Shown here piece after piece: positions 1-64,000 of a stretch of DNA of 64,000 nt. Position 1 is the first letter of the stretch; every line of letters begins with the position of its first letter. This stretch comes from Chitinilyticum piscinae (lineage in GTDB: Bacteria; Pseudomonadota; Gammaproteobacteria; Burkholderiales; Chitinibacteraceae). Position numbers and translations under genes: made by a program. The notes under the pieces are model-generated. The model saw nothing but the letters and a program-made list of their open reading frames with translations. It was not told the origin of the DNA and ran no database searches. The stretch covers positions 1 through 64,000 of the forward strand of contig NZ_JADFUA010000011.1 in NCBI RefSeq assembly GCF_015223195.1. The letters run 5' to 3'.

Positions 1-80
1 CCATCCCGAACAGGACGGTGAAACGCCTCAGCGCCGATGATAGTGCAGATTGCCTGTGTGAAAGTAGGACATCGCCAGAC
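1..80 (+). rRNA. rrf: 5S ribosomal RNA, 3' part (5' end outside window)
   Basis: The first bases read as the conserved middle and 3' end of bacterial 5S rRNA: the CCATCCCGAAC loop, then GTGAAACG, GCGCCGATGATAGTG, and the closing GAAAGTAGG...CGCCAGAC. The gene starts before the window, so about a third is missing. A strong terminator follows within about 12 bases, so this is the end of an rRNA operon. The exact 3' end is judged by family pattern and could be off by a few bases. Confidence 0.93.
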
Positions 81-91
81 TCCCCAAAGAG

Positions 92-123
92 AAAGCCCCG
101 ATCAGCAATGGTCGGGGCTTTTG
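92..123 (+). terminator. Intrinsic terminator of the rRNA operon
   Basis: A perfect 10-bp stem (AAAGCCCCGA at 92-101 with TCGGGGCTTT at 112-121) and a 10-base loop end in a T-rich tract just after the 5S gene. Confidence 0.9.
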
Positions 124-203
124 CTTTGTGAATCACAACGGCGGCAAAGTTAGTCTGTTCCAATATGTAGAAAATGCACTGATTATCCTAATGGAGTATT
201 TCC

Positions 204-1118
204 ATGGAAGAGAGTGCATACGCGCTCGCAGCACGTAGCTGGTTTGCTGAATTCAGTGCCCGCGACATCACAGACCTGAAAGAAATTGCCGGCTACTATG
301 GTCATGTGGTTCTGATCCAGGCCGCGGACGCTTCTTGCGCGGTTAAGTTTGCATTCCAGAAAGGCCGAGTGGCAAGGGAAGTGCGCGCACTGGATCGTCT
401 TCGCCCATTCAGTTTGCTACCGTTGCCAAAGGCTCTGGCTACAGATGCACTTGTGCTGGGAAAGGAAGAGATGGAGATGCTGGCTCTGAGTTTTCTTCCC
501 GGCTGTGCTCCGTGGGATATCCAGCCTGATGAAGAGCAGGTTAAGGCTTTGGCCGGCACATTCACGGCATGCATGCTGAACTTGCATGGACACAGTCATC
601 CCGATGGCTATGAGCTGCCAGATGGGGCATTCAGTTCGTCGCTGGTTACAGCGTTTACGTCCTGGAATATCCGTCTGTACTGCTATTCGCAGTCGGAAAA
701 TTCCCCATTCAGTCCGGCCCTACGTACGGCACTGCGCCTGCTGTGGGACAAACGCGATGAAATATTGGCGCCTATTGATAGTGACCCTTCATCGCTGGTG
801 CACGATGATCCACACGCCGGCAATTTCCTGTTTGCTCCTGATACCTGTCAGCCAGTTGCGATGCTTGACCCTTGTGATGTGGCTTACCGGCATCGGGAGC
901 AGGATCTGTTTCATTTTGCGGATGTGCGCCCGGAGTGGGGGCTGTTGGAGTGCTACGCAGATGCCTACCTTCTGCGTGATGGCTTTGCGCAGCGACGTTG
1001 GTTTTTTTCGATTTGGGATGACGTGAAGCACAGCCTGAATCGCGGCTGGTACGATGAAGCGTGGTTTATGGCGAAGTTTGCGCGACTAGCTGAATGCGGG
1101 ATCAGACTAGGCATCTGA
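204..1118 (+). CDS. Aminoglycoside phosphotransferase/choline kinase-like kinase
   Basis: A 304-residue protein with the small-molecule kinase fold. The catalytic loop is VHDDPHAGNFLF (about residues 198-209, the HxDxxxxN Brenner pattern) and the metal-binding segment is MLDPCDVAYRHREQDL (about 218-233, DxD-like). A candidate ATP-binding lysine sits in CAVKFAF near residue 49. The family phosphorylates hydroxyls on aminoglycosides, choline, homoserine or sugars, and the substrate cannot be read from sequence. The gene stands alone: an rRNA terminator lies upstream, and the convergent gltL gene ends 15 bases downstream with no clear hairpin between. It is unlike the amgK product elsewhere in this window in length and motif context. 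Function beyond 'kinase-like' is not claimed. Confidence 0.8.
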   Translation: MEESAYALAARSWFAEFSARDITDLKEIAGYYGHVVLIQAADASCAVKFAFQKGRVAREVRALDRLRPFSLLPLPKALATDALVLGKEEMEMLALSFLPGCAPWDIQPDEEQVKALAGTFTACMLNLHGHSHPDGYELPDGAFSSSLVTAFTSWNIRLYCYSQSENSPFSPALRTALRLLWDKRDEILAPIDSDPSSLVHDDPHAGNFLFAPDTCQPVAMLDPCDVAYRHREQDLFHFADVRPEWGLLECYADAYLLRDGFAQRRWFFSIWDDVKHSLNRGWYDEAWFMAKFARLAECGIRLGI

Positions 1119-1133
1119 TCCTCGCAGGCATGT

Positions 1134-1862
1134 TCAGTGTTGCAGTATTTTGGAAAGAAATTGCTGCGCCCGTTCGGAACGTGGAGAACCGAAGAACTCA
1201 TCCTTGGCGGCATCTTCCACGATCTGGCCGTGATCCATGAAAATAACCCGGTGTGCTACGCGGCGGGCGAATCCCATCTCGTGCGTCACGCACATCATGG
1301 TCATACCCTCGGCAGCCAATTGCGTCATTACATCGAGCACTTCGTTAATCATTTCCGGATCTAGCGCCGAAGTCGGCTCGTCAAACAGCATGGCAATCGG
1401 ATCCATTGCCAATGCCCGTGCGATGGCAACCCGTTGTTGTTGCCCACCTGATAATTGCCCCGGAAATTTCTCAGCGTGGGCCTTCAGACCGACGCGGTCG
1501 AGCAGTTGCAAGCCCTTGTTGTGAGCTTCCTCGTGATTACGCCCTAGCACTTTCATTTGGGCGAGACAGAGATTTTCGGTGATCGAAAGGTGAGGAAAGA
1601 GTTCAAAATGCTGGAATACCATCCCGACACGCGAGCGAAGTTTCGGCAGATTGGTTTTCGGGGCTCCCACCGAAGTGCCGTCGACAAGAATCGTTCCGGA
1701 CTGGAAGGGCTCCAGTCCGTTTACACATTTGATCAGGGTCGATTTGCCCGAGCCGGACGGGCCACAAACCACCACGACTTCACCCTTGTTGATCCGGGTG
1801 CTGCAATCGGTAAGCACTTGGAACTGGCCATACCATTTGCTGACGTTGTTGATATCAATCAT
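1134..1862 (-). CDS. gltL: Glutamate/aspartate-type ABC transporter ATPase
   Basis: A 242-residue polar amino acid importer ATPase, the usual length for GltL/GlnQ. Visible motifs are Walker [10 protein letters not shown] (residues 34-42), Q-loop VFQHFELFPH (about 82-91), signature [15 protein letters not shown], Walker [14 protein letters not shown] and switch histidine VTHEMGFAR. It is the last gene of gltI-gltJ-gltK-gltL, 18 bases after gltK, and would drive uptake at the cytoplasmic face. Glutamate/aspartate is inferred from operon order and binding-protein type; other polar amino acids are possible. Confidence 0.9.
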   Translation of the reverse strand: MIDINNVSKWYGQFQVLTDCSTRINKGEVVVVCGPSGSGKSTLIKCVNGLEPFQSGTILVDGTSVGAPKTNLPKLRSRVGMVFQHFELFPHLSITENLCLAQMKVLGRNHEEAHNKGLQLLDRVGLKAHAEKFPGQLSGGQQQRVAIARALAMDPIAMLFDEPTSALDPEMINEVLDVMTQLAAEGMTMMCVTHEMGFARRVAHRVIFMDHGQIVEDAAKDEFFGSPRSERAQQFLSKILQH

Positions 1863-1880
1863 GCGGGAGAGTCCTTGAAA

Positions 1881-2534
1881 TCAGCGGATGACCGCGATGC
1901 GCTTGTGCAGGCGCTTGAGCATCAGTGAAACGGGGAAGCAGACACAGAAATAGGCCAGTGCTGCAAAGGTATACATTTCGGTCATCGCACTATTATTGCT
2001 GGCCACGACGACATTGCTACCCATGAAATCCTTGATGCCGATGATGGTGACTAGCGAGGTGTCCTGGAACAGCACCACGGTCTGCGTCAGCAGTACCGGC
2101 AGCATGTTGCGGAAAGCCTGCGGCAGCAAAATGTAGCGCATGGTCTGCGGATAGGTAAGCCCCAGGGCGTAGGCAGCGGACACCTGTCCTCGGGAGATCG
2201 ACTGGATGCCGGCACGGATGATTTCGCTGTAATACGCAGCCTCGAATAGGGTAAAAGTAATGAAAACCGACTTATCCGGACCGATCTGAAAGCCGAAATA
2301 GGGGATCAGGAAGTAGAACCAGAAGATCACCAGTACCAGCGGCACCGACCGGAACAAGTTCACGTAGAAGGCGGCAAACAGGGATAGAGGTTTGAATGAA
2401 GAAAGCCGTGCCAGTGCCAGCAGGCAGCCGATGACAATGCCACCCAGCATGGCTGTACCGGTTAATTTCAGCGAATAGAGCATGCCCTCGACGAGCAGCT
2501 CGCGGTTGTCCGCAATAAGTTGCCAGTCGATCAT
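1881..2534 (-). CDS. gltK: Amino acid ABC transporter permease, GltK type
   Basis: A 217-residue inner-membrane permease of the HisM/GlnP family. About five membrane segments are visible, with the conserved EAA loop EAAYYSEIIRAGIQSISRGQVSAAYALGL near residues 96-124, which couples to the ATPase. It directly abuts gltJ (the gltJ stop codon ends one base before this start codon), so the two are translationally linked. It pairs with GltJ as the heterodimeric channel. Confidence 0.9.
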   Translation of the reverse strand: MIDWQLIADNRELLVEGMLYSLKLTGTAMLGGIVIGCLLALARLSSFKPLSLFAAFYVNLFRSVPLVLVIFWFYFLIPYFGFQIGPDKSVFITFTLFEAAYYSEIIRAGIQSISRGQVSAAYALGLTYPQTMRYILLPQAFRNMLPVLLTQTVVLFQDTSLVTIIGIKDFMGSNVVVASNNSAMTEMYTFAALAYFCVCFPVSLMLKRLHKRIAVIR

Positions 2535-3272
2535 TTAGCGGCCTCCTCCGATCATGCCGGGAACGCGGGCTTTCTTTTCCAGCCAGGCCATCCCGCGGTT
2601 CACCGCGAAGGCAAGTGTCATGTATATGGTCGTTACTGCAGCGATGCTGACAATTACTTCATTCGAGTATTCGACCATTTGCTTCATTTGAAAGGTCAGT
2701 TCTGTCAGACCGATTGCAAGAGCTGCTGCAGAATTTTTGAAAATGTTCATGAATTCGCTGGTCAGCGGCGGAATGACGACCCGGAAGGCCTGCGGCAGGA
2801 TGACCAGTCGATAGGTTTGTGGCAGGGAAAACCCCAGTGCCAGTGCGGCATTTTTCTGTCCACGCGGCAGCGACAAAATCCCTGACTTAACCTGCTCCGC
2901 CACACGGGCCGCGGTGAACCAGCCAAGGCCTAGCGCCGCGGTAATGAACTCCGGATACGGCATGTCCTGTTTCATCCAGCGGCCGATTTCCTGAGGTACT
3001 ACCTCCGGCCAGACGAAGAACCAGAAAAACAACTGAACCAGTAGCGGGATATTGCGGAAGACCTCGACATAAATGTCGCCTAGCAGCGCCAATGGCCGGT
3101 AGGGCAGGGTGCGCAGCACCCCTACTATGCTGCCAACCAGCAGAGCAATTACCCAGCCGGTTAGTGCAGTGGCAAGCGTCCACTGCAGACCGGTTGCCAG
3201 CAGAGTCCAGTAAGGCCCGTCGCCGGTCGCAGATTCTTCCAGCAAGATGCCCCAGTTCAGATTCAACGTCAT
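2535..3272 (-). CDS. gltJ: Amino acid ABC transporter permease, GltJ type
   Basis: A 245-residue permease, slightly longer than its partner as is typical for GltJ. The N-terminal section (WTLLATGLQWTLATALTGW) starts the membrane domain, and the EAA-type loop is AARVAEQVKSGILSLPRGQKNAALALG, about residues 120-146. It lies 60 bases after gltI, a gap filled by a strong hairpin that probably sets a lower level of permease than of binding protein. Confidence 0.9.
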   Translation of the reverse strand: MTLNLNWGILLEESATGDGPYWTLLATGLQWTLATALTGWVIALLVGSIVGVLRTLPYRPLALLGDIYVEVFRNIPLLVQLFFWFFVWPEVVPQEIGRWMKQDMPYPEFITAALGLGWFTAARVAEQVKSGILSLPRGQKNAALALGFSLPQTYRLVILPQAFRVVIPPLTSEFMNIFKNSAAALAIGLTELTFQMKQMVEYSNEVIVSIAAVTTIYMTLAFAVNRGMAWLEKKARVPGMIGGGR

Positions 3273-3284
3273 GCGTGCCTCATA

Positions 3285-3313
3285 TGATTACGGGGGTATC
3301 CCCCCCGTAATCA
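3285..3313 (-). promoter_or_regulatory. Intergenic hairpin between gltI and gltJ
   Basis: A perfect 12-bp stem (TGATTACGGGGG at 3285-3296 with its complement at 3302-3313) with a 5-base loop lies between the binding-protein gene and the permeases. No T-run follows in the direction of transcription, so it is better read as an mRNA-stabilising or attenuating hairpin than as a full terminator. Such hairpins are common after binding-protein genes in importer operons. Confidence 0.7.
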
Positions 3314-3332
3314 GGTGTGTTGCTGCCTTGCT

Positions 3333-4217
3333 TCAGATGCCCTTGTCGCTGGGGTTCTTCAGCAGTTCTTTCATCTTGTCGGACATCGGCATGTTCAAGT
3401 TAACGCCCTTGGGTTGGATCGGCGACATAAACCACTTGGCGTAAATCTTTTCCATTTCCGGGGATTTGTAGACTGCGGTCAGGGTGCTGTCGACCAGCTT
3501 CTTGAATTGCGGATCATCCTTGCGCAGCATGATGCCGTAGGGTTCCCCCGAGAGTACTTCACCGGCAATCATGAAGTCTTTCGGGTTCTTGCTGGCGGCA
3601 ATCTTGGCCGCGAGTAGAGTGTCATCCATGACAAAGGCCGCTGCGCGATCCGTTTCCAGCATCAGGAAGGACTCATCGTGGTCTTTGCCGTACAGATTCT
3701 TCACGTCAATGCTTTTGCCTTTTTCGTGCATCTTGATATAGCGATCCGAGGTGGTGCCGGTGGTCGTAACCACTGGTTTGCCATTCAGGTCGGCAACACT
3801 CTTGATGCCCGAATTGGCTTTTACTGCCATCCGTACATTCACCCAGAACATGTTTACCCCAAAGGCAACCTGTTTCTGCCGCTCCATGCTGTTGGTCGTC
3901 GAGCCACATTCCAGATCAATGGTGCCGTTCTGCATCAGCGGAATTCGCGTCTGCGAGGTTACCGGCTGGTAGACCACGTCCAGGGTCTTCAGCTTCAGTT
4001 CTTTTTGTACCTGATCAACGATCTTGTTGCACAGGTCCACGGAATAGCCGACGTACTGCTTGTTGCCGAGCAAGTAGGAGAAGGGTTGTGAGGCATCACG
4101 TACCCCGACGACGATGCGGCCAGTATCTTTCACTTTTTTCAGGGTGCCAGTTAGCTCTTCGGCCTGGGCGCCGGCGCTCAGCGCAATGGCCATCGCAAGG
4201 GGGAGCAGTTTCTTCAT
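3333..4217 (-). CDS. gltI: Periplasmic glutamate/aspartate-binding protein
   Basis: A 294-residue family 3 solute-binding protein. The chosen ATG gives a clear signal peptide (MKKLLPLAMAIALSAGAQA, cleavage before EELTG); an upstream in-frame start would put 37 unrelated residues before it. The mature part carries family landmarks: GVRDASQPFSYL, VGYSVDLCNKIVDQV, DLECGSTTNS and a C-terminal MEKIYAKWF. It delivers the amino acid to GltJK. As first gene of the operon it should be the most abundant product. A 13-bp terminator for the upstream ATPase gene separates the two, so gltI has its own promoter in the roughly 110 bases before it. Confidence 0.9.
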   Translation of the reverse strand: MKKLLPLAMAIALSAGAQAEELTGTLKKVKDTGRIVVGVRDASQPFSYLLGNKQYVGYSVDLCNKIVDQVQKELKLKTLDVVYQPVTSQTRIPLMQNGTIDLECGSTTNSMERQKQVAFGVNMFWVNVRMAVKANSGIKSVADLNGKPVVTTTGTTSDRYIKMHEKGKSIDVKNLYGKDHDESFLMLETDRAAAFVMDDTLLAAKIAASKNPKDFMIAGEVLSGEPYGIMLRKDDPQFKKLVDSTLTAVYKSPEMEKIYAKWFMSPIQPKGVNLNMPMSDKMKELLKNPSDKGI

Positions 4218-4325
4218 GGTGTTGCGTCTCCGTACAGGTCGGTCGATACGCCCATGAGTATAGACAAGCGAGGCCGTGGTCGCCTTTGGGGAAATGCCGT
4301 AGTCAGCACAGATCCAGCGGTGTTG

Positions 4326-4361
4326 CATGAAAAAGCCGCAGGGTATTGCCCTGCGGCTTTT
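4326..4361 (-). terminator. Terminator of the upstream ATPase gene
   Basis: A 13-bp perfect stem (4331-4343 with 4349-4361), 5-base loop, followed on the minus strand by a run of five T. It lies after the stop of the second ABC ATPase gene and before gltI, so that gene is transcribed apart from gltIJKL. Confidence 0.88.
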
Positions 4362-4390
4362 GATTACTGGGGTGTTCAGCTTAATACCTG

Positions 4391-5152
4391 CTACTGGTGC
4401 ATGGGAGCCAGAATCTGGCGCAGGAACTGCTTGGCGCGATCAGTCTGCGGATCGGTGAAGAACTGCTCTGGTTTGGCGTCTTCCAGAATAACGCCCTGAT
4501 CCAGGAACACCACGCGGTCGGCCACTTCCCGCGCAAACCCCATTTCATGGGTGACCACCATCATGGTCATGCCAGATTCCGCCAGTTGCTTCATGACGGC
4601 CAGTACTTCGCCGATCATTTCCGGATCAAGCGCCGAGGTTGGCTCGTCAAACAGCATCACTTGCGGATTCATGGCCAGTCCGCGTGCAATGGCCACGCGC
4701 TGCTGCTGACCGCCCGACAGATTGGCCGGGTAGGCATCTTTCTTGTTGGCGAGGCCGACGCGTTCAAGCAACTCCATTGCGGTGCGTTCGGCCAGATCTT
4801 TGGGGATCTTCTTGACCTGGATCGGCGCCAGCGTGATGTTGTCCAGTACCGAGAGGTGCGGGTAGAGGTTGAAATGCTGGAAAACGAAGCCGACTTCTTC
4901 GCGCAGTTTGTTGATATTGGTGCGCGGATCATTGGCTCGGATTCCGTCAACCCAGATTTCGCCGTTATTAATGGGTTCAAGCTGGTTGATAGTGCGGATC
5001 AGGGTTGATTTGCCGGAGCCGGACGGGCCACAGACGACGACAACCTCGCCCTGACGCACTTCCAGATTGATGTTCTTGAGCACGTGATGATCACGGCCAT
5101 ACCATTTGTTGACGTTGACGAAGCGGATCATCGGGCTGGCATCGGTATTCAT
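4391..5152 (-). CDS. Second amino acid ABC transporter ATPase (GlnQ/GltL-like)
   Basis: A 253-residue ATPase of the same family as the gltL product, with Walker [11 protein letters not shown]-loop [10 protein letters not shown], signature [15 protein letters not shown], Walker [14 protein letters not shown] and H-loop VTHEMGFAR all intact. Near-identical motif spacing suggests a duplication. It sits directly upstream of gltI yet ends in its own terminator and has no permease of its own nearby. It may serve as an alternative ATPase for GltJK or energise a permease encoded elsewhere. A start seven codons later ([12 protein letters not shown]) is equally possible. Confidence 0.85.
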
Positions 5153-5204
5153 ATAGGATCCGGATTGTAAAGGGAAAATCGGCGGCCCAGACTCAGGGTT
5201 ATCC

Positions 5205-6023
5205 CTAGCTGCCTCGAGCAGTTAGCCGATTCGGATGCTGGTCCGCCAGCCAGTTGGCAAGCGATACGTACTCGGCCACGCCGAGGTTTTCCGGCCGGTC
5301 CCCTGGATTCAGGCCTAAGGCTTCAAGTTCTTCGGCTGTGGCAATACCTTTCAGATTATTGCGCAGGGTTTTGCGGCGCTGGGCAAAGGCAGCGATCACC
5401 AGCTCCTCGAAAAGCCCATAGTCGTGAGCTGGATGCGGCAGGGTTTCCCACGGCACCATGCGGACAACGGCTGAGTCGACCTTGGGCGGCGGGTAAAACG
5501 ATTCCGGTGGAACATCGATGATGTGATCCATCAGGTAGCGGTACTGCAGCATGATTGAAAGCCGGCCGTAATCGCTGGTCGATGGTGGTGCGACCATGCG
5601 ATCGACCACCTCTTTTTGCAGCATGAAGTGCATGTCGTGGATTACATCGCCAAAGCTGGCCAGATGGAAAAGCAGCGGCGTCGAGATGTTATATGGCAGG
5701 TTACCAACCAGCTTGACCTTGCCACCAGGCTTGAGCTGGCGTGCAAGGGTGCCGAAATCGAATTCCAGAGCATCGGCATTGTGAATGACCAGGCGGTCTG
5801 CCGGGAAGCGCTGCTGCAAATGGCTGACAATATCGCGGTCAATTTCGACCACGTGCAGTTGCGGCACACGTGCCAGCAGCGGCTCGGTCAGCGCAGCAAG
5901 ACCTGGGCCGATTTCGATGATGACGTCACCACTTTGTGGGTCGGTGGCATTGATGATGTCGGCGATGACGCCCTGGTCCTGAAGGAAGTTCTGGCCGAAG
6001 CGCTTGCGGGGTATATGGCTCAT
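5205..6023 (-). CDS. rsmA: 16S rRNA dimethyladenosine transferase (m6,6A1518/A1519)
   Basis: A 272-residue KsgA/RsmA. It opens with the family signature [12 protein letters not shown], has SAM motif [18 protein letters not shown] (about residues 35-51), motif II VVEIDRD and the catalytic motif [13 protein letters not shown] (about 111-121). The C-terminal helical domain includes [12 protein letters not shown]. It dimethylates two adjacent adenines near the 3' end of 16S rRNA in late 30S assembly. It lies 9 bases after pdxA; a shared surA-pdxA-ksgA transcript is usual in proteobacteria. Historic name ksgA. Confidence 0.97.
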
Positions 6024-6032
6024 GGAAACAGC

Positions 6033-7052
6033 TTAATGGTTGAGGCGGGCTTGCTTGTTGCGCGCCAGACGGGCGGCAAGGCGTGTCGCGGTATAGAGGC
6101 TGCCTGGATCGGCTAGGCCGCGACCGGCCAAGTCCAGCGCCGTACCGTGGTCGACCGAGGTGCGGATGAAGGGCAGTCCCAGTGTGATATTCACCCCCTG
6201 GCCGAAGGTGGCATGTTTGAGCACCGGCAGGCCCTGGTCATGGTACATCGCCAGTACGGCATCGCCGCGCGCGAGGACCGGCGGGTTGAACAGCGTATCG
6301 GCCGGTAGCGGTCCGATCAGGTTCATGCCTTGGGCTCGCAACTGTTCGAGCACAGGAATGATCACCTCAATTTCTTCGTGTCCCATATGGCCGGATTCGC
6401 CGGCATGAGGATTTAGACCGGCGACGAGAATGCGAGGCTCAGCGATGCCGAACTTGGTGCGCAAATCGGCATGCAGGATCTCCAGCGTGCGGGTAAGTTG
6501 CGCCGCAGTGATGGCGGCCGGTACCTCTTTAAGGGGCAGGTGGGTCGTTGCCAGCGCCACACGCAAGGACATGCCATTGCTCATGTCACCGGCGAGCATC
6601 ATGACCACTTCAGGGGTATTGCTCTGCTCGGCAAGGTATTCGGTATGCCCGCTGAAATAGGTGGTCGGGTTTGCCTCGTTGATCACGCTTTTCTGGATGG
6701 GGGCGGTGACCATTGCGGCAAAGTCACCTTTCAGGCAGCCGTGGATCGCGACATCCAGCGTCGCCAGTACATAGCCGGCGTTCGCAGTGGAGAGTATGCC
6801 CGGTGCGACTGTGGCACCCAGAGGAAGATCGAGCAGGCTCACCGGTGCCGAGGTCCCTGGTGCGTAATCCGGGAACTCCGCACTCAAGCCAATGGCTGCT
6901 GCACGCTCTGCAAGCAATGCGCGGGAGCCGATCAGCACCAGCGGATGCTCATGATGAATCTTGCTGTGAGCCAGCTGAATGCTGATTTCGGGGCCGATAC
7001 CTGCCGGCTCGCCGGTAGTAATGGCCAGCGGAGCCGGGCGGTTTGGCATCAT
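6033..7052 (-). CDS. pdxA: 4-hydroxythreonine-4-phosphate dehydrogenase
   Basis: A 339-residue PdxA of pyridoxal 5'-phosphate synthesis; it oxidises 4-phosphohydroxy-L-threonine with NAD. Landmarks are the N-terminal [15 protein letters not shown], the substrate segment [10 protein letters not shown], the metal-binding HAGESGHMG region and [11 protein letters not shown] near the C terminus. Its start overlaps the surA stop by four bases (ATGA), so it is translationally coupled to surA. Confidence 0.96.
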
Positions 7053-8329
7053 TCGTCTTTCAGTTTGTATACCACGTAGGCGCGGTCACGCAGCTGGCGC
7101 AGCCAGTCTTCGTACTGTTCCTCGGCCTTGCGCTGGCGGATTTCCATGCGAAGTTTGGCGCGCTCACGATCCTTGGTGATGTCCTGGTCGCGGCGCTCTT
7201 CGACCAGAATCAGATGCAGGCCGAATGGCGAGCGCACCGGCTTGCTAAGTTCACCGATGGCGAGCGCATTCATTGCTTCTTCGAACTGCGGAACGGTTTC
7301 ACCTGGGCTGATCCAGCCAAGATCACCCCCCTTGCTTGCGCTGCCGTCTTCCGAATAGATCTTGGCGAGCTCGGTAAACTTTTCGCCCTGCTGGATGCGG
7401 GTACGCAGCTGGGTCAGTTTGCGCAGGGCATCGTTTTCCGACACCAGCTCATTCGGTCGAATCAGAATATGGCGCACATGGGTCTGCTTGACGACCACCT
7501 TTTCACTCTGAGTGCGCTTTTCATTGAGCTTGAAAACGTGAAAGCCGCCCGGTGTACGCACCACATCGGTGATGCCACCGCTTTCTGTCTGGTTTAGCAG
7601 GTTGACGAACGGAGCAGGCAACGAGGCAGAAGAGCGCCAGCCCAGATTACCGGCCTTGGCCATTTCGCCGCTGGCGCTGTAGGTTGCAGCGACCGTTGCA
7701 AAGTCTCGGCCTGCCAGCAGGTCTTTGCGGGCATCGTTGATTTTTACCCGTGCAGCTTGAATTTGTTCCGGGCTGGCATTATCGGGAACCGGGACGTAGA
7801 TCTGCGAGAGATTGAATTCGACCGGCGCTTTGTCCGCTGCGAGCTTCAGGTAGTCATCCAGTTCGGCATCAGACACCTGAACCTGGCTATCGACTTCCTT
7901 TTCACGCAGTCGCCCCAGTAGCATTTGCTGGCGCACGGACTCACGGAACTGTTTCCAGTCCAGACCGCTGGCTTCAACCCGGCTGCGGAATTCGGCAAGC
8001 GAGGCATTGTTTTGTGCCGCAAGCCGGTTCAGGCCATTTTCCAGAAACGCGTCATCGATGCGCAGGCCGATAGTCTGGGCCCGCTGCAGTTGCACCTGCT
8101 CCAGAATCAGGTTTTCCAGTACCCGCTCTTGAAGCATGGCAGCTGGAGGCAGTTCTGCATTCTTCTGCTTCAGGCTGGCGCGGATTTCGTCGATGCGCTG
8201 ATCCAGCTCCTGCTGGGTGATGGCGTTGCGGTTCACAACAGCGACAACACGATCCACGGTGGCGATGGCAGCCTGGCTGAAAGGACTGCACAGCACTGCG
8301 GCCAGCAACAGTGGGGTAAACGGCTTCAT
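7049..8329 (-). CDS. surA: Periplasmic chaperone and peptidyl-prolyl isomerase SurA
   Basis: A 426-residue periplasmic protein. The chosen ATG gives signal peptide [20 protein letters not shown]; a longer frame upstream would overlap lptD. The chaperone core [22 protein letters not shown] is followed by two parvulin domains (about residues 165-280 and 285-385), the second with the better preserved HVRHILI...[10 protein letters not shown]. SurA folds outer-membrane beta barrels, and its neighbour lptD encodes one of its best-known clients. The stop of lptD lies four bases before this start. Confidence 0.95.
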
Positions 8330-8333
8330 GTAC

Positions 8334-10523
8334 TTACCTCGTACGCAGTGGAGACGGGCGGATGGTATCCGCGTAATTCGGAATGGAGCGCTGGATTTGC
8401 GATAGCGGGTTGGAGCCCACACCGCCAAGTCCGCTGAATTCCAGTACCGCAAAGAAATTGACGTTGTAATCGCCCTTGTCCGTCGGGTAGCGCTGTGCCG
8501 CCAGCCGCAACCCCCAGCACCCCGCGTTGTATTCCAGACCAGCCAGGGATTCCAGCCCGCTATGATCCTGCAGCGAGTAGCTGCTCATGCCAACAGCGTA
8601 CCAGTTGTTCCAGATCGGCCACTGGCCGGACAGGGTGATCTGCTCCTCATCGTTGCTGCGCTGGCGCAGATAGCGCAGGTTCAGCACCTTATAGGTTTCC
8701 GGGGTCCAGGCCACATTCACGCTGGCGCGCTGAGTGAGCGAATTCTGGAAGTTGTACTGCAAATCATAGCTACCCCGGAAAGATCCGATATTGCTGCTCA
8801 GTGTAAACAGGGTGTCCGCACTGGTTTCACTGGTGCTGTTGCCGGTGAGTGTGACTTTGGGTTCAGACAGATAGATACGTTGCCCGACGCCGAGTTGCAA
8901 CAGTTCCAGTCCTTCTGCGCTGTCGATGAAGCGGGTGGTCAGTGCGATCGTCAGGTCGTTGGCGTCGTTGATGCGGTCATGGCCACTGAAGCGGTTTTCC
9001 ATGAACAGGCGCGACCAGCTCAGATCGGCCTCAGCCGTGTCAAACAAGGGGATTGCACTCTGATCTTTATAGGGGGTGTAAAGGTAGTAGATCCGCGGTT
9101 CAAGGGTTTGGATATAGTCCTGCCCCGCAAAACGGGCTTCACGCTCGAAAAACAGGCCGCTGTCGAGGCTGGCCACCGGTAGTACTCGGTCGATGGTCTG
9201 TTCTTCAGTCGTGTTCAGTTTTCCAAGTTGATAGCGGGTAGCATCGACTGACAATTGCGGGGTGATGAAGCTGTATGCATTGCGATAAGGAATGCTGATG
9301 CTGGGGCGGGCCCAGCTTCGCCAGCCGGATACCGCGTTGTCCTGCTGGAAGTTGCTGGCGTCTGCCGCCAGATTGGCTTTGGCGATTGAGCCGATATCCT
9401 TGGCTGCATTGAAGCTTAACTGAGGCGCCAGGTCATACGGTGGGGTGACCGGATTGCCGGTACTTTGCAGTGTCTGGAATGTTTTCCAGCGCAGGCTGGA
9501 GTTCCACCAGTCACCGGTGTAAGCAAGCACGGCCTCACGGGGGAGTGTCGTGCGCGAGCTGGCCTCGAGCGAATTGCCGAAATCATCAAAGTAATTGTCA
9601 TCCGAGACCTGCTGGTAGTCGATACCCAGCCACAGACGTTCGGTCAGGCGCTGTTGATGCTGGAATAACAGGCTATAGCGGTTGCGCTCAGTTTCCCGGT
9701 CTTTGTCCTCAATACCTTCTGCGCGGATCTTGCCGGCATAATTACCTTCCAGGTAACGGAACTCCCCGCCAAGCATCAGGCCACGCTTGCCTCGCCAGCT
9801 AGGAGTGATAGTCGCGTCATAATTGGGGGCAATATCCCAGTAGAACGATTGGGAATACTCGAAGCCATTGTTCGAGCTGTACCCGAAGGTCGGGAAAAGC
9901 AGGCCGGTCTTGCGGTTGTCATCCAGCGGGAAGTCGAGCCATGGATAGTAGAATACCGGCACCCCCTGGAATTCAAACCAGCCGTGCCAGGCATCACCGA
10001 CTCCTTCCACATAGTCCAGATTCAGCTCACGAGCATGGACGTACCAGTCGTTATTGTTGGCCGGACAGGTGGTGAAGTTACCCTGCTTGATCCGGTAACG
10101 ATCTTTGCCTTCGAAATACAGGGTTTCACCGGTGCCGCGTGCTACCCCCATTGACATGGTGTATTCGGGTGACTCCATCTCGCCAACTTGGTCGTCCACG
10201 GCCAGATCGACACGTTTGCCGATCAGCACGTCGCCATTCTGGGTGATCTTTACGCGATTGCCGGCATGAAGCTGACCACTGACCAAGTTGTATTTCACCC
10301 AGTCGCTTTCAGCGCGCAACGTGCCTTGGGTCATGTCAACATTACCTTCGGCATAGGCGTACTGACCCTGTTTCACCTCAGCCTGATCGGCAACAAGATG
10401 GATGGGGAGAGCCTCCTGCTCGGTCGCAGCATCAGCTGCATGCACAGAAGGTATTGAGATCAGCGCACAGGCGATCAGGGTTAGCGAAGAAGGAGGAGTG
10501 TGGGGCACACGCATGTGAGCCAT
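8334..10523 (-). CDS. lptD: LPS-assembly outer membrane protein LptD
   Basis: A 729-residue LptD (Imp/OstA). A signal peptide ends near VHAADA, then an OstA-like jellyroll (about residues 45-150: DQAEVKQGQYAYAEGNV) and a large barrel containing LDFPLDDNRKTGLLFPTFGYS. It inserts lipopolysaccharide into the outer leaflet with the lipoprotein LptE. The mature protein has only two cysteines, C153 in FTTCPANN and C669 in NAGCWGLR, where E. coli has four forming two disulfides; one inter-domain bond would remain. Start ATG is uncertain: a second ATG three codons in (MRVPHTPPS) is equally good and neither has a clear ribosome site. Divergent from amgK across 53 bases. Confidence 0.96.
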   Translation of the reverse strand: MAHMRVPHTPPSSLTLIACALISIPSVHAADAATEQEALPIHLVADQAEVKQGQYAYAEGNVDMTQGTLRAESDWVKYNLVSGQLHAGNRVKITQNGDVLIGKRVDLAVDDQVGEMESPEYTMSMGVARGTGETLYFEGKDRYRIKQGNFTTCPANNNDWYVHARELNLDYVEGVGDAWHGWFEFQGVPVFYYPWLDFPLDDNRKTGLLFPTFGYSSNNGFEYSQSFYWDIAPNYDATITPSWRGKRGLMLGGEFRYLEGNYAGKIRAEGIEDKDRETERNRYSLLFQHQQRLTERLWLGIDYQQVSDDNYFDDFGNSLEASSRTTLPREAVLAYTGDWWNSSLRWKTFQTLQSTGNPVTPPYDLAPQLSFNAAKDIGSIAKANLAADASNFQQDNAVSGWRSWARPSISIPYRNAYSFITPQLSVDATRYQLGKLNTTEEQTIDRVLPVASLDSGLFFEREARFAGQDYIQTLEPRIYYLYTPYKDQSAIPLFDTAEADLSWSRLFMENRFSGHDRINDANDLTIALTTRFIDSAEGLELLQLGVGQRIYLSEPKVTLTGNSTSETSADTLFTLSSNIGSFRGSYDLQYNFQNSLTQRASVNVAWTPETYKVLNLRYLRQRSNDEEQITLSGQWPIWNNWYAVGMSSYSLQDHSGLESLAGLEYNAGCWGLRLAAQRYPTDKGDYNVNFFAVLEFSGLGGVGSNPLSQIQRSIPNYADTIRPSPLRTR

Positions 10524-10576
10524 TCAAGCAATGATAGAATCAGCGGATTCTAGCAGCATTTACCGGATAGTCCGCA

Positions 10577-11584
10577 ATGATGACACCAGCCCTGCAACAA
10601 CAATTGTTTGCCTTGATTGATGAACTCCTTGGCGTGAGTGCCAGCTCAGTCGCCCCTGCTGCTGCCGATGCCAGCGTGCGAGAGTACTGGCGCGTGCAGC
10701 TTTCTGATGGTCGCAGCATCATCGCGATGCATGCCGAACCGGCACAGTTCGATGTACAACCCTTCTTGGCGCGCCAGGCTGAGCTAGCTGCGGCGAGTTT
10801 GCCGGTACCGGCCATCCTGGGGAGTGACACCACTTCGGGCCTGGTGTTGCTGGAGGATCTCGGGGATCAAGAGCTGGCAGGGGTGATCAATGCGGGTAAT
10901 GCCCAGGGCTGGTACCGGCAGGCAATTGATTTGCTGGTGCAGATGCAGACAACGTTGCCCCATGGGCAATTACCGGTTTTCGATGCTGCATTCCAGCAAC
11001 GCGAGATGGAAATCTGCCGCGAGTGGTATTTTTCCAAACAGCTTGCTGTCGAGCTGAATGACGAGGCGCTCGCTGCCTGGCAGCGCAGCTGTGCGCTGAT
11101 TGTTGCTCGCAATTGCCAGCAGCCGCAGGTGTTCATGCATCGTGATTTCCATGCGCGCAATCTGATGGTACAAGGCGAACGTTTGCGCCTGATCGATTTT
11201 CAGGATGCGGTGGCAGGCCCGCTCAGCTATGACTTGGTGTCCCTGTTGCGTGATGCCTATCTGGACTGGGATGAGGCCTTCGTTCTTGATCTGGCCATCC
11301 GCTACTGGGAGAAAGCACGAGCGGCAGGCTTGCCAGTCGACGCCGATTTTGCCGATTTCTACCGAGCTTTCGAGTGGCAGGGGCTGCAGCGGCATCTAAA
11401 AATCCTTGGCTTGTTCGCACGGCTCAAGTACCGGGATGGTAAGGAGCGTTATCAGGCTGACATTCCGCGGGTGCTGAATTATGTGATGAAAGTCTCCGAG
11501 CGCTATGTCGAACTGGGGGCGCTGACCCGCCTGCTGCGTCAGCTGCATCCGCAGCAGGCCGCACAGGTTGGTTATACATTCTGA
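10577..11584 (+). CDS. amgK: N-acetylmuramate/N-acetylglucosamine anomeric kinase
   Basis: A 335-residue phosphotransferase with catalytic loop FMHRDFHARNLMV (about residues 193-205) and metal motif LIDFQDAVAGPLSYDL (about 211-226). AmgK phosphorylates the anomeric position of MurNAc/GlcNAc in peptidoglycan recycling, by-passing de novo synthesis. Assignment rests on fold, length, the murU gene next door and the divergent lptD-surA block, an arrangement known from Pseudomonas. It should act in the cytoplasm ahead of MurU. The last base of its stop codon is the first base of a conserved intergenic repeat. Confidence 0.87.
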   Translation: MMTPALQQQLFALIDELLGVSASSVAPAAADASVREYWRVQLSDGRSIIAMHAEPAQFDVQPFLARQAELAAASLPVPAILGSDTTSGLVLLEDLGDQELAGVINAGNAQGWYRQAIDLLVQMQTTLPHGQLPVFDAAFQQREMEICREWYFSKQLAVELNDEALAAWQRSCALIVARNCQQPQVFMHRDFHARNLMVQGERLRLIDFQDAVAGPLSYDLVSLLRDAYLDWDEAFVLDLAIRYWEKARAAGLPVDADFADFYRAFEWQGLQRHLKILGLFARLKYRDGKERYQADIPRVLNYVMKVSERYVELGALTRLLRQLHPQQAAQVGYTF

Positions 11585-11632
11585 TGTATTGCTTTGTAGT
11601 TTTTTGATTAGAGTGCCCCAAGGTGTATACCC
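11584..11632. repeat. GTAT-N37-ATAC intergenic element, copy 1
   Basis: GTAT at 11586-11589 and ATAC at 11627-11630, 41 bp apart start to start. The arms read ATGTATTGC on the left and GTATACCCC on the right. It fills the amgK-murU gap and ends one base before the murU start codon, where a ribosome site would be expected. Confidence 0.7.
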
Positions 11633-11633
11633 C

Positions 11634-12332
11634 ATGAAAGTCATGATTCTGGCCGCTGGTCGTGGCGAACGCATGCGCCCTCTGACCGACCACACTCCTA
11701 AACCCCTACTGAAGGCTGGCGGTGAGCACCTGATCGGCTGGCATTTGCGCCGGCTGAGTGCTGCCGGCCTGAACGAGGTGGTGGTCAATCATGCCTGGCT
11801 TGGCGAGCAGATCGAGGCCAGTCTGGGTGACGGCTGCAGCTATGGGGTATCGCTGCAGTACTCGGCAGAGGGTGTGGCACTGGAAACCGCGGCGGGTATT
11901 GCCCGTGCACTGCCACTGCTGGGGAATGCCCCCTTTGTTGTGGTTAACGGTGACGTGCTCTGCGATGCCGACTTTGCTAGCCTGCAACAGCGGGCCACAG
12001 CTTTGCCCGCCGGTGGAGCCCACCTGCTGCTGGTGCCCAAGGCAGGTTACAAGACCGGTCGTGATCTGACCTTGCGTCCAGATGGTAAGGTGCAGCCCTG
12101 CGAAGATGGTGATGTTCCTTACACATTCTGTGGCGTCGCGGCCTATCACCCCGCGTTCTTTGCCAATGTCCCTGTGAGTCAGCCTGCACCACTGTTGCCC
12201 TGGTTGCTGGCCGCCATGGCAAAGGGTTTGGTCACCGGGGAGTGTCACACCGGGGTTTGGCTGGATGTTGGTACACCTGAACGGTTGCAGGAAGCTGATC
12301 TGCTCGTACGTAATGGTGCGCTGGCCAGTTGA
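11634..12332 (+). CDS. murU: MurNAc-1-phosphate uridylyltransferase
   Basis: A 232-residue sugar-1-phosphate nucleotidyltransferase. The N-terminal signature MKVMILAAGRGERMRPLTDHTPKPLL binds the nucleotide; FVVVNGDVLCD holds the metal-binding aspartate near residue 108, and VWLDVGTPERLQEA closes the domain. MurU makes UDP-MurNAc from MurNAc-1-phosphate, the product of AmgK. The ATG is fixed by the family N terminus; an in-frame start 22 codons upstream would lie inside the intergenic repeat. It lacks the C-terminal hexapeptide repeats of GlmU, as expected for MurU. Confidence 0.87.
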   Translation: MKVMILAAGRGERMRPLTDHTPKPLLKAGGEHLIGWHLRRLSAAGLNEVVVNHAWLGEQIEASLGDGCSYGVSLQYSAEGVALETAAGIARALPLLGNAPFVVVNGDVLCDADFASLQQRATALPAGGAHLLLVPKAGYKTGRDLTLRPDGKVQPCEDGDVPYTFCGVAAYHPAFFANVPVSQPAPLLPWLLAAMAKGLVTGECHTGVWLDVGTPERLQEADLLVRNGALAS

Positions 12333-12422
12333 TTTGTGTAGCTCCGCTCGGTGGACAGTTATTGTTTTTTGTTGCACCGCAACTAGAATGACAGCTGGTT
12401 CTTCCGTGACGCGGAGTACGCC

Positions 12423-14138
12423 ATGCCCTTGCAGAATTATGTTCGGGAACAGACCGAACGCACACTGACCCTGCAGCAGCAGTTGCGGCAGGCCTTTGAT
12501 CCCTTCGGCCTGATCGAGACGACCCTCAAGGCCCAGCAGGCCTGGCTGACGCATCCCGAGGCTTTGCAAAACGTGCTTGGGATCTATGCCAACGACGCAA
12601 TTCGCTGGAGTCGTTTCACGGCTGGGCGCTGGCTGGGCGAAGAAGATTCTGACACCTTTCCGCCCAATCCTGAAGACACCCGTTTTGCCGATGCCATCTG
12701 GCGTGACTCACCCTTCTGGGATGGCATCAAAGAATGGTATCTGATGAACACCCGCTGGCTGCAGGACACCTTGTACGCCACGCCGGGAATGTGTCCGCAA
12801 GAACAGAGTCGTACCGCTTTCTGGTTGCGGCAATGGCTCAATGCCGTCGCACCCACCAATTTTTTGCTGACTAACCCCGTAGCGATGGCCAATGCGCTGG
12901 CGACCGGAGGGGATAGCCTGACAAGGGGACTGCAGAATTTTGCTCGTGATGCGCTGCGCGGCGATATCAGTATGACTGATCTGGATGCGTTCAAGGTCGG
13001 CGAGAACCTCGCCACCACGCCGGGTGCCGTGGTGTATCGCGGGCGCCTGCTGGAAGTGCTGCACTACGAGGCGACGACCCCGACGGTGCATGCCGTGCCG
13101 CTGGTCATCGTGTCACCCTGGATCAACAAGTACTACATCCTTGATCTCAATGAAAAAAAATCGCTGATCAAATTTCTGGTTGATCAGGGTTTTTCGGTTT
13201 TTGTCACCAGCTGGAAAAATCCGAATGGCGAGCATCGCGAGCTCACCTTCGACGATTATCTGCAGGATGGCGTGTCCCAAATCATCGATGTCGCTCGCAG
13301 CATTTCCGGCAGCGATACAGTCAATCTGGTCGGCTACTGTATTGGCGGTACGCTGGTTTCGACCTATCTAGCCTGGGCCAACCGCAGGATGCCAGGCAAG
13401 GTGCCAGTGAATTCGGCGACGTTGCTGACGACGCTGACCGATTTCGAACGCCCTGGGGACATCGAAGTATTCATCGACGAAGAAGGGCTGGCGTTCATCG
13501 AGAAGCAGATGGAGCGCAAGGGCTATCTCGACGGCAAGGAAATGGCATCGAGCTTCCGCATGCTGCGCGCCAATAGCCTGATCTGGAACTACTGGGTCGA
13601 CAATTACCTGATGGGTAATACGCCCATGGCGTTTGACGTTCTGTACTGGAACATGGACACCACGCGCATGCCTGAAGCCATGCACCGGTTCTATCTGCGT
13701 GAACTGTACTGGCACAACAAGCTGGTGCAGGCGGATGCACTCACCGTCGCCGGCGAGAAGATCGACCTCGGGTGCATCAGCCAGCCGCTCTACATGGTCA
13801 GCACCGAAGAGGATCACATTGCGCCATGGTTGCAAACCTGGAAGCTGATTGACCGGGTTGCGGCTCCGGTGACCTTCACCCTGTCCACCTCCGGGCACAT
13901 CCTGGGCGTGATCAATCCGCCAGCACCGAATTCCAAGCGCAGCTACTGGCAAGGGGTGCCGGGCCGTGGGACCGATCCGCTAGCCTGGCAGGCCGCGCAG
14001 GAAAAGGTGGCAGGCTCCTGGTGGCCGAACTGGGTTGAGTGGTTGCGCCCGCAGTCGGGAGCTCAGGTCAAGCCCAAGGACAGCAATCGCAGCCATCCGA
14101 AGCAGGGCGCCGCGCCGGGGACCTACGTACTCGAATAG
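12423..14138 (+). CDS. phaC: Class I poly(3-hydroxyalkanoate) synthase
   Basis: A 571-residue PHA synthase that polymerises hydroxyacyl-CoA on granule surfaces. The N-terminal PhaC domain (about residues 40-220) precedes the alpha/beta-hydrolase core. The catalytic cysteine is in the lipase-like box GYCIGGT (about 306-312), the aspartate lies in STEEDHIAPW and the histidine in TSGHILGVINPP. WINKYYILDLN and PNSKRSYWQGVPGRG are class I landmarks. A GGAG lies 8 bases before the ATG. No phaA, phaB or phasin gene is adjacent, so monomer supply is encoded elsewhere. Confidence 0.95.
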   Translation: MPLQNYVREQTERTLTLQQQLRQAFDPFGLIETTLKAQQAWLTHPEALQNVLGIYANDAIRWSRFTAGRWLGEEDSDTFPPNPEDTRFADAIWRDSPFWDGIKEWYLMNTRWLQDTLYATPGMCPQEQSRTAFWLRQWLNAVAPTNFLLTNPVAMANALATGGDSLTRGLQNFARDALRGDISMTDLDAFKVGENLATTPGAVVYRGRLLEVLHYEATTPTVHAVPLVIVSPWINKYYILDLNEKKSLIKFLVDQGFSVFVTSWKNPNGEHRELTFDDYLQDGVSQIIDVARSISGSDTVNLVGYCIGGTLVSTYLAWANRRMPGKVPVNSATLLTTLTDFERPGDIEVFIDEEGLAFIEKQMERKGYLDGKEMASSFRMLRANSLIWNYWVDNYLMGNTPMAFDVLYWNMDTTRMPEAMHRFYLRELYWHNKLVQADALTVAGEKIDLGCISQPLYMVSTEEDHIAPWLQTWKLIDRVAAPVTFTLSTSGHILGVINPPAPNSKRSYWQGVPGRGTDPLAWQAAQEKVAGSWWPNWVEWLRPQSGAQVKPKDSNRSHPKQGAAPGTYVLE

Positions 14139-14156
14139 GCCGGCCTTGCCGATGCC

Positions 14157-14189
14157 AGTCCGCACCTTGTGCTGTGCGGACTTTTTTTT
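14157..14189 (+). terminator. Intrinsic terminator after phaC
   Basis: A 9-bp stem AGTCCGCAC / GTGCGGACT (14157-14165 with 14174-14182), 8-base loop, and eight T. The following 135 bases to tkt hold no recognisable gene, only its leader. Confidence 0.9.
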
Positions 14190-14324
14190 GCGCCAGCGCA
14201 ACGCCACAGCGCGCCCAGACGTGTTACAAATGCCGCTGTGCTGAACCAATCCGGTTTTCCGTGCTGCCGCGCTCAAGGATAATGCGGCTGCTCGAATCCC
14301 TTTCAACTGTGTAGAGGACTATCA

Positions 14325-16325
14325 ATGGCAACGCGTACCGATCTCGCCAATGCCATCCGCGCCCTGGCGATGGATGCTGTTCAGAAAGCCAACTCCGGTC
14401 ACCCGGGCATGCCGATGGGCATGGCTGAAATCGGTCTGGCGCTGTGGGGCAACGGCAACTACCGCCACAACCCGCAGAATCCGCAATGGGCTAACCGCGA
14501 CCGTTTCGTGCTGTCCAACGGCCACGGTTCGATGCTGCAATACGCGATGCTGCACCTGACCGGTTACGATGTTTCCATTGATGACGTGAAGAACTTCCGT
14601 CAACTGCACTCCAAGACCCCGGGCCACCCGGAAGTCCACTATACCCCGGGCGTGGAAACCACCACCGGCCCGCTGGGTCAGGGCATTACCAACGCAGTGG
14701 GCATGGCGCTGGCTGAAAAGCTGCTGGCCAACGAATTCAACAAGCCGGGTCTCGAAATCGTCGACCACAACACCTGGGTATTCCTGGGTGACGGTTGCCT
14801 GATGGAAGGTGTATCGCACGAAGCCTGCGCACTGGCTGGCGTGTGGCAACTGGGCAAGCTGATCGCCTTCTGGGACGACAACGGCATTTCCATCGACGGC
14901 CATGTTGAAGGCTGGTTCAACGAAGACATTCCGCAGCGCTTCGAATCCTACGGTTGGCAAGTGATCCGCGCCGTTGACGGCCACGATGTTGATGCGCTGG
15001 AAGCCGCCATCGCTGCCGCCAAGGCCGAACCCAACAAGCCGACGCTGATCTGTGCCAAGACCATTATCGGCAAGGGCAGCCCGAACAAGGCCGCCAGCCA
15101 CGATTGCCACGGCGCACCGCTGGGTAACGACGAAATCGCCGCCACCCGCGCCGCGATTGGCTGGACCCACGAGCCGTTCGTGATTCCTGCCGACGTGTAC
15201 GCTGGCTGGGACAAGAAGGAAGCTGGCGCCAAGTGGGAAGGCGAGTGGAACGCACTGTTCACCAAGTACGCCGCACAATTCCCGGCTGAAGCGGCCGAAT
15301 TTACCCGCCGCATGAAGGGCGAACTGCCGACCAACTGGCAGGAACTGGTGAAGAACGCGGTAGCTGAAGCCAACGCCAAGGCTGAAACCATCGCGACCCG
15401 CAAGGCCAGCCAGAACGCCATCCAGGCCTTTGCACCGAACGTCCCGGAGCTGCTGGGCGGCTCTGCTGACCTGACCGGTTCCAACCTGACTGCCTGGAAG
15501 GGCGCGGAAAGCCTCAAGGTGGTTGATGGCAAGATTTCCGGCCGTCACATCAGCTACGGTGTACGCGAATTCGGTATGAGCGCGATCATGAACGGTATCG
15601 TTCTGCACGGCGGCTTCCGCCCGTATGGCGGCACCTTCCTGATGTTCTGCGAATACGCCCTGAACGCGCTGCGCATGGCCGCGCTGATGAAGACCAACAA
15701 CATCTTCGTTTACACCCACGATTCCATCGGTCTGGGCGAAGACGGTCCGACTCACCAGCCGGTAGAACAGCTGCAAACCCTGCGTTGCATTCCAAATATG
15801 AATGTATGGCGTACTGCCGATACCGTGGAATCGGTTGTGGCCTGGGCTGATGCGATTGAGCAGCGTCAGACTCCGTCCTCGCTGATCTTCAGCCGTCAGA
15901 ATCTGGCCTTCATGAGCCGTACCGAAGCGCAGATTGCCGACATCAAGAAGGGCGGTTATGTCCTGCGTGATGCGGCCGATGCCAAGGTTGTGCTGATTGC
16001 CACCGGCTCTGAAGTCGAGCTGGCAGTTAAGGCCTTTGACGCCCTGGCTGCCGAGGGTATCGCTGCGCGCGTCGTATCCATGCCGTCGACCAATGTGTTC
16101 GACAAGCAGGATGCTGCGTACAAGGCATCCGTTCTGCCGGCTGGCGTACCGCGCCTGGCGGTCGAAGCAGCGACCAGCGATTTCTGGCGCAAGTACGTTG
16201 GTCTTGAGGGCGATGTCATCGGCATCGATACCTTCGGTGAGTCTGCTCCGGCGGGCACACTGTTCAAGCTCTACGGCTTTACTGTTGAAAACGTCGTGGC
16301 ACGTGCCAAGGCGCTGGTGAAGTAA
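14325..16325 (+). CDS. tkt: Transketolase
   Basis: A 666-residue transketolase of the pentose phosphate pathway, full length. The thiamine diphosphate motif is [34 protein letters not shown] (about residues 155-188), the active-site HSKTPGHPE and GPLGQGI segments are near 100-118, and the C-terminal half has [18 protein letters not shown]. Codon choice is noticeably more uniform than its neighbours (mostly CTG, GGC, AAG), as in highly expressed genes. It is monocistronic: phaC's terminator lies before it and its own after it. Confidence 0.97.
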
Positions 16326-16345
16326 GCGGCTGCAGCTTCAGCAAG

Positions 16346-16372
16346 AACGGGCCCTGCGGGGCCCGTTTTTTT
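16346..16372 (+). terminator. Intrinsic terminator after tkt
   Basis: AACGGGCCC (16346-16354) pairs with GGGCCCGTT (16359-16367) around a TGCG loop, followed by a seven-base T run. Confidence 0.92.
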
Positions 16373-16405
16373 GGCCCTGTCGTGATCTTGCAATTGAATA
16401 TCGAT

Positions 16406-16454
16406 GGGTATTGATGGGGTGCTTTGTAATGGAAAAGCATTTAGGCTGATACCT
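16406..16454. repeat. GTAT-N37-ATAC intergenic element, copy 2
   Basis: GTAT at 16408-16411 and ATAC at 16449-16452, again 41 bp apart. Extended arms are GGGTATTG and GATACC. It lies between tkt (+) and the convergent PAS-GGDEF gene (-), downstream of the tkt terminator. Confidence 0.7.
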
Positions 16455-16463
16455 GGTTGCGTA

Positions 16464-18236
16464 TCAGACTGAGTCATCCACGTGAGCACATGCGGTTTCC
16501 ACCCGGTTGCGCCCGTGCCCCTTGGCGGCATACAGGGCGCTGTCGGCCCGGTTGAGTAGCGTTTCGGCATCGCTGGCGTGCGAGGGGAAGCTGGCTACGC
16601 CCAGTGACAGGGTGACCTGCAGTACATGTCCGTCCACCTCCAGTGCTGAGGCGGCAAATCCTTCGCGCCAGCTCTCGGCGCGGCGCACGGCATCGCCGAG
16701 CTGGGCGCCGGGCAGCACGATGGCAAATTCCTCGCCACCGTAGCGGCAAGCCACGTCCTCGCTGCGGCTGCGGGCACGCAGATAGGCACCCAGTGCGCGC
16801 AGGACTTCATCGCCAGCCTTGTGGCCGAAGCGGTCGTTGACCTGCTTGAAGTGATCCACATCGAGCATGATCACGCTGAGTGCGCCCTGTTCGCGTTGTG
16901 CCCGTGCCAGTTCGCGCTCCAGCGTTTCTTCCAGATAGCGACGATTGAACAGCCCGGTCAGACTGTCGCGGATGGCCTGCTCGCGCAGTTGATTTTGCAG
17001 TGCGGCAATACGCTGGTACTGCACCTGCAGTTGTTCGTGTGCGCGGCGCAATTCGAGCTGGATCTGCCGCTGTTCGGTAATGTCATTGCCGATGCTGAGG
17101 ATTTCGGTGAGCTGGCCCTGAGCATTGCGCACCGGCTGATTGGTCCAGAGTACCCATACGCGTCGTCCGTCGCGACACAGATTTTCGTTGACGTGCACCG
17201 GAAAATCTTCGGGTTGGGTGAGCAGCGCTTCCAGTACGCCAGCCAGATTGCGCTGCGTACTTTCTGTTTCGGGCAACAGAGTGCCGAGCAGTGGCTGCCC
17301 GATCAGTTCGTCCGGGTCATAGCCGAAATAGCTTTCGGCATACTGGTTTACAAAACTGATGCGCCCTTGCGGGTCGAGCCGCAGAATGATGCTCCGAGCT
17401 GATTGCACGAGTTCGCGATACTGCTCCGCGTCGGCTTCGCGGGCGGCTTCTTCGGCCTTGCGGGCCGAGATGTCGCTGATGACCCCCTCTCGTGCTACTA
17501 CCCGCCCCTCGGCATCTTCGACCAGCCAGGCTTGTTCATGCACCCAGCGGGCGATGCCATCCCGATGAAGCAGGCGATATTCGATGCCATATCCTTCGCC
17601 GGAGGCCAGGGCTATGGCATGCGCTTCACGGTGTTCGGGATGAATCAGGCTGGCAAAGTCAGGTGCCTGCCCCGGCCAGTCGGTTGCAGGGTAGCCGGTG
17701 ACATAGAGTGTGCCTTGGCTGACATAATCAAACTCCCAACTGCCAGCCGGGGTGCAGCGATACGCCATGCCGGGCATATTGGCCAGTAGTGCATCCAGCT
17801 GCTGGCGGTTCAGGCTCAGTTGGTGCCGCAGCGCATACGCCTGCTCGTCATACAGGGTGAGTACACATTCTTCGTCTTCCACGCGCAGCCGGCGGACAGT
17901 AGCCCGCACCGGAACAACCGGCCCCTGCGGGTCGCGCAGGGCGATATCGAGCTGCGCCACGCTGTCGGGATTGCGCAATTGCAGCTGCAATGCCGTACGC
18001 CCCAGTGGCATGCTGTAGAAGTCATCGGCGCGGAAGTGCGCACGCAATTGCTCCAGAGTGAGTCCCGAGCGAGCAATGGCGGCCTGATTGGCGTACAAGA
18101 AGGCGCCATCGAGCAGGCGGGTCAGCGTCACCGGCAGGGGGATGGCATCCAGTAGCCGGAACCAGGTGCCGGAGGTCAGCAGTTCGGATGGGGGCGTGGA
18201 CAAGGAGTGGCTCGGCGCATCGGACAGAGATGTCAT
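16464..18236 (-). CDS. PAS-domain diguanylate cyclase
   Basis: A 590-residue soluble sensor with no membrane segment. Three PAS-type regions are visible at about residues 25-135, 145-262 (ending in the PAC-like EGVISDISARK) and 272-392 (ending SIGNDITEQRQ), then a short coiled coil and a GGDEF domain at about 422-585. The active site is GGEEF (500-504), and an intact inhibitory RxxD site (R491-D494) sits five residues before it, so product feedback is expected. It should make cyclic di-GMP from GTP. Convergent with tkt. The signal sensed cannot be told from sequence. Confidence 0.92.
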   Translation of the reverse strand: MTSLSDAPSHSLSTPPSELLTSGTWFRLLDAIPLPVTLTRLLDGAFLYANQAAIARSGLTLEQLRAHFRADDFYSMPLGRTALQLQLRNPDSVAQLDIALRDPQGPVVPVRATVRRLRVEDEECVLTLYDEQAYALRHQLSLNRQQLDALLANMPGMAYRCTPAGSWEFDYVSQGTLYVTGYPATDWPGQAPDFASLIHPEHREAHAIALASGEGYGIEYRLLHRDGIARWVHEQAWLVEDAEGRVVAREGVISDISARKAEEAAREADAEQYRELVQSARSIILRLDPQGRISFVNQYAESYFGYDPDELIGQPLLGTLLPETESTQRNLAGVLEALLTQPEDFPVHVNENLCRDGRRVWVLWTNQPVRNAQGQLTEILSIGNDITEQRQIQLELRRAHEQLQVQYQRIAALQNQLREQAIRDSLTGLFNRRYLEETLERELARAQREQGALSVIMLDVDHFKQVNDRFGHKAGDEVLRALGAYLRARSRSEDVACRYGGEEFAIVLPGAQLGDAVRRAESWREGFAASALEVDGHVLQVTLSLGVASFPSHASDAETLLNRADSALYAAKGHGRNRVETACAHVDDSV

Positions 18237-18421
18237 TATCCTAGCAGATGCACTGGAGGAGGACGTCTGGTTGTATTGTCCGATTGCCCTTGAGAAATTG
18301 TTATCCTTGCCAAATCTTCGAGGAGGCCGGGATTTCCGCCCGCGGAGGCGAGCTCGCGTTGTGGCTGGTGGGCGTGCACCGGGCAGGGCCCGGTGACTGA
18401 TCCACCGTCGCGAGTAGCCAG

Positions 18422-18976
18422 TTAATGCGCAGCTGTGCCCGGCACGATGGTTTTCAGGATGTCGGCAATTTTCGGCTGCCAGGTTGCGGTGGCTTCGGCC
18501 GGGTAGGTGACGTTCAGCACTGAGAAGACGCCATCGCGCAGAAAGCCGTGTTCGTACACGATGTCTTTGCCTTTGCCGCTGACGAGCATGTACCAGCTGC
18601 CGCCCTCATGGCTTTCCTTCACACTGGCCTTGCTTTTGACCTGTGCAGCCTGGCGCAGTTTGGCAAAGTCTCCTAGCGATTTGCCTTCCCCTGGAATGGC
18701 TTCGATGCTCATGATCACACTGCCGTCCGCGCTCTTGAAACGGTTGCCGCTGGCGCTGCCTGCCTCGGCGACCAGCTCGCCCGGGTAATCGACCTGAAGC
18801 TGGCTTTGGGCGTTCTGATAGCGTGACCAGCCTGCTTGCGGCGGGTTGGCCGCCGGAACCGTGGCGGTGCTTGTGGTGGTCACTGCGGAAGCCTGCGGAG
18901 CTGTTGCCGTGTTGTCGCCACAGGCGGCCAACAGCAAAGCCAGTGTCAAGGCACTCAATATCGTTGGGTGTTTCAT
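18422..18976 (-). CDS. Hypothetical lipoprotein
   Basis: A 184-residue predicted lipoprotein. The ATG chosen has a GGAGG six bases upstream and gives a lipoprotein signal MKHPTILSALTLALLLAACGD with the cysteine at residue 20. A Thr/Ala/Pro linker follows, then a compact domain with YQNAQSQLQVDYPGEL and FKSADGSVIMSIEAIPGEG. No enzyme motif is seen. The 185 bases downstream of the PAS-GGDEF start, and the 192 bases on the other side, hold no further gene. Function unknown. Confidence 0.75.
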   Translation of the reverse strand: MKHPTILSALTLALLLAACGDNTATAPQASAVTTTSTATVPAANPPQAGWSRYQNAQSQLQVDYPGELVAEAGSASGNRFKSADGSVIMSIEAIPGEGKSLGDFAKLRQAAQVKSKASVKESHEGGSWYMLVSGKGKDIVYEHGFLRDGVFSVLNVTYPAEATATWQPKIADILKTIVPGTAAH

Positions 18977-19168
18977 ATCATCCTCCATCATGGCGCGGTG
19001 CGCCTGCGGCTTGAGCCGCTTGTTATCCGGTGCCCGCCATCTTAGCAGAGGGTTGACGGTTGTGGCGGTGAAGGCATGGATACGGCTCGCAACTGCAGCG
19101 CTTTGGCTTATGCCGTGAATGGTATGTTCGTGAAGGTGTTGATTTTACTGATGTGTGGTTGGATGCGG

Positions 19169-19777
19169 TTAGTTCAGGTTGCCTGCACTCAGGACAATTT
19201 CGGCCACGGTAAAAATCCCGAAAACGAGTGCGAGCATCAGTACCAGCATTCCGATCGCACCTGGCCAGCTGGTTCCCCCTGAGCGCCGAATGGCCGCTTC
19301 CTGCTCGGCTTGCGGCAGTTCGGCGATGTGGGCGCAGCGGGTTTGCACATGGTGCTGGTAAAGCCGGGTGCCGGTAATGCCGAAAGCAACGCCAATGGCG
19401 ATGCTGATCATGCGCCCGATGGAGTCAGGTACGTTGAGCACGATCTCGAGAACGGTCTCGGCGATCACCAGCCCGAGAAAAATCATGCAGTAACCGTACA
19501 TCTTGCGATAAGCCATCCACACCGACCCCAGGAGAAACGCGGCCCAGTTCCAGCCCGGATTGCTGCGCCCCCAGCGCGGGCCGTAGTAATCGTTGAAGCG
19601 CTTGCCGACAAAACGGGCCGCCAAGGCGTCGGCCGCATTGCCAGGCTCCTCGCTCAGGTCGCTTTGTGGTGCGGCATACGGGTTGTCGGGCAGCGCTGGC
19701 GCCAGTCGTGTGCCGCAGCCGGTACAAAACAGGGCTTCCAGCGGATTCAGGTGGCCGCAGCTGCAGGTATGGGTCAT
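19169..19777 (-). CDS. DUF2628-like membrane protein with zinc ribbon
   Basis: A 202-residue protein. The N terminus has a zinc ribbon (CSCGHLNPLEALFCTGCG, residues 5-22), then a Pro/Ala linker, and the DUF2628-type block YYGPRWGRSNPGWNWAAFLLGSVWMAYRKMY, followed by about three hydrophobic segments (roughly 95-112, 122-140, 172-195). Role unknown; the family is a recurrent small inner-membrane protein. It lies 32 bases after the patatin gene on the same strand, so the two may be cotranscribed. Confidence 0.75.
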   Translation of the reverse strand: MTHTCSCGHLNPLEALFCTGCGTRLAPALPDNPYAAPQSDLSEEPGNAADALAARFVGKRFNDYYGPRWGRSNPGWNWAAFLLGSVWMAYRKMYGYCMIFLGLVIAETVLEIVLNVPDSIGRMISIAIGVAFGITGTRLYQHHVQTRCAHIAELPQAEQEAAIRRSGGTSWPGAIGMLVLMLALVFGIFTVAEIVLSAGNLN

Positions 19778-19809
19778 GGCAAGGTGTACGGTGAAGTGAC
19801 TGGAGTCGG

Positions 19810-20919
19810 CTATTTGGCGTGAACCGCCTTGCGGCGCTGAGTGAGGAAGGCACTGGCCTGCTTGCGGCCGTCGGCCATGAGCTTCCCGAGATTCTCGGGG
19901 CTGCGATCCAGCTTGCTCTCGTAATCCAGCGTATGGGTCAGTTCGGCGCTCATTTCGATGAAGGGAATGGTGTAAGGGGCGTCGGGCTGATCAACATAAC
20001 ATTTCGGGATCAGCACCGGCTGGCGGATGTCGAACTTCGCCAGCACTTCGGGGCGGAAGGCGTCGTGCAGGATCAGATCGTTGAGCCAGGCCAAGGTGTC
20101 CAGTTGCTGGAAGAGCGAAACGTTGCCGACCATTTCATTACGGCGGTCGGAGATGGCTTCGGCCGATTGCGGGATTTCATCGCAGCCGGTCGGATTGATC
20201 TTGATGATCCACAGTTCGTCGGGCACGTTCTTGTCGCCGACAAATTTCGGTCGTACCAGTTCGTTGACGGGAGGGTTGTCGGAAAAGAGCCCGTCCCAGT
20301 ACGCAAAGCCCTCGAACTCCACGGCCGGAAAAATGTTTGGCACCGCACAGGAAGAAAGCAGGTGCTCGATGCGGATCGGTTCATCGCGTGAATTGAATTT
20401 GCGCAGCTTGCCAGACAGGACTTCGGCGGCTCCCAGCAGCAGTGCGGGGGCATCTGGCTGTGCGCCCCAGCGCAGCAGTTCGTCGAAGTCGAAATGCTTG
20501 CGCAGCAGCAGCGGGAAGTCGGTGAATTCGGGTCGCAGTGCGCTAGTGGACAGGCTCATCAGCCACTGCGCCAGCGGATCGGATGGGCTGATGTTGAAAT
20601 GTGGCAGATGCCCCTTGCTGGTGGCGCGCAGGGATTCGATGATCTGATGATTGAATTGCTGCTCGGCCGGCGTTTGCGCCATATTGTCGCGCCAGAAGGC
20701 CATCAGTCTGCCGGTCGGATTGGCATCACCCTTCATCAGTGCATACCACAGCAAGGTTGCGCAGAGAGCGCCGCCAGATGTGCCCGACAGGCTCACAATC
20801 TGGAAGTCATCCTGTACGTGGTGTTCGAATAACGCTTCCAATGCGCCGGCGGTGAACGCGGTCTGGCTGCCTCCGCCCTGGCAGGCAATGGCAATCTTGC
20901 GGCGTTGCTTGGTGGGCAT
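19810..20919 (-). CDS. Patatin-like phospholipase
   Basis: A 369-residue patatin-fold lipid hydrolase. The oxyanion loop is IACQGGGSQTAFTAG (about residues 10-24), the nucleophile serine lies in GTSGGAL (about 47-53) and the catalytic aspartate in YWDGLFSDNP (about 200-209), so the Ser-Asp dyad is intact. The ATG was chosen because GGAGA sits seven bases before it; a TTG eight codons earlier is less likely. No signal peptide, so cytoplasmic or delivered by another route. Substrate not known. Confidence 0.85.
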   Translation of the reverse strand: MPTKQRRKIAIACQGGGSQTAFTAGALEALFEHHVQDDFQIVSLSGTSGGALCATLLWYALMKGDANPTGRLMAFWRDNMAQTPAEQQFNHQIIESLRATSKGHLPHFNISPSDPLAQWLMSLSTSALRPEFTDFPLLLRKHFDFDELLRWGAQPDAPALLLGAAEVLSGKLRKFNSRDEPIRIEHLLSSCAVPNIFPAVEFEGFAYWDGLFSDNPPVNELVRPKFVGDKNVPDELWIIKINPTGCDEIPQSAEAISDRRNEMVGNVSLFQQLDTLAWLNDLILHDAFRPEVLAKFDIRQPVLIPKCYVDQPDAPYTIPFIEMSAELTHTLDYESKLDRSPENLGKLMADGRKQASAFLTQRRKAVHAK

Positions 20920-21068
20920 GACGTTCTCCGGCGTTATTTGCAAATTACAAGCTTATTATCTGCTTTCGATGCGTGCCAGTATTTATCGGCTAATCCACAC
21001 AGACTGTCGCGTTCCCGCTGTGCTTCCGCCCCACAGTACAATCCGTGTTTTGCTGAGGAACTTCCCGC

Positions 21069-21410
21069 ATGCCGCCCGCGCTATCGACCATTCTGCTTCT
21101 GGTCTGCTCTAACCTATTCATGAGTTTTGCCTGGTACGCCCACCTCAAGCATGGTCAGACGAAGCCATGGTTGCTGATGGTGTTCATGAGCTGGGGCATT
21201 GCCTTGTTTGAATACCTGCTCATGGTGCCAGCCAATCGCATCGGCTATCAGGTATTCAGTCTGGCGCAGCTGAAAATCCTGCAGGAAGTAATTGCGCTCT
21301 CGGTATTCATTCCCTTTGCCGTGTTCTACATGCGCGAGCCGTTTAACTGGAATTACATCTGGGCTGCGCTGTGCATGGTCGGGGCGGTGTTTTTCATGTT
21401 TCGCGGTTAG
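21069..21410 (+). CDS. DUF486 / DMT-superfamily small membrane protein
   Basis: A 113-residue protein with four hydrophobic helices (about residues 5-18, 32-50, 70-88, 95-111). The text SNLFMSFAWYAHLKH, FEYLLMVPANRIGYQ and FSLAQLKILQEVI matches the DUF486 pattern of the drug/metabolite transporter superfamily. No neighbour suggests a substrate. Its stop is directly followed by an intergenic repeat shared with the genes that converge on it. Confidence 0.82.
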   Translation: MPPALSTILLLVCSNLFMSFAWYAHLKHGQTKPWLLMVFMSWGIALFEYLLMVPANRIGYQVFSLAQLKILQEVIALSVFIPFAVFYMREPFNWNYIWAALCMVGAVFFMFRG

Positions 21411-21412
21411 CT

Positions 21413-21461
21413 GGGTATAGCCACCTGGCTTTCGTTGATAAAGGCTTTGGGGGTTATACGC
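21413..21461. repeat. GTAT-N37-ATAC intergenic element, copy 3
   Basis: GTAT at 21415-21418 and ATAC at 21456-21459, 41 bp apart. The arms can pair over 8 bases with one wobble (GTATAGCC with GGTTATAC). It begins 3 bases after the DUF486 stop codon and ends 6 bases before the stop of the convergent MEKHLA gene. Its left arm shares TAGCTGGGTATnGCCAC, counted from the stop codon, with copy 10. Confidence 0.75.
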
Positions 21462-21467
21462 TGCGGC

Positions 21468-21917
21468 CTATGGTGCATCACGCCATTGCCGATACGTTGC
21501 CGCCTGGCCGTGACACTGCCCCTGCTCGTCCAGCAGGTTCCATACTGTCACATTTTCGATCCAGAAATGTCGGCCGGACTTGGCGATGCGCAGCCCCCGG
21601 TAGCCGGTGGCGTAGCCTTGCCGGCTAACCGATTCAAGCAACTGCTGACGTTCGGCTCGGTCAGGCGCGGGGGCCGATAGCCGGGACGGCAGTCCAATCA
21701 ATTCGCTGGCCGTGTATTCGAAGCATTCCTGAGTGCACCGGTTGGCATAAATAAAGCGCGGGTCGCTGTTGCCATCATGCGCCAACAGGCAGAAGGGCGC
21801 CTCGTGGCAGAGCCAGTGACTCGCGGCGCTGGCCGGAAGAACGCTCGGGAGTAGTGAGTGTCCCAGCAGACGCTGGTAGCTGTCGAGAATCAGGTGGGCA
21901 AGGGTTTCGTCAGGCAT
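21468..21917 (-). CDS. MEKHLA (PAS-like) domain protein
   Basis: A 149-residue single-domain protein. The segment AHDGNSDPRFIYANRCTQECFEYTASELIGLPSRLSAP (about residues 45-82) and GYRGLRIAKSGRHFWIENVTVWNLLD (about 103-128) match the MEKHLA domain, a PAS relative. The role in bacteria is unknown. The start ATG overlaps the end of the upstream glycosylase gene by eight bases; a TTG eight codons earlier is the alternative. Confidence 0.72.
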   Translation of the reverse strand: MPDETLAHLILDSYQRLLGHSLLPSVLPASAASHWLCHEAPFCLLAHDGNSDPRFIYANRCTQECFEYTASELIGLPSRLSAPAPDRAERQQLLESVSRQGYATGYRGLRIAKSGRHFWIENVTVWNLLDEQGQCHGQAATYRQWRDAP

Positions 21918-22410
21918 TGGAAGTTTCAAGGTGCGGGGCAAGGGCGGCCTGCCACTGCAGGAGTTTTGTGGTCAGCGGCAGGGTGAGTGCCGGACTGGTC
22001 GACGGCAGAATGCATAGCCGTGAATCTCCGGGCAATTGCCGGCCGGCCAGCCGCCCGGCAGTCTGGCCGTTGCAGGCGATCAGGCGCAACTGCGGCAGTT
22101 GCCCGAGGCAGTCATGCAAGGGATTCGCGGTGATGTCGCGCAGCGCAGTATCGAGGCTGCCGCGCCGCGTGGCTGTATCAATGGTATCCCAGAGTGCAAT
22201 GCCGGCGTGCAGCAGCGCATGATAGCGCTGTGGCCAGTCCAGTGCCGGCAGGTCTGTGCCGGTCAGCGTGCTCATGATGGGCCAGAAGGCATTGCGCGGG
22301 TGGGCGTAATAGTGGCCTGCGGCCAGCGAGGCATCGCCGGGCAGGCTGCCCAGCACCAGGATATGGCAGTGCGGTGCTAGTACCGGGGCAAAGCTGGTTT
22401 TGGCATTCAT
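21910..22410 (-). CDS. DNA-deoxyinosine glycosylase (UDG superfamily, family 6)
   Basis: A 166-residue uracil-DNA glycosylase superfamily member. The family 6 (hypoxanthine-DNA glycosylase) motifs are visible: GSLPGDASL (motif 1, about residues 21-29), YYAHPRNAFWPIM (about 34-46) and the C-terminal LPSTSPALTLPLTTKLLQW. It would remove deaminated adenine from DNA to start base excision repair. It overlaps yhcH by four bases and the MEKHLA gene by eight, so the three form one minus-strand unit. Confidence 0.85.
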   Translation of the reverse strand: MNAKTSFAPVLAPHCHILVLGSLPGDASLAAGHYYAHPRNAFWPIMSTLTGTDLPALDWPQRYHALLHAGIALWDTIDTATRRGSLDTALRDITANPLHDCLGQLPQLRLIACNGQTAGRLAGRQLPGDSRLCILPSTSPALTLPLTTKLLQWQAALAPHLETSNA

Positions 22411-22874
22411 CTTGCCAGCAGGGAACTATCAATCTTGATGACGACCTTGCGCAGCGGTTCCGCCTGTTCCAGTGCCCGGCAGGGTTTATGCAGTTCGCCG
22501 GGATAAAAAATCGCAAACATGCCAGCGGTGAGCACCAGCCGTGATTCCAGTGGCTGGGCGGCGACAAAGGCGATGTCACGCTCGGCAAGCTGATCCGTCA
22601 AACGTGGCAGCGTGGCATTTTCCGGTAGAAAACCGATTACTTCGGTGCCGCTGAGCAGGTACTGGATGTCAATGTAGCGCGCATGAAACTCGGGTAGTCC
22701 GGTTTCCCAAGGTTGGCTCAGGGGCTCCTGCACGATGGCGATCAACTGGTCCTCCTGCAGCGGATAGCGTCCGGCTGCCATGCTGCTGAAATCGGTGTCG
22801 CGCAGATAGGCCAGTGCCTGCTCAATGATGGCGGGGAGTGGGGGCTGGGGATGGTGCAGGTGGCTAAGGTACAT
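22407..22874 (-). CDS. YhcH/YjgK/YiaL family protein
   Basis: A 155-residue cupin-like protein of the YhcH/YjgK/YiaL (DUF386) family. Diagnostic text: WETGLPEFHARYIDIQYLLSGTEVIGF (about residues 56-82) and FAIFYPGELHKPCRAL (about 121-136), holding the metal-binding histidines and acidic residues. Members act on sugar or sialic-acid anomers, but no sugar gene is adjacent, so the substrate is open. First gene of the unit with the glycosylase and MEKHLA genes. Confidence 0.85.
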   Translation of the reverse strand: MYLSHLHHPQPPLPAIIEQALAYLRDTDFSSMAAGRYPLQEDQLIAIVQEPLSQPWETGLPEFHARYIDIQYLLSGTEVIGFLPENATLPRLTDQLAERDIAFVAAQPLESRLVLTAGMFAIFYPGELHKPCRALEQAEPLRKVVIKIDSSLLAR

Positions 22875-22924
22875 GTTGGAGCAACCGACAAAACCCCAAG
22901 GATACTCTGCACGCGCAAGGCCTG

Positions 22925-23560
22925 TCAGCGCAGTCGCAGCGGCAGCTCCGCCAGTTGTCGCAGGTGCAGGTCGGCTGCCGGATGGTTCCGTCTCAGGCGG
23001 CTGAGCCAGACGGTGCGCATACCAAGACGTTTGGCGGTCAGCAGATTATCGGTACTGTCTTCGACCAAGGTGCATTGTGCTGCGCGCAGTCCGAAATGGC
23101 GTAACACGCGACGGTAGGCTTGCGGAAATGGCTTGGGAATGAGGCCAAGCGTGTCGATCGCTGCAATGCCGTCGAATTCATGGCTGATGCGCAGGGCATC
23201 AAGCATGGCGCGGGCGTAGCTCAGTGGCCCGTTGGTGAAAAGGATCTTGCGGCCCGGGAGGCGAGCCAGTGTACGGTGCAATCCCGGCATCGGATGGACT
23301 TCGCGCAGTAGCTCATCCAGCGGGTGACAGACTGCCAGAAAGTGCCGCGGGTCAATGTGAGGGTGGTGGCGCCGTAAACCGAGCAGTGTGGCGCCGTAAC
23401 GCTGCCAGTAATGCACTCGGAGATGGTTGGCGCTGGCATGATCGAGCTGCAGTTCCCGCATCAGGAAGCTGGTCATCGCCGCGTCGATCACCGGAAATGC
23501 ATGACGGCTGGCATGGTGCAGTGTGTTATCGAGATCGAAGAGCCAGACTGGGTTGGGCAT
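22925..23560 (-). CDS. HAD hydrolase, pyrimidine 5'-nucleotidase-like
   Basis: A 211-residue HAD phosphatase of the SDT1/pyrimidine 5'-nucleotidase type. Motif I is WLFDLDNTLHHA (about residues 5-16), motif II ILFTNGPL, motif III the lysine in LIPKPFPQAY and motif IV LVEDSTDNL. The cap HYWQRYGATLLGLRRHH is typical of the group. The ATG was taken over a TTG seven codons upstream, which would start inside a terminator stem. Confidence 0.85.
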   Translation of the reverse strand: MPNPVWLFDLDNTLHHASRHAFPVIDAAMTSFLMRELQLDHASANHLRVHYWQRYGATLLGLRRHHPHIDPRHFLAVCHPLDELLREVHPMPGLHRTLARLPGRKILFTNGPLSYARAMLDALRISHEFDGIAAIDTLGLIPKPFPQAYRRVLRHFGLRAAQCTLVEDSTDNLLTAKRLGMRTVWLSRLRRNHPAADLHLRQLAELPLRLR

Positions 23561-23571
23561 GGCGAGCCCCG

Positions 23572-23603
23572 AAAAAAGCAACGGGGCGATGGTAGCCCCG
23601 TTG
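23572..23603 (-). terminator. Terminator of the CBS-domain gene
   Basis: A 9-bp stem CAACGGGGC / GCCCCGTTG (23579-23587 with 23595-23603), 7-base loop, then six T on the minus strand. It ends 12 bases before the next start codon. The 98 bases between the CBS stop and the stem hold nothing else recognisable. Confidence 0.85.
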
Positions 23604-23700
23604 TTTCAGCTTGGGTAGCGTTGTACTCGCTATACGACGACTTTGTTGGGCCTGCTGTTGCAGACGTTTTCAAAAAGGTGAGCAGTGCACTACATGGATA

Positions 23701-24132
23701 TTATTTGTAGATGTACTGCTCGAGCTGCTCGATGGTGAATTGCTGTTCAGCAATTTTGGCGCTGACCAGGTCGCCGATTGAGAGCACGCCCAGCACCTTG
23801 TCACCGTCCATGACGGGCAAGTGGCGGATGCGCTTCTCGCTCATCAGTGCCATGCATTCACTGGCAGTCGCAGAGGGGGGGACACACAGTACGCGGCTGG
23901 TCATGATTTCGGCTACCGGGGTTACCGCGGAGGTTTTGCCCGCGAGAACGACTTTGCGAGCGTAATCGCGCTCGGAAAAAATCCCGACCAGTTTGCCCTC
24001 ATCCAATACCAGTACAGCCCCGACATTGTGCTCGGCGAGCAATTGCAGTGCCTGATAAACCGTGGAATGTGGCGCAACAGAGAGAATGGACTGGCTGGCT
24101 TTCTGTTTAAGTAGCTGGCTAGCGGTTTGCAT
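23701..24132 (-). CDS. CBS-pair domain protein
   Basis: A 143-residue protein made of two CBS motifs: SQSILSVAPHSTVYQALQLLAEHNVGAVLVLDEGKLVGIFSERDYARKV (about residues 13-61) and IMTSRVLCVPPSATASECMALMSEKRIRHLPVMDGDKVLGVLSIGDLV (about 76-123). Stand-alone CBS pairs bind adenine nucleotides and regulate partners, but no partner is adjacent. The ATG is supported by GGAG nine bases upstream. Confidence 0.9.
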   Translation of the reverse strand: MQTASQLLKQKASQSILSVAPHSTVYQALQLLAEHNVGAVLVLDEGKLVGIFSERDYARKVVLAGKTSAVTPVAEIMTSRVLCVPPSATASECMALMSEKRIRHLPVMDGDKVLGVLSIGDLVSAKIAEQQFTIEQLEQYIYK

Positions 24133-24212
24133 TGTGGGTCTCCAGTGGCGCAGGGGTATTACCAATGTAGACATCCGCGCACGGCATGCAAGCCGATTGA
24201 CCCGACAAAATG

Positions 24213-24240
24213 ACAACGCCGGCAATAAAGCCGGCGTTGT
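24213..24240 (-). terminator. Terminator after argB
   Basis: A perfect 11-bp stem (24213-24223 with 24230-24240), 6-base loop, followed on the minus strand by CATTTTG. The T run is short, but position and stem strength fit termination. Confidence 0.8.
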
Positions 24241-24255
24241 CGGGGTTCATTAGGC

Positions 24256-25233
<978 letters not shown>

Positions 25234-25279
25234 TTACGTGGGGCACGATGGCGGAAATGTACATGGCAGGCGTATAGTA

Positions 25280-25293
25280 AATGAACGTTCATT
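25280..25293. promoter_or_regulatory. Palindromic operator for the TetR repressor
   Basis: AATGAACGTTCATT is a perfect 14-bp palindrome 15 bases before the regulator start codon; part of it repeats at once as TTCATT. Such sites are typical of autoregulated TetR/AcrR repressors. It would overlap the promoter of the whole efflux operon. Confidence 0.7.
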
Positions 25294-25308
25294 CATTAGT
25301 TGTCCGTC

Positions 25309-25947
25309 ATGCCTGAGATGCCGTCTCCGCGCGGGCGCCGCAAGGAAGCCCGCCCCAGTGAAATCATCAGCGCCGCCTTTGCCCTGTTTGCGGAAAAAGG
25401 CTATGCAGCGACCAAGATGGAAGACATCGCGCGTGCTGCGGGTGTTAGCCGGGGAACGCCCTATCTGTATTTCACCAATAAGGAAGAACTCTTCAAAGCC
25501 ATGTTGCGTGACATGCTGCTACCCAAGTTGCAGGAGGGCGAAGCCCGCCTGCTGGCAATGGCCCATCTGAGTGCTGGCGAACAACTGTGTGCCTTGCTGC
25601 AGATGTGGTGGCAGTTGCAGGGCGAAACCCCGCTGGCGGCCTTGCCCAAGCTGATGATTGCCGAAGCAGGCAACTTCTCCGAGGTGGCCGAGATGTACCA
25701 GAAGGAATTCATCGAGCCCGGTGATGCCATGATCCGTGCCTTGCTGCAGAAAGGGATCGCCAGCGGCGAATTTCGCCCGCTCGACGTCGAATACGCCTTG
25801 ACCGCCATCTGTGCGCCAGTGGTCATGGCCATGGTGATGCGCCATTCGCTGACCTGTTGTCTGCCGGCGGAGTTCGACGGGCGGCGTTATATCCAGACTC
25901 TCTGTGACCTCTTGCTGCAAGGGCTGCGTGCCCGGGAGAAAGCATGA
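25309..25947 (+). CDS. TetR/AcrR family repressor
   Basis: A 212-residue regulator. The DNA-binding domain is near the N terminus: SEIISAAFALFAEKGYAATKMEDIARAAGVSRGTPYLYFTNKEELFKAML (about residues 16-65). The remainder is a helical ligand domain. It starts the efflux operon and overlaps the membrane-fusion gene by four bases, so it most likely represses its own operon until a pump substrate binds. The start is uncertain: a TTG at 25300 or a second ATG at 25318 are possible. Confidence 0.9.
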   Translation: MPEMPSPRGRRKEARPSEIISAAFALFAEKGYAATKMEDIARAAGVSRGTPYLYFTNKEELFKAMLRDMLLPKLQEGEARLLAMAHLSAGEQLCALLQMWWQLQGETPLAALPKLMIAEAGNFSEVAEMYQKEFIEPGDAMIRALLQKGIASGEFRPLDVEYALTAICAPVVMAMVMRHSLTCCLPAEFDGRRYIQTLCDLLLQGLRAREKA

Positions 25948-27053
25948 AACCCTTTAGTTCTGCCCTGATTGGCGCGAGTGCAATTCTGGCTGTCTTACTT
26001 GCCGGATGTGGCGAACGGACACCGCAGGTTGTCGAGGAGGTTCGCCCGGTCAGGTTGCTGACGGTGGCGGAGGCCAGTACACCGGGGGAAATGATGTATT
26101 CCGGGGTGGTGCGAGCTAGGCAGGAAGTGCCGCTATCCTTCCGGATTGGTGGAAAGCTGGTCAGTCGCAAGGTCGAGGTCGGTAATTCCGTGCAGCCGGG
26201 GCAGGTTATTGCGCTGCTTGATGGGCGGGATGTGGCACTGCAGGCTCAGGCGGCTGCAGCGCAAGTGGATGCCGCGCAGGTACAACTTAGCCAGGCCGAG
26301 CTGGACCTCAAGCGCAGCGAAGATTTACTGGCACGCAAGTTTGTCAGTCAGGCTGAGGTGGATCGTCGGGCGACCCAGGTCAATGCGCTGAAAAAGCAGC
26401 TTGAGCAGGCACGTTCGCAGGCGCAGATGGCCAGCAACCAATCCGGTTATGCGCAGCTCACCACCGATGTCGCAGGGGTTGTCACGCGCATCGAAACCGA
26501 GCCAGGGGCAGTAGTCGGTGCGGGGCAGCCTGTGGTTATTCTGGCGCAGAACGGGGCACGGGATGTGGTCTTTGATGTTCCGGAAGGCCGTCAGCAGCAG
26601 TTCAAGCCGGGGGCCCTGGTGCAGGTCGAGCTCTGGGCCACGGAGGCTCGCCTCCCCGCTACCGTGCGCGAAGTGTCGCCTGCCGCCGATCCGGTGGCGC
26701 GCACCTATCAGGTCAAAGTGGCTTTGCCGGTCGGGCCGCAAGCACCGGCACTTGGCATGTCGGCATCCGTGTTTGTTAATGATGCTAAGCCGCTGGCTGT
26801 CAATGGAGTGGCATTGCCGCTGACCGCGCTGTTCGGGCGAGGGGGGGAACAACGCATCTGGTTGCTGGGCAAGGACGGTCGAGTGGCAAGTCGCGCAGTG
26901 GCCGTGCTGGCCTATCGGGATAATCTGGTGCTGGTCCGCGGGGTCAAGGCGGGTGAACAGGTAGTCACGGCTGGCGTGCACCTGCTGCAGGAAGGGCAGA
27001 AAGTCAGCGTGCTCGGGGCCTCGGCGAGTGGAGTGGCCAGCCATGTTCAGTAA
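25944..27053 (+). CDS. RND efflux membrane-fusion lipoprotein
   Basis: A 369-residue periplasmic adaptor. The lipoprotein signal ends LAVLLAGCGERT with the cysteine near residue 22. Then a lipoyl half (SFRIGGKLVSRKVEVGNSVQPGQVIALLD), a coiled-coil hairpin (about residues 92-160, AAAAQVDAAQVQLSQAELDLKRSEDLLARKFVSQAE), and the beta-barrel part with VYFD-like DVVFDVPEGR. It links the inner-membrane pump to the outer-membrane channel. It overlaps the regulator by four bases and the pump gene by eleven. Confidence 0.93.
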   Translation: MKPFSSALIGASAILAVLLAGCGERTPQVVEEVRPVRLLTVAEASTPGEMMYSGVVRARQEVPLSFRIGGKLVSRKVEVGNSVQPGQVIALLDGRDVALQAQAAAAQVDAAQVQLSQAELDLKRSEDLLARKFVSQAEVDRRATQVNALKKQLEQARSQAQMASNQSGYAQLTTDVAGVVTRIETEPGAVVGAGQPVVILAQNGARDVVFDVPEGRQQQFKPGALVQVELWATEARLPATVREVSPAADPVARTYQVKVALPVGPQAPALGMSASVFVNDAKPLAVNGVALPLTALFGRGGEQRIWLLGKDGRVASRAVAVLAYRDNLVLVRGVKAGEQVVTAGVHLLQEGQKVSVLGASASGVASHVQ

Positions 27054-30000
27054 CGTGAATCTCTCGGCCTGGGCACTGAAGCACCGCTCACTGGTGCTCT
27101 ATCTGATGGCCGTGCTTTCGCTGGCGGGTATTCTGGCCTATGCCCAGCTCGGACAGAAAGAAGATCCCGAATTTACCTTCAAGGCGATGGTTGTGCGTGC
27201 TTTCTGGCCGGGCGCATCGGCAAGCGAAGTCGAAGAGCAGGTCACCGACCGGCTGGAGGAGGCACTGCAGGGCATCGCGTATATCGATTACACCAAGAGC
27301 TACTCTCGTGCCGGCGAGTCGCTGATCACGATTGTCTTGCGCGAAAGCGTGCGCAAGGAGGTGCCCGACGCCTGGTACCAGGTCCGCAAGCGCATCGGGG
27401 ATGCACAGGGCAATCTGCCATCGGGTGTGGTCGGGCCATTCTTCAATGACGAATTCGGTGATACCTACGGCAATCTCTACGCGATCACCGGCGATGGTTT
27501 TTCGCTGCCCGAGCTCAAGCACTGGGCCGAGATGGCGCGTAACGAGTTGCTGCGCATCCATGATGTGAACAAGGTGACGCTGCTGGGAGTACAGGACGAA
27601 AAAATCTACGTCGAATACAGCACCGCCAAACTGGCCAGCGTCGGGGTCAGCCCTTTCCAGATCAACCAGGTGCTCGCGGCGACCAATACCGTGACCCCCG
27701 CCGGGGTGGTCGAGGGACTGGACGAACGCATTTTTCTGCGCGTGACCGGTGGTTTTGATGCGGTCAGCACGATCAAGCGCACCCCAATTACGGTAAACGG
27801 CCGCACTTTCCGGCTGGAGGACGTGGCGACGGTGTACCGGGCGACGGTCAACCCGCCGGAAACGACGATTCGCCATCAGGGACAGCCGGCTCTGGCGCTG
27901 GGCATCTCGATGCGCGGCGGGGGCGATGTGATCGCCATGGGGCGGGAAATCGACGGTACGCTGGCGCGGCTCAAGACGGCGTTGCCGGTCGGCGTCGAGT
28001 TTCATACGGTTTCCGATCAGCCTGCGGTGGTACAGAACGCGATCCATATTTTCATGAAATCGCTGCTGGAGGCCGTAGTTATCGTGCTAGCGGTCAGCTT
28101 TCTTAGCCTGGGCTGGCGTACTGGCGTAGTGGTGGCGCTGTCGATCCCGCTGGTGCTGGCGATCACCTTCCTGCTGATGAAGTTATTCAATATCGAGTTG
28201 CAGCGCATTTCATTGGGGGCACTGGTGATTTCGCTTGGCCTGCTGGTTGATGATGCGATCATCGCGGTGGAGATGATGGCGCTCAAGCTCGAGCAGGGTT
28301 GGAACCGTTTCCGGGCTGCCACGTTTGCCTATACCTCGACCGCGTTTCCGATGCTGACCGGTACGCTGATTACGGTGGCAGGGTTTCTACCTGTAGGCCT
28401 TGCCAAGTCTGATGCAGGTGAATATACGTTTTCGATTTTCGCCGTTGTCGGCATCTCGCTGATTGTATCGTGGCTTGTGGCCGTGATTTTCACGCCGTAT
28501 CTGGGGTATCTGCTGCTGCCGGAAAAGCCGGTGCACGAGGATCACGATGTCTATCAGGGACGCTTCTATCAGGCATTCCGCAGGACCGTGATCTGGTGCG
28601 TGACCTGGCGCAAAACCACTATGGCTCTGACGGGGGCAGCATTCGTGCTGGCGCTGGCCGTGTTTGCGCTGTTTATCCCGAAACAGTTCTTCCCCGCCTC
28701 CAGTCGTCCGGAACTGATGGTTGATCTCTGGCTACCCTACGCCGCGTCGTTTGCTGCGACCGAGCGTGAAGTGAAACAACTTGAAGCGATCCTGCTGAAG
28801 GACCCGGATGTTGCGCACATCACCAGTTATGTCGGCGCCGGCTCGCCCCGTTACTACATGCCGCTGGACGAACAGATGCCCAATGTAAACTTTGGCCAGC
28901 TCACCGTGATGACCAAGGACGAGTTTGTCCGCGACAAGGTCTACCGGCGCATTACCGAGCTGTTTGCCCGCGATTTTCCTCAGGTCCGTGGCAGGGTGAC
29001 GCGTCTGGAGAACGGTCCGCCGGTTGGCTATCCCGTGCAGTTCCGTATTTCCGGGCCCGATCAGGATACATTGCGCCGTATTGCTGCGCAGGTTATGGAA
29101 ATCATGAAGCACAGTCCGTATACCCGGCAGGTACACACCGACTGGGGGGAGAAAGTCAAAACCGTGCGACTGACGGTTGATCAGGATCGTCTGCGCCAGC
29201 TGGGTCTGAATTCGCAGCAGCTTGCCGGAATGCTCCAGATGGCGATATCCGGCGTGACCGCAACCCAGCTGCGGGAAGGTAACGACAGCATTGCGGTGGT
29301 AGCGCGGCTGGTCGAGGGAGAACGCTCGCGGCTGGATTTCCTGCAGAGTTTGCCAGTGCAATTGCCCGACGGGCGTTCGGTACCACTGTCGCAGGTGGCC
29401 ACGCTGTCACTGGAGAATGAGGAGAGCATCGTCTGGCGTTACAACCGGGTGCCGACCATCAGCGTTCGTGCCGACGTGATGGGCGCCCAGGCCCCGGATG
29501 TGAGCACTGCCTTGCAACCAAAAATCCGCGCGCTGCAAGCCAGTTTGCCGGTGGGCTACCACATCGAAACCGGGGGAACGCTGGAGTCCTCGCAAAAGAG
29601 CGAGCGCTCGATTTTTGTCGTGATGCCGCTGATGCTGATCGTGGTGATGACGCTGCTGATGCTGCAGTTGCAGTCGATCCAGCGCATGATCATGGTGTTG
29701 TTGACCGCGCCGCTGGGGCTGATCGGGGTGACGCTGTCACTGCTGGTTTTCCAGGCGCCCTTCGGCTTTGTGGCGCAATTGGGCGTGATTGCGCTGATGG
29801 GCATGATCATGCGCAATTCGGTCATCCTGATGGATCAGATCGAGCAGGATATCGGCTCGGGTCAACGGCCCTGGGATGCGATCGTTGAATCTGCGGTACG
29901 CCGTTTCCGGCCGATCATGCTGACTGCGGCGGCAGCCATTCTGGCGATGATTCCGCTGTCGCGCGAAACCTTCTGGGGGCCGATGGCTGTGGCCATCATG

Positions 30001-30147
30001 GGGGGGCTGCTGGTGGCAACGGTTCTAACCCTGCTGTTCTTGCCGGCGCTGTATGCTGCCTGGTTCCGCATCCGGCCGGATACCCCTGCGGCACTGCGCA
30101 AGAATGGTACAGACGACAACTTGCCCGAAATGGCACACTCGCATTGA
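27043..30147 (+). CDS. RND multidrug efflux transporter, inner membrane
   Basis: A 1034-residue hydrophobe/amphiphile efflux RND pump with the classic two repeats of one helix, a large periplasmic domain and five or more helices. The proton-relay aspartates of helix 4 are in LGLLVDDAIIAVEMM (about residues 400-414). The ATG at 27043 is the family start; a GTG five codons earlier is possible. It exports toxic compounds from periplasm and inner membrane through the adaptor and the TolC-like gene that follow the same promoter. Substrates cannot be told from sequence. Confidence 0.95.
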   Translation: MFSNVNLSAWALKHRSLVLYLMAVLSLAGILAYAQLGQKEDPEFTFKAMVVRAFWPGASASEVEEQVTDRLEEALQGIAYIDYTKSYSRAGESLITIVLRESVRKEVPDAWYQVRKRIGDAQGNLPSGVVGPFFNDEFGDTYGNLYAITGDGFSLPELKHWAEMARNELLRIHDVNKVTLLGVQDEKIYVEYSTAKLASVGVSPFQINQVLAATNTVTPAGVVEGLDERIFLRVTGGFDAVSTIKRTPITVNGRTFRLEDVATVYRATVNPPETTIRHQGQPALALGISMRGGGDVIAMGREIDGTLARLKTALPVGVEFHTVSDQPAVVQNAIHIFMKSLLEAVVIVLAVSFLSLGWRTGVVVALSIPLVLAITFLLMKLFNIELQRISLGALVISLGLLVDDAIIAVEMMALKLEQGWNRFRAATFAYTSTAFPMLTGTLITVAGFLPVGLAKSDAGEYTFSIFAVVGISLIVSWLVAVIFTPYLGYLLLPEKPVHEDHDVYQGRFYQAFRRTVIWCVTWRKTTMALTGAAFVLALAVFALFIPKQFFPASSRPELMVDLWLPYAASFAATEREVKQLEAILLKDPDVAHITSYVGAGSPRYYMPLDEQMPNVNFGQLTVMTKDEFVRDKVYRRITELFARDFPQVRGRVTRLENGPPVGYPVQFRISGPDQDTLRRIAAQVMEIMKHSPYTRQVHTDWGEKVKTVRLTVDQDRLRQLGLNSQQLAGMLQMAISGVTATQLREGNDSIAVVARLVEGERSRLDFLQSLPVQLPDGRSVPLSQVATLSLENEESIVWRYNRVPTISVRADVMGAQAPDVSTALQPKIRALQASLPVGYHIETGGTLESSQKSERSIFVVMPLMLIVVMTLLMLQLQSIQRMIMVLLTAPLGLIGVTLSLLVFQAPFGFVAQLGVIALMGMIMRNSVILMDQIEQDIGSGQRPWDAIVESAVRRFRPIMLTAAAAILAMIPLSRETFWGPMAVAIMGGLLVATVLTLLFLPALYAAWFRIRPDTPAALRKNGTDDNLPEMAHSH

Positions 30148-30152
30148 AACTG

Positions 30153-30170
30153 GGCCGGCATGGGCCGGCC
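30153..30170 (+). promoter_or_regulatory. Short hairpin between pump and channel genes
   Basis: GGCCGGC and GCCGGCC form a perfect 7-bp stem around ATGG in the 42-base gap before the TolC-like gene. No T run follows, so read-through is expected; it may affect message stability or the level of the last gene. Confidence 0.45.
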
Positions 30171-30189
30171 TGCTGCTGTGGATAATCCA

Positions 30190-31536
30190 ATGAAGCTCAA
30201 ACCGCTATTCCTCGCTTTTGCAACCTTACTGGCGTTACCAGCCAGTGCTCTGGATCTGGTCGGTGCCTGGCAGGCGGCCAAGCAGCACGATCCATCCTAC
30301 TCGGCGGCCCGGCAGGCCCTGCTTGCCGGCAAGGAAAAGGCGGTGCAGGGGCGGGCACTACTGCTGCCACAGGTCGAGCTAGCCGCTGGAGCCAGCCACG
30401 TCCGCCAGGAGAATGATCCCGGTGTGCCAACCCTCACCAATCCTCGTGCCAACACCAGTGGCGACACGTATCGCTATGCGCTCTCGCTGACGCAGCCGCT
30501 GTTCCGCATGGATGCGTTTGTGGCGGCCGACCAGCTGGGCAAGCAGAGTGATCTATCCGAGGTGCAGTTTCGCCTGACCGAGCAGCAGTTGATGCTGAAA
30601 CTGTCGCTGGCCTACTTCGAAGTGCTGGCCGCGCAGGAAAAGGTGACCCTGGCCGTGGCGCAGCTCGAGGCTTTCTCCCAGCAGCTGGCCCAGGCGCAGA
30701 AATCCTTCGAGGTGGGCGTGGCGACCATTACCGACGTCAATGAGGCTAAAGCGCGCTATGACGCGACCACTGCCGCGGAAATCGTTGCCCGCAACGAACT
30801 GGCGGTCAAGCAGAATGCCCTGCGCCTGATTACCGGGGAAGCTAACGCTCGCCTGGCGACCATTGCTGATCGTGAACCACTGCCGCCCCAGCCCAATGTG
30901 CTGGATGAATGGTTGAGCCGTTCGGGGAAAGGCAGCCTGGAATTGCAGGCGCAGCAATTGAATCTGGCCATTGCCGGTCGTGAAATTGACCGTTACCGCA
31001 CGGAATATTCACCGACACTCGATCTTGTCGCCAGCTATGGCAATAACTACCAGCGTGAGGACCTTTCGCGCAATGGTGGTACCGATCGCAGTGGCCAGGC
31101 GCTGGTCGGCGTGCAGCTGTCGATCCCGTTGTTTACTGGCGGACGCATGTCCTCGCAATACCGCGAAAGCGTCGCTAATCGCGACCAGCAGGCGGACAGG
31201 CTGGAGGCCACGCGCCGGGATGTCGAACAGGCCACGACCCAGTCATTCCTCGGGGTGACTGCCGGTGCCGCGCAAATACGCGCGTTGCAGCAATCGCTGG
31301 TTTCCAGCCAGTCGCTGCTGGAGTCAACCAAATTGGGTTATGAGGTCGGTGTATCCACGATGGTGGATGTACTCAATGCCAATCAGCGCTATTACGAAAC
31401 CCGCTATCAGTTGGTGGTCGCCAAATACACCTATCTTTATGCGGGATTACAGCTGGCGGCAGCCACGGGTGCGCTGGATGAGTCGGTATTGCAGAAAGTG
31501 AATGGCTGGCTGATTGAAAGTGCAAATACACAATAA
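30190..31536 (+). CDS. TolC-family outer membrane channel
   Basis: A 448-residue TolC-like protein, last gene of the efflux operon. The ATG at 30190 gives a signal peptide MKLKPLFLAFATLLALPASA; an upstream in-frame start would add ten residues before it. Two related halves are visible: DLVGAWQAAKQHDPSYSAARQALLAGKEKAVQGRALLLPQV at the start and the later SIPLFTGGRMSSQYRES with long amphipathic helices. The sequence resembles type I secretion TolC rather than the lipoprotein NodT type seen later in the window. It completes the tripartite pump. Confidence 0.92.
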   Translation: MKLKPLFLAFATLLALPASALDLVGAWQAAKQHDPSYSAARQALLAGKEKAVQGRALLLPQVELAAGASHVRQENDPGVPTLTNPRANTSGDTYRYALSLTQPLFRMDAFVAADQLGKQSDLSEVQFRLTEQQLMLKLSLAYFEVLAAQEKVTLAVAQLEAFSQQLAQAQKSFEVGVATITDVNEAKARYDATTAAEIVARNELAVKQNALRLITGEANARLATIADREPLPPQPNVLDEWLSRSGKGSLELQAQQLNLAIAGREIDRYRTEYSPTLDLVASYGNNYQREDLSRNGGTDRSGQALVGVQLSIPLFTGGRMSSQYRESVANRDQQADRLEATRRDVEQATTQSFLGVTAGAAQIRALQQSLVSSQSLLESTKLGYEVGVSTMVDVLNANQRYYETRYQLVVAKYTYLYAGLQLAAATGALDESVLQKVNGWLIESANTQ

Positions 31537-31613
31537 TCATTTCTTGCCATTTCGTGTTTATGCGTTCCATAATGCCAGCACAATTTGACTGTTAATTATT
31601 CGGAGTGCACCTG

Positions 31614-31943
31614 ATGGATCTGTCCGGCCTGAATTACAATGAACTGGTTGAACTGCGCAAGCGTCTGGACGTCGAACTGGTTCGCCGCAAGGATCAGGAA
31701 AAGCGTCAACTGCTGCAAGATATCGAAGCCCGGGCCAGCGAAAGTGGCTATACCCTGGCTGAATTGCTGGCGCTGGCCGCTGGCGGTAAAAAGGCGGCTG
31801 CAGGCAAGAAGACTGCCGGCGTCGCCCAGTTTGCCAATCCCGCCAATCCGGAGCAAACCTGGACTGGCCGTGGTCGCAAGCCGCAATGGGTTATCGATTT
31901 CCTCGGCAATGGCGGTGATATCGAAGCACTGCGCATTGCCTGA
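31614..31943 (+). CDS. H-NS family nucleoid protein
   Basis: A 109-residue H-NS-like protein. The N-terminal helix MDLSGLNYNELVELRKRLDVELVRRKDQEKRQLLQDIEARASE forms the oligomerisation coiled coil; the C-terminal TWTGRGRKPQWVIDFLGNGGDIEALRI holds the DNA-binding loop (TGRGRKP, about residues 84-90). An Ala/Lys linker (AAGGKKAAAGKKT) joins them. It silences AT-rich, often acquired, DNA. The ATG has GGAG ten bases upstream; a GTG three codons earlier is less likely. Confidence 0.95.
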   Translation: MDLSGLNYNELVELRKRLDVELVRRKDQEKRQLLQDIEARASESGYTLAELLALAAGGKKAAAGKKTAGVAQFANPANPEQTWTGRGRKPQWVIDFLGNGGDIEALRIA

Positions 31944-31962
31944 CCGGACTCGCACTGCAATT

Positions 31963-31998
31963 GCAAAACGGGATGGCATGCCATCCCGTTTTGCTTTT
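31963..31998 (+). terminator. Terminator after the H-NS gene
   Basis: A 32-base perfect palindrome (31963-31994) folds as a 14-bp stem with a CATG loop and is followed by TTTT. Its symmetry lets it stop transcription from either side. It lies 20 bases after the H-NS stop. Confidence 0.9.
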
Positions 31999-32067
31999 CC
32001 GGCTGGCGTGGTTTAGCGCTGGGCGGATTGCTCCTGTAAAATGGCGTTTTGCCTGAACCATCACGCC

Positions 32068-34206
32068 ATGAATGCCTCGCTGACTGCCAACCTTAATCCG
32101 CAACAGGCCGCCGCGGTCGAATTGCCAGCGGAGCACGCGCTGATTCTGGCTGGCGCCGGCTCCGGCAAGACCCGCGTGCTCACTACCCGCATGGCGTGGT
32201 TGCTGTCGACGGGGCAGGTCAGCCCGGCCGGCATTCTCGCCGTCACCTTTACCAACAAGGCCGCCAAGGAAATGCTGGCGCGCATGACGGCCATGCTGCC
32301 GCTCAATCCGCGCGGCTTGTGGATCGGCACCTTTCACGGCTTGTGCAACCGGATGCTCCGCTTGCACCACCGTGATGCGGGCCTGCCGGAACAATTCGCC
32401 ATTCTCGATAGCCAGGACCAGTTGTCCGCCATCAAGCGGGTCTTGAAGCTGCTCAATATCGACGATGAGCGTTATCCGGCCAAATCCTGCCAGCATTTCA
32501 TCAACGGCAACAAGGAAGCGGGTATCCGTTCTGCGGCCTTGCAGATCTGGGATGAGCACAGCCGGGTGATGAAGGCGGTGTATGAGGAATACGAGCGGCA
32601 ATGCCAGCGTGAGGGCGTGGTCGATTTTGCTGAGTTGCTGCTGCGCTGTTATGAATTGCTCAATGGCAATGCCAGTCTGCGCGCACATTATCAGCAGCGT
32701 TTCCGCCATGTGCTTGTCGATGAATTCCAGGATACCAATACCCTGCAATATGCCTGGCTGAAACTGCTGGTCGGTCCTGAGAGTGCGATGTTTGCCGTAG
32801 GGGATGATGATCAGTCGATTTATGCTTTCCGTGGCGCGAATGTCGGCAATATGCACGACTTCCAGCGCGACTTTGCGGTGAAGCATGTGATCCGGCTGGA
32901 GCAGAATTACCGCTCGCACAGCAATATTCTCACGGCGGCCAATGCCGTGATCAGTTGCAACCGCAACCGGCTGGGCAAGCAATTGTGGACCGATTCCGAA
33001 GACGGCGAACTGCTGCGCGTATTCGAAGGCCTGAGTGATTTCGACGAATGCGAATTTGTTGTTGGCGAAGTGCAGGCACTGATTCGTGATGGTGTGCCAG
33101 CCAATGACATTGCCATTCTGTATCGCAGCAATGCGCAATCCCGCGTGCTGGAGCACGGGCTCTTTACCGCCGGTGTGCCCTATCGCGTGTATGGCGGGCT
33201 GCGCTTTTTCGAGCGCCAGGAAATCAAGCACGCACTGGCCTACCTGCGTCTGATTGCCAGCCCGGAAGATGACAATGCGCTGCTGCGCGTGATCAATTTC
33301 CCCACGCGTGGTATCGGAGCGCGCACGGTCGATACGCTGCAGGAAAACGCGCGACTGGCCGGCACCTCGCTGTGGCAGGTCGCGTGCTCGGGCGGGCTGG
33401 GGCGCAGTGGTGCCGCGGTCGGCAAGTTCGTGCAGCTGGTTGAGGTGATGCGCACGCAAACGCAAGGCCTGCCCCTGCCGGAAGTTGTGGCGATCATGCT
33501 GGAGCTCTCCGGGTTGACGGCTCATTACCGCGCCGACAAGGATGGCGAAGACCGGCTGGAAAACCTGGGGGAACTGGTGACGGCGGCTGCGGCTTTTATT
33601 GCCGAGGACGAGAACACCATCGTCGCCTTTCTGTCGCACGCCAGCCTGGAAGCGGGAGATCATCAGGCCAATGCGCAGCAGGATGCAATCCAGCTAATGA
33701 CCGTGCATGCCGCCAAGGGGCTGGAGTTTCATTCGGTGTTCCTGACCGGGCTGGAAGAGGGGCTCTTCCCGCACGAAAACAGCATGAGCGACCCGAAGGC
33801 GCTCGAAGAAGAACGCCGGCTGATGTATGTCGCTATTACGCGCGCACGCCGCCGGCTGTATCTGTCGCTGGCACAAAGCCGCATGCTGCACGGCCAGACC
33901 CGCTATGCGCCGGGCAGCCGCTTCTTGGGTGAAATTCCGCCCGAGGTGTTGCGCTATCTGAACCGAGGGTATGCTCCGCAAACCGCCTATATCAGCAAGC
34001 AAGAGACCCATACCCCCTCAACTCCCAAGGCTGCGCCCGAGCATGGTCTGGCGATCGGCATGACGGTGCAGCATCACCGCTTCGGCGTTGGCGTCGTGAC
34101 GGATTACGAAGGCGGCGCCAACGGCAATGTGCAGGTCAATTTTGCTGAACACGGCAGCAAGTGGCTGGCCGTGGCCTATGCCAAGCTGCAAGCGGTGAGC
34201 AACTGA
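32068..34206 (+). CDS. uvrD: DNA helicase II (UvrD)
   Basis: A 712-residue superfamily 1A helicase. Visible motifs: Q motif LNPQQAAAVE, I LAGAGSGKTRVL (about residues 28-39), Ia AVTFTNKAAKEML, II LVDEFQDTN, III VGDDDQSIYAFRGA, IV LEQNYRSHSNIL, V MTVHAAKGLEFHSVFL and VI RRLMYVAITRARRRLYL. The C terminus (GMTVQHHRFGVGVVTDYEG...VNFAEHGSKWLAVAYAKL) is the Tudor-like tail that contacts RNA polymerase in UvrD. It acts in nucleotide excision and mismatch repair. Start uncertain: an ATG nine codons upstream is also open, and neither has a clear ribosome site. Confidence 0.93.
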   Translation: MNASLTANLNPQQAAAVELPAEHALILAGAGSGKTRVLTTRMAWLLSTGQVSPAGILAVTFTNKAAKEMLARMTAMLPLNPRGLWIGTFHGLCNRMLRLHHRDAGLPEQFAILDSQDQLSAIKRVLKLLNIDDERYPAKSCQHFINGNKEAGIRSAALQIWDEHSRVMKAVYEEYERQCQREGVVDFAELLLRCYELLNGNASLRAHYQQRFRHVLVDEFQDTNTLQYAWLKLLVGPESAMFAVGDDDQSIYAFRGANVGNMHDFQRDFAVKHVIRLEQNYRSHSNILTAANAVISCNRNRLGKQLWTDSEDGELLRVFEGLSDFDECEFVVGEVQALIRDGVPANDIAILYRSNAQSRVLEHGLFTAGVPYRVYGGLRFFERQEIKHALAYLRLIASPEDDNALLRVINFPTRGIGARTVDTLQENARLAGTSLWQVACSGGLGRSGAAVGKFVQLVEVMRTQTQGLPLPEVVAIMLELSGLTAHYRADKDGEDRLENLGELVTAAAAFIAEDENTIVAFLSHASLEAGDHQANAQQDAIQLMTVHAAKGLEFHSVFLTGLEEGLFPHENSMSDPKALEEERRLMYVAITRARRRLYLSLAQSRMLHGQTRYAPGSRFLGEIPPEVLRYLNRGYAPQTAYISKQETHTPSTPKAAPEHGLAIGMTVQHHRFGVGVVTDYEGGANGNVQVNFAEHGSKWLAVAYAKLQAVSN

Positions 34207-35154
34207 TCAGCCGGTCAGCGAGGCGCCGGCAATAACCCGGTTGCGTCCCTGTTGCTTGGCTTCATACAGGGCATGATCGGCGGCCTGGAGGTATGCTCCT
34301 GCAGGCAAGGCATCACTAGGCTTGGCGGCAAACACACCGACGCTGATGCTCACCACGCCCAGCCCGGTCGGGCTCTGGTGTGGCAATTGCAGCGATTGCA
34401 CCTGCTGGCGCAGCCAGTCGCCGGTAGCCAGCACCTCCTCTGCGGTACAGCAGGGCAGCACGGCGGCAAATTCTTCGCCACCATAGCGGGCGATGAATTC
34501 TGCTGGCCGGCGCAGTGACTGGATCAGGCAGCGCGCCACCAGTCGCAGTACATCATCGCCGGCAGCGTGGCCTTGTGTGTCGTTGACCAGCTTGAAGTAA
34601 TCGATGTCGATCAGTGCCAGCCCCAGTGATTCGCCTTGGCGGTAATGGCGGCGGTATTCGGTTTGCCATTGCTGGTCGAAGTAGCGGCGGTTGTAGGTGC
34701 CTGTCAGGCCATCCCGGCTGGCCAGCCCCCGCAGGAACTGGGTTTGCCGCTGCAGGGTCAGGTGGGTCTGCACGCGGGCACGCACCACGGCCTGATTGAA
34801 GGGCTTGCTGACAAAATCGACCGCACCAGCAGACAGCGCCGCCAGTTCATGTTCGGTGTCATTGTGCGAGGTGACAAAAATCACCGAGCTTTCAGCGGTC
34901 AATTCGCTGTCCTTGAGCGCGCGGCAGACGGCGTAGCCATCCATGCCTGGCATTTCCACATCCAGCAGGATCAGATCGGGACGCTTGCTGCGGGCGAGTT
35001 GCAGCCCACTTTCCCCGTCACCGGCGCACAGGGTATCGGCAAGGTCAGCCAGCAGCGCCTGCAGAATGCGCTGATTGAGCTGGCTGTCGTCGATGATCAG
35101 CACCAGTGGCCGGGTGCTGATGTCGTTCTGGCCATCGAGTTGCAGTAAATCCAT
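34207..35154 (-). CDS. Response regulator diguanylate cyclase (REC-GGDEF)
   Basis: A 315-residue two-domain protein. The receiver spans about residues 15-132 with the acid pocket IIDDSQ and the phospho-acceptor D65 in LILLDVEMPGMDG. The GGDEF domain spans about 145-310 with active site GGEEF (225-229). At the inhibitory site the pattern is R216-x-x-E219, not RxxD, so product feedback may be weak. No partner histidine kinase is adjacent. The ATG has AGGA five bases upstream. Its stop codon abuts the uvrD stop with no bases between; no terminator is seen there. Confidence 0.93.
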   Translation of the reverse strand: MDLLQLDGQNDISTRPLVLIIDDSQLNQRILQALLADLADTLCAGDGESGLQLARSKRPDLILLDVEMPGMDGYAVCRALKDSELTAESSVIFVTSHNDTEHELAALSAGAVDFVSKPFNQAVVRARVQTHLTLQRQTQFLRGLASRDGLTGTYNRRYFDQQWQTEYRRHYRQGESLGLALIDIDYFKLVNDTQGHAAGDDVLRLVARCLIQSLRRPAEFIARYGGEEFAAVLPCCTAEEVLATGDWLRQQVQSLQLPHQSPTGLGVVSISVGVFAAKPSDALPAGAYLQAADHALYEAKQQGRNRVIAGASLTG

Positions 35155-35165
35155 GTGTCCTGCCA

Positions 35166-35196
35166 AGAAAAAGCCCGCGCAAACGTAGCGGGCTTT
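35166..35196 (-). terminator. Terminator after fpr
   Basis: AAAGCCCGC (35170-35178) pairs with GCGGGCTTT (35188-35196); on the minus strand the stem runs into five T. It separates fpr from the REC-GGDEF gene. Confidence 0.87.
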
Positions 35197-35230
35197 CAGT
35201 ATGGGCTGGATTTCTGACAAGTGCTAACGC

Positions 35231-36007
35231 TTATTTCTCGACAAACGCCCGTTCGATCACATAATCACCCGGCGTTCCGGTGCGCGGCGAGACTTCGAAG
35301 CCCAGCTTGTTCAGCAGCGCGGCGGTGTCGTGCAGCATGGCGGGGCTGCCGCACAGCATCGCGCGGTCAGTGGCCGGATCAAGCGGCGGCAGACCGATAT
35401 CGTCGAACAGCTTGCCCGAGGTGATCAGATCGGTGAGCCGGCCCTGATTGCGGAAGGGTTCGCGCGTCACGGTCGGGTAGTAGATCAGCTTCTCGCGGAC
35501 CATCTCGCCGAGGAATTCGTCGTTCGGCAGTATGTTTTCGATGTAGTCGGCGTAAGCGAGTTCGCTCACCGAGCGCACGCCGTGTACCAGCACGATCTTG
35601 TCGAAACGCTCGTAGGCTTCCGGGTCCTTGATCAGGCTCATGAACGGCGCCAACCCGGTGCCGGTGCTGAGGTAATAGAGATTGTGGCCGGGCAGCAGGT
35701 CGGAGAGCACCAGCGTGCCAGTCGGCTTCTTGCTCACCAGCAGATCGTCGCCAACCTGGATTTTCTGCAGGCGCGAGGTCAGCGGGCCGTTGGGCACCTT
35801 GATCGAGAAGAACTCCAGCTCCTCCTCGTAATTGGCGCTGGCGACCGAGTAGGCACGCATCAGCGGCTTGCCATCGACCATCAGCCCTATCATGACGAAC
35901 TGGCCATTTTCGAAGCGCAGGCCCGGGTCGCGCGTCACCTTGAAGCTGAACAGCGTGTCGTTCCAGTGGTGAACGGACAGCACTTTCTGAATGTTGTAGG
36001 CGCTCAT
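35231..36007 (-). CDS. fpr: Ferredoxin/flavodoxin-NADP+ reductase
   Basis: A 258-residue FAD flavoprotein, standard length for proteobacterial Fpr. The FAD-binding motif is RAYSVASANYEEELEFF (about residues 50-66), the NADP segment LYYLSTGTGLAPFMSLI (about 111-127) and the C terminus GTPGDYVIERAFVEK is family-typical. It moves electrons between NADPH and ferredoxin or flavodoxin. Upstream lies a repeat, then etfA; no terminator is seen, so it may share the etfB-etfA transcript. Confidence 0.95.
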   Translation of the reverse strand: MSAYNIQKVLSVHHWNDTLFSFKVTRDPGLRFENGQFVMIGLMVDGKPLMRAYSVASANYEEELEFFSIKVPNGPLTSRLQKIQVGDDLLVSKKPTGTLVLSDLLPGHNLYYLSTGTGLAPFMSLIKDPEAYERFDKIVLVHGVRSVSELAYADYIENILPNDEFLGEMVREKLIYYPTVTREPFRNQGRLTDLITSGKLFDDIGLPPLDPATDRAMLCGSPAMLHDTAALLNKLGFEVSPRTGTPGDYVIERAFVEK

Positions 36008-36021
36008 TTTTATACCTTTAT

Positions 36022-36070
36022 ATGTATTGCTATGCGGCCGAATTAATTATTGGGCTATGGCCGTATACCT
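36022..36070. repeat. GTAT-N37-ATAC intergenic element, copy 4
   Basis: GTAT at 36024-36027 and ATAC at 36065-36068, 41 bp apart. Its left arm ATGTATTGCTATG is nearly the same as the left arm of copy 1 (ATGTATTGCTTTG). It fills the etfA-fpr gap. Confidence 0.72.
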
Positions 36071-36073
36071 GCT

Positions 36074-37003
36074 TTATCCGAGTTGACGGGTCAGTTCGGG
36101 TACCACGTCGAACAGGTCGGCGACGATGCCGATGTCGGCTACCTTGAAAATCGGCGCGTCCGGGTCGGTATTGATCGCGACGATAACCTTGCTGTCCTTC
36201 ATGCCGCCCAGATGCTGCGCCGCGCCGGAAATGCCGGCCGCGATATACAGCTCGGGGGCGACAATCGTCCCGGTCTGGCCGACCTGGATTTCATTCGGCG
36301 CCAGGCCGGCATCGACGGCGGCACGGGTGGCGCCCAGTGCCGCACCGAGCCTGGCGGCCAGTGGCGCCAGTACTTCGTCAAAACGCTCGCCGAGGCACCG
36401 CCCGCCGGAGACCACCACCGGTGCAGTGGCCAATTCGGGGCGATCAGAAATTTTATGGTCATCTGCCAGCCACTGGCTGCCGGCCTGTGCGGCCGGGGCG
36501 CTGCGGCTGATGATCTCGGCGCTGTTGCCCGCTGCTGCTGCGGCGTAGCTGGTGGCGCGGATGGTCAGTACCTGCATGGCCTCATCGCTATGGATGGTGG
36601 CGATCGCATTGCCCGCGTAAATCGGCCGCTCGTACTGGCCACGGGCGTGGATGCGAATCACGTCGGAGGCCATGCCGACATCGCGCAGGGCGGCAACACG
36701 GGGAAGGGTATCCTTGCCCAGCGTAGTATGTGCAGCGATTACCGTCGTATACCCAGCATTGAGTTGACCGAGAATGATGGCGGCGGCATCTTCGGGCAGT
36801 AGATGTGCCAGATGCGGGGCCGATACGGCAATCACCCGGGCAACACCAGCGATGCTGGCGGCCTGTGCGGCAACGGCCGCAGTATCAGAACCGAGCACCA
36901 GCACGTCAACCGGAGTGTTAAAGGCCTGCGCGGCGGTGATGGCTTGCAGGGTGGCTTTTTTTAGTTGGTGGCCGTCATGATCGGCCAGCAGTAGTGTGCT
37001 CAT
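36074..37003 (-). CDS. etfA: Electron transfer flavoprotein alpha subunit
   Basis: A 309-residue ETF alpha subunit. The C-terminal FAD domain is clear: VVVSGGRCLG, VGQTGTIVAPELYIAAGISGAAQHLGGMKDSKVIVAINTDPDAPIFKVADIGIVADLFDVVPEL. With EtfB it carries electrons from acyl-CoA and other dehydrogenases to the quinone oxidoreductase encoded just upstream and divergent. Its start overlaps the etfB stop by four bases. Confidence 0.96.
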   Translation of the reverse strand: MSTLLLADHDGHQLKKATLQAITAAQAFNTPVDVLVLGSDTAAVAAQAASIAGVARVIAVSAPHLAHLLPEDAAAIILGQLNAGYTTVIAAHTTLGKDTLPRVAALRDVGMASDVIRIHARGQYERPIYAGNAIATIHSDEAMQVLTIRATSYAAAAAGNSAEIISRSAPAAQAGSQWLADDHKISDRPELATAPVVVSGGRCLGERFDEVLAPLAARLGAALGATRAAVDAGLAPNEIQVGQTGTIVAPELYIAAGISGAAQHLGGMKDSKVIVAINTDPDAPIFKVADIGIVADLFDVVPELTRQLG

Positions 37004-37749
37004 TGCAGGGCTCCTTTCGCCTTTAGTGCTGCGACCAGTTCCGCTACAGACTTCACCAGCACGCCGGCCGGGCGCTGGGCTGGTTCGGAAACACGTACTT
37101 GTTGCTGGCGTGCGGCAAAGGGGACGCCAAGGCTGTTGGCGGTGACCGTGTTGATCGGCTTTTTCTTCGCCATCATCAGGTTGGGCAGCTTCACAAAGCG
37201 CGGGTCATTCAGGCGCAGGTCGGCGCTTATCACGGCGGGCAGAGTCAGTTGCACCGTCTGCGTACCACCATCGATTTCGCGGGTGACGAGCGCCTTGCCG
37301 TCGGCAATCACAATCTTCGATGCGGCACTTGCCTGCGGCCAGCCCAGCAGCGCCGACAACATCGCCCCGGCTTGTGCCGCATCATCGTCGATCGCCTGCT
37401 TGCCCAGCAGAATCAGCCCCGGCTGCTCGTCCTTGACGAGTGCGGCCAGCAGCTTGGCCACGCCGAGTGAATCGGGAGCGGTGTCGGTTTCCAGCAGGGT
37501 CACGCGGTCAACGCCCATCGCCAGTGCGTGGCGCAGCACATCTTGAGCGACGCTGGCCCCGATGGTAACAGTGACAATTTCGCTGACGATGCCGGCTTCT
37601 TTCAGGCGCAGCGCTTCTTCGATGGCGACTTCGTCAAAGGGGTTGATGCTCATTTTGCTGCCGGCCAGATCAACGTCGGTCTGGTCGGGTTTGACGCGCA
37701 CCTGGATGCTGTAATCCAGTACACGTTTGATGGCGACGAGTGCTTTCAT
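37000..37749 (-). CDS. etfB: Electron transfer flavoprotein beta subunit
   Basis: A 249-residue ETF beta subunit starting MKALVAIKRVLDYSIQVRVKPD, with the AMP-binding region LILLGKQAIDDDAAQAGAMLSALLGWPQAS (about residues 118-147) and SINPFDEVAIEEALRLKE. First gene of etfB-etfA(-fpr), transcribed away from the ETF-quinone oxidoreductase. Confidence 0.96.
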   Translation of the reverse strand: MKALVAIKRVLDYSIQVRVKPDQTDVDLAGSKMSINPFDEVAIEEALRLKEAGIVSEIVTVTIGASVAQDVLRHALAMGVDRVTLLETDTAPDSLGVAKLLAALVKDEQPGLILLGKQAIDDDAAQAGAMLSALLGWPQASAASKIVIADGKALVTREIDGGTQTVQLTLPAVISADLRLNDPRFVKLPNLMMAKKKPINTVTANSLGVPFAARQQQVRVSEPAQRPAGVLVKSVAELVAALKAKGALQ

Positions 37750-37810
37750 GCCAAGTCCTTTCGATACGTTGCAATCACTATATCGCCGGCGTAGAATATT
37801 TGTAAAGCAG

Positions 37811-37827
37811 ATTAAATTGATTTTAAT
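37811..37827. promoter_or_regulatory. AT-rich inverted repeat in the etfB / ETF-QO divergent promoter
   Basis: ATTAAA (37811-37816) and TTTAAT (37822-37827) form an inverted repeat with a 5-base spacer in the 105-base divergent gap. It may be an operator controlling both transcripts, or simply promoter AT-richness. No regulator gene is adjacent. Confidence 0.3.
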
Positions 37828-37854
37828 ATTCTATTTTGTGAATAAGGAGCCGCC

Positions 37855-39492
37855 ATGCAGCGCGACCGGATGGATTACGATGTACTGATTGTCGGCGCAG
37901 GGCCAGCCGGCTTGGCCGCGGCAATCCGTCTGAAACAGCTCTCACCCGATACCAGTGTCTGCGTGCTGGAAAAGGGGGCCGAAGTCGGTGCGCATAGCCT
38001 GTCGGGCGCGGTACTTGACCCTTCGGCACTGGATGCGCTGCTGCCCAACTGGCGTGCTCGCAGTGGTTTGAATTTTACGCCGGTTAGCGAGGATCGCTTT
38101 CTGGTGCTCGATGAGGATAGTGGCTGGCAATTGCCGAACTGGAGTCAGCCGCCTGTTCTGCATAACGAGGGAAATGTGATTCTCAGCCTCGGCGAGTTGT
38201 GCCGCTGGCTGGCGAGCGAGGCCGAAGCGCTGGGGGTGGAAATCTATCCGGGGTTTAGTGCCGCGGCGCCGATTCTCGATGGCGAGAAGCGCCTGCTGGG
38301 TGTCATTACCGGTGACATGGGACGTGACAAACAGGGCAATGAAACCGCCAGCTTTGCACCGGGCATGGAAATCCATGCGGCTTATACGCTGGTCGCCGAG
38401 GGTACACGTGGCTCGCTAACCGGCGAGCTGGAAGCGCAACTGGATTTGCGCAAAGCCTGTGGTCATCAGAAATACGGCATCGGCATCAAGGAAGTCTGGC
38501 GGGTGCCGGCCAGCCAGCATCAGCCGGGACTGGTACAGCACACGCTGGGGTGGCCGCTGGCTAACGATACCGGCGGCGGCAGTTTTGTGTATCACTATGG
38601 CGAGAATCTGGTAGCGATCGGCTTTGTCGTGCATCTGGATTACGCTAACCCGTATCTGTCGCCGTTCGAGGAATTCCAACGGTTCAAGACGCATACCCGT
38701 ATCAAGGCCATGCTCAAGGACGGAGAGCGGTTGGAATACGGTGCGCGAGCGATTAGTGAAGGCGGCTGGCAGTCGTTGCCGCAACTGGCGTTTGCGGGGG
38801 GGCTGCTGCTGGGCTGTGCTGCCGGCATGGTCAATGTGCCGCGCATCAAGGGGATCCACAATGCGATCCGTTCGGGGCATCTGGCCGCAGAAAGCGTTGC
38901 TGCCGCACTGGTACGCGGTGCGCGTGGTGCTTGCCTAGCGGACTACGAAGCGGCGCTGCGCACATCAGCTACTGGTCGCGAGCTGGAGTCGGTACGCAAT
39001 ATCAAGCCCATGCTGTCACGCTTCGGTACGCTGGGCGGAACCCTGCTGGCGGGGGGGGAGTTGTGGCTCTCCACGCTGGGCGTGCGTCTGCCATGGACGC
39101 TGCGCCACCGAAAAACCGATCATGCCGCGACCGGGCTGGCGGCCGATTACGCGCCGATCGCCTATCCGAAGCCCGATGGTGTGCTGAGCTTTGACCGCAT
39201 GAGCTCGCTGGTGCTGGCCAATCTGAGCCACGATCACCGCCAGCCCGATCACCTGACGCTCAAAGATTCGGCCGTGCCGATTGCCATCAATCTGGCGCAG
39301 TATGCCGCGCCGGAAACGCGCTACTGCCCCGCTGGCGTGTATGAGATCGTCGATAAGAGCGGTGCAGCCACGTTGCAGATCAATGCGCAGAACTGCGTGC
39401 ATTGCAAAACCTGTGACATCAAGGATCCTACGCAGAATATTGTCTGGGTTACGCCGGAAGGCGGCAGCGGACCGAATTATCGTGCGATGTGA
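37855..39492 (+). CDS. Electron transfer flavoprotein-ubiquinone oxidoreductase
   Basis: A 545-residue ETF-QO, full length. FAD binding is YDVLIVGAGPAGLAAAIRL (about residues 8-26); LEKGAEVGAHSLSGAVLDP follows. The 4Fe-4S cluster ligands lie at the C terminus: the Cys in RYCPAGVYE and CVHCKTCDIKDPTQNIVWVTPEGG. It hands electrons from EtfAB to ubiquinone at the inner membrane. AAGGAG seven bases before the ATG fixes the start. Divergent from etfBA, forming a complete module. Confidence 0.96.
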   Translation: MQRDRMDYDVLIVGAGPAGLAAAIRLKQLSPDTSVCVLEKGAEVGAHSLSGAVLDPSALDALLPNWRARSGLNFTPVSEDRFLVLDEDSGWQLPNWSQPPVLHNEGNVILSLGELCRWLASEAEALGVEIYPGFSAAAPILDGEKRLLGVITGDMGRDKQGNETASFAPGMEIHAAYTLVAEGTRGSLTGELEAQLDLRKACGHQKYGIGIKEVWRVPASQHQPGLVQHTLGWPLANDTGGGSFVYHYGENLVAIGFVVHLDYANPYLSPFEEFQRFKTHTRIKAMLKDGERLEYGARAISEGGWQSLPQLAFAGGLLLGCAAGMVNVPRIKGIHNAIRSGHLAAESVAAALVRGARGACLADYEAALRTSATGRELESVRNIKPMLSRFGTLGGTLLAGGELWLSTLGVRLPWTLRHRKTDHAATGLAADYAPIAYPKPDGVLSFDRMSSLVLANLSHDHRQPDHLTLKDSAVPIAINLAQYAAPETRYCPAGVYEIVDKSGAATLQINAQNCVHCKTCDIKDPTQNIVWVTPEGGSGPNYRAM

Positions 39493-39497
39493 TTGAG

Positions 39498-39680
39498 CTA
39501 GCCTGCCGCATGGGTTTCCAGTGCCGGCAGGCTAAGCAGAGCGGCGGCGCCGAGGCAGACTGCGGTGAAGACCGCCATGATCCGAATGTCCGTCTTGTCA
39601 TGGCGCGCATGCAGGAACTGGCTGATCACGATCAGGCCGGCGATGCCCAGGGAAAACAGAACAAAACTGGCTGAAGACAT
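39498..39680 (-). CDS. Small two-helix membrane protein, hypothetical
   Basis: A 60-residue protein with two hydrophobic segments (about residues 4-21 and 34-51) joined by a charged loop HARHDKTDIR. Its stop lies five bases past the convergent ETF-QO stop. It is transcribed away from the DUF3302 cassette and shares that promoter region, which hints at a link. There is no strong ribosome site. The amino acid pattern (clean hydrophobic blocks, charged loop) is more gene-like than a chance frame. I do not recognise a family. Confidence 0.55.
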   Translation of the reverse strand: MSSASFVLFSLGIAGLIVISQFLHARHDKTDIRIMAVFTAVCLGAAALLSLPALETHAAG

Positions 39681-39720
39681 GGTGTGACTCGCAAGAAAGT
39701 AACGCCCCGCTTGACTGCGC

Positions 39721-39742
39721 CCGCAGGCGAAGGTTCCTGCGG
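39721..39742. promoter_or_regulatory. Inverted repeat upstream of the DUF3302 cassette
   Basis: CCGCAGG (39721-39727) and CCTGCGG (39736-39742) form a 7-bp inverted repeat with an 8-base spacer in the divergent gap between the small membrane protein and the DUF3302 gene. A second one, CCCTGAT/ATCAGGG with a 3-base spacer, lies at 39781-39797. Either could be an operator or an RNA hairpin. Confidence 0.4.
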
Positions 39743-39754
39743 ACGTTGTACTTT

Positions 39755-39805
39755 CGGTATGCCGACGGGCGTTGCAATTGCCCTGATTGCATCAGGGATA
39801 TACCC
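39755..39805. repeat. GTAT...ATAC intergenic element, copy 5 (long-spaced variant)
   Basis: GTAT at 39757-39760 and ATAC at 39800-39803, 43 bp apart, two longer than the norm. Extended arms are GGTATGCC and ATATACCC. The inverted repeat CCCTGAT-TGC-ATCAGGG lies inside it. It is the only copy in a divergent promoter region. Confidence 0.5.
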
Positions 39806-39864
39806 TAGGTGCCTACTCGCAAACAGGCTGATTCAGCTATTTACTGCGGTACTTCGGGGGAAAT

Positions 39865-40362
39865 ATGAAGCGCTTTTTTGCTTTGCCGGCCATGGCCTTG
39901 CTGCTGCTGGCCCAGTCCGCGCATGCGTCATTCATGCATGGCGAAACGCTGGATGCCTTTGCGAATGCACTGGCCTGGATCATCTTGATCGCCATGCCGG
40001 TGGGAGGAATCTATCTGTTCTGGATGGTGCATATCCTGCCCGAGAAAATCGCTCACAAGCGCCATCATCCGCAAAAAGACGCGATCCAGACATTGTGCAT
40101 GTTGTCACTGGTGTTCGGTGGGCTGCTGTGGCCGCTGGCTTGGCTCTGGGCCTACACCAAACCCGTGATGTACAAGCTGGCCTACGGTACCGACAAGGTC
40201 GTCGACGAGCACGAACACAAACTGCAGGAAGATGAAGCGCATCTGGCCAAGCTGGATCAGCAGCTTGCAGGGGAGGCCAGCGAGCTGGCTGCTCTGCGTG
40301 CCGAGATTGCCGAACTGAAGGCCGCACTGGCCTCAACCAAGCGCAATGAGGGAGAGGCTTAA
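39865..40362 (+). CDS. DUF3302 (YiaW-like) membrane protein
   Basis: A 165-residue protein. A signal-like N terminus MKRFFALPAMALLLLAQSAHAS is followed by two membrane helices (about residues 35-54 and 77-96) separated by LPEKIAHKRHHPQKDAIQTLCML, the DUF3302 core. The C-terminal third is a coiled coil (EHEHKLQEDEAHLAKLDQQLAGEASELAALRAEIAELKAAL), absent from the short E. coli YiaW. Its stop is immediately followed by the HlyD gene start. DUF3302-HlyD pairs resemble E. coli yiaW-yiaV; the role is unknown. Confidence 0.83.
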   Translation: MKRFFALPAMALLLLAQSAHASFMHGETLDAFANALAWIILIAMPVGGIYLFWMVHILPEKIAHKRHHPQKDAIQTLCMLSLVFGGLLWPLAWLWAYTKPVMYKLAYGTDKVVDEHEHKLQEDEAHLAKLDQQLAGEASELAALRAEIAELKAALASTKRNEGEA

Positions 40363-41565
40363 ATGGAAGCGATACTGCTCGGTATTTATGCATTCTTTGT
40401 CTGGCTGATCTTTTTCAAATTCAAATGGCTGCCGTGGAACAAGGTCTCCATGGTTATCGTGATCACCATTCCAGTCGTGGGGATGGCCGCGCTGATTTTG
40501 ACACTCAACGTGGTCGCACCGTCGTCTGCGGATGTCCGCGTCATGAACAAGGTATTGCAGGTCGTACCGCAGGTTAAAGGACGGGTGATCGAGCTGGCGG
40601 TTGAGGGAAACCGCAGTTACCGCAAGGGGGATGTGCTACTGCGCATTGATCCTACCAATTACGAATTCGCAGTCAAGCAGCTCAAGGCAAAGCTCAAGGC
40701 CGATGATGCCAATGTGGCCAATGCCGAGGCCGCAGCTCGCCAGTTGAGTGCATCGGTCAAGGGCGCAGCGGGCAAGGTGTCGGCGGCCCAGGCAAAGCTT
40801 GATCTGGCTCGCAGGCGGCTACAGGAGCATCAGGAGCTGGTTGCCGCTGGTGCGGGAGACAAGTTTGCCCTGGAAGACGCACAAACACGCGTGCGCGAAC
40901 TGGAGGGTGAGCTGGTGAGTGCCCAGTCTGCTGAAACCCAAGCCAAAGAACAGCTGTCCGCGCGCAGCGAGGGAGAGTATGTTGCGATCGCTGCTGCCCG
41001 TGCTCAGCGCGCTGCGACTGAAAGCCAGCTGGCCAATGCACAATGGGAGCTGGATCAGACGGTTTACCGCGCACCAGCGAATGGCCGCGTGATCAATCTG
41101 CAGGTGCGCGTCGGAACGATGCTGGTGCCGATGCCCATGGCGCCGGCTTTCAGTTTTGTTGAAGACGAACAGGAGCTGATCGCCTTTTACCATCAGAACG
41201 AGCTATATGGTGTGGCGCCCGGTAACGAGGCGGAGGTGGCGCTGGAGACGCATCCGGGTGAAATCATCAAGGCCCGGGTGGATTCGGTGATCTGGGCACA
41301 ATCCCAGGGGGTTGTCCCGCAGGCTGGCATGTCGGCGACAGGTACTGGAGGAACTGTCCCTAACACCGGGCCTTATGCGCCGCCGCCCAATCGCTTCGCG
41401 GTCAAGCTCAAGCTGGATGGCCCATCCAAGACCTTGTCCTTGCCCACTGGCGCCATGGGGGCAGGAGCCATCTATACCGAGCATGTCGCGGCCATTCACA
41501 TCCTGCGCAAGGTCATCATGCGCGTGAACAGCAAGCTGAATTATCTCGTGCTCAAGCTGCACTAA
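40363..41565 (+). CDS. HlyD-family membrane fusion protein (YiaV/YibH-like)
   Basis: A 400-residue adaptor with two N-terminal helices (about residues 4-20 and 29-50) instead of one, as in the YiaV/YibH group. Then a lipoyl part (VVPQVKGRVIELAVEGNRSYRKGDVLLRIDP), a coiled-coil hairpin (about 105-225), and a second lipoyl/barrel region (YRAPANGRVINLQVRVGTML). Starts one base after the DUF3302 stop. It would bridge the periplasm to the outer-membrane channel encoded next; no ATPase, MFS or RND pump gene is in the cassette. Confidence 0.9.
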   Translation: MEAILLGIYAFFVWLIFFKFKWLPWNKVSMVIVITIPVVGMAALILTLNVVAPSSADVRVMNKVLQVVPQVKGRVIELAVEGNRSYRKGDVLLRIDPTNYEFAVKQLKAKLKADDANVANAEAAARQLSASVKGAAGKVSAAQAKLDLARRRLQEHQELVAAGAGDKFALEDAQTRVRELEGELVSAQSAETQAKEQLSARSEGEYVAIAAARAQRAATESQLANAQWELDQTVYRAPANGRVINLQVRVGTMLVPMPMAPAFSFVEDEQELIAFYHQNELYGVAPGNEAEVALETHPGEIIKARVDSVIWAQSQGVVPQAGMSATGTGGTVPNTGPYAPPPNRFAVKLKLDGPSKTLSLPTGAMGAGAIYTEHVAAIHILRKVIMRVNSKLNYLVLKLH

Positions 41566-41574
41566 GGAGAAATC

Positions 41575-42954
41575 ATGGATCATTCTCCTCAGAACAGGTG
41601 TTTGCTGGTGCTGATGCTGGTGGCCGGGCTTGCCGGCTGCGCCTTGCAGCCTGCTCCGGATGCCAGAGCTTTGCGTGAGCAGCAGTTGCCTGCGCTGCAA
41701 GCCAGCAGCACATGGTCGGCATCAGCGACGGCGGGGCAGGTCGCGGGCAACTGGTTGGCTGATTTTGCCGATCCGCAACTGCACGCACTGGTCGCCGAGG
41801 CCGTTGCCAATAACCGGGATCTCAAACTCGCGGCGGTTCGTGTCGAACAAGCGAGAGCGATGGTTTCGGTCAACGGCGGAACTCTTTATCCGGCAGTTGG
41901 TGTTGCGGGAGTCGTTGGCAAAAGTGATACCGAAGTCCTGTCGCTCTCTGCGAGCTGGGAAATTGACTTGTGGGGGCGAGTCCGTGCGCAGGCGCGCTCT
42001 GCCGAAAATGCACTGGCCGCCAGTGATGCAGACCGTCAGTGGGCCGAGCAGCTGATTGCAGCTGCTACGGCCAGGGCTTGGCTGGCACTGGTGCAGTACC
42101 AGCAGCTGGAGCTGCGGCAGCAAGCGCTAGTGGCTAGCCAAGAGTCCTTGCTGACAATTACTACCCAGCGTGTACATACCGGTATCAGTGCGGAAAGCGA
42201 GCTACTGGAAGTCAGTAGCGCCCTGCAGCAGCAGCGCGACAAGCTGGGACAGTTGCAATTGGCCCGGGTGCAGGCCGCGCAGGCTCTGGAAGTGCTGCTT
42301 GGACGCTATCCGGCCGGTGAGCTGACTGCTTCGGCGGCCCTGCCCGAGTTGCCTGCAGCACCTCCGGCGGGTTTGCCAGCCAATTTGCTGGAGCGTCGCC
42401 CCGACCTCGTGGCTGCGGAGCGCAGGGTCGCCGCTGCTTTTGATATGCAGCAATCCGCCGAAGCCGCGCGGTTGCCCAAGCTATCGATATCTGCGGCCAT
42501 TACCGATATCAGCAGTGATGTGTTTCTGCTTAATCAGGCCAATAACCCAATCAAGGGTATCAGCGCCAGCTTCCTTGCGCCTTTGTTTACCGGTGGACAG
42601 CTGCAGGGGCAAGCCGATTACTACTCAGCCGTACAGCAAGAGGCTGCACTTGCCTATGGCAGCAAGGCACTGGATGCACTACAGGAGGTAGAGTCCGGTT
42701 TACGGGCCGAGGAATCAATGAAGCGCCGTGCCGGCTATCTGCAGACTCAGCTGGCCGATCAGCGGCAACTGCTCGCCAGAGAGCAGGTACGGGTCAAGGT
42801 AGGGTCGCGGGATCCGCGCAGTGTACTGCAGCGTGAGCAAAGTGTTCTTGCTGCCGAGATGGGCTTGATCCAGCTACAGACCGCACAATTAAACCAGCGA
42901 ATTTCCCTGCTGCTCTCTCTTGGCGGTCGCTGGGATTCGTCACCTGCGGTGTAA
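41575..42954 (+). CDS. NodT-family outer membrane efflux lipoprotein
   Basis: A 459-residue channel of the NodT type. The lipoprotein signal ends LMLVAGLAGCALQP (cysteine near residue 22). WLADFADPQLHALVAEAVANNRDLKLAAVRVEQARA is the NodT N-terminal hallmark, and LLERRPDLVAAERRVAAA plus LFTGGQLQGQADYYSAVQQEA mark the second repeat. It starts 9 bases after the HlyD gene (AAGGAG before ATG) and ends the cassette at a bidirectional terminator. Confidence 0.92.
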   Translation: MDHSPQNRCLLVLMLVAGLAGCALQPAPDARALREQQLPALQASSTWSASATAGQVAGNWLADFADPQLHALVAEAVANNRDLKLAAVRVEQARAMVSVNGGTLYPAVGVAGVVGKSDTEVLSLSASWEIDLWGRVRAQARSAENALAASDADRQWAEQLIAAATARAWLALVQYQQLELRQQALVASQESLLTITTQRVHTGISAESELLEVSSALQQQRDKLGQLQLARVQAAQALEVLLGRYPAGELTASAALPELPAAPPAGLPANLLERRPDLVAAERRVAAAFDMQQSAEAARLPKLSISAAITDISSDVFLLNQANNPIKGISASFLAPLFTGGQLQGQADYYSAVQQEAALAYGSKALDALQEVESGLRAEESMKRRAGYLQTQLADQRQLLAREQVRVKVGSRDPRSVLQREQSVLAAEMGLIQLQTAQLNQRISLLLSLGGRWDSSPAV

Positions 42955-42980
42955 TACGGGAATTGGCATATTGATCAAAA

Positions 42981-43004
42981 CAAAGCCGGAGTTCTCCGGC
43001 TTTG
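42981..43004. terminator. Bidirectional terminator between the efflux cassette and trkH
   Basis: CAAAGCCGGA (42981-42990) pairs with TCCGGCTTTG (42995-43004) around a GTTC loop. A T-rich tract follows on both strands (TTGTTGTTT and TTTTGAT). It serves the convergent NodT-type and trkH genes. Confidence 0.88.
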
Positions 43005-43008
43005 TTGT

Positions 43009-44478
43009 TTAGTTACGCCAGAAGGTGGGGGTGAGCAGCACCAGCACCGAGAAGATTTCCAGCCGTCCCAGCAGCATGGTGAAGCTGCAGATCCAGATCT
43101 GGATGTCGCTAAGTGCTCCGTAATTGTTGGCTGGGCCGACCACACCAAGTCCGGGACCGGCATTGTTAATACAGGCCAGTACGGCGCTGAAGGCCGAGAT
43201 GAAGTCCAGTCCTGTGAGCAGCAGTGCCAGCGTCATGATGATAATGCTGCCGATGTAGAGAAACACGAATCCCATTACAGCAAAAATCACCTGACCGGGA
43301 ATGACGTTGCCGTTTACCCGAACAGGGAGTACTGACTGCGGATGAACCAGGCTGGTTAGCTGCCGTCCCGATTCACGCCACAGTACCAGCGTGCGAACCA
43401 TCTTGATCCCGCCGCCGGTCGAGCCTGCGCAGGCGGTGATGCAGGACAGCATTAGCATGCACAGTGGCACCAGAATGGGCCACTGGCCGAAATCTTGGCT
43501 GGCAAAGCCGCTGTCGGTGGCAATTGAAACCAGATTGAATGCAACATGGCGTAACGATGTGAGGTAAGCAGGATAGGTGCCGTGCCAGAACAGATAGACT
43601 GCAAGCAGCAGAGTGCTGGCGATTACCAGCAGCAGCATTGATTTGAATTCGCTATCCCGCCAGTAGATGGACAGGCGGCGACCGGTGAGTGCGAGATAGT
43701 GCGTTGCAAAGTTGGTTGCTGCCAGCAGCATGAAGACAATCAGAATGCCTTCGACCACGGGTGAATTGAAATACCCGACACTGGCATCATGCGTGGAAAA
43801 CCCGCCCAGCGACAACGCGGCAAAGGCATGGCAGACCGCATCCAGCCAGCTCATCTGGCCGGCGTATTTCAGTAGGAGGGTGCATGCCAGGGTGAGGCCG
43901 GCATAGACCAGCCAGAGATTGCGTGCAGTTTCATGGATGCGCGGAGTGAGCTTGGCGTCTTTCATCGGGCCGGGGGTTTCCGCCTTGAACAGTTGCATCC
44001 CGCCGACACCGAGCAGCGGCATGATGGCGACGGCCAATACGATGATTCCCATGCCGCCGAGCCAGTTCAGCAGATGACGCCAGAGATTGATCGAGGCTGG
44101 CAGCTGGTCAAGTCCGGCGAATGCTGTGGCCCCGGTGGTGGTTAACCCTGACATGGCCTCGAAATAGGTATCTGTGAAATTCCACTGCGGGTTGTACAGC
44201 ATGAGCGGCACTGCGGCGACGGCAGGCAGGACCGTCCATAAGCCGACTACCAGCACGAAGCCGTCACGAGCCTGCATTTCACGCTTGAAGCGGCGGGTGA
44301 AAAGAAAGATCAGCGCGCAGGCAAGCTGCAGACCAATCAGTGCGTCGATGAAGGGCCACAGTGCGCGTTCATCGTGATACCAGGCCAGCGCGATAGGGGC
44401 GATCAGGGAAAGCGAGAAAATGCCGGCAACACGGGCCAGCACATTGGCAACGGGAAGAATCCGGCGGGAGAGAGCCAT
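43009..44478 (-). CDS. trkH: Potassium uptake protein TrkH
   Basis: A 489-residue inner-membrane K+ channel subunit. The four pore loops are recognisable: SGLTTTGATAF (about residue 109), ALSLGGFSTHDASVG (about 220), SIATDSGFASQDFG (about 317) and INNAGPGLGVVGP (about 437). AGSTGGGIKMVRTL is a family signature. It works with the TrkA ring encoded just upstream; trkA ends 8 bases before this start. Confidence 0.96.
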   Translation of the reverse strand: MALSRRILPVANVLARVAGIFSLSLIAPIALAWYHDERALWPFIDALIGLQLACALIFLFTRRFKREMQARDGFVLVVGLWTVLPAVAAVPLMLYNPQWNFTDTYFEAMSGLTTTGATAFAGLDQLPASINLWRHLLNWLGGMGIIVLAVAIMPLLGVGGMQLFKAETPGPMKDAKLTPRIHETARNLWLVYAGLTLACTLLLKYAGQMSWLDAVCHAFAALSLGGFSTHDASVGYFNSPVVEGILIVFMLLAATNFATHYLALTGRRLSIYWRDSEFKSMLLLVIASTLLLAVYLFWHGTYPAYLTSLRHVAFNLVSIATDSGFASQDFGQWPILVPLCMLMLSCITACAGSTGGGIKMVRTLVLWRESGRQLTSLVHPQSVLPVRVNGNVIPGQVIFAVMGFVFLYIGSIIIMTLALLLTGLDFISAFSAVLACINNAGPGLGVVGPANNYGALSDIQIWICSFTMLLGRLEIFSVLVLLTPTFWRN

Positions 44479-44486
44479 GGCGTCGC

Positions 44487-45863
44487 TCAGAAGAAACCCA
44501 GCTTGACCGAGAAGAGCTTTTCCACTTCGCGGATGTGGGTCTTGTTGTCGATGAACAGAATCAGATGGTCGTTGCTTTCCAGCACCGTATCATGGTGCGC
44601 CATGATGACGGCATCGCCGCGGATGATGGCTGCAAGATCCACGCCCGAGGGAAGCTTGATTTCCTCGATGCGCCGGCCGATGACCCGCGAGGTGTCTTGG
44701 GTGCCGTGAATGATGAGTTCGATCGCTTCGGCGGCGCCTCGTCGCAAGCTGTGTACGGCGACAATGTCGCCGCGGCGGACGTGGGCCAGCAGCGACCCAA
44801 TGGTGGCTTGTGCCGGCGAAAGTGCGACGTCGATGCGTCCACCTTGCAGCAGATCGACATAACTGCTGCGGTTGATGATCGCAATGGTTTTACCTGCGCC
44901 CATCTGCTTGGCCAGCAGCGATGACATGATGTTGTCTTCATCATCGCTGGTGAGTGCCAGGAAGAGATCGCAGCGTTCGATCTGCTCGGTTTCGAGCAGA
45001 TCCTCGTTGGTGGCTTCGCCGTGCAGCACCAGCGTTGCAGGTAGTGCTTCGGCCAGCCATTGCGCACGCCTGCGGTCACATTCGACCAACTTGACCTGGT
45101 AGTCGCCCTGGATGGCATGCGCCAGCCTGAAGCCGACATTGCCTCCGCCGGCGATGGTGACGCGACGAATGGGTTTTTCCCCCGCACTGAATTCACGGAT
45201 GACTTTACGGATGTACCGCTGCGCCGCGACGATGAACACTTCATCGCCGACGTGCAGTACGCTGTCGCCGTTGGGACGAATGCGCTGGTTTTTGCGATAG
45301 ATCGAAACCACTCGGCATTCTGCGCTCCCCAATGCCTGTTGCAGATCACTGATGGCCTTGCCATCCATGGGCGCACCGGTCTGGATGCGCACCGCGACCA
45401 TCAGGGCGCGTCCGGCACCGAAATCGAGTACCTGTAGCGCTTCGGGTGTTTCGATCAGGCTGACGAGATAGTCGGTGACAATCTGGGCCGGGGTGATGAC
45501 GTGATCAATGGCGAAATTTGCTTCGCTGAACAGCTGTGGCTGCTGCAGGTAATCGCTCTGGCGAATACGCCCGAGCCGCGTTGGCACATTGAACAGTTCG
45601 TGCGCAATCTTGCAGGCAACCATGTTGACTTCGTCGCTGGGCGTGACTGCCAGCATCAGGTCGCAATCCGCCGCGCCCGCTTCGCGCAGTGTCAGCGGGG
45701 AACCGGCCTCGCCGACAATGGTGCGCAGGTCGAGGCGATCGGCCAGTGGTTTGAGTAGCGCCGGATTGCTGTCGACGATGGTGACGTCGTATTTTTCCTG
45801 GACCAGTTGTTCGGCGACCGAGGAGCCGACCCTGCCGGCTCCGAGAATAAGAATCCGCGACAT
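44487..45863 (-). CDS. trkA: Trk system potassium regulator TrkA
   Basis: A 458-residue NAD-binding regulator with two RCK units. Nucleotide motifs are ILILGAGRVGSSVAEQL (residues 3-19) and the second VTIAGGGNVGFRLAHAI (about 233-249); TrkA-C domains follow each (about 140-220 and 370-455). It gates TrkH by nucleotide state. The ATG with AGGAT upstream is preferred over a frame nine codons longer that would start near the ntrX terminator stem. Confidence 0.96.
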   Translation of the reverse strand: MSRILILGAGRVGSSVAEQLVQEKYDVTIVDSNPALLKPLADRLDLRTIVGEAGSPLTLREAGAADCDLMLAVTPSDEVNMVACKIAHELFNVPTRLGRIRQSDYLQQPQLFSEANFAIDHVITPAQIVTDYLVSLIETPEALQVLDFGAGRALMVAVRIQTGAPMDGKAISDLQQALGSAECRVVSIYRKNQRIRPNGDSVLHVGDEVFIVAAQRYIRKVIREFSAGEKPIRRVTIAGGGNVGFRLAHAIQGDYQVKLVECDRRRAQWLAEALPATLVLHGEATNEDLLETEQIERCDLFLALTSDDEDNIMSSLLAKQMGAGKTIAIINRSSYVDLLQGGRIDVALSPAQATIGSLLAHVRRGDIVAVHSLRRGAAEAIELIIHGTQDTSRVIGRRIEEIKLPSGVDLAAIIRGDAVIMAHHDTVLESNDHLILFIDNKTHIREVEKLFSVKLGFF

Positions 45864-45875
45864 CGGTTCATCCTG

Positions 45876-45910
45876 CAAAAACGACCGCAAGCCGATCCGG
45901 CTGCGGTCGT
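45876..45910 (-). terminator. Terminator after ntrX
   Basis: ACGACCGCA (45881-45889) pairs with TGCGGTCGT (45902-45910), with an inner GCCG/CGGC step and a bulged A. Five T follow on the minus strand. It separates ntrYX from trkAH. Confidence 0.87.
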
Positions 45911-45920
45911 GTTATTGGTG

Positions 45921-45969
45921 GGGTATGCTCTTGCAGATCTCGTGAATCAGGCATTAGAGGTATATACCC
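45921..45969. repeat. GTAT-N37-ATAC intergenic element, copy 6
   Basis: GTAT at 45923-45926 and ATAC at 45964-45967, 41 bp apart, with perfect 6-bp outer arms GGGTAT / ATACCC. It lies between the ntrX stop and the ntrX terminator, so it would be transcribed in the 3' end of the ntrYX message. Confidence 0.75.
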
Positions 45970-45977
45970 GGATGAGG

Positions 45978-47273
45978 TTATTCCTCTTCGTGGTTGCGAT
46001 TTTTCTTCTGCATCTGGATACCCAGCTGTTTCAGCTTGCGGTACAGATGGGTGCGCTCGAGGCCGATTTTTTCGGCAACCCGGCTCATGTTGCCGCGAGC
46101 CAGCTCGATTTGGCGTTCAAGATAGAATTTCTCGAACTGGTCACGCGCTTCGCGCAGCGGTAGATCCAGATCAAGCTGCGGCAGCGGCATGGTCGCCGCA
46201 GGCGCGGGCGCCGCATCGCAGCCCTGAGCCGGTCCGATCTGTGCCAGCAATCGACTGGCAGGCAACACGTCGATTTCCGGGGTACGGCAGGTCAGCGCCA
46301 GGCTTTTGACCACATTGGCCAGTTGATCCAGATTGCCCGGCCAGCTCTGCTGCTGCAGCAGTTGTAGAGCGGCCCTCGAGAAGTGGCGTTCCCCGCACTG
46401 GCTGGGGAGCTGGGCAAGCAGCTGGCTGGCCAGTTGCGGGATATCTTCCGCATGTTCGCGCAGGGCAGGAACAGGAACGATGATTTGGGTGAGCTGGCGC
46501 AGCAGCTCCGGGTCAAAAACCGGAACCAGTTGATCCAGCGTACGGCTGCTGACGCATACCAAACGTGTTTTCTGCTTTTCCAGTTTGGGCAGCATCGCCA
46601 GTAGTGCCTGCTGGGCCTTGCGTTCCAGCCAGGCAATGTCGCGCAGGAACAGTGTGCCACCTGCGGCTCGGGCGACCAGATCCTGCGGGGCGCTGGCGAG
46701 ATCGTCATTGGCATTCGGGGCAATGAACGGCCCGGCGCTGGGGGTAAGGTAGCGCGCGCACAGTTCATAACCGGCACCAGGTTCGCCGGTCAACAGGATG
46801 GGCAGAGGCTGCTTCCCGACCTGATCGAGTGTCTCCTGGAGCGCGGCAATCGCTGCGCTGTTACCGAGACTCTGCAGGCCCTGCGCTGCTTTTGGGGGGG
46901 CGATCTGTTGCGACATGGCACGTTTTACGACGGCCAGAAGTTTTTGCAGTCCGATTGGTTTCTCCAGAAAATCCAGAGCACCGATGCGCGTCGCTTCAAC
47001 GGCCGTATCAATGGTAGCGTGCCCGGACATCATGACCACCGGCATGGTGAGTTGGCCATTGCGTGACCACTCTTTCAGCAGGGTGACGCCGTCAGTATCG
47101 GGCATCCAGATGTCCAACAACACCATTTTCGGAATGGCTTGGTTGCGGTAACGGCGTGCGGCTTCGGCATTTTCAGCCTCTGCCACGCTATAACCTTCGT
47201 CTTGCAGAATTTCCGAGAGCAGTTCCCGGATGCCGATTTCATCATCGACAATCAGAATGTCCTGACTAGCCAC
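45978..47273 (-). CDS. ntrX: NtrX-type response regulator with degenerate AAA+ domain
   Basis: A 431-residue regulator. The receiver (residues 1-118) is intact, with phospho-acceptor D54 in VLLDIWMPDTDG. The central domain looks like a sigma-54 activator but its key parts are broken: Walker A reads GEPGAGYE (163-170, Tyr169 for Lys), Walker B reads GGTLFLRDI (205-213, Arg-Asp for Asp-Glu), and the GAFTGA loop and its flanks are missing. The C-terminal Fis-type helix-turn-helix (about 395-425, NMSRVAEKIGLERTHLYRKLKQL) is well kept. It should bind DNA but not hydrolyse ATP or open sigma-54 promoters, so it probably acts as an ordinary regulator. Follows ntrY directly. Confidence 0.88.
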   Translation of the reverse strand: MASQDILIVDDEIGIRELLSEILQDEGYSVAEAENAEAARRYRNQAIPKMVLLDIWMPDTDGVTLLKEWSRNGQLTMPVVMMSGHATIDTAVEATRIGALDFLEKPIGLQKLLAVVKRAMSQQIAPPKAAQGLQSLGNSAAIAALQETLDQVGKQPLPILLTGEPGAGYELCARYLTPSAGPFIAPNANDDLASAPQDLVARAAGGTLFLRDIAWLERKAQQALLAMLPKLEKQKTRLVCVSSRTLDQLVPVFDPELLRQLTQIIVPVPALREHAEDIPQLASQLLAQLPSQCGERHFSRAALQLLQQQSWPGNLDQLANVVKSLALTCRTPEIDVLPASRLLAQIGPAQGCDAAPAPAATMPLPQLDLDLPLREARDQFEKFYLERQIELARGNMSRVAEKIGLERTHLYRKLKQLGIQMQKKNRNHEEE

Positions 47274-49397
47274 TTAAACTTCCTCCCACAGCGGCAGTTC
47301 AATGCGCACAAACGCGCCACCTTCGGGCTGATTGCCCACCTGGATGCGTCCGTGATGTTCTTCAATGATTTTTTTCACGATGGCCAGTCCCAGCCCGGTT
47401 CCTTTGGTTTTTGTTGTGACGTAAGGCTCGAAAACCCGTGGCAGTAGCTCGCTGGAAAACCCAGGTCCATTGTCCGCAATACTGAAGCGCAGCCATTTTT
47501 CGTCTTTTTCGCAACGAATGCAAACTTTTGGGTCAGTACTTTCCCGAATGGCATCCTGCGCGTTCTGCAGCAAGTTGTGGATGACCTGGCGCAAATGCGT
47601 CGCATCACCTTTGATCGGAAGCGGTTCGGTGGTCAGCAGATGGCGTTCGATCGGTGCCGCTTCGTAGAGGACCAGCACTTCGCGCAGCAATTCGGCAAAG
47701 TCGAGTACCTGGCGTTTTCCCGAGGGTTTGCGCGCATAATCGCGGAAGGCATCCACCATCTGCTTGAGCGCGGCGACCTGCTTGACGATGGTCTGGGTGT
47801 TGCGGCTGAGGAGCTCTGCGGCCTGGGGTTCCAGTTTGTCGGCCAATTTGAGCTCCATCCGTTCGGCTGCGAGCTGAATCGGAGTGAGCGGGTTCTTGAT
47901 TTCATGCGCCAGCCGACGGGCAACCTCACCCCAGGCGGCATCGCGTTGTGCCGAAAGCAATTCAGTAATGTCGTCAAACACCACGACAAATCCACCCATG
48001 ATGGTGAAGTCTTCCGGCATTCCCGACAGACGCGTGCCATGCACCAGCATCACGCGCTTGTCGCCGTTGAGCTCAACTTGGCTTTGCCAGTGATCATTAT
48101 CAGAGAGTACCCCGCGCAGAATTTCAGCGCAGAAACCAGTCAGCACGGGATAGGGTTCATGCCAACGGCCAAGTGGCAGGCCTTCAACTTTGGCGGGGTC
48201 GAGGCCGAGGATGCGCAAGGCGCTGAGATTAGTAGATTGCAGCAGACAATCTTCATCGAACGAGAGTACACCTGCGGAAATCGAGCCAAGAATGGCTTCG
48301 ACATAGGCCTTGGCCGCAGCTTGTTCGGCCTGGTTCTGTTCCAGCTTGGCGCGTGTTTCCGCCAGTTGCCGAGTCATGCGATTGAAGGAGTGCGTCAGGA
48401 TGCCCAGTTCATCGCGGCTGACGACCGGTTGCTGCTGGCTGAAGTCTCCCTGGGCGACTGCGCGGGTTCCGGCGGCAAGCAGCGACAAAGGGGCTGCCAG
48501 TTTGTTGGACAGATACAGTGCCAGTACGAGTGCACCCAGCAGGCTGACGAGAAGTGCAATGGTGAGGGTGATGCTGAAAATGGTCTTCAATCCCTGCCGG
48601 GAGCTGGAGAGCTGTTTGTATTCACTGCGAACCTGAGTGACCAGCTCGGCATCCTGGGCCAGTTGTTGTGGCACGGGCTGTATCAGTTGCAGGTAGCGGC
48701 GCTTGTCTTCAAGGCTGGTGCCGGGAATGACGACCAGCACCCGCATGTTCAGGCCTTGTTCGGCGTTTTCCTCAAGCTTGCTAACCGGTTCGTAACTGGC
48801 TCGGCGCAGGCTGGCGCGGTCGGGTTGCTGGGGGAAAAGGCTGGCTTTTTCGTTACCGATATGGGCCCCGGTATTGCCCAGCTCATCGAAGATGGTAATT
48901 TCCTGAACACCCGTCTGATCGCGCAGCTTGTTGAGCCGTGGCAGCAGGGTGCTATCAGAGTTATCGTGGATGTCCCAGGCGATCACCTGTGCTTTGCGTG
49001 CCAGTTCGCCCTGCTGGAAGTCAATCGCGTTTTGTCCCAAGCTCCAGCCGCGATCAAGCGCCTTGTCCACTTTTACATCAAACCAGGTCTCGATCGAGCG
49101 GTTCAGGAACTGTACAGACAAGGTGTAGACCAGAGCACCCGGCAGCACGGCCACCAAGCCGAACATGAGCACCAGCCGCAGCATCAGTCGCGAGCCAAAG
49201 ACCTTGCTGCGTACCCGCTTGCGAAGTCGCCATAAATGACCGATTACCAGCGCAGCCATTCCGCCCAGTAACAATACATTCAGTCCCAGTACGAGATCGT
49301 AGTAATCGGAGAATGCCGAGGCATTGCCTGCTGCCAGTGCTAGAAGGAAGAGCAGCACGGAGCCCAGTGCCGCAAAAACAAACAGGAGGCGCTTCAT
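47274..49397 (-). CDS. ntrY: NtrY-type sensor histidine kinase
   Basis: A 707-residue membrane kinase. Three or more N-terminal helices (about residues 3-22, 31-52, 72-92) and one near 275-297 flank a periplasmic domain; then HAMP (about 297-350), PAS (about 360-465), HisKA with RLAHEIKNPLTPIQLAAERME (phospho-histidine near 482) and a complete ATPase domain (NLLQNAQDAI, DNGPGFSSELLPRVFEPY, TKGTGLGLAIVKKI). It should phosphorylate NtrX, whose gene begins at its end. The start overlaps the stop of the DUF4390 gene by four bases. Confidence 0.93.
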   Translation of the reverse strand: MKRLLFVFAALGSVLLFLLALAAGNASAFSDYYDLVLGLNVLLLGGMAALVIGHLWRLRKRVRSKVFGSRLMLRLVLMFGLVAVLPGALVYTLSVQFLNRSIETWFDVKVDKALDRGWSLGQNAIDFQQGELARKAQVIAWDIHDNSDSTLLPRLNKLRDQTGVQEITIFDELGNTGAHIGNEKASLFPQQPDRASLRRASYEPVSKLEENAEQGLNMRVLVVIPGTSLEDKRRYLQLIQPVPQQLAQDAELVTQVRSEYKQLSSSRQGLKTIFSITLTIALLVSLLGALVLALYLSNKLAAPLSLLAAGTRAVAQGDFSQQQPVVSRDELGILTHSFNRMTRQLAETRAKLEQNQAEQAAAKAYVEAILGSISAGVLSFDEDCLLQSTNLSALRILGLDPAKVEGLPLGRWHEPYPVLTGFCAEILRGVLSDNDHWQSQVELNGDKRVMLVHGTRLSGMPEDFTIMGGFVVVFDDITELLSAQRDAAWGEVARRLAHEIKNPLTPIQLAAERMELKLADKLEPQAAELLSRNTQTIVKQVAALKQMVDAFRDYARKPSGKRQVLDFAELLREVLVLYEAAPIERHLLTTEPLPIKGDATHLRQVIHNLLQNAQDAIRESTDPKVCIRCEKDEKWLRFSIADNGPGFSSELLPRVFEPYVTTKTKGTGLGLAIVKKIIEEHHGRIQVGNQPEGGAFVRIELPLWEEV

Positions 49398-50002
49398 TCG
49401 TCCTTCTCCACCGCCAGTTTGAGGTCTTGCCATTCCGGCTCGATGCGCCAGTCATTGTTGCCCAGCGCGCTGATCTGCATTGGTTTGGGCAATAAGTCAA
49501 AATCGAGAATCAGGCGTACCCGTCCGGCAAAGCTGTCGGGGTCGTCGGCCGCCGAGGTGTCTTTCAGGGCAACCCAGCCGCCGATGGTGCCAATGGCCTG
49601 CAGTGCTTCGTGCAGGCTGGCAAAGTTGCGTGTAATGCCATTGCTGGCGACGCGATACTGGCGGGTGAGGGGGTGATAGCTTAAGCGGTAGGTCGTGGTT
49701 GATGTGACTCCGAATCCGCTTTTTACTTGCTGGTACCAGGCCTGCAGGCGTGGCTTTTTAAGCTGGAACTGGTAGGTAAAGGGTAGTGATGTACCGTTCT
49801 GCAGCGCGGCCTCAGCACCGGGGGGGAGGGTAATACTGAAACGGGCACTGATTTCAATTTGGGCATTGCCCAGCCGGACTTCGGCGCGCTGCGGGGCAAT
49901 TTCCCCCGCCAGCGCAAATGCACCAAGCAATAGCAGCCCGAGCGCCAGCAGCAGGCTAGGCCTGCGTGGTCTCCTTGCTGAACAGTGCGTAGTAAAACCC
50001 AT
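49394..50002 (-). CDS. DUF4390 secreted protein
   Basis: A 202-residue protein, product of the gene between rsmB and ntrY. It begins MGFTTHCSARRPRRPSLLLALGLLLLGAFALAGE, a signal sequence, so it is exported. The body has ISARFSITLPPGAEAALQNGTSLPFTYQF and YRLSYHPLTRQYRVASNGITRNFASLHEALQAIGTIGGW, the DUF4390 pattern often found between rsmB and ntrY in betaproteobacteria. The start lies within the last 47 bases of rsmB and has no strong ribosome site, so coupling to rsmB is likely. Role unknown; the position suggests a link to NtrY sensing. Confidence 0.82.
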   Translation of the reverse strand: MGFTTHCSARRPRRPSLLLALGLLLLGAFALAGEIAPQRAEVRLGNAQIEISARFSITLPPGAEAALQNGTSLPFTYQFQLKKPRLQAWYQQVKSGFGVTSTTTYRLSYHPLTRQYRVASNGITRNFASLHEALQAIGTIGGWVALKDTSAADDPDSFAGRVRLILDFDLLPKPMQISALGNNDWRIEPEWQDLKLAVEKDE

Positions 50003-51239
50003 CGTGATCCGGTGACGGCAAAAGCTGTCCGGCGGTACCAGCCCACTCCGGGAGCGGCAGACGGCGCGCATCGGGATGGCGCACGGCGAATTCCGCTGCA
50101 GAGTCGGCGTTTTCCACCGGAAAAACGGAGCACGTAGCGTACAGGAGTTTCCCGCCCTCAGCCAGCAAGGGCCATAGCGCGTCGAGGATTTGTGCCTGCT
50201 GGGCTGCAAATCGCGCGAAATCCTCGGGGCGGCGCAGCCATTTGATATCCGGGTGGCGGCGTGTGACGCCGCTGGCCGAGCACGGCACGTCGGCCAGGAT
50301 GCGGTCGAAGGGTTTGCCATCCCACCATTGCTGCGGTTTGGCTGCATCGCCACAACGCAGGGTGGCGGAGAGTTGCAGGCGCTGCAGGTTATCGGCGACC
50401 CGCTGCAGGCGCTCAGGGTTGTTATCCAGTGCGGTCAGCTCGAGCCTGGCGAGCTCCAGCAAATGACCGGTCTTGCCACCCGGTGCGGCACAGGCATCGA
50501 GCACGCGTTGCCCATCCTGCACATCCAGTAGCAGGGCTGCGTACTGGGCGCCCAAATCCTGCACCGAAACCCAGCCATCCATGAAGTGCGGCAGGCTGTC
50601 CACGCTGACGGGTTTGTCCAGTTGCAGTGCTTGTTGCCCCAGTATTCGCGACTCTATGCCTCGCTCGGCCAGCAGTGCCTGATAGTCGGCAACGCTGGCG
50701 TGACGCAGATTGATTCGCAGGGTCATCGGCGGGTGGCTATTGTTCGCGTCGAGCACCGCCTGCCAGTCCTGCGGGTAAGACGTGCGCATCTGGGTAACCC
50801 ACCATTGCGGGTGGTTGTGACGGCCGGCAGGGGTTCGGCGCGCGGCGGCAAGCAATTCATCCTGCTGACGCAAGAAGTTGCGCAGCACGGCGTTGACCAG
50901 GCCTTTGGCTTGCCCCTTGCCGGTTTTTGCTGCCACCTTGACGGCGTGATCGACCACGGCATAACTGGCAGCCCGCGCGGCGTGCAACTGCTGCAGTGCG
51001 ATCAGCAGCAGAGCTTCGATTTCCACCTCTTTCAGGGGGGCTCGCAGCAGTTGCTTGAGCACCGCGCGCCACAATTCCAGCTCGCGCAGGGTGGAATAGC
51101 AGGCATCCTGAATGGCTCCGCGTTGCTGGGGTGTGAGCTGCGGATGGTGTTGCCACACGCGCGTCAGCGCGTCGGTGAGGTTCTGGCCGTCAAGGACGGC
51201 CAGCAGGGTCTGGCTGGCCAGTTTCTGGGTCTGGAACAT
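49956..51239 (-). CDS. rsmB: 16S rRNA m5C967 methyltransferase
   Basis: A 427-residue RsmB (Sun). The N-terminal NusB-like domain spans about residues 1-140. The methyltransferase has SAM motif VLDACAAPGGKTGHLLEL (about 245-262), motif IV DVPCSASGVTRRHPD and the catalytic-cysteine motif LLYATCSVFPVEN. It methylates C967 in 16S rRNA. Stands between fmt-htpX and ntrY; in many proteobacteria fmt-rsmB are adjacent, but here htpX separates them. Confidence 0.96.
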   Translation of the reverse strand: MFQTQKLASQTLLAVLDGQNLTDALTRVWQHHPQLTPQQRGAIQDACYSTLRELELWRAVLKQLLRAPLKEVEIEALLLIALQQLHAARAASYAVVDHAVKVAAKTGKGQAKGLVNAVLRNFLRQQDELLAAARRTPAGRHNHPQWWVTQMRTSYPQDWQAVLDANNSHPPMTLRINLRHASVADYQALLAERGIESRILGQQALQLDKPVSVDSLPHFMDGWVSVQDLGAQYAALLLDVQDGQRVLDACAAPGGKTGHLLELARLELTALDNNPERLQRVADNLQRLQLSATLRCGDAAKPQQWWDGKPFDRILADVPCSASGVTRRHPDIKWLRRPEDFARFAAQQAQILDALWPLLAEGGKLLYATCSVFPVENADSAAEFAVRHPDARRLPLPEWAGTAGQLLPSPDHDGFYYALFSKETTQA

Positions 51240-51250
51240 AGTTTCCTGCC

Positions 51251-51299
51251 GGGTATGTGTCTTCTGGCCTTAATGAATAACGCCCGTGGCAACATACCC
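51251..51299. repeat. GTAT-N37-ATAC intergenic element, copy 7
   Basis: GTAT at 51253-51256 and ATAC at 51294-51297, 41 bp apart, with perfect 8-bp outer arms GGGTATGT / ACATACCC. It lies just after the htpX stop and 12 bases before the rsmB start, both on the minus strand. Confidence 0.78.
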
Positions 51300-51305
51300 T
51301 GTTGA

Positions 51306-52151
51306 TTAGCGTGCCATGGCACGCAGGCGGGCAATTCGCTCGTCGGTGCGCGGGTGTGTGCGGAACAGGTCGGCCAAGCCGCCAGCGCCGGCGAGCGGAT
51401 TCATGATCATCATCTGGGCTGTTTCCGGATGTGCTTCGGCGGTATGCATGGGGATGCCGCGGGCGTAAGCCTCGATCTTCGCCAGCGCATCCGCTAGTGC
51501 ATGCGGGTCACCACTGATGCGGGCTCCTCCGGCGTCGGCTTCGAATTCGCGAGAGCGGGAGATGGCCATCTGGATCAGGCTGGCAGCAATTGGAGCCAGC
51601 AGGGCGAGAGCGATACCGGCAATCGGGTTCACCGGCTGGCCATTTTCATCGCGGCCCCCGAAAAACATGGCGAAGTTGGCCAATGCCGAAATTGCGCCGG
51701 CCATCGTGGCCGAGATGGTGGAAATCAGGATGTCACGGTGTTGTACGTGCGCCAATTCGTGAGCCATTACCCCGCGGATTTCCCGCGGGGTGAGCAGGCG
51801 CAGAATCCCGGTGGTGGCAGCCACTGCAGCATGTTCCGGGTTGCGTCCGGTGGCAAAGGCATTGGGCTGCGCTTCATCGATGATGTAAACCTTGGGCATG
51901 GGCAGGCCGGCTTTTTGCGCCAGCTCGGCGATCATGCCGTAAAACTCTGGGGCGCTGTGGGCATCAATCTGGCGTGCGTTATACATGCGCAGCACCATCT
52001 TGTCGGAGTTCCAGTAGGCAAAGACATTCATCCCTCCGGCAAACAGCAGCGCCAGCAGCATGCCGGCCTGACCGCCGACCATGCCGCCGATCAGTACAAA
52101 CAGCGCCGTGATGGCGGCCATCAGTAGCGCGGTTTTCATCAGATTGAACAT
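51306..52151 (-). CDS. htpX: Membrane zinc protease HtpX
   Basis: A 281-residue HtpX. Helices at about residues 5-20 and 25-42 precede the zinc site [10 protein letters not shown] (about 130-139); the third ligand glutamate is in [10 protein letters not shown] (about 205-214). Two further helices lie at 143-165 and 175-193. It degrades damaged inner-membrane proteins. Between fmt and rsmB on the same strand. Confidence 0.96.
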
Positions 52152-52165
52152 GAGTGTCTCCTCGC

Positions 52166-52220
52166 GGGTAATCGAATCAGTGCTTTAGATGATGTTTGGC
52201 TGGAAAAGATTCAATTACCC
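52166..52220. repeat. Long inverted repeat between fmt and htpX
   Basis: GGGTAATCGAATC (52166-52178) and GATTCAATTACCC (52208-52220) are inverted copies with one mismatch, 29 bases apart. No T run follows on either strand, so it is not a standard terminator. The GGGTA...TACCC ends recall the GTAT...ATAC elements, but the arms and length (55 bp) differ. Confidence 0.65.
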
Positions 52221-52233
52221 ACTAGCGGCAAAA

Positions 52234-53157
52234 TTACCCGAGTTTGCTGCCGATCTGCAGGGGGAGACCGGACAAAAAGGCTGCCGCATTCACCCGCTTG
52301 CTCCCGGCGCGCTGGAGTTCGGTTATGCGGATGGCACCTTCGCCGCACGCGATAACAATACCCTCCTTGCCGGCCGAGAGTACCTCGCCAGGAGTGCCTG
52401 ATCCGGGGAGTGGCTCACCCTTCCAGATCTTGATGACTTCGTCCGCATAACGGGTCTGAGCTGATGGAAAGGGGTTGAAGGCTCGGATCATCCGATCCAG
52501 TTCGCAAGAGGAGCGTTGCCAGTCAATGGTCGCTTCGTCCTTGCGAAGCTTTTCGGCGTAGGTAACCCCGGACTCGGGTTGCTTCTGACGTGCCGCTTGT
52601 AGGTTCGGCAGGTTGGCGAGTGCCGCAACAATAGCGGCTGCACCTTGTTCGGCCAGTTTGTCATGCAGACTGGTGGCGGTGTCGTCCGCACTGATCGTTG
52701 TGCTATGGATCGAGAGCATGTCACCGGTGTCCAGTCCCGCATCCATTTGCATGATAGTGATGCCGGTTTGGGGGTCGCCGGCCAGAATGGCGCGCTGGAT
52801 TGGTGCAGCCCCCCGCCAGCGCGGCAAGAGTGATGCATGGATATTCAGGCAGCCCAGCTTGGGTATATCCAGCACCGTTTGCGGCAGGATTATCCCATAA
52901 GCCGCGACCACCATAACGTCGCAATCCAGTGCGGCTAGGGGAGCCTGCTGCTCCGGGGTGCGCAATTTTTCCGGCTGATAGACCGGCAGACCCAACTGCT
53001 CCGCGCGCAGCTTCACCGCCGAAGGGGTGAGCTTCATGCCGCGGCCCGAGGGGCGATCCGGCTGGGTGAGTACCAGCGGGATTTCGTGTCCGGCTGTGTG
53101 AATGGCGGATAGTGCGCTTGCCGCAAAGTCCGGCGTGCCGGCAAAAACAACCTTCAT
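52234..53157 (-). CDS. fmt: Methionyl-tRNA formyltransferase
   Basis: A 307-residue Fmt. MKVVFAGTPDFAASALSAIH opens the formyltransferase fold; catalytic residues are in LNIHASLLPRWRGAAPIQRAI (about residues 107-127) and the Asp of QMDAGLDTGDML (about 139-150). A C-terminal tRNA-binding barrel starts near 205. It formylates initiator Met-tRNA, working with Def encoded just upstream. An intergenic repeat abuts the start codon and no ribosome site is visible. Confidence 0.97.
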   Translation of the reverse strand: MKVVFAGTPDFAASALSAIHTAGHEIPLVLTQPDRPSGRGMKLTPSAVKLRAEQLGLPVYQPEKLRTPEQQAPLAALDCDVMVVAAYGIILPQTVLDIPKLGCLNIHASLLPRWRGAAPIQRAILAGDPQTGITIMQMDAGLDTGDMLSIHSTTISADDTATSLHDKLAEQGAAAIVAALANLPNLQAARQKQPESGVTYAEKLRKDEATIDWQRSSCELDRMIRAFNPFPSAQTRYADEVIKIWKGEPLPGSGTPGEVLSAGKEGIVIACGEGAIRITELQRAGSKRVNAAAFLSGLPLQIGSKLG

Positions 53158-53158
53158 G

Positions 53159-53207
53159 GTGTATGGGCCTGTCTAGTCTGTCTTTTTTGGTGTCGGGCGT
53201 GATACGG
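53159..53207. repeat. GTAT-N37-ATAC intergenic element, copy 8
   Basis: GTAT at 53161-53164 and ATAC at 53202-53205, 41 bp apart. The arms are shorter here (TGTAT / ATACG). It fills the def-fmt gap and ends one base before the fmt start codon (read on the minus strand), as copy 1 does at murU. Confidence 0.65.
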
Positions 53208-53222
53208 TAGTATGTATTCCAA

Positions 53223-53726
53223 TTACAGCGTCTTGCGCTGGTTTTTTTTCAGCTTCTGGACGATGCGATTGAGCTTCAGGCGGGACAGCTTTTCAACGAA
53301 TACCTTGCCATCCAGGTGGTCGATTTCATGCTGGATGCAGATGGCCAGCAAGCCGTCTGCTTCGAGTTCATAGGGCTTGCCATGCCGGTCCAGTGCGCGG
53401 ACCTTGACGCGTTCGGCCCGCTTTACTTCTTCATAGATGCCTGGAACCGAGAGACAGCCTTCTTCGTAGGTCGTTTCGCCATCCTTTTCCAGAAACTCGG
53501 GATTGATCAGAACCTGCAATTGATCCTTGGTCTCGGAAAGGTCGATGACAATCAGGCGGCGGTGTACGTTGACCTGAGTGGCGGCCAGTCCGATGCCGGG
53601 CGCTTCGTACATTGTTTCGGCCATGTCATCAATTAGTCGTTGCAGGGTGTCATCGAATACCTCGACCGGTTTGGCGACGGTATGCAGGCGTTCGTCCGGG
53701 TAGTGCAAAATGTTCAAGAGGGCCAT
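53223..53726 (-). CDS. def: Peptide deformylase
   Basis: A 167-residue type I deformylase. All three metal motifs are present: GIGLAATQV (residues 45-53), EGCLSVPG (about 89-96) and the zinc pair QHEIDHLDG (about 132-140). It removes the N-formyl group from new proteins; first of def-fmt. The 162 bases upstream form a divergent promoter region with the LysM gene; nothing else is recognised in them. Confidence 0.98.
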
Positions 53727-53888
53727 ATTTTCTTGCGGGCTAAAAAGTTTGTATGCAGAATCAGTGAAATTGGCTGTTGCATTCAGGTTGCTGTTTGCGA
53801 GCTGAATGGGTGAGGCTATCGCAATTGTGGCCAGCTTGGTCTACCTTGTGGGGTAGTGACTACGACTGGCTGAAAAAGGGCATGTTCG

Positions 53889-54950
53889 ATGATGCGTAAA
53901 CAGATTATATCGCTTCTTTTGTCGCTTGGTTCCGTCGCCGTTGTGCACGCCGATACCTTGCAGCTGGCAAAGGATGCTCCTGACCGTTATGTCGTGGTCA
54001 AAGGAGATACTCTCTGGGATATTTCCGGTCGTTTTCTCAAGCAGCCTTGGCGCTGGCCGGAAATCTGGCAGATGAACAAGGCGGAAATCAAGAACCCGCA
54101 CTGGATCTATCCAGGCGATGTGATTCTGCTGGAAAAATGTGATGGCAAACCCTGCCTGCGTCTGCTGAAGAATCAGAAGGCTTCCTCTGGAACCGCCAAG
54201 CTCTCGCCCAAGGCGCGCATCGAGCAACTCAATGGCATGGCCATCCCCAGTATTCCTGCTGCGGCCATTGATCCTTTCCTCGACAAGCCACTGCTGATGA
54301 CCGAGGCTGAGTACCAGTCTGCTCCACGTGTGGGTGCTGGCCCTGATAATCGCGTGATCTTCGGTGAAGGCGACATGATCTACGCGGTCGACATGCCTAC
54401 GGCGCAGCAGGGTGAGGTTTTCCAGCTGTTCCTTAAGCGTAACACCGTACTGGATCCGGACAATAAAGAGAAAAAGATCGGTGTCGAGACCCATTATCTT
54501 GGCGACGCGGTAGTGACGAAGGAAGGCGAGGTGACCGTGCTGCGAGTCAGCCGTTCCGTGCGTGAAATTCCCCCTGGGGCGCGTCTGGTCAAGGCACCAG
54601 AAAAGCCTTTCGTCAATTATGTTCCTCATCTGCCGTTGCAGCCGATTGACTCCAAGGTTCTGGCGTCCTACGGTGGCGAGCGCTATGTGGGTTCCTTGTC
54701 GACTGTGGTACTGAATCGTGGCGAAAATGACGGCATTGATCTGGGAACCGTATTGTTTGCCTACAAGCCCGGAAAACTGATCAAGAAAGAAAGCAAGGAT
54801 GAGGCGGATCGGCTTACCCCGCCACTGCGTAATGGCAGCGTCTTTGTCTATCGTGTTTTCCCGACGATTTCCTACGGCTTGGTGATGGATAGTACTGATG
54901 CCGTAACTTATGGAGATGTGGTCAAAGGCGAGCCTACAACCGCCGAATAA
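53889..54950 (+). CDS. LysM domain protein, exported
   Basis: A 353-residue protein with a signal peptide (MRKQIISLLLSLGSVAVVHA) and a single LysM module at about residues 33-82 (YVVVKGDTLWDISGRFLKQPWRWPEIWQMNKAEIKNPHWIYPGDVI). LysM binds peptidoglycan glycan. The rest has no catalytic motif that I recognise. It is the family commonly encoded before dprA in beta- and gammaproteobacteria. Start could be the first or second of two adjacent ATGs. Confidence 0.9.
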   Translation: MMRKQIISLLLSLGSVAVVHADTLQLAKDAPDRYVVVKGDTLWDISGRFLKQPWRWPEIWQMNKAEIKNPHWIYPGDVILLEKCDGKPCLRLLKNQKASSGTAKLSPKARIEQLNGMAIPSIPAAAIDPFLDKPLLMTEAEYQSAPRVGAGPDNRVIFGEGDMIYAVDMPTAQQGEVFQLFLKRNTVLDPDNKEKKIGVETHYLGDAVVTKEGEVTVLRVSRSVREIPPGARLVKAPEKPFVNYVPHLPLQPIDSKVLASYGGERYVGSLSTVVLNRGENDGIDLGTVLFAYKPGKLIKKESKDEADRLTPPLRNGSVFVYRVFPTISYGLVMDSTDAVTYGDVVKGEPTTAE

Positions 54951-54955
54951 TCGGT

Positions 54956-56065
54956 TTGCTGCCTCTCGCTGATCAGGACGCGTGGTTGCGGCTGGCGTTG
55001 ACGCCAGGCCTCTCCACGCGTCGTCGTTTGCAGGTGCTGGAGCTGGCTGGCGCGCCTGATGCGCTGCGCGAGCCGGATGTCTTGGCCCGTATTGCCGGCC
55101 TGCTCGGCGAGTCGTTGACGGGCAAATTGCATGAATGCATCACGGGGCCGTCCTGGCCGTTACTGGAACAGACCCTCTCCTGGCTGCAAATGCCCGGGCG
55201 TTCATTGCTGACTCTGGCAGATCCGGGATACCCGCGCGCGCTGCTGGATTTGCCTGACCCACCGGTCCTGTTGTACTGCCATGGTGACCCCTCGTTGTTG
55301 TTGCGACGTGGGCTGGCTGTGGTGGGAAGTCGTAATCCGACACCCCAAGGGGCCGATAATGCGCGGATGTTTGCCGCTGAGCTGGCTCTCCACGGGCTGG
55401 TCATTGTCAGCGGCATGGCTTCCGGCATTGATGCGGCCGCACACCGAGGTGCGCTGGAGGTGTCTGGGGCAACCATCGGTATTGTCGGGACGGGGCTTGA
55501 CCGGGTTTATCCGGCGGCAAATCATGCCTTGGCGCAAGCGATTGCCGAGCAGGGCTTGCTGTTGTCCGAGTTCCCTTTAGGGATGCCGCCTCGTGCCGAG
55601 AACTTTCCCCAGCGCAACCGCTTGATTGCTGCACAGGGCGCTGGGTGTCTGGTGGTTGAGGCTGCGCTAGGAAGCGGCTCCCTGATTACTGCCCGGCAAG
55701 CTGCCGATGTGGGTAGAGAAGTCTATGCCATTCCGGGCTCGATTCATTCCCCGCTGGCCAAAGGGTGTCATTGGCTCATCCGGCAGGGGGCCAAGCTGGT
55801 TGATGATGTGAATGATGTGCTGGATGAATTGCCTGGCACCATGATGCCGGTCCTGGACGGGGTCTTAACACCCTCGCCGCGAGCACCTGACGACGGGGGC
55901 GTGCTAGCTGCGGTGGGGTGGGATCCGGTCGATCTGGATACGCTGGTTCTCCGGACGGGCTTGACTCATGGCGAACTGTGCGAGATTCTGCTTGGCTTGG
56001 AATTGCAAGGCGCAGTTCTGCTATTGCCGGGGGCGCGCTATCAGCGCGCCGGAAATCCGAAATAA
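54956..56065 (+). CDS. dprA: DNA processing protein DprA
   Basis: A 369-residue DprA that binds incoming single-stranded DNA and loads RecA in natural transformation. The Rossmann-like core is clear: VVGSRNPTPQGADNARMFAAELALHGLVIVSGMASGIDAAAHRGAL (about residues 121-166), GTGLDRVYPAANHALA, SEFPLGMPPRAENFPQRNRLIA and SLITARQAADVGREVYAIPGS. A C-terminal winged-helix-like tail begins near 320. The start must be a TTG: no ATG or GTG in frame precedes the conserved N terminus. It lies five bases after the LysM gene. Confidence 0.93.
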   Translation: MLPLADQDAWLRLALTPGLSTRRRLQVLELAGAPDALREPDVLARIAGLLGESLTGKLHECITGPSWPLLEQTLSWLQMPGRSLLTLADPGYPRALLDLPDPPVLLYCHGDPSLLLRRGLAVVGSRNPTPQGADNARMFAAELALHGLVIVSGMASGIDAAAHRGALEVSGATIGIVGTGLDRVYPAANHALAQAIAEQGLLLSEFPLGMPPRAENFPQRNRLIAAQGAGCLVVEAALGSGSLITARQAADVGREVYAIPGSIHSPLAKGCHWLIRQGAKLVDDVNDVLDELPGTMMPVLDGVLTPSPRAPDDGGVLAAVGWDPVDLDTLVLRTGLTHGELCEILLGLELQGAVLLLPGARYQRAGNPK

Positions 56066-56077
56066 TGAAGAGATTGA

Positions 56078-56533
56078 ATGCTGGAAGTACTCGCGTATCT
56101 GTTTGAAGAGCTGTATGGCACCGAATATCCCGACACAGCACAACTGGCACGCAAGCTTGATGTTGCCGGTTTTGCCGATGAAGATATTCGTGAGGCATTG
56201 CAATGGATGGAAGAGTCGAAATCGCTCGGGTGTGATCAGCTCTGGTCTGAGTCGGCCCGTTCGGCTGGTGTGCGGGTGCTGCATCCGCAAGAGCTGGAGC
56301 GCATGAGTGTCGAGGCGGTCAGTCTGCTGTATGCACTGATCCAGAGTGGCGTTCTGGATGCTATTGAACGCGAACAGCTGCTGGAGCGGGTCATGCGGGA
56401 GCCTGATGGTGAGGTATCGCTGGAACGAATGCAGCTGCTGGTACTGATGCTGGTCTGGCGCAAGCAGGATCAGCTGTCTAATCTATGGGTCGAAGAGATC
56501 CTGTTTGGCCGTGAAGATGCCACCTTGCACTGA
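56078..56533 (+). CDS. smg: Smg family protein (DUF494)
   Basis: A 151-residue helical protein that matches Smg: MLEVLAYLFEELYGTEYPDTAQLARKLDVAGFADEDIREALQWM at the N terminus and RVLHPQELERMSVEAVSLLYALIQSGVLDAIEREQLLERVM in the middle. The gene sits between dprA and topA, as in many proteobacteria. Function is not known. Confidence 0.93.
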   Translation: MLEVLAYLFEELYGTEYPDTAQLARKLDVAGFADEDIREALQWMEESKSLGCDQLWSESARSAGVRVLHPQELERMSVEAVSLLYALIQSGVLDAIEREQLLERVMREPDGEVSLERMQLLVLMLVWRKQDQLSNLWVEEILFGREDATLH

Positions 56534-56578
56534 TGGCTCTGTACGACCAATCCTTAACCTTAATGTGAGCCGGGAACA

Positions 56579-58861
56579 ATGCCCGACAATCTACTGATCG
56601 TCGAATCGCCCTCAAAGGCGAAAACTCTCCAGAAATACCTCGGCAAGGATTTTCAGATTCTTGCTTCGTATGGTCACGTACGCGGACTGGTGCGTAAGGA
56701 TGGGTCGGTCGACACTGAAAACGACTTCAAGATGAAATACCAGGTCATCGAGAAGAACAAGAAACATGTTGACGCGATCTGTGCCGCAGTTAAGGAAGTC
56801 AGCCATGTCTATCTGGCGACTGACCCGGACCGTGAAGGCGAGGCCATTTCCTGGCATATCATGGAAATTCTGCGCGGCAAGAAGCTGGTCAGTGCGGAAA
56901 AAACCTTCAAGCGAGTCGTTTTTCACGAGATTACCGAGGCCGCCGTCAAAGCCGCGGTTGCCAATCCGCGTGACATCGATAGCGATTTGGTGAATGCCCA
57001 ACAGGCGCGCAGTGCGTTGGATTATCTGGTTGGCTTCAATCTGTCGCCGCTGCTGTGGCGCAAGGTCCGTACCGGGCTGTCAGCTGGCCGGGTACAAAGC
57101 CCGGCTCTGCGCTTGATCTGCGAGCGTGAAAACGAGATCCGTGCCTTTGTTTCCCAAGAATACTGGACCCTGCATCTGGACACCCACAAGGGCCGGCAGA
57201 AATTCGGTGCACGTCTCTCGCACTGGCAAGGCAGCAAGCTGGAGCAGTTCGATATTCCCAACGAGGCTCGCCAACAGGAAATTCTGGCAGGTCTAAGTGG
57301 GCAGACTGCACGGGTCAGCAGCGTCGAAAAACGCAAAAAGTCACGCAGTGCCGCGGCTCCGTTCACCACCTCCACGCTGCAACAGGAAGCGGTACGCAAG
57401 CTCGGGATGACGACAGATCGCACCATGCGCACTGCCCAGCAGCTTTATGAGGGTATCGATGTCGGCGGCGGTACCGTTGGTCTGATCACCTACATGCGTA
57501 CTGACTCGGTAGCGCTGGCCAATGAGGCTGTGCTGGAGATCCGGGACTATATCGGCCAGCACTTCGAGAAGGATTACCTGCCCAAAGAACCGGTGGCCTT
57601 CAAGAACAAGGCGAAAAACGCCCAAGAGGCTCACGAGGCGATTCGTCCGACCTCGATTTTCCGAACCCCCGATTCGGTCAAGGCATTTCTGTCGCCAGAG
57701 CAGTTCAAGCTCTACCAGATGATCTGGAAGCGTACGCTTGCCTGCCAGATGGCTGCTGCCAAATTCGATACCGTTGGCGTGGATATCATTGTCGGACAAG
57801 GCATTTTCCGTGCATCCGGTCAGACCCTTGTGTTCCCGGGGTTTATCGCGGTGTATCAGGAAGACACCGATGATGTTGAAGATGAAGACGAGGCTCGCCT
57901 GCCCCCTCTGGAAGAAGGCGATGAGCTTCCGGTGGATCGTCTGTCCGGCGAGCAGCACTTTACCCAGCCACCTCCGCGTTACTCTGAAGCGTCGCTGGTG
58001 AAGGCGCTGGAAGAATTTGGAATCGGCCGTCCTTCCACGTATGCCTCGATCATTTCGACACTCAAGGATCGCGAATACGTCATTCTCGACAAGAAGCGTT
58101 TTACCCCGACTGATACCGGTGAGGTGGTGAACAAATTCCTGACCGAACATTTTACCCAATACGTCGATTACAACTTTACTGCCAAGCTGGAAGATCGTCT
58201 TGATGAGGTGTCCACCGGCAAGCAGGAGTGGATTCCGGTTCTTGATGATTTCTGGAAGAAGTTCCACAAGCAGATCGAAGAAAAGCAGAGCTTGTCCCGC
58301 AAGGATGTGACGCACGAAGAAATCGACGAAGATTGTCCGAAGTGTGGCAAGAAGCTTGCGATCAAGCTTGGCAAGCGTGGCCGTTTCATCAGCTGTACCG
58401 GCTATCCGGAATGCACCTACACCCGTAATCTGGGCGAGGATGCCGAATCCGCACCGCTTGAGCCGGAAGTGGTTGAGGGGCGCACCTGTCCAAAGTGCGA
58501 TTCGGCACTGCACATCAAGATGGGGCGCTATGGCAAATTCATCGGTTGCTCCGCTTATCCGAAGTGCAAGCACATCGAGCCCTTGGAAAAACCCAAGGAC
58601 ACCGGAGTAGAATGCCCTGAGTGCCACAAGGGGACGCTCATTGAGCGCAAGAGCCGATACGGCAAGCTGTTCTACTCGTGCAATACCTATCCGGATTGCA
58701 AGTACGCAACCTGGAACCCGCCGATTGCCGAGCCCTGCCCCAAGTGCAACTGGCCGATCCTCACGCTTAAAACAACCAAGCGCCGTGGAACGGAAAAGGT
58801 CTGTCCGCAGAAGGAATGCGGGTACAGTGAGGTGGTGATCCCGCCTGAACCGAAGGCGTAA
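56579..58861 (+). CDS. topA: DNA topoisomerase I
   Basis: A 760-residue type IA topoisomerase that relaxes negative supercoils. The TOPRIM domain opens the protein (LLIVESPSKAKTLQKYLG, then ATDPDREGEAISWHI); the catalytic tyrosine is Y305 in GLITYMRTDSVAL. The C terminus holds four zinc-ribbon repeats (CPKC...CTGYPEC, CPKC...CSAYPKC, CPEC...CNTYPDC and a last CPKC...CPQKEC) ending in KECGYSEVV. It follows smg by 45 bases. Confidence 0.97.
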   Translation: MPDNLLIVESPSKAKTLQKYLGKDFQILASYGHVRGLVRKDGSVDTENDFKMKYQVIEKNKKHVDAICAAVKEVSHVYLATDPDREGEAISWHIMEILRGKKLVSAEKTFKRVVFHEITEAAVKAAVANPRDIDSDLVNAQQARSALDYLVGFNLSPLLWRKVRTGLSAGRVQSPALRLICERENEIRAFVSQEYWTLHLDTHKGRQKFGARLSHWQGSKLEQFDIPNEARQQEILAGLSGQTARVSSVEKRKKSRSAAAPFTTSTLQQEAVRKLGMTTDRTMRTAQQLYEGIDVGGGTVGLITYMRTDSVALANEAVLEIRDYIGQHFEKDYLPKEPVAFKNKAKNAQEAHEAIRPTSIFRTPDSVKAFLSPEQFKLYQMIWKRTLACQMAAAKFDTVGVDIIVGQGIFRASGQTLVFPGFIAVYQEDTDDVEDEDEARLPPLEEGDELPVDRLSGEQHFTQPPPRYSEASLVKALEEFGIGRPSTYASIISTLKDREYVILDKKRFTPTDTGEVVNKFLTEHFTQYVDYNFTAKLEDRLDEVSTGKQEWIPVLDDFWKKFHKQIEEKQSLSRKDVTHEEIDEDCPKCGKKLAIKLGKRGRFISCTGYPECTYTRNLGEDAESAPLEPEVVEGRTCPKCDSALHIKMGRYGKFIGCSAYPKCKHIEPLEKPKDTGVECPECHKGTLIERKSRYGKLFYSCNTYPDCKYATWNPPIAEPCPKCNWPILTLKTTKRRGTEKVCPQKECGYSEVVIPPEPKA

Positions 58862-58881
58862 TCTGCGCCGGGAGATAAACG

Positions 58882-61506
58882 GTGTTGTCGCATTTGCTTG
58901 GTGGTGAAGGTGGAATCGATTTCGACCTCCGGCAGGAGGTCGCCACTTACCACACCTATTTCAATGCGTTCGACAGCGTTGTGGCATCGCTGCTGGCAGC
59001 GGATGAGCCTGAAGCACTGGCGGAATCGGTGCATATCCTCGGCGACGCCTGTCGCAGCAGTCTCGCAGCGCTTTATCTCAACAGTACGGATGGAGAGCGG
59101 GCCCGGCTTACCTCGGCGTGGCGTGATCCTGCAAGTCGGGTGCCCCCGGTGTTACCCGACGTATTTCTCGAGTTGCACTATCCCGTTTATCCGCTACTGG
59201 CCGATTCCATGGCTGTGGGTATGGTGCTGAGTAAATCCTTGCTCGAGCTGCCGCTTTCCGAGCAGATGCTACTTGCATTGGTCGGTGGGCGGCAACTGCT
59301 GTGCATCCCCTTGCTGGATCGGGGTGAACCCTTCGGTTTTTTGGCATTTGTGTTCGAAGAAGTCGAACCAACCCGCGATCCAGTCGAGTTGCGTCTCTTG
59401 TCAATGCTGGCGAACCACGTCGCCCAAGCACTGCTCAAGCGTAAGATGGAGCAGCAGGTCCGTGCCAGCCAGCACAGACTGCAGGCGCTGGCCGGCACCT
59501 TGCAGGACATGGTCTTCGAAATGGACGGCGATGGGGTGGTAGAGCGTGTCTGGTCGGTCCTTCCGGCGCTGCCTTCGGCTGGACAGTTGCTAGGACAGTC
59601 AATCCGGACCGCCTTGCCGCAAGAATTGGCCGTAGAGCTGGTACGCTTGCTTCCGGATGCCCTGAATGGCCGGCGCAGTGCCTCATTCAACTGCGCGCTG
59701 AATCTGCCTTCCGGCCCTTTGTATCTTTTGGTACGCCTGCAGCCGGTGGTCGCTGAAAGCGGTCGCTTGCATGCGGTGGTGCTCATCCAAGATGTCAGTA
59801 CGCTGATGCAGGATGCGGCCAAGCGCAAGACCATGCTCGACACGCTCAATTTACTGGAAGAGGCCATTGTCGATTTGCTGCCGTCCGGGCACATGGTGGA
59901 GCTCACGCCCGCGTGGGCCAAGTTGCGCGGTATTGATCATGCGGCCCTGCTCGCCGCGCGAGGCGAGTGCATCCTGCAATGGATTCACCCTGAAGAACAC
60001 GATCTGCTGCTGGGAACCCTGGCCAAGCTGCAGCGTACCGCGACGCCTGAGGCTATTCGTTTCCGCCTGCAGCAGAGCAACGGCAGCTGGTTGTGGGTTG
60101 AGGCTCGACTGATAGCACATCGCAACCCCTCCGGAGAGGTGACGTCGTTACGCGGTATCCTGCGGGATGTCACTGTTGCGCACCTGAACGAGCAACACAT
60201 TACCCGGTTGGCGCTCTACGACAACCTGACCCATCTGCCAAATCGCCTGATGCTTGATGACGCGCTGCATCAGGCCATTGACCGTGCCCGGCGTGATCAG
60301 CGCAAGGTGGCGCTGGGTTTCATCGACCTTGACCACTTTAAGCAGATCAACGACGCATTTGGTCATAAGGTCGGCGATGAATTACTGGTGAATGTTGCCC
60401 AGCGGCTGACTGCAGTCCTCGGCGAGGGGGCGATGCTGGCTCGCTGGGGGGGCGATGAATTTATCGTGCTGATTCCCGATCAGGACGATATCAATGAAGT
60501 TCGCCAGCAGGCAGAGGCCTTGCGCATGGCAGCCCGTCAGGGGGTGAATATTGATGGTCTTGAAACCCGACCGACTATCTCGGCTGGCTTTGCCTTCTTC
60601 CCCGATAACGCGGAATCGGGCGAGGAATTGCTGTCGGCGGCGGATCACACCATGTATCACGCCAAGCATGCAGGGCGGAACAATGTCTGTTTCTACAGCG
60701 ATATTGTGCATCTGAAAGCTCTGGGGCGCGAACATGTCGCCATCCAGTCTCGATTGTCCGATGCAATTCGCAACGGTGCGCTGCAGGTGTATTACCAGCC
60801 GGTCATTCATGCGCGCAGCGGAGAGGTCATGGCCGTCGAGGCATTGGCTCGCTGGCAGGACGACCAGAGCGGCTGGATCAGTCCGGAGCTCTTTATCCCG
60901 ATGGCGGAAAAGGTCGGCCTGATCCAGGAGCTGTCCGAACTGGTGATACGCATCGCGCTCGAACGGTTGCGCTCATGGCGGGATGCGGGATTGAAGCAGC
61001 GGCTGATGATCAACATTTCGCGCAGCCAGCTGTTCTACCCGCGCTTTATTTCGCAACTGATCGAGTGGCTCGATGAAAAGCGACTCTCACCGCAGGACAT
61101 CATTCTGGAAATTACCGAGAGTGTGGCGCTGACCGACTATGCCCGCCAGCTCAAGCACCTCAAGCATCTGGTGATGGCAGGTTTCCAGCTGGCGATCGAT
61201 GATTTCGGCACCGGATATTCCGCACTGTCACAGCTGCATGAAATGCCGGCTAATCTGCTCAAGGTTGACGTTTCCTTTGCCCAGCGTCTGCACACGGAAG
61301 AAGGTCGCCGCGTGATGCAGGCCATCGTCCAGCTTGGCCGCGGACTGGGTCTGCAGATTGTCGTCGAGGGCGTGGAAAATCTGGAAACAGCGCGCTTCCT
61401 GCAGGGGCTCGGAGTGGACTATCTGCAGGGGTTCCATTTCAGCGAGCCCGTGCCGGCCGGCGTCGTCGATCTGTATCTGCGTCTGGGGCTAGGGAACCGA
61501 ACCTGA
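58882..61506 (+). CDS. GAF/PAS-GGDEF-EAL cyclic di-GMP protein
   Basis: An 874-residue soluble protein with a GAF-like region (about residues 25-190), two PAS-like regions (about 200-310 and 320-435), a GGDEF domain (active site GGDEF, 523-527) and an EAL domain (EAL 653-655). EAL phosphodiesterase residues are kept: NISRSQ, EITES, IDDFGTGYS, the Lys of LKVDVSF and VVEGVE. The GGDEF motif is complete but lacks an inhibitory RxxD upstream (GEGA there). It may both make and break cyclic di-GMP, with the EAL side probably dominant. The GTG start has GGAGAT six bases upstream. Confidence 0.93.
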   Translation: MLSHLLGGEGGIDFDLRQEVATYHTYFNAFDSVVASLLAADEPEALAESVHILGDACRSSLAALYLNSTDGERARLTSAWRDPASRVPPVLPDVFLELHYPVYPLLADSMAVGMVLSKSLLELPLSEQMLLALVGGRQLLCIPLLDRGEPFGFLAFVFEEVEPTRDPVELRLLSMLANHVAQALLKRKMEQQVRASQHRLQALAGTLQDMVFEMDGDGVVERVWSVLPALPSAGQLLGQSIRTALPQELAVELVRLLPDALNGRRSASFNCALNLPSGPLYLLVRLQPVVAESGRLHAVVLIQDVSTLMQDAAKRKTMLDTLNLLEEAIVDLLPSGHMVELTPAWAKLRGIDHAALLAARGECILQWIHPEEHDLLLGTLAKLQRTATPEAIRFRLQQSNGSWLWVEARLIAHRNPSGEVTSLRGILRDVTVAHLNEQHITRLALYDNLTHLPNRLMLDDALHQAIDRARRDQRKVALGFIDLDHFKQINDAFGHKVGDELLVNVAQRLTAVLGEGAMLARWGGDEFIVLIPDQDDINEVRQQAEALRMAARQGVNIDGLETRPTISAGFAFFPDNAESGEELLSAADHTMYHAKHAGRNNVCFYSDIVHLKALGREHVAIQSRLSDAIRNGALQVYYQPVIHARSGEVMAVEALARWQDDQSGWISPELFIPMAEKVGLIQELSELVIRIALERLRSWRDAGLKQRLMINISRSQLFYPRFISQLIEWLDEKRLSPQDIILEITESVALTDYARQLKHLKHLVMAGFQLAIDDFGTGYSALSQLHEMPANLLKVDVSFAQRLHTEEGRRVMQAIVQLGRGLGLQIVVEGVENLETARFLQGLGVDYLQGFHFSEPVPAGVVDLYLRLGLGNRT

Positions 61507-61518
61507 TCCGTTTTTTGC

Positions 61519-61567
61519 GGGTATGTCCTTGTATTGCTTGCTTTGAATCGTTCTTGATCTTATACGT
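61519..61567. repeat. GTAT-N37-ATAC intergenic element, copy 9
   Basis: GTAT at 61521-61524 and ATAC at 61562-61565, 41 bp apart, with arms GGGTATG / TTATACG. It lies 12 bases after the GGDEF-EAL stop and before the HD-GYP gene on the same strand. Confidence 0.7.
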
Positions 61568-61657
61568 GGTGGTGTATGTAATGCGAGGCCATTACTGGCC
61601 GCAAGGTGGGCTAATGGGCTATGCTGCAGCCAGAGTCCCTGCAATGTGGCTGCACCC

Positions 61658-62875
61658 ATGATCAAGAAAATCCCAGTATCCGAACTCAAGCCAGGCATGT
61701 TCATCCACGACCTCAATGTCGGCTGGATGGATCATCCCTTTTTGCGTAACCAATTTCCGGTCACCAGTGACGAGGATATGGGGCGCATTCTGGCAACCGG
61801 CGTGAGGGAGGTGTACATCGATACCGAGCAGGGGCTTGACGTCGGCGATCATGCGCCGACGCAAGAGGAAGTCAAAGCCGGAATCGAAGCGGAAATCCTG
61901 CAGGCGGCCAGTGAGCCCTCTGCCATCATTCAGGTGTCATTTGCCGAAGAGGTCAAGCGCGCCAGCCGCATCCACAAACAGGCGCACAACGTCGTCAAAA
62001 ACGTGATGCGTGACGTGCGCCTCGGACAGGCGGTGCAGATGGAAGCGGTGGAGGAGGTGGTCGAAGCGATCACTGACTCGATTCTGCGTAATGCCGGCGC
62101 GCTGGTCGGCTTATCCGGCATCAAGGACAAGGACGAATACACCTTTCTGCACTCGGTCAGCGTATGTACGCTGATGGTTACCTTTGCCAAAAGTCTGGGT
62201 TTCCCGATGGAGTTGATCAAGCTCGCCGGTGTTGGCGGTCTGCTGCATGACACCGGCAAGATGAAAGTTCCCAACGAGATTCTGAACAAGCCCGGGCGCC
62301 TGACGGACGATGAGTTTGCCGTCATGCGCTCGCACCCTGAGGAGGGTTGGAAAATCCTGAAAGATATCCCGGGCATCGACGAAATCGCACTGGATATCAC
62401 GCTGCACCACCACGAGCGCATGGATGGTAGCGGCTACCCGCACAAGCTGCCGGGTGCGGCGATCAGCAAGATGGCGCAGATGGCGGCCGTTGTGGATGTG
62501 TATGACGCGATCACCTCGGACCGCTGCTACCACAAGGGCATGCCAGCCCCGGAAGGACTGCGCAAGCTGTGGGAGTGGAGCAAATTCCACTTCAATCCCG
62601 AGCTGGTGCAGGCCTTCATGCGGTGTGTCGGCATCTACCCGGTTGGTTCACTGGTCAAGCTGGAGTCCGGCCGGCTGGCGATTGTCACCGAGCAGAATGA
62701 GGGCTCCCTGTTGCAGCCCGTAGTCAAAGCGGTCTTCAGTACCAAATCCAATAGCTACATCACGCCTTTGGAGATCGATCTGGCCAAGCCGATGGGCAAA
62801 GGGGGCGCCGACAAGATCACCGGTCACGAAGATCCAGCCCGCTGGAAGATCGATGTGGCACGGTTCATGGCGTAG
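61658..62875 (+). CDS. HD-GYP cyclic di-GMP phosphodiesterase
   Basis: A 405-residue protein. The N-terminal DUF3391-like domain (IPVSELKPGMFIHDLNVGWMDHPFL) precedes the HD-GYP domain. The metal-binding HD is at 197-198 (GGLLHDTGKMKVP) and the signature HHERMDGSGYP ends at 261, so both are intact. It should hydrolyse cyclic di-GMP to GMP. The ATG is preferred over a GTG four codons upstream because the family starts at MIKKI. Follows a GGDEF-EAL gene on the same strand across 151 bases, which contain one intergenic repeat. Confidence 0.94.
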   Translation: MIKKIPVSELKPGMFIHDLNVGWMDHPFLRNQFPVTSDEDMGRILATGVREVYIDTEQGLDVGDHAPTQEEVKAGIEAEILQAASEPSAIIQVSFAEEVKRASRIHKQAHNVVKNVMRDVRLGQAVQMEAVEEVVEAITDSILRNAGALVGLSGIKDKDEYTFLHSVSVCTLMVTFAKSLGFPMELIKLAGVGGLLHDTGKMKVPNEILNKPGRLTDDEFAVMRSHPEEGWKILKDIPGIDEIALDITLHHHERMDGSGYPHKLPGAAISKMAQMAAVVDVYDAITSDRCYHKGMPAPEGLRKLWEWSKFHFNPELVQAFMRCVGIYPVGSLVKLESGRLAIVTEQNEGSLLQPVVKAVFSTKSNSYITPLEIDLAKPMGKGGADKITGHEDPARWKIDVARFMA

Positions 62876-62877
62876 CT

Positions 62878-62925
62878 GGGTATTGCCACGCATTTATTTA
62901 TGACGAGCCTTTCAGGGTTATACAT
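62878..62925. repeat. GTAT...ATAC intergenic element, copy 10 (short-spaced)
   Basis: GTAT at 62880-62883 and ATAC at 62920-62923, 40 bp apart, one shorter than the norm. The left arm GGGTATTGCCAC and right GGGTTATAC match copy 3 closely. It lies two bases after the HD-GYP stop, between convergent genes. Confidence 0.72.
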
Positions 62926-62941
62926 TGGCGGGTAATTAAAA

Positions 62942-62973
62942 ACAAAGGGAGGCGAATGCCTCCCTTTGTCATG
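62942..62973 (-). terminator. Terminator between the HD-GYP and chitinase genes
   Basis: ACAAAGGGAGGC (62942-62953) pairs with GCCTCCCTTTGT (62958-62969) around a GAAT loop, with TTTT on the minus-strand side. It probably ends the chitinase transcript; the plus side has a weaker tail. Confidence 0.85.
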
Positions 62974-62988
62974 CTTGTTATGAGCGGA

Positions 62989-64000
62989 TTACTTCACCTG
63001 CACATTCCAGATGAATTCCACGCACTTGGCGTAATCACCCTTGGAAATCGTGCGGAAGCCAGTCTGGTAGTTCACCGGCTTGCACATGTAGTCACGCTGC
63101 CAGCCCCAGTCCTTGTCCCAGTACAGCGGGAAGGAGGCGGCACCGCCTTCGCTGAACTGCTTCTGGCTCGCGCAACCAAGCTGCTCGTTGGCGGCTACTG
63201 GCACGCCCAGTTCCTGCGCGAAGTTCTGGTAGGCGTAGATGCGGTTCTGCGCCTGGCTGGTTTCCGCGCCCTTCGAGCACTCGAAGCCACCATTGATGAT
63301 GTTGATGGTGGTGCCGAAGCTGGCGGTCAGGCCATTGGCCTGGTCAACCGCATTCGGAACCCAGCTGCCATCGATCACGTGGATCATGGCGGGTTTCGGC
63401 GGCTGGGTTTCCAGCATGAAGAACACCGACGAGGCCAGATTCAGCCAGGTGTCGGCCACACGCTTCGGATCCTGCAGCAGCACATTCGGATCACCATACA
63501 GCACCTTGGAGAACGGCGCGTAGTTGTAATGGTGGGTCAGCTGGTGTGCGCCACGGCCGTGGTAGGAGTTGTACTGGCCGTCAGCCCGCTTCGGGCAGGT
63601 CCAGATCTTGCCCCAGTACGGGTCGCCGCAGCTGTCGGTGTAGCCCGAGAGGTTGGGGTTGTTCTGGTAAGCCACTTCCTCGACCCAGTACAGGCCCTGG
63701 CGCCACTTCGGCGTGTCGATCGCGCCGATGCCGTCCAGCCAGGTGGTGTTGGCGCCGGTTTCCTGCACCATGTGCGCAAACATCGTCGCCAGCAGCTTCG
63801 AGCAGATGGCGTCCGAATTGCGGCCATCGCTGTAGGTCTGGCAGAACGCCGGGAATTTGGCGACGGCCTTCAGGAAGTTGCTGTAGCTGTATTTGGCGTT
63901 GCGGATCGCGAACAGGTAGTCAAAGCGGGCAGCGGGCACGATGCGTTCGACTCGCTTGACGTTGTCCGGGTTGGTCGCCGCCAGCGGAGCGACCTGATCA
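62989..64000 (-). CDS. GH19 chitinase, C-terminal part (5' end outside window)
   Basis: At least 337 residues, the frame being open to the window edge. A family 19 chitinase catalytic domain is clear: the acid-bearing segment MFAHMVQETGANTTWLDG, SYHGRGAHQLTHHYNYAPFSKVLYGD and the later IINGGFECSKGAETSQAQNRIYAYQNFAQELGV. Six or more cysteines fit a secreted protein. The visible residues upstream of the first possible start (DQVAPLAATNPDNVKRVERI) are still coding, so the real start and any signal or chitin-binding domain lie beyond the window. It degrades chitin outside the cell. Confidence 0.93.
   Translation of the reverse strand, partial: DQVAPLAATNPDNVKRVERIVPAARFDYLFAIRNAKYSYSNFLKAVAKFPAFCQTYSDGRNSDAICSKLLATMFAHMVQETGANTTWLDGIGAIDTPKWRQGLYWVEEVAYQNNPNLSGYTDSCGDPYWGKIWTCPKRADGQYNSYHGRGAHQLTHHYNYAPFSKVLYGDPNVLLQDPKRVADTWLNLASSVFFMLETQPPKPAMIHVIDGSWVPNAVDQANGLTASFGTTINIINGGFECSKGAETSQAQNRIYAYQNFAQELGVPVAANEQLGCASQKQFSEGGAASFPLYWDKDWGWQRDYMCKPVNYQTGFRTISKGDYAKCVEFIWNVQVK

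Follow-up and report, generated by a model that had tools for sequence, protein, structure and literature searches.

The ntrX gene of the window, the 64,000-nt stretch of Chitinilyticum piscinae DNA that was analysed, encodes a response regulator whose receiver and Fis-type helix-turn-helix (HTH) are intact and whose AAA+ engine, judged from its motifs, cannot act as a normal ATPase. This inactivation is old and common to related bacteria, and the window gene is an ordinary example for its lineage. We consider it likely that the protein is a betaproteobacterial NtrX of the PlrR type in which the AAA+ domain is dead but retained as a scaffold, and that it works as an ATP-free, phosphorylation-switched regulator of sigma-70 promoters. 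The interest of the case lies in the graded series of related states and in the retention of the dead domain rather than in the single gene. The gene, its domains and its neighbours are placed as follows.

45978..47273 (-): ntrX (plrR-type) gene, 431 aa, with a GTG start right behind the ntrY stop
46926..47258 (-): receiver domain, residues 6-116, phosphoacceptor D54; Pfam Response_reg, 99.2 bits, invariant catalytic columns
46461..46868 (-): pseudo-AAA+ core, residues 136-271; PF14532, 118.9 bits, and model match to the AAA+ of FlrC and NtrC1
46764..46787 (-): former Walker A, GEPGAGYE, with Tyr169 for Lys, from the alignment; codon TAT at 46767-46769
46689..46712 (-): approximate site of the missing loop 1 with GAFTGA; alignment gap against L001 and L002
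46635..46652 (-): former Walker B, LFLRDI, with Arg211-Asp212 for Asp-Glu, from the alignment; codons CGC and GAC
46266..46460 (-): AAA+ lid, residues 272-336, with sensor II Arg changed to Asp; AAA_lid_14, 49.8 bits, and alignment
46023..46145 (-): Fis-type HTH, residues 377-417; HTH_8, 38.8 bits
47274..49397 (-): ntrY (plrS-type) histidine kinase; Pfam NtrY_N, HAMP, HisKA and HATPase_c
49394..49962 (-): plrP-type DUF4390 gene, start uncertain; PF14334, 125 bits
49956..51239 (-): rsmB 16S rRNA methyltransferase; PF01189, 187.8 bits
44487..45890 (-): trkA; NF007032, 654 bits
43009..44478 (-): trkH; PF02386, 262.6 bits

The ntrX gene, its motifs and its neighbourhood

Pfam recognises Response_reg, Sigma54_activ_2 (PF14532), AAA_lid_14 and HTH_8 in the window protein, whose best NCBIfam family is the NtrX model NF051870, with a below-threshold score of 264.5 bits against a cut-off of 600. 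These domains, together with receiver residues D10, D11, E12, D54, S83 and K105, which are invariant in a 46-row alignment, confirm the intact receiver and HTH of the initial annotation, which had also placed the gene and its strand correctly. Motifs of the AAA+ domain were called against L001 and L002, two sigma-54 activators that this genome encodes in intact form. The codons and this alignment bear out what had been noticed from the sequence, namely Tyr169 in place of the Walker A Lys, Arg211-Asp212 in place of the Walker B Asp-Glu and a gap where the GAFTGA loop should be. In addition, both arginine fingers are gone, replaced by Asp and Gln (FDPELLRQL where the intact proteins have FREDLxxRL), and the sensor II Arg has become Asp (PGNLDQL instead of PGNVRQL). 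Thus, GAFTGA, the Walker A Lys and the Walker B Asp-Glu, by which a sigma-54 bacterial enhancer-binding protein is recognised, are all missing, and the AAA+ fold with its lid is present, as seen in the predicted model only.

Could these losses be artefacts? A congener from a separate assembly, 94% identical, shows both GEPGAGYE and LFLRDI unchanged. The family, which we take to be Chitinibacteraceae, was represented by 43 genomes, each of which gave a match (64-100% identity), and in 30 aligned copies, drawn from 30 of these 43 genomes with the window's own among them, the Lys position is Tyr in the window and the congener and Phe in the other 28. The agreement of the congener and the 28 further copies makes a sequencing error, which the initial annotation had named as one possible refutation, very unlikely. 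Together with the open reading frame, it rules out a sequencing or assembly error or a pseudogene, an explanation whose probability we put close to nil.

On the same strand, the genes follow the order rsmB, DUF4390, ntrY, ntrX, trkA, trkH, and the likely ATG of ntrY shares 4 bp (ATGA) with the stop of the DUF4390 (plrP) gene. The arrangement agrees with membership of the NtrX/PlrR group on two counts: a receiver and a Fis-type HTH adjoin an NtrY kinase, and rsmB and DUF4390 lie directly upstream of ntrY. The paired kinase is complete, as had been claimed, with NtrY_N, HAMP, HisKA and HATPase domains and the H-box HEIKNPL; an H-box of the form HE[IV][KR]NPL was present in 179 of the 180 NtrY proteins examined. 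Among the best 80 of at least 594 matching loci, those with enough sequence have DUF4390 and ntrY upstream of ntrX in 70 of 70 cases and rsmB in 65 of 66, with trkA and trkH downstream in 26 and 25 of 68, respectively. Further out, a peptidase M48 (HtpX-like) gene (51306-52151, minus strand) sits immediately upstream of rsmB, with which it shares its orientation. At the other end, positions 40363-42954 (plus strand) hold a weak HlyD-type match (24.6 bits, Pfam cut-off 30) followed by an outer membrane efflux protein (OEP, 91.6 bits); the two look like an efflux pair and converge on the trk genes.

Distribution and history of dead, loopless and domain-less NtrX

Two sets of relatives were compared. 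The first consisted of the window and its best 80 of at least 594 matching loci (81 rows), with records from Deefgea, Chitinolyticbacter, Iodobacter, Nitrosomonas, Thiobacillus, Snodgrassella, Alysiella and Neisseria among them; because these loci were picked by their match to the window protein, domain-less forms could hardly turn up in this set. Aligning relatives to follow the decay of the motifs, as the initial annotation had suggested, gave a uniform picture among these best matches: the Walker A Lys is present in 0 of 81 rows, the loop is a gap in 81 of 81, and Asp-Glu occupies both Walker B columns in a single row. The former Lys position is filled by Phe, Ala, Val, Ile, Pro, Met, His, Tyr or Ser, and protein length is 415-437 aa throughout. 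The position of the Walker B Glu (residue 212, 46638-46640) is still acidic, E or D, in 78 of the 81 rows; an acid kept there despite the lost neighbouring Asp and Lys likely has a structural role.

The second set consisted of 154 hand-chosen stretches downstream of DUF4390, a family for which searches were positive in 149 of 398 genomes of the phylum and in 245 of 369 genomes of the class. Sampled from these were 80 of the 149 phylum-search genomes, including all 32 of the window's order apart from its own, and 74 of the 245 class-search genomes, one per family, taken among the better-scoring matches listed. NtrX was found in 148 stretches; the six without it are L181, L184, L199, L209, L262 and L268, four of which are short contig ends. 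L181 and L184 are DUF4390 matches from the same class with no NtrX in the fetched 7.1-kb stretches, and from these two the DUF4390 family may occur in other contexts too. One further locus, L203 from another class of the phylum, was counted as deleted but is truncated at a contig end, and the trees leave it out.

Elsewhere in the phylum, in other classes, all 41 domain-bearing NtrX retain both the sensor II Arg and the Walker A Lys; 27 of them combine the Lys with Asp-Glu, and 15 show a GAFTGA-like loop, exact in 4. The NtrX of other orders of the class, presumably gammaproteobacteria (the window's order would include the betaproteobacteria, following GTDB practice, and the named best-match loci agree), are loopless in 74 of 74 cases among the better-scoring matches listed; the Lys survives in 62 of these, the first arginine finger in 67 and the sensor II Arg in 63, and only 17 have the Lys with Asp-Glu. 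In the window's order, 7 of 32 genomes carry a full-length dead domain, and in the other 25 the AAA+ domain is absent, leaving proteins of 218-289 residues, stop to stop, that retain the receiver, the HTH and the kinase. These graded living states suggest that the contact loop was lost first, then the ATPase, and the domain last, an order that appears when they are lined up without a rooted ancestral model. The expectation that NtrX proteins normally carry the AAA+ machinery, with which the initial annotation had started, was not supported in that form; the full sigma-54 machinery is not general among them, the loop being absent from the alphaproteobacterial NtrX of Brucella and Caulobacter and from all 74 listed proteins of other orders. 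The window NtrX is one member of a known family of regulators, one that is slowly shrinking. In another class (L211-L228, family code f40), NtrX genes beside DUF4390 mostly encode GAFTGA, GAFPGA, GAFAGA, GAFSGA or GAFVGA loops, and are possibly near the ancestral sigma-54-competent state.

A midpoint-rooted tree of 179 rows was built from receiver, HTH and NtrY columns, with the AAA+ columns omitted, and took 32 of the 81 first-set rows (the window and 31 of the 80 named loci) plus second-set rows. The window NtrX clusters with named betaproteobacterial NtrX, and 64 dead or deleted rows, made up of the window, the 31 named loci and 32 genomes of the window's order, form one clade with a local support of 100. 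On this midpoint-rooted tree, inactivation maps to the base of the betaproteobacterial NtrX clade, not to a local rewiring in this organism or in the Neisseriales as first proposed. Absence of the domain required two changes on both trees recovered, the second of which carries a long-branch warning; however, a one-change tree scored higher and was not rejected (p-AU 0.661), so two separate deletions are not claimed. Two rows stand apart. L176 (G364:C13), a 218-residue domain-less NtrX, lies near dead-domain rows and away from the other 24 domain-less proteins; it is a possible separate deletion, a single origin being also compatible with the data. L286 (G689), from another order of the class, has lost the Walker A Lys, the first arginine finger and the sensor II Arg, and branches among other orders, outside the betaproteobacterial clade; it may have been inactivated independently, a single case among the 74 proteins of that sample. 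Apparent NtrY-NtrX fusions suggested by very long frames (L186, L195, L237, L244, L283, L286 and L291) were discarded; none of the seven has an H-box, which points to read-through upstream of the receiver.

Probable mode of action and retention of the dead domain

Loss of rpoN as the cause of the inactivation was not borne out. The initial annotation had asked whether the genome keeps rpoN, and it does, along with three GAFTGA activators, one of which is NtrC by its model (703 bits against a cut-off of 558.6); sigma-54 loss therefore does not explain the dead domain. Of 40 related genomes, 35 gave a match to rpoN, namely all 8 from the family, all 7 from the order that carry the dead domain and 20 of the 25 from the order that lack the domain (for the order, 27 of the 32 genomes sampled). 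Since the five genomes lacking it are all domain-less, a weak link within that group remains conceivable. Living species display apparent steps from a sigma-54 AAA+ activator to a plain response regulator, and the sigma factor mostly stayed.

Because 25 of the 32 sampled genomes of the order naturally do without the domain and yet retain receiver, HTH and kinase, the ATPase is apparently not needed. Regulation without the AAA+ machinery and sigma-54, as the initial annotation had it, is the sensible reading of the motifs. GAFTGA-less activators acting at sigma-70 promoters are on record in passages of PMC10274813, and by analogy the window NtrX would act at promoters of this kind. In the mechanism that we favour, NtrY would phosphorylate D54 and would itself probably be tuned by the periplasmic DUF4390 protein (PlrP), on the analogy of Bordetella, for which PMC13001219 proposes PlrP as an inhibitor of the phosphatase activity of PlrS. 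Phosphorylation of D54 would alter dimerisation and DNA binding via the Fis-type HTH, and sigma-70 promoters would be activated or repressed by touching or blocking RNA polymerase, with neither ATP hydrolysis nor sigma-54 contact taking part in the regulation step. The pseudo-AAA+ domain would sit between receiver and HTH as a spacer and as a module for dimerisation or relay.

The GCA-N9-TGC consensus proposed for alphaproteobacterial NtrX in the available part of PMC7240162 occurs 51 times in the window against 52.6 expected, which is chance level, and a scan for sigma-70-like promoters across 45900-50100 found 0 against 1.4 expected; such scans carry little weight on the question of sigma-70 regulation. 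Regulators of the dead-domain kind are active, judging by the NtrX effects in Neisseria: passages of PMC9409073 and PMC12697260 place respiratory genes under NtrX control in N. gonorrhoeae, and an unusual cell morphology is described for a meningococcal ntrX deletion in an excerpt of PMC8445170. Four NtrX classes claimed in the accessible part of PMC12697260 were untraceable, its cited reference 29 being a MisR paper.

Why has a dead domain been kept? The predicted core is confident, with a mean pLDDT of 83-95 per 10-residue block across residues 131-270, and the core-plus-lid part of the model fits FlrC at 2.2 A over 210 residues and NtrC1 at 2.4 A over 211; a pTM of 0.62 leaves the relative placement of the domains uncertain in the model. 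In eight genera of the family, within-genus dN/dS spans 0.018-0.173 in the core and 0.014-0.180 in the lid, against 0-0.039 in the receiver and 0-0.048 in the HTH (pairwise Nei-Gojobori counts on 30 copies, for the eight genera with at least two; pairs are not independent, and dS reaches 2.3 in the core). In these eight genera, purifying selection acts on the dead core. Confident fold and low dN/dS indicate that the domain is kept, less strictly than the receiver and the HTH.

This evidence bears unequally on the other explanations. That the domain is a functionless, decaying remnant heading for deletion would account for the free variation at the former Lys position (nine residue types in 81 rows) and for its absence from 25 of the 32 genomes sampled in the order, but we find it improbable in view of a steady length of 415-437 aa over the 81 rows, a dN/dS far under 1 in all eight genera, with receiver and HTH tighter still, and the confident core. 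Still less credible, indeed very hard to sustain, is an ATP-dependent sigma-54 activator working through unconventional residues: the genome has rpoN and 78 of 81 rows still have an acid where the Walker B Glu would be, yet the Walker A Lys, the Walker B Asp, GAFTGA, both arginine fingers and the sensor II Arg are all lost.

A more serious, though minority, possibility is that the domain has been repurposed to bind a partner protein or a small ligand (e.g. c-di-GMP), giving the regulator two signals to combine. The low dN/dS is also compatible with a role that goes further than a scaffold, and the pseudo-AAA+ domain may bind a nucleotide or another ligand without the Walker Lys. VpsR and FleQ bind c-di-GMP, and VpsR is a structural match of the model (7v2b_A, Z 22.3, 316 residues, whole-chain rmsd 21.6 A), described in passages of PMC10274813 as a GAFTGA-less regulator of sigma-70 promoters. 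Purifying selection on the core in eight genera (dN/dS 0.018-0.173) speaks for such a new role as well. Against it, 46 aligned rows of core and lid (136-336) hold only five invariant residues (G166, Q221, P269, W311 and L318), none of them charged, and the domain is missing in other lineages of the window's order. We prefer the scaffold. A bolder version, which we put forward only tentatively, is that in betaproteobacterial NtrX the motor became a second input or polymerase-contact module, kept by selection (eight genera) and dropped only where that input was lost, the beta clade then representing the whole path from a sigma-54 motor to a two-domain regulator.

Comparison with known systems

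Among solved chains, only PDB 3co5, which we take to be Neisseria gonorrhoeae NtrX, matched the window core fragment at E 1e-6 or better (62.5 bits). Solved as an isolated domain, it reads GEAGSPFE and VGD at Walker A and B and is dead like that of the window; a literature search on the PDB code returned unrelated papers only. The best full-length match in both sequence and fold is Brucella NtrX (PDB 5m7n, 5m7o, 5m7p), where GAFTGA is absent, as in the window; unlike the window protein, it keeps the Walker A Lys and the Walker B Asp-Glu, and was solved with ATP and with ADP. According to the available passages of PMC10274813, Caulobacter NtrX is also without GAFTGA, and Rhodobacter capsulatus NtrC, Caulobacter NtrC and VpsR share with the window protein the lack of the loop 1 motif and serve sigma-70 promoters; ATP binding is relevant in R. 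capsulatus NtrC, and binding and hydrolysis in Caulobacter NtrC, whereas the ATP site of the window NtrX is gone. No description of a dead-domain intermediate was found in the open-access literature searched, mostly by listings and passages.

The closest counterpart is the PlrR/PlrSR (NtrYX) system of Bordetella, in which, as far as the accessible portion of PMC13001219 goes, the six-gene order rsmB-plrP-plrS-plrR-trkA-trkH, the 4-bp plrP/plrS overlap and a HEIKN kinase are the same as in the window; plrR and trkA overlap by 4 bp there, whereas the window ntrX and trkA do not overlap. The same portion states that betaproteobacterial NtrX lack the AAA+ domain, which in the window is present but dead. 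Our results refine this printed statement, many of these proteins keeping the domain in a dead form, and regulon predictions would go astray if sigma-54 dependence were assigned to such genes by their domain name alone.
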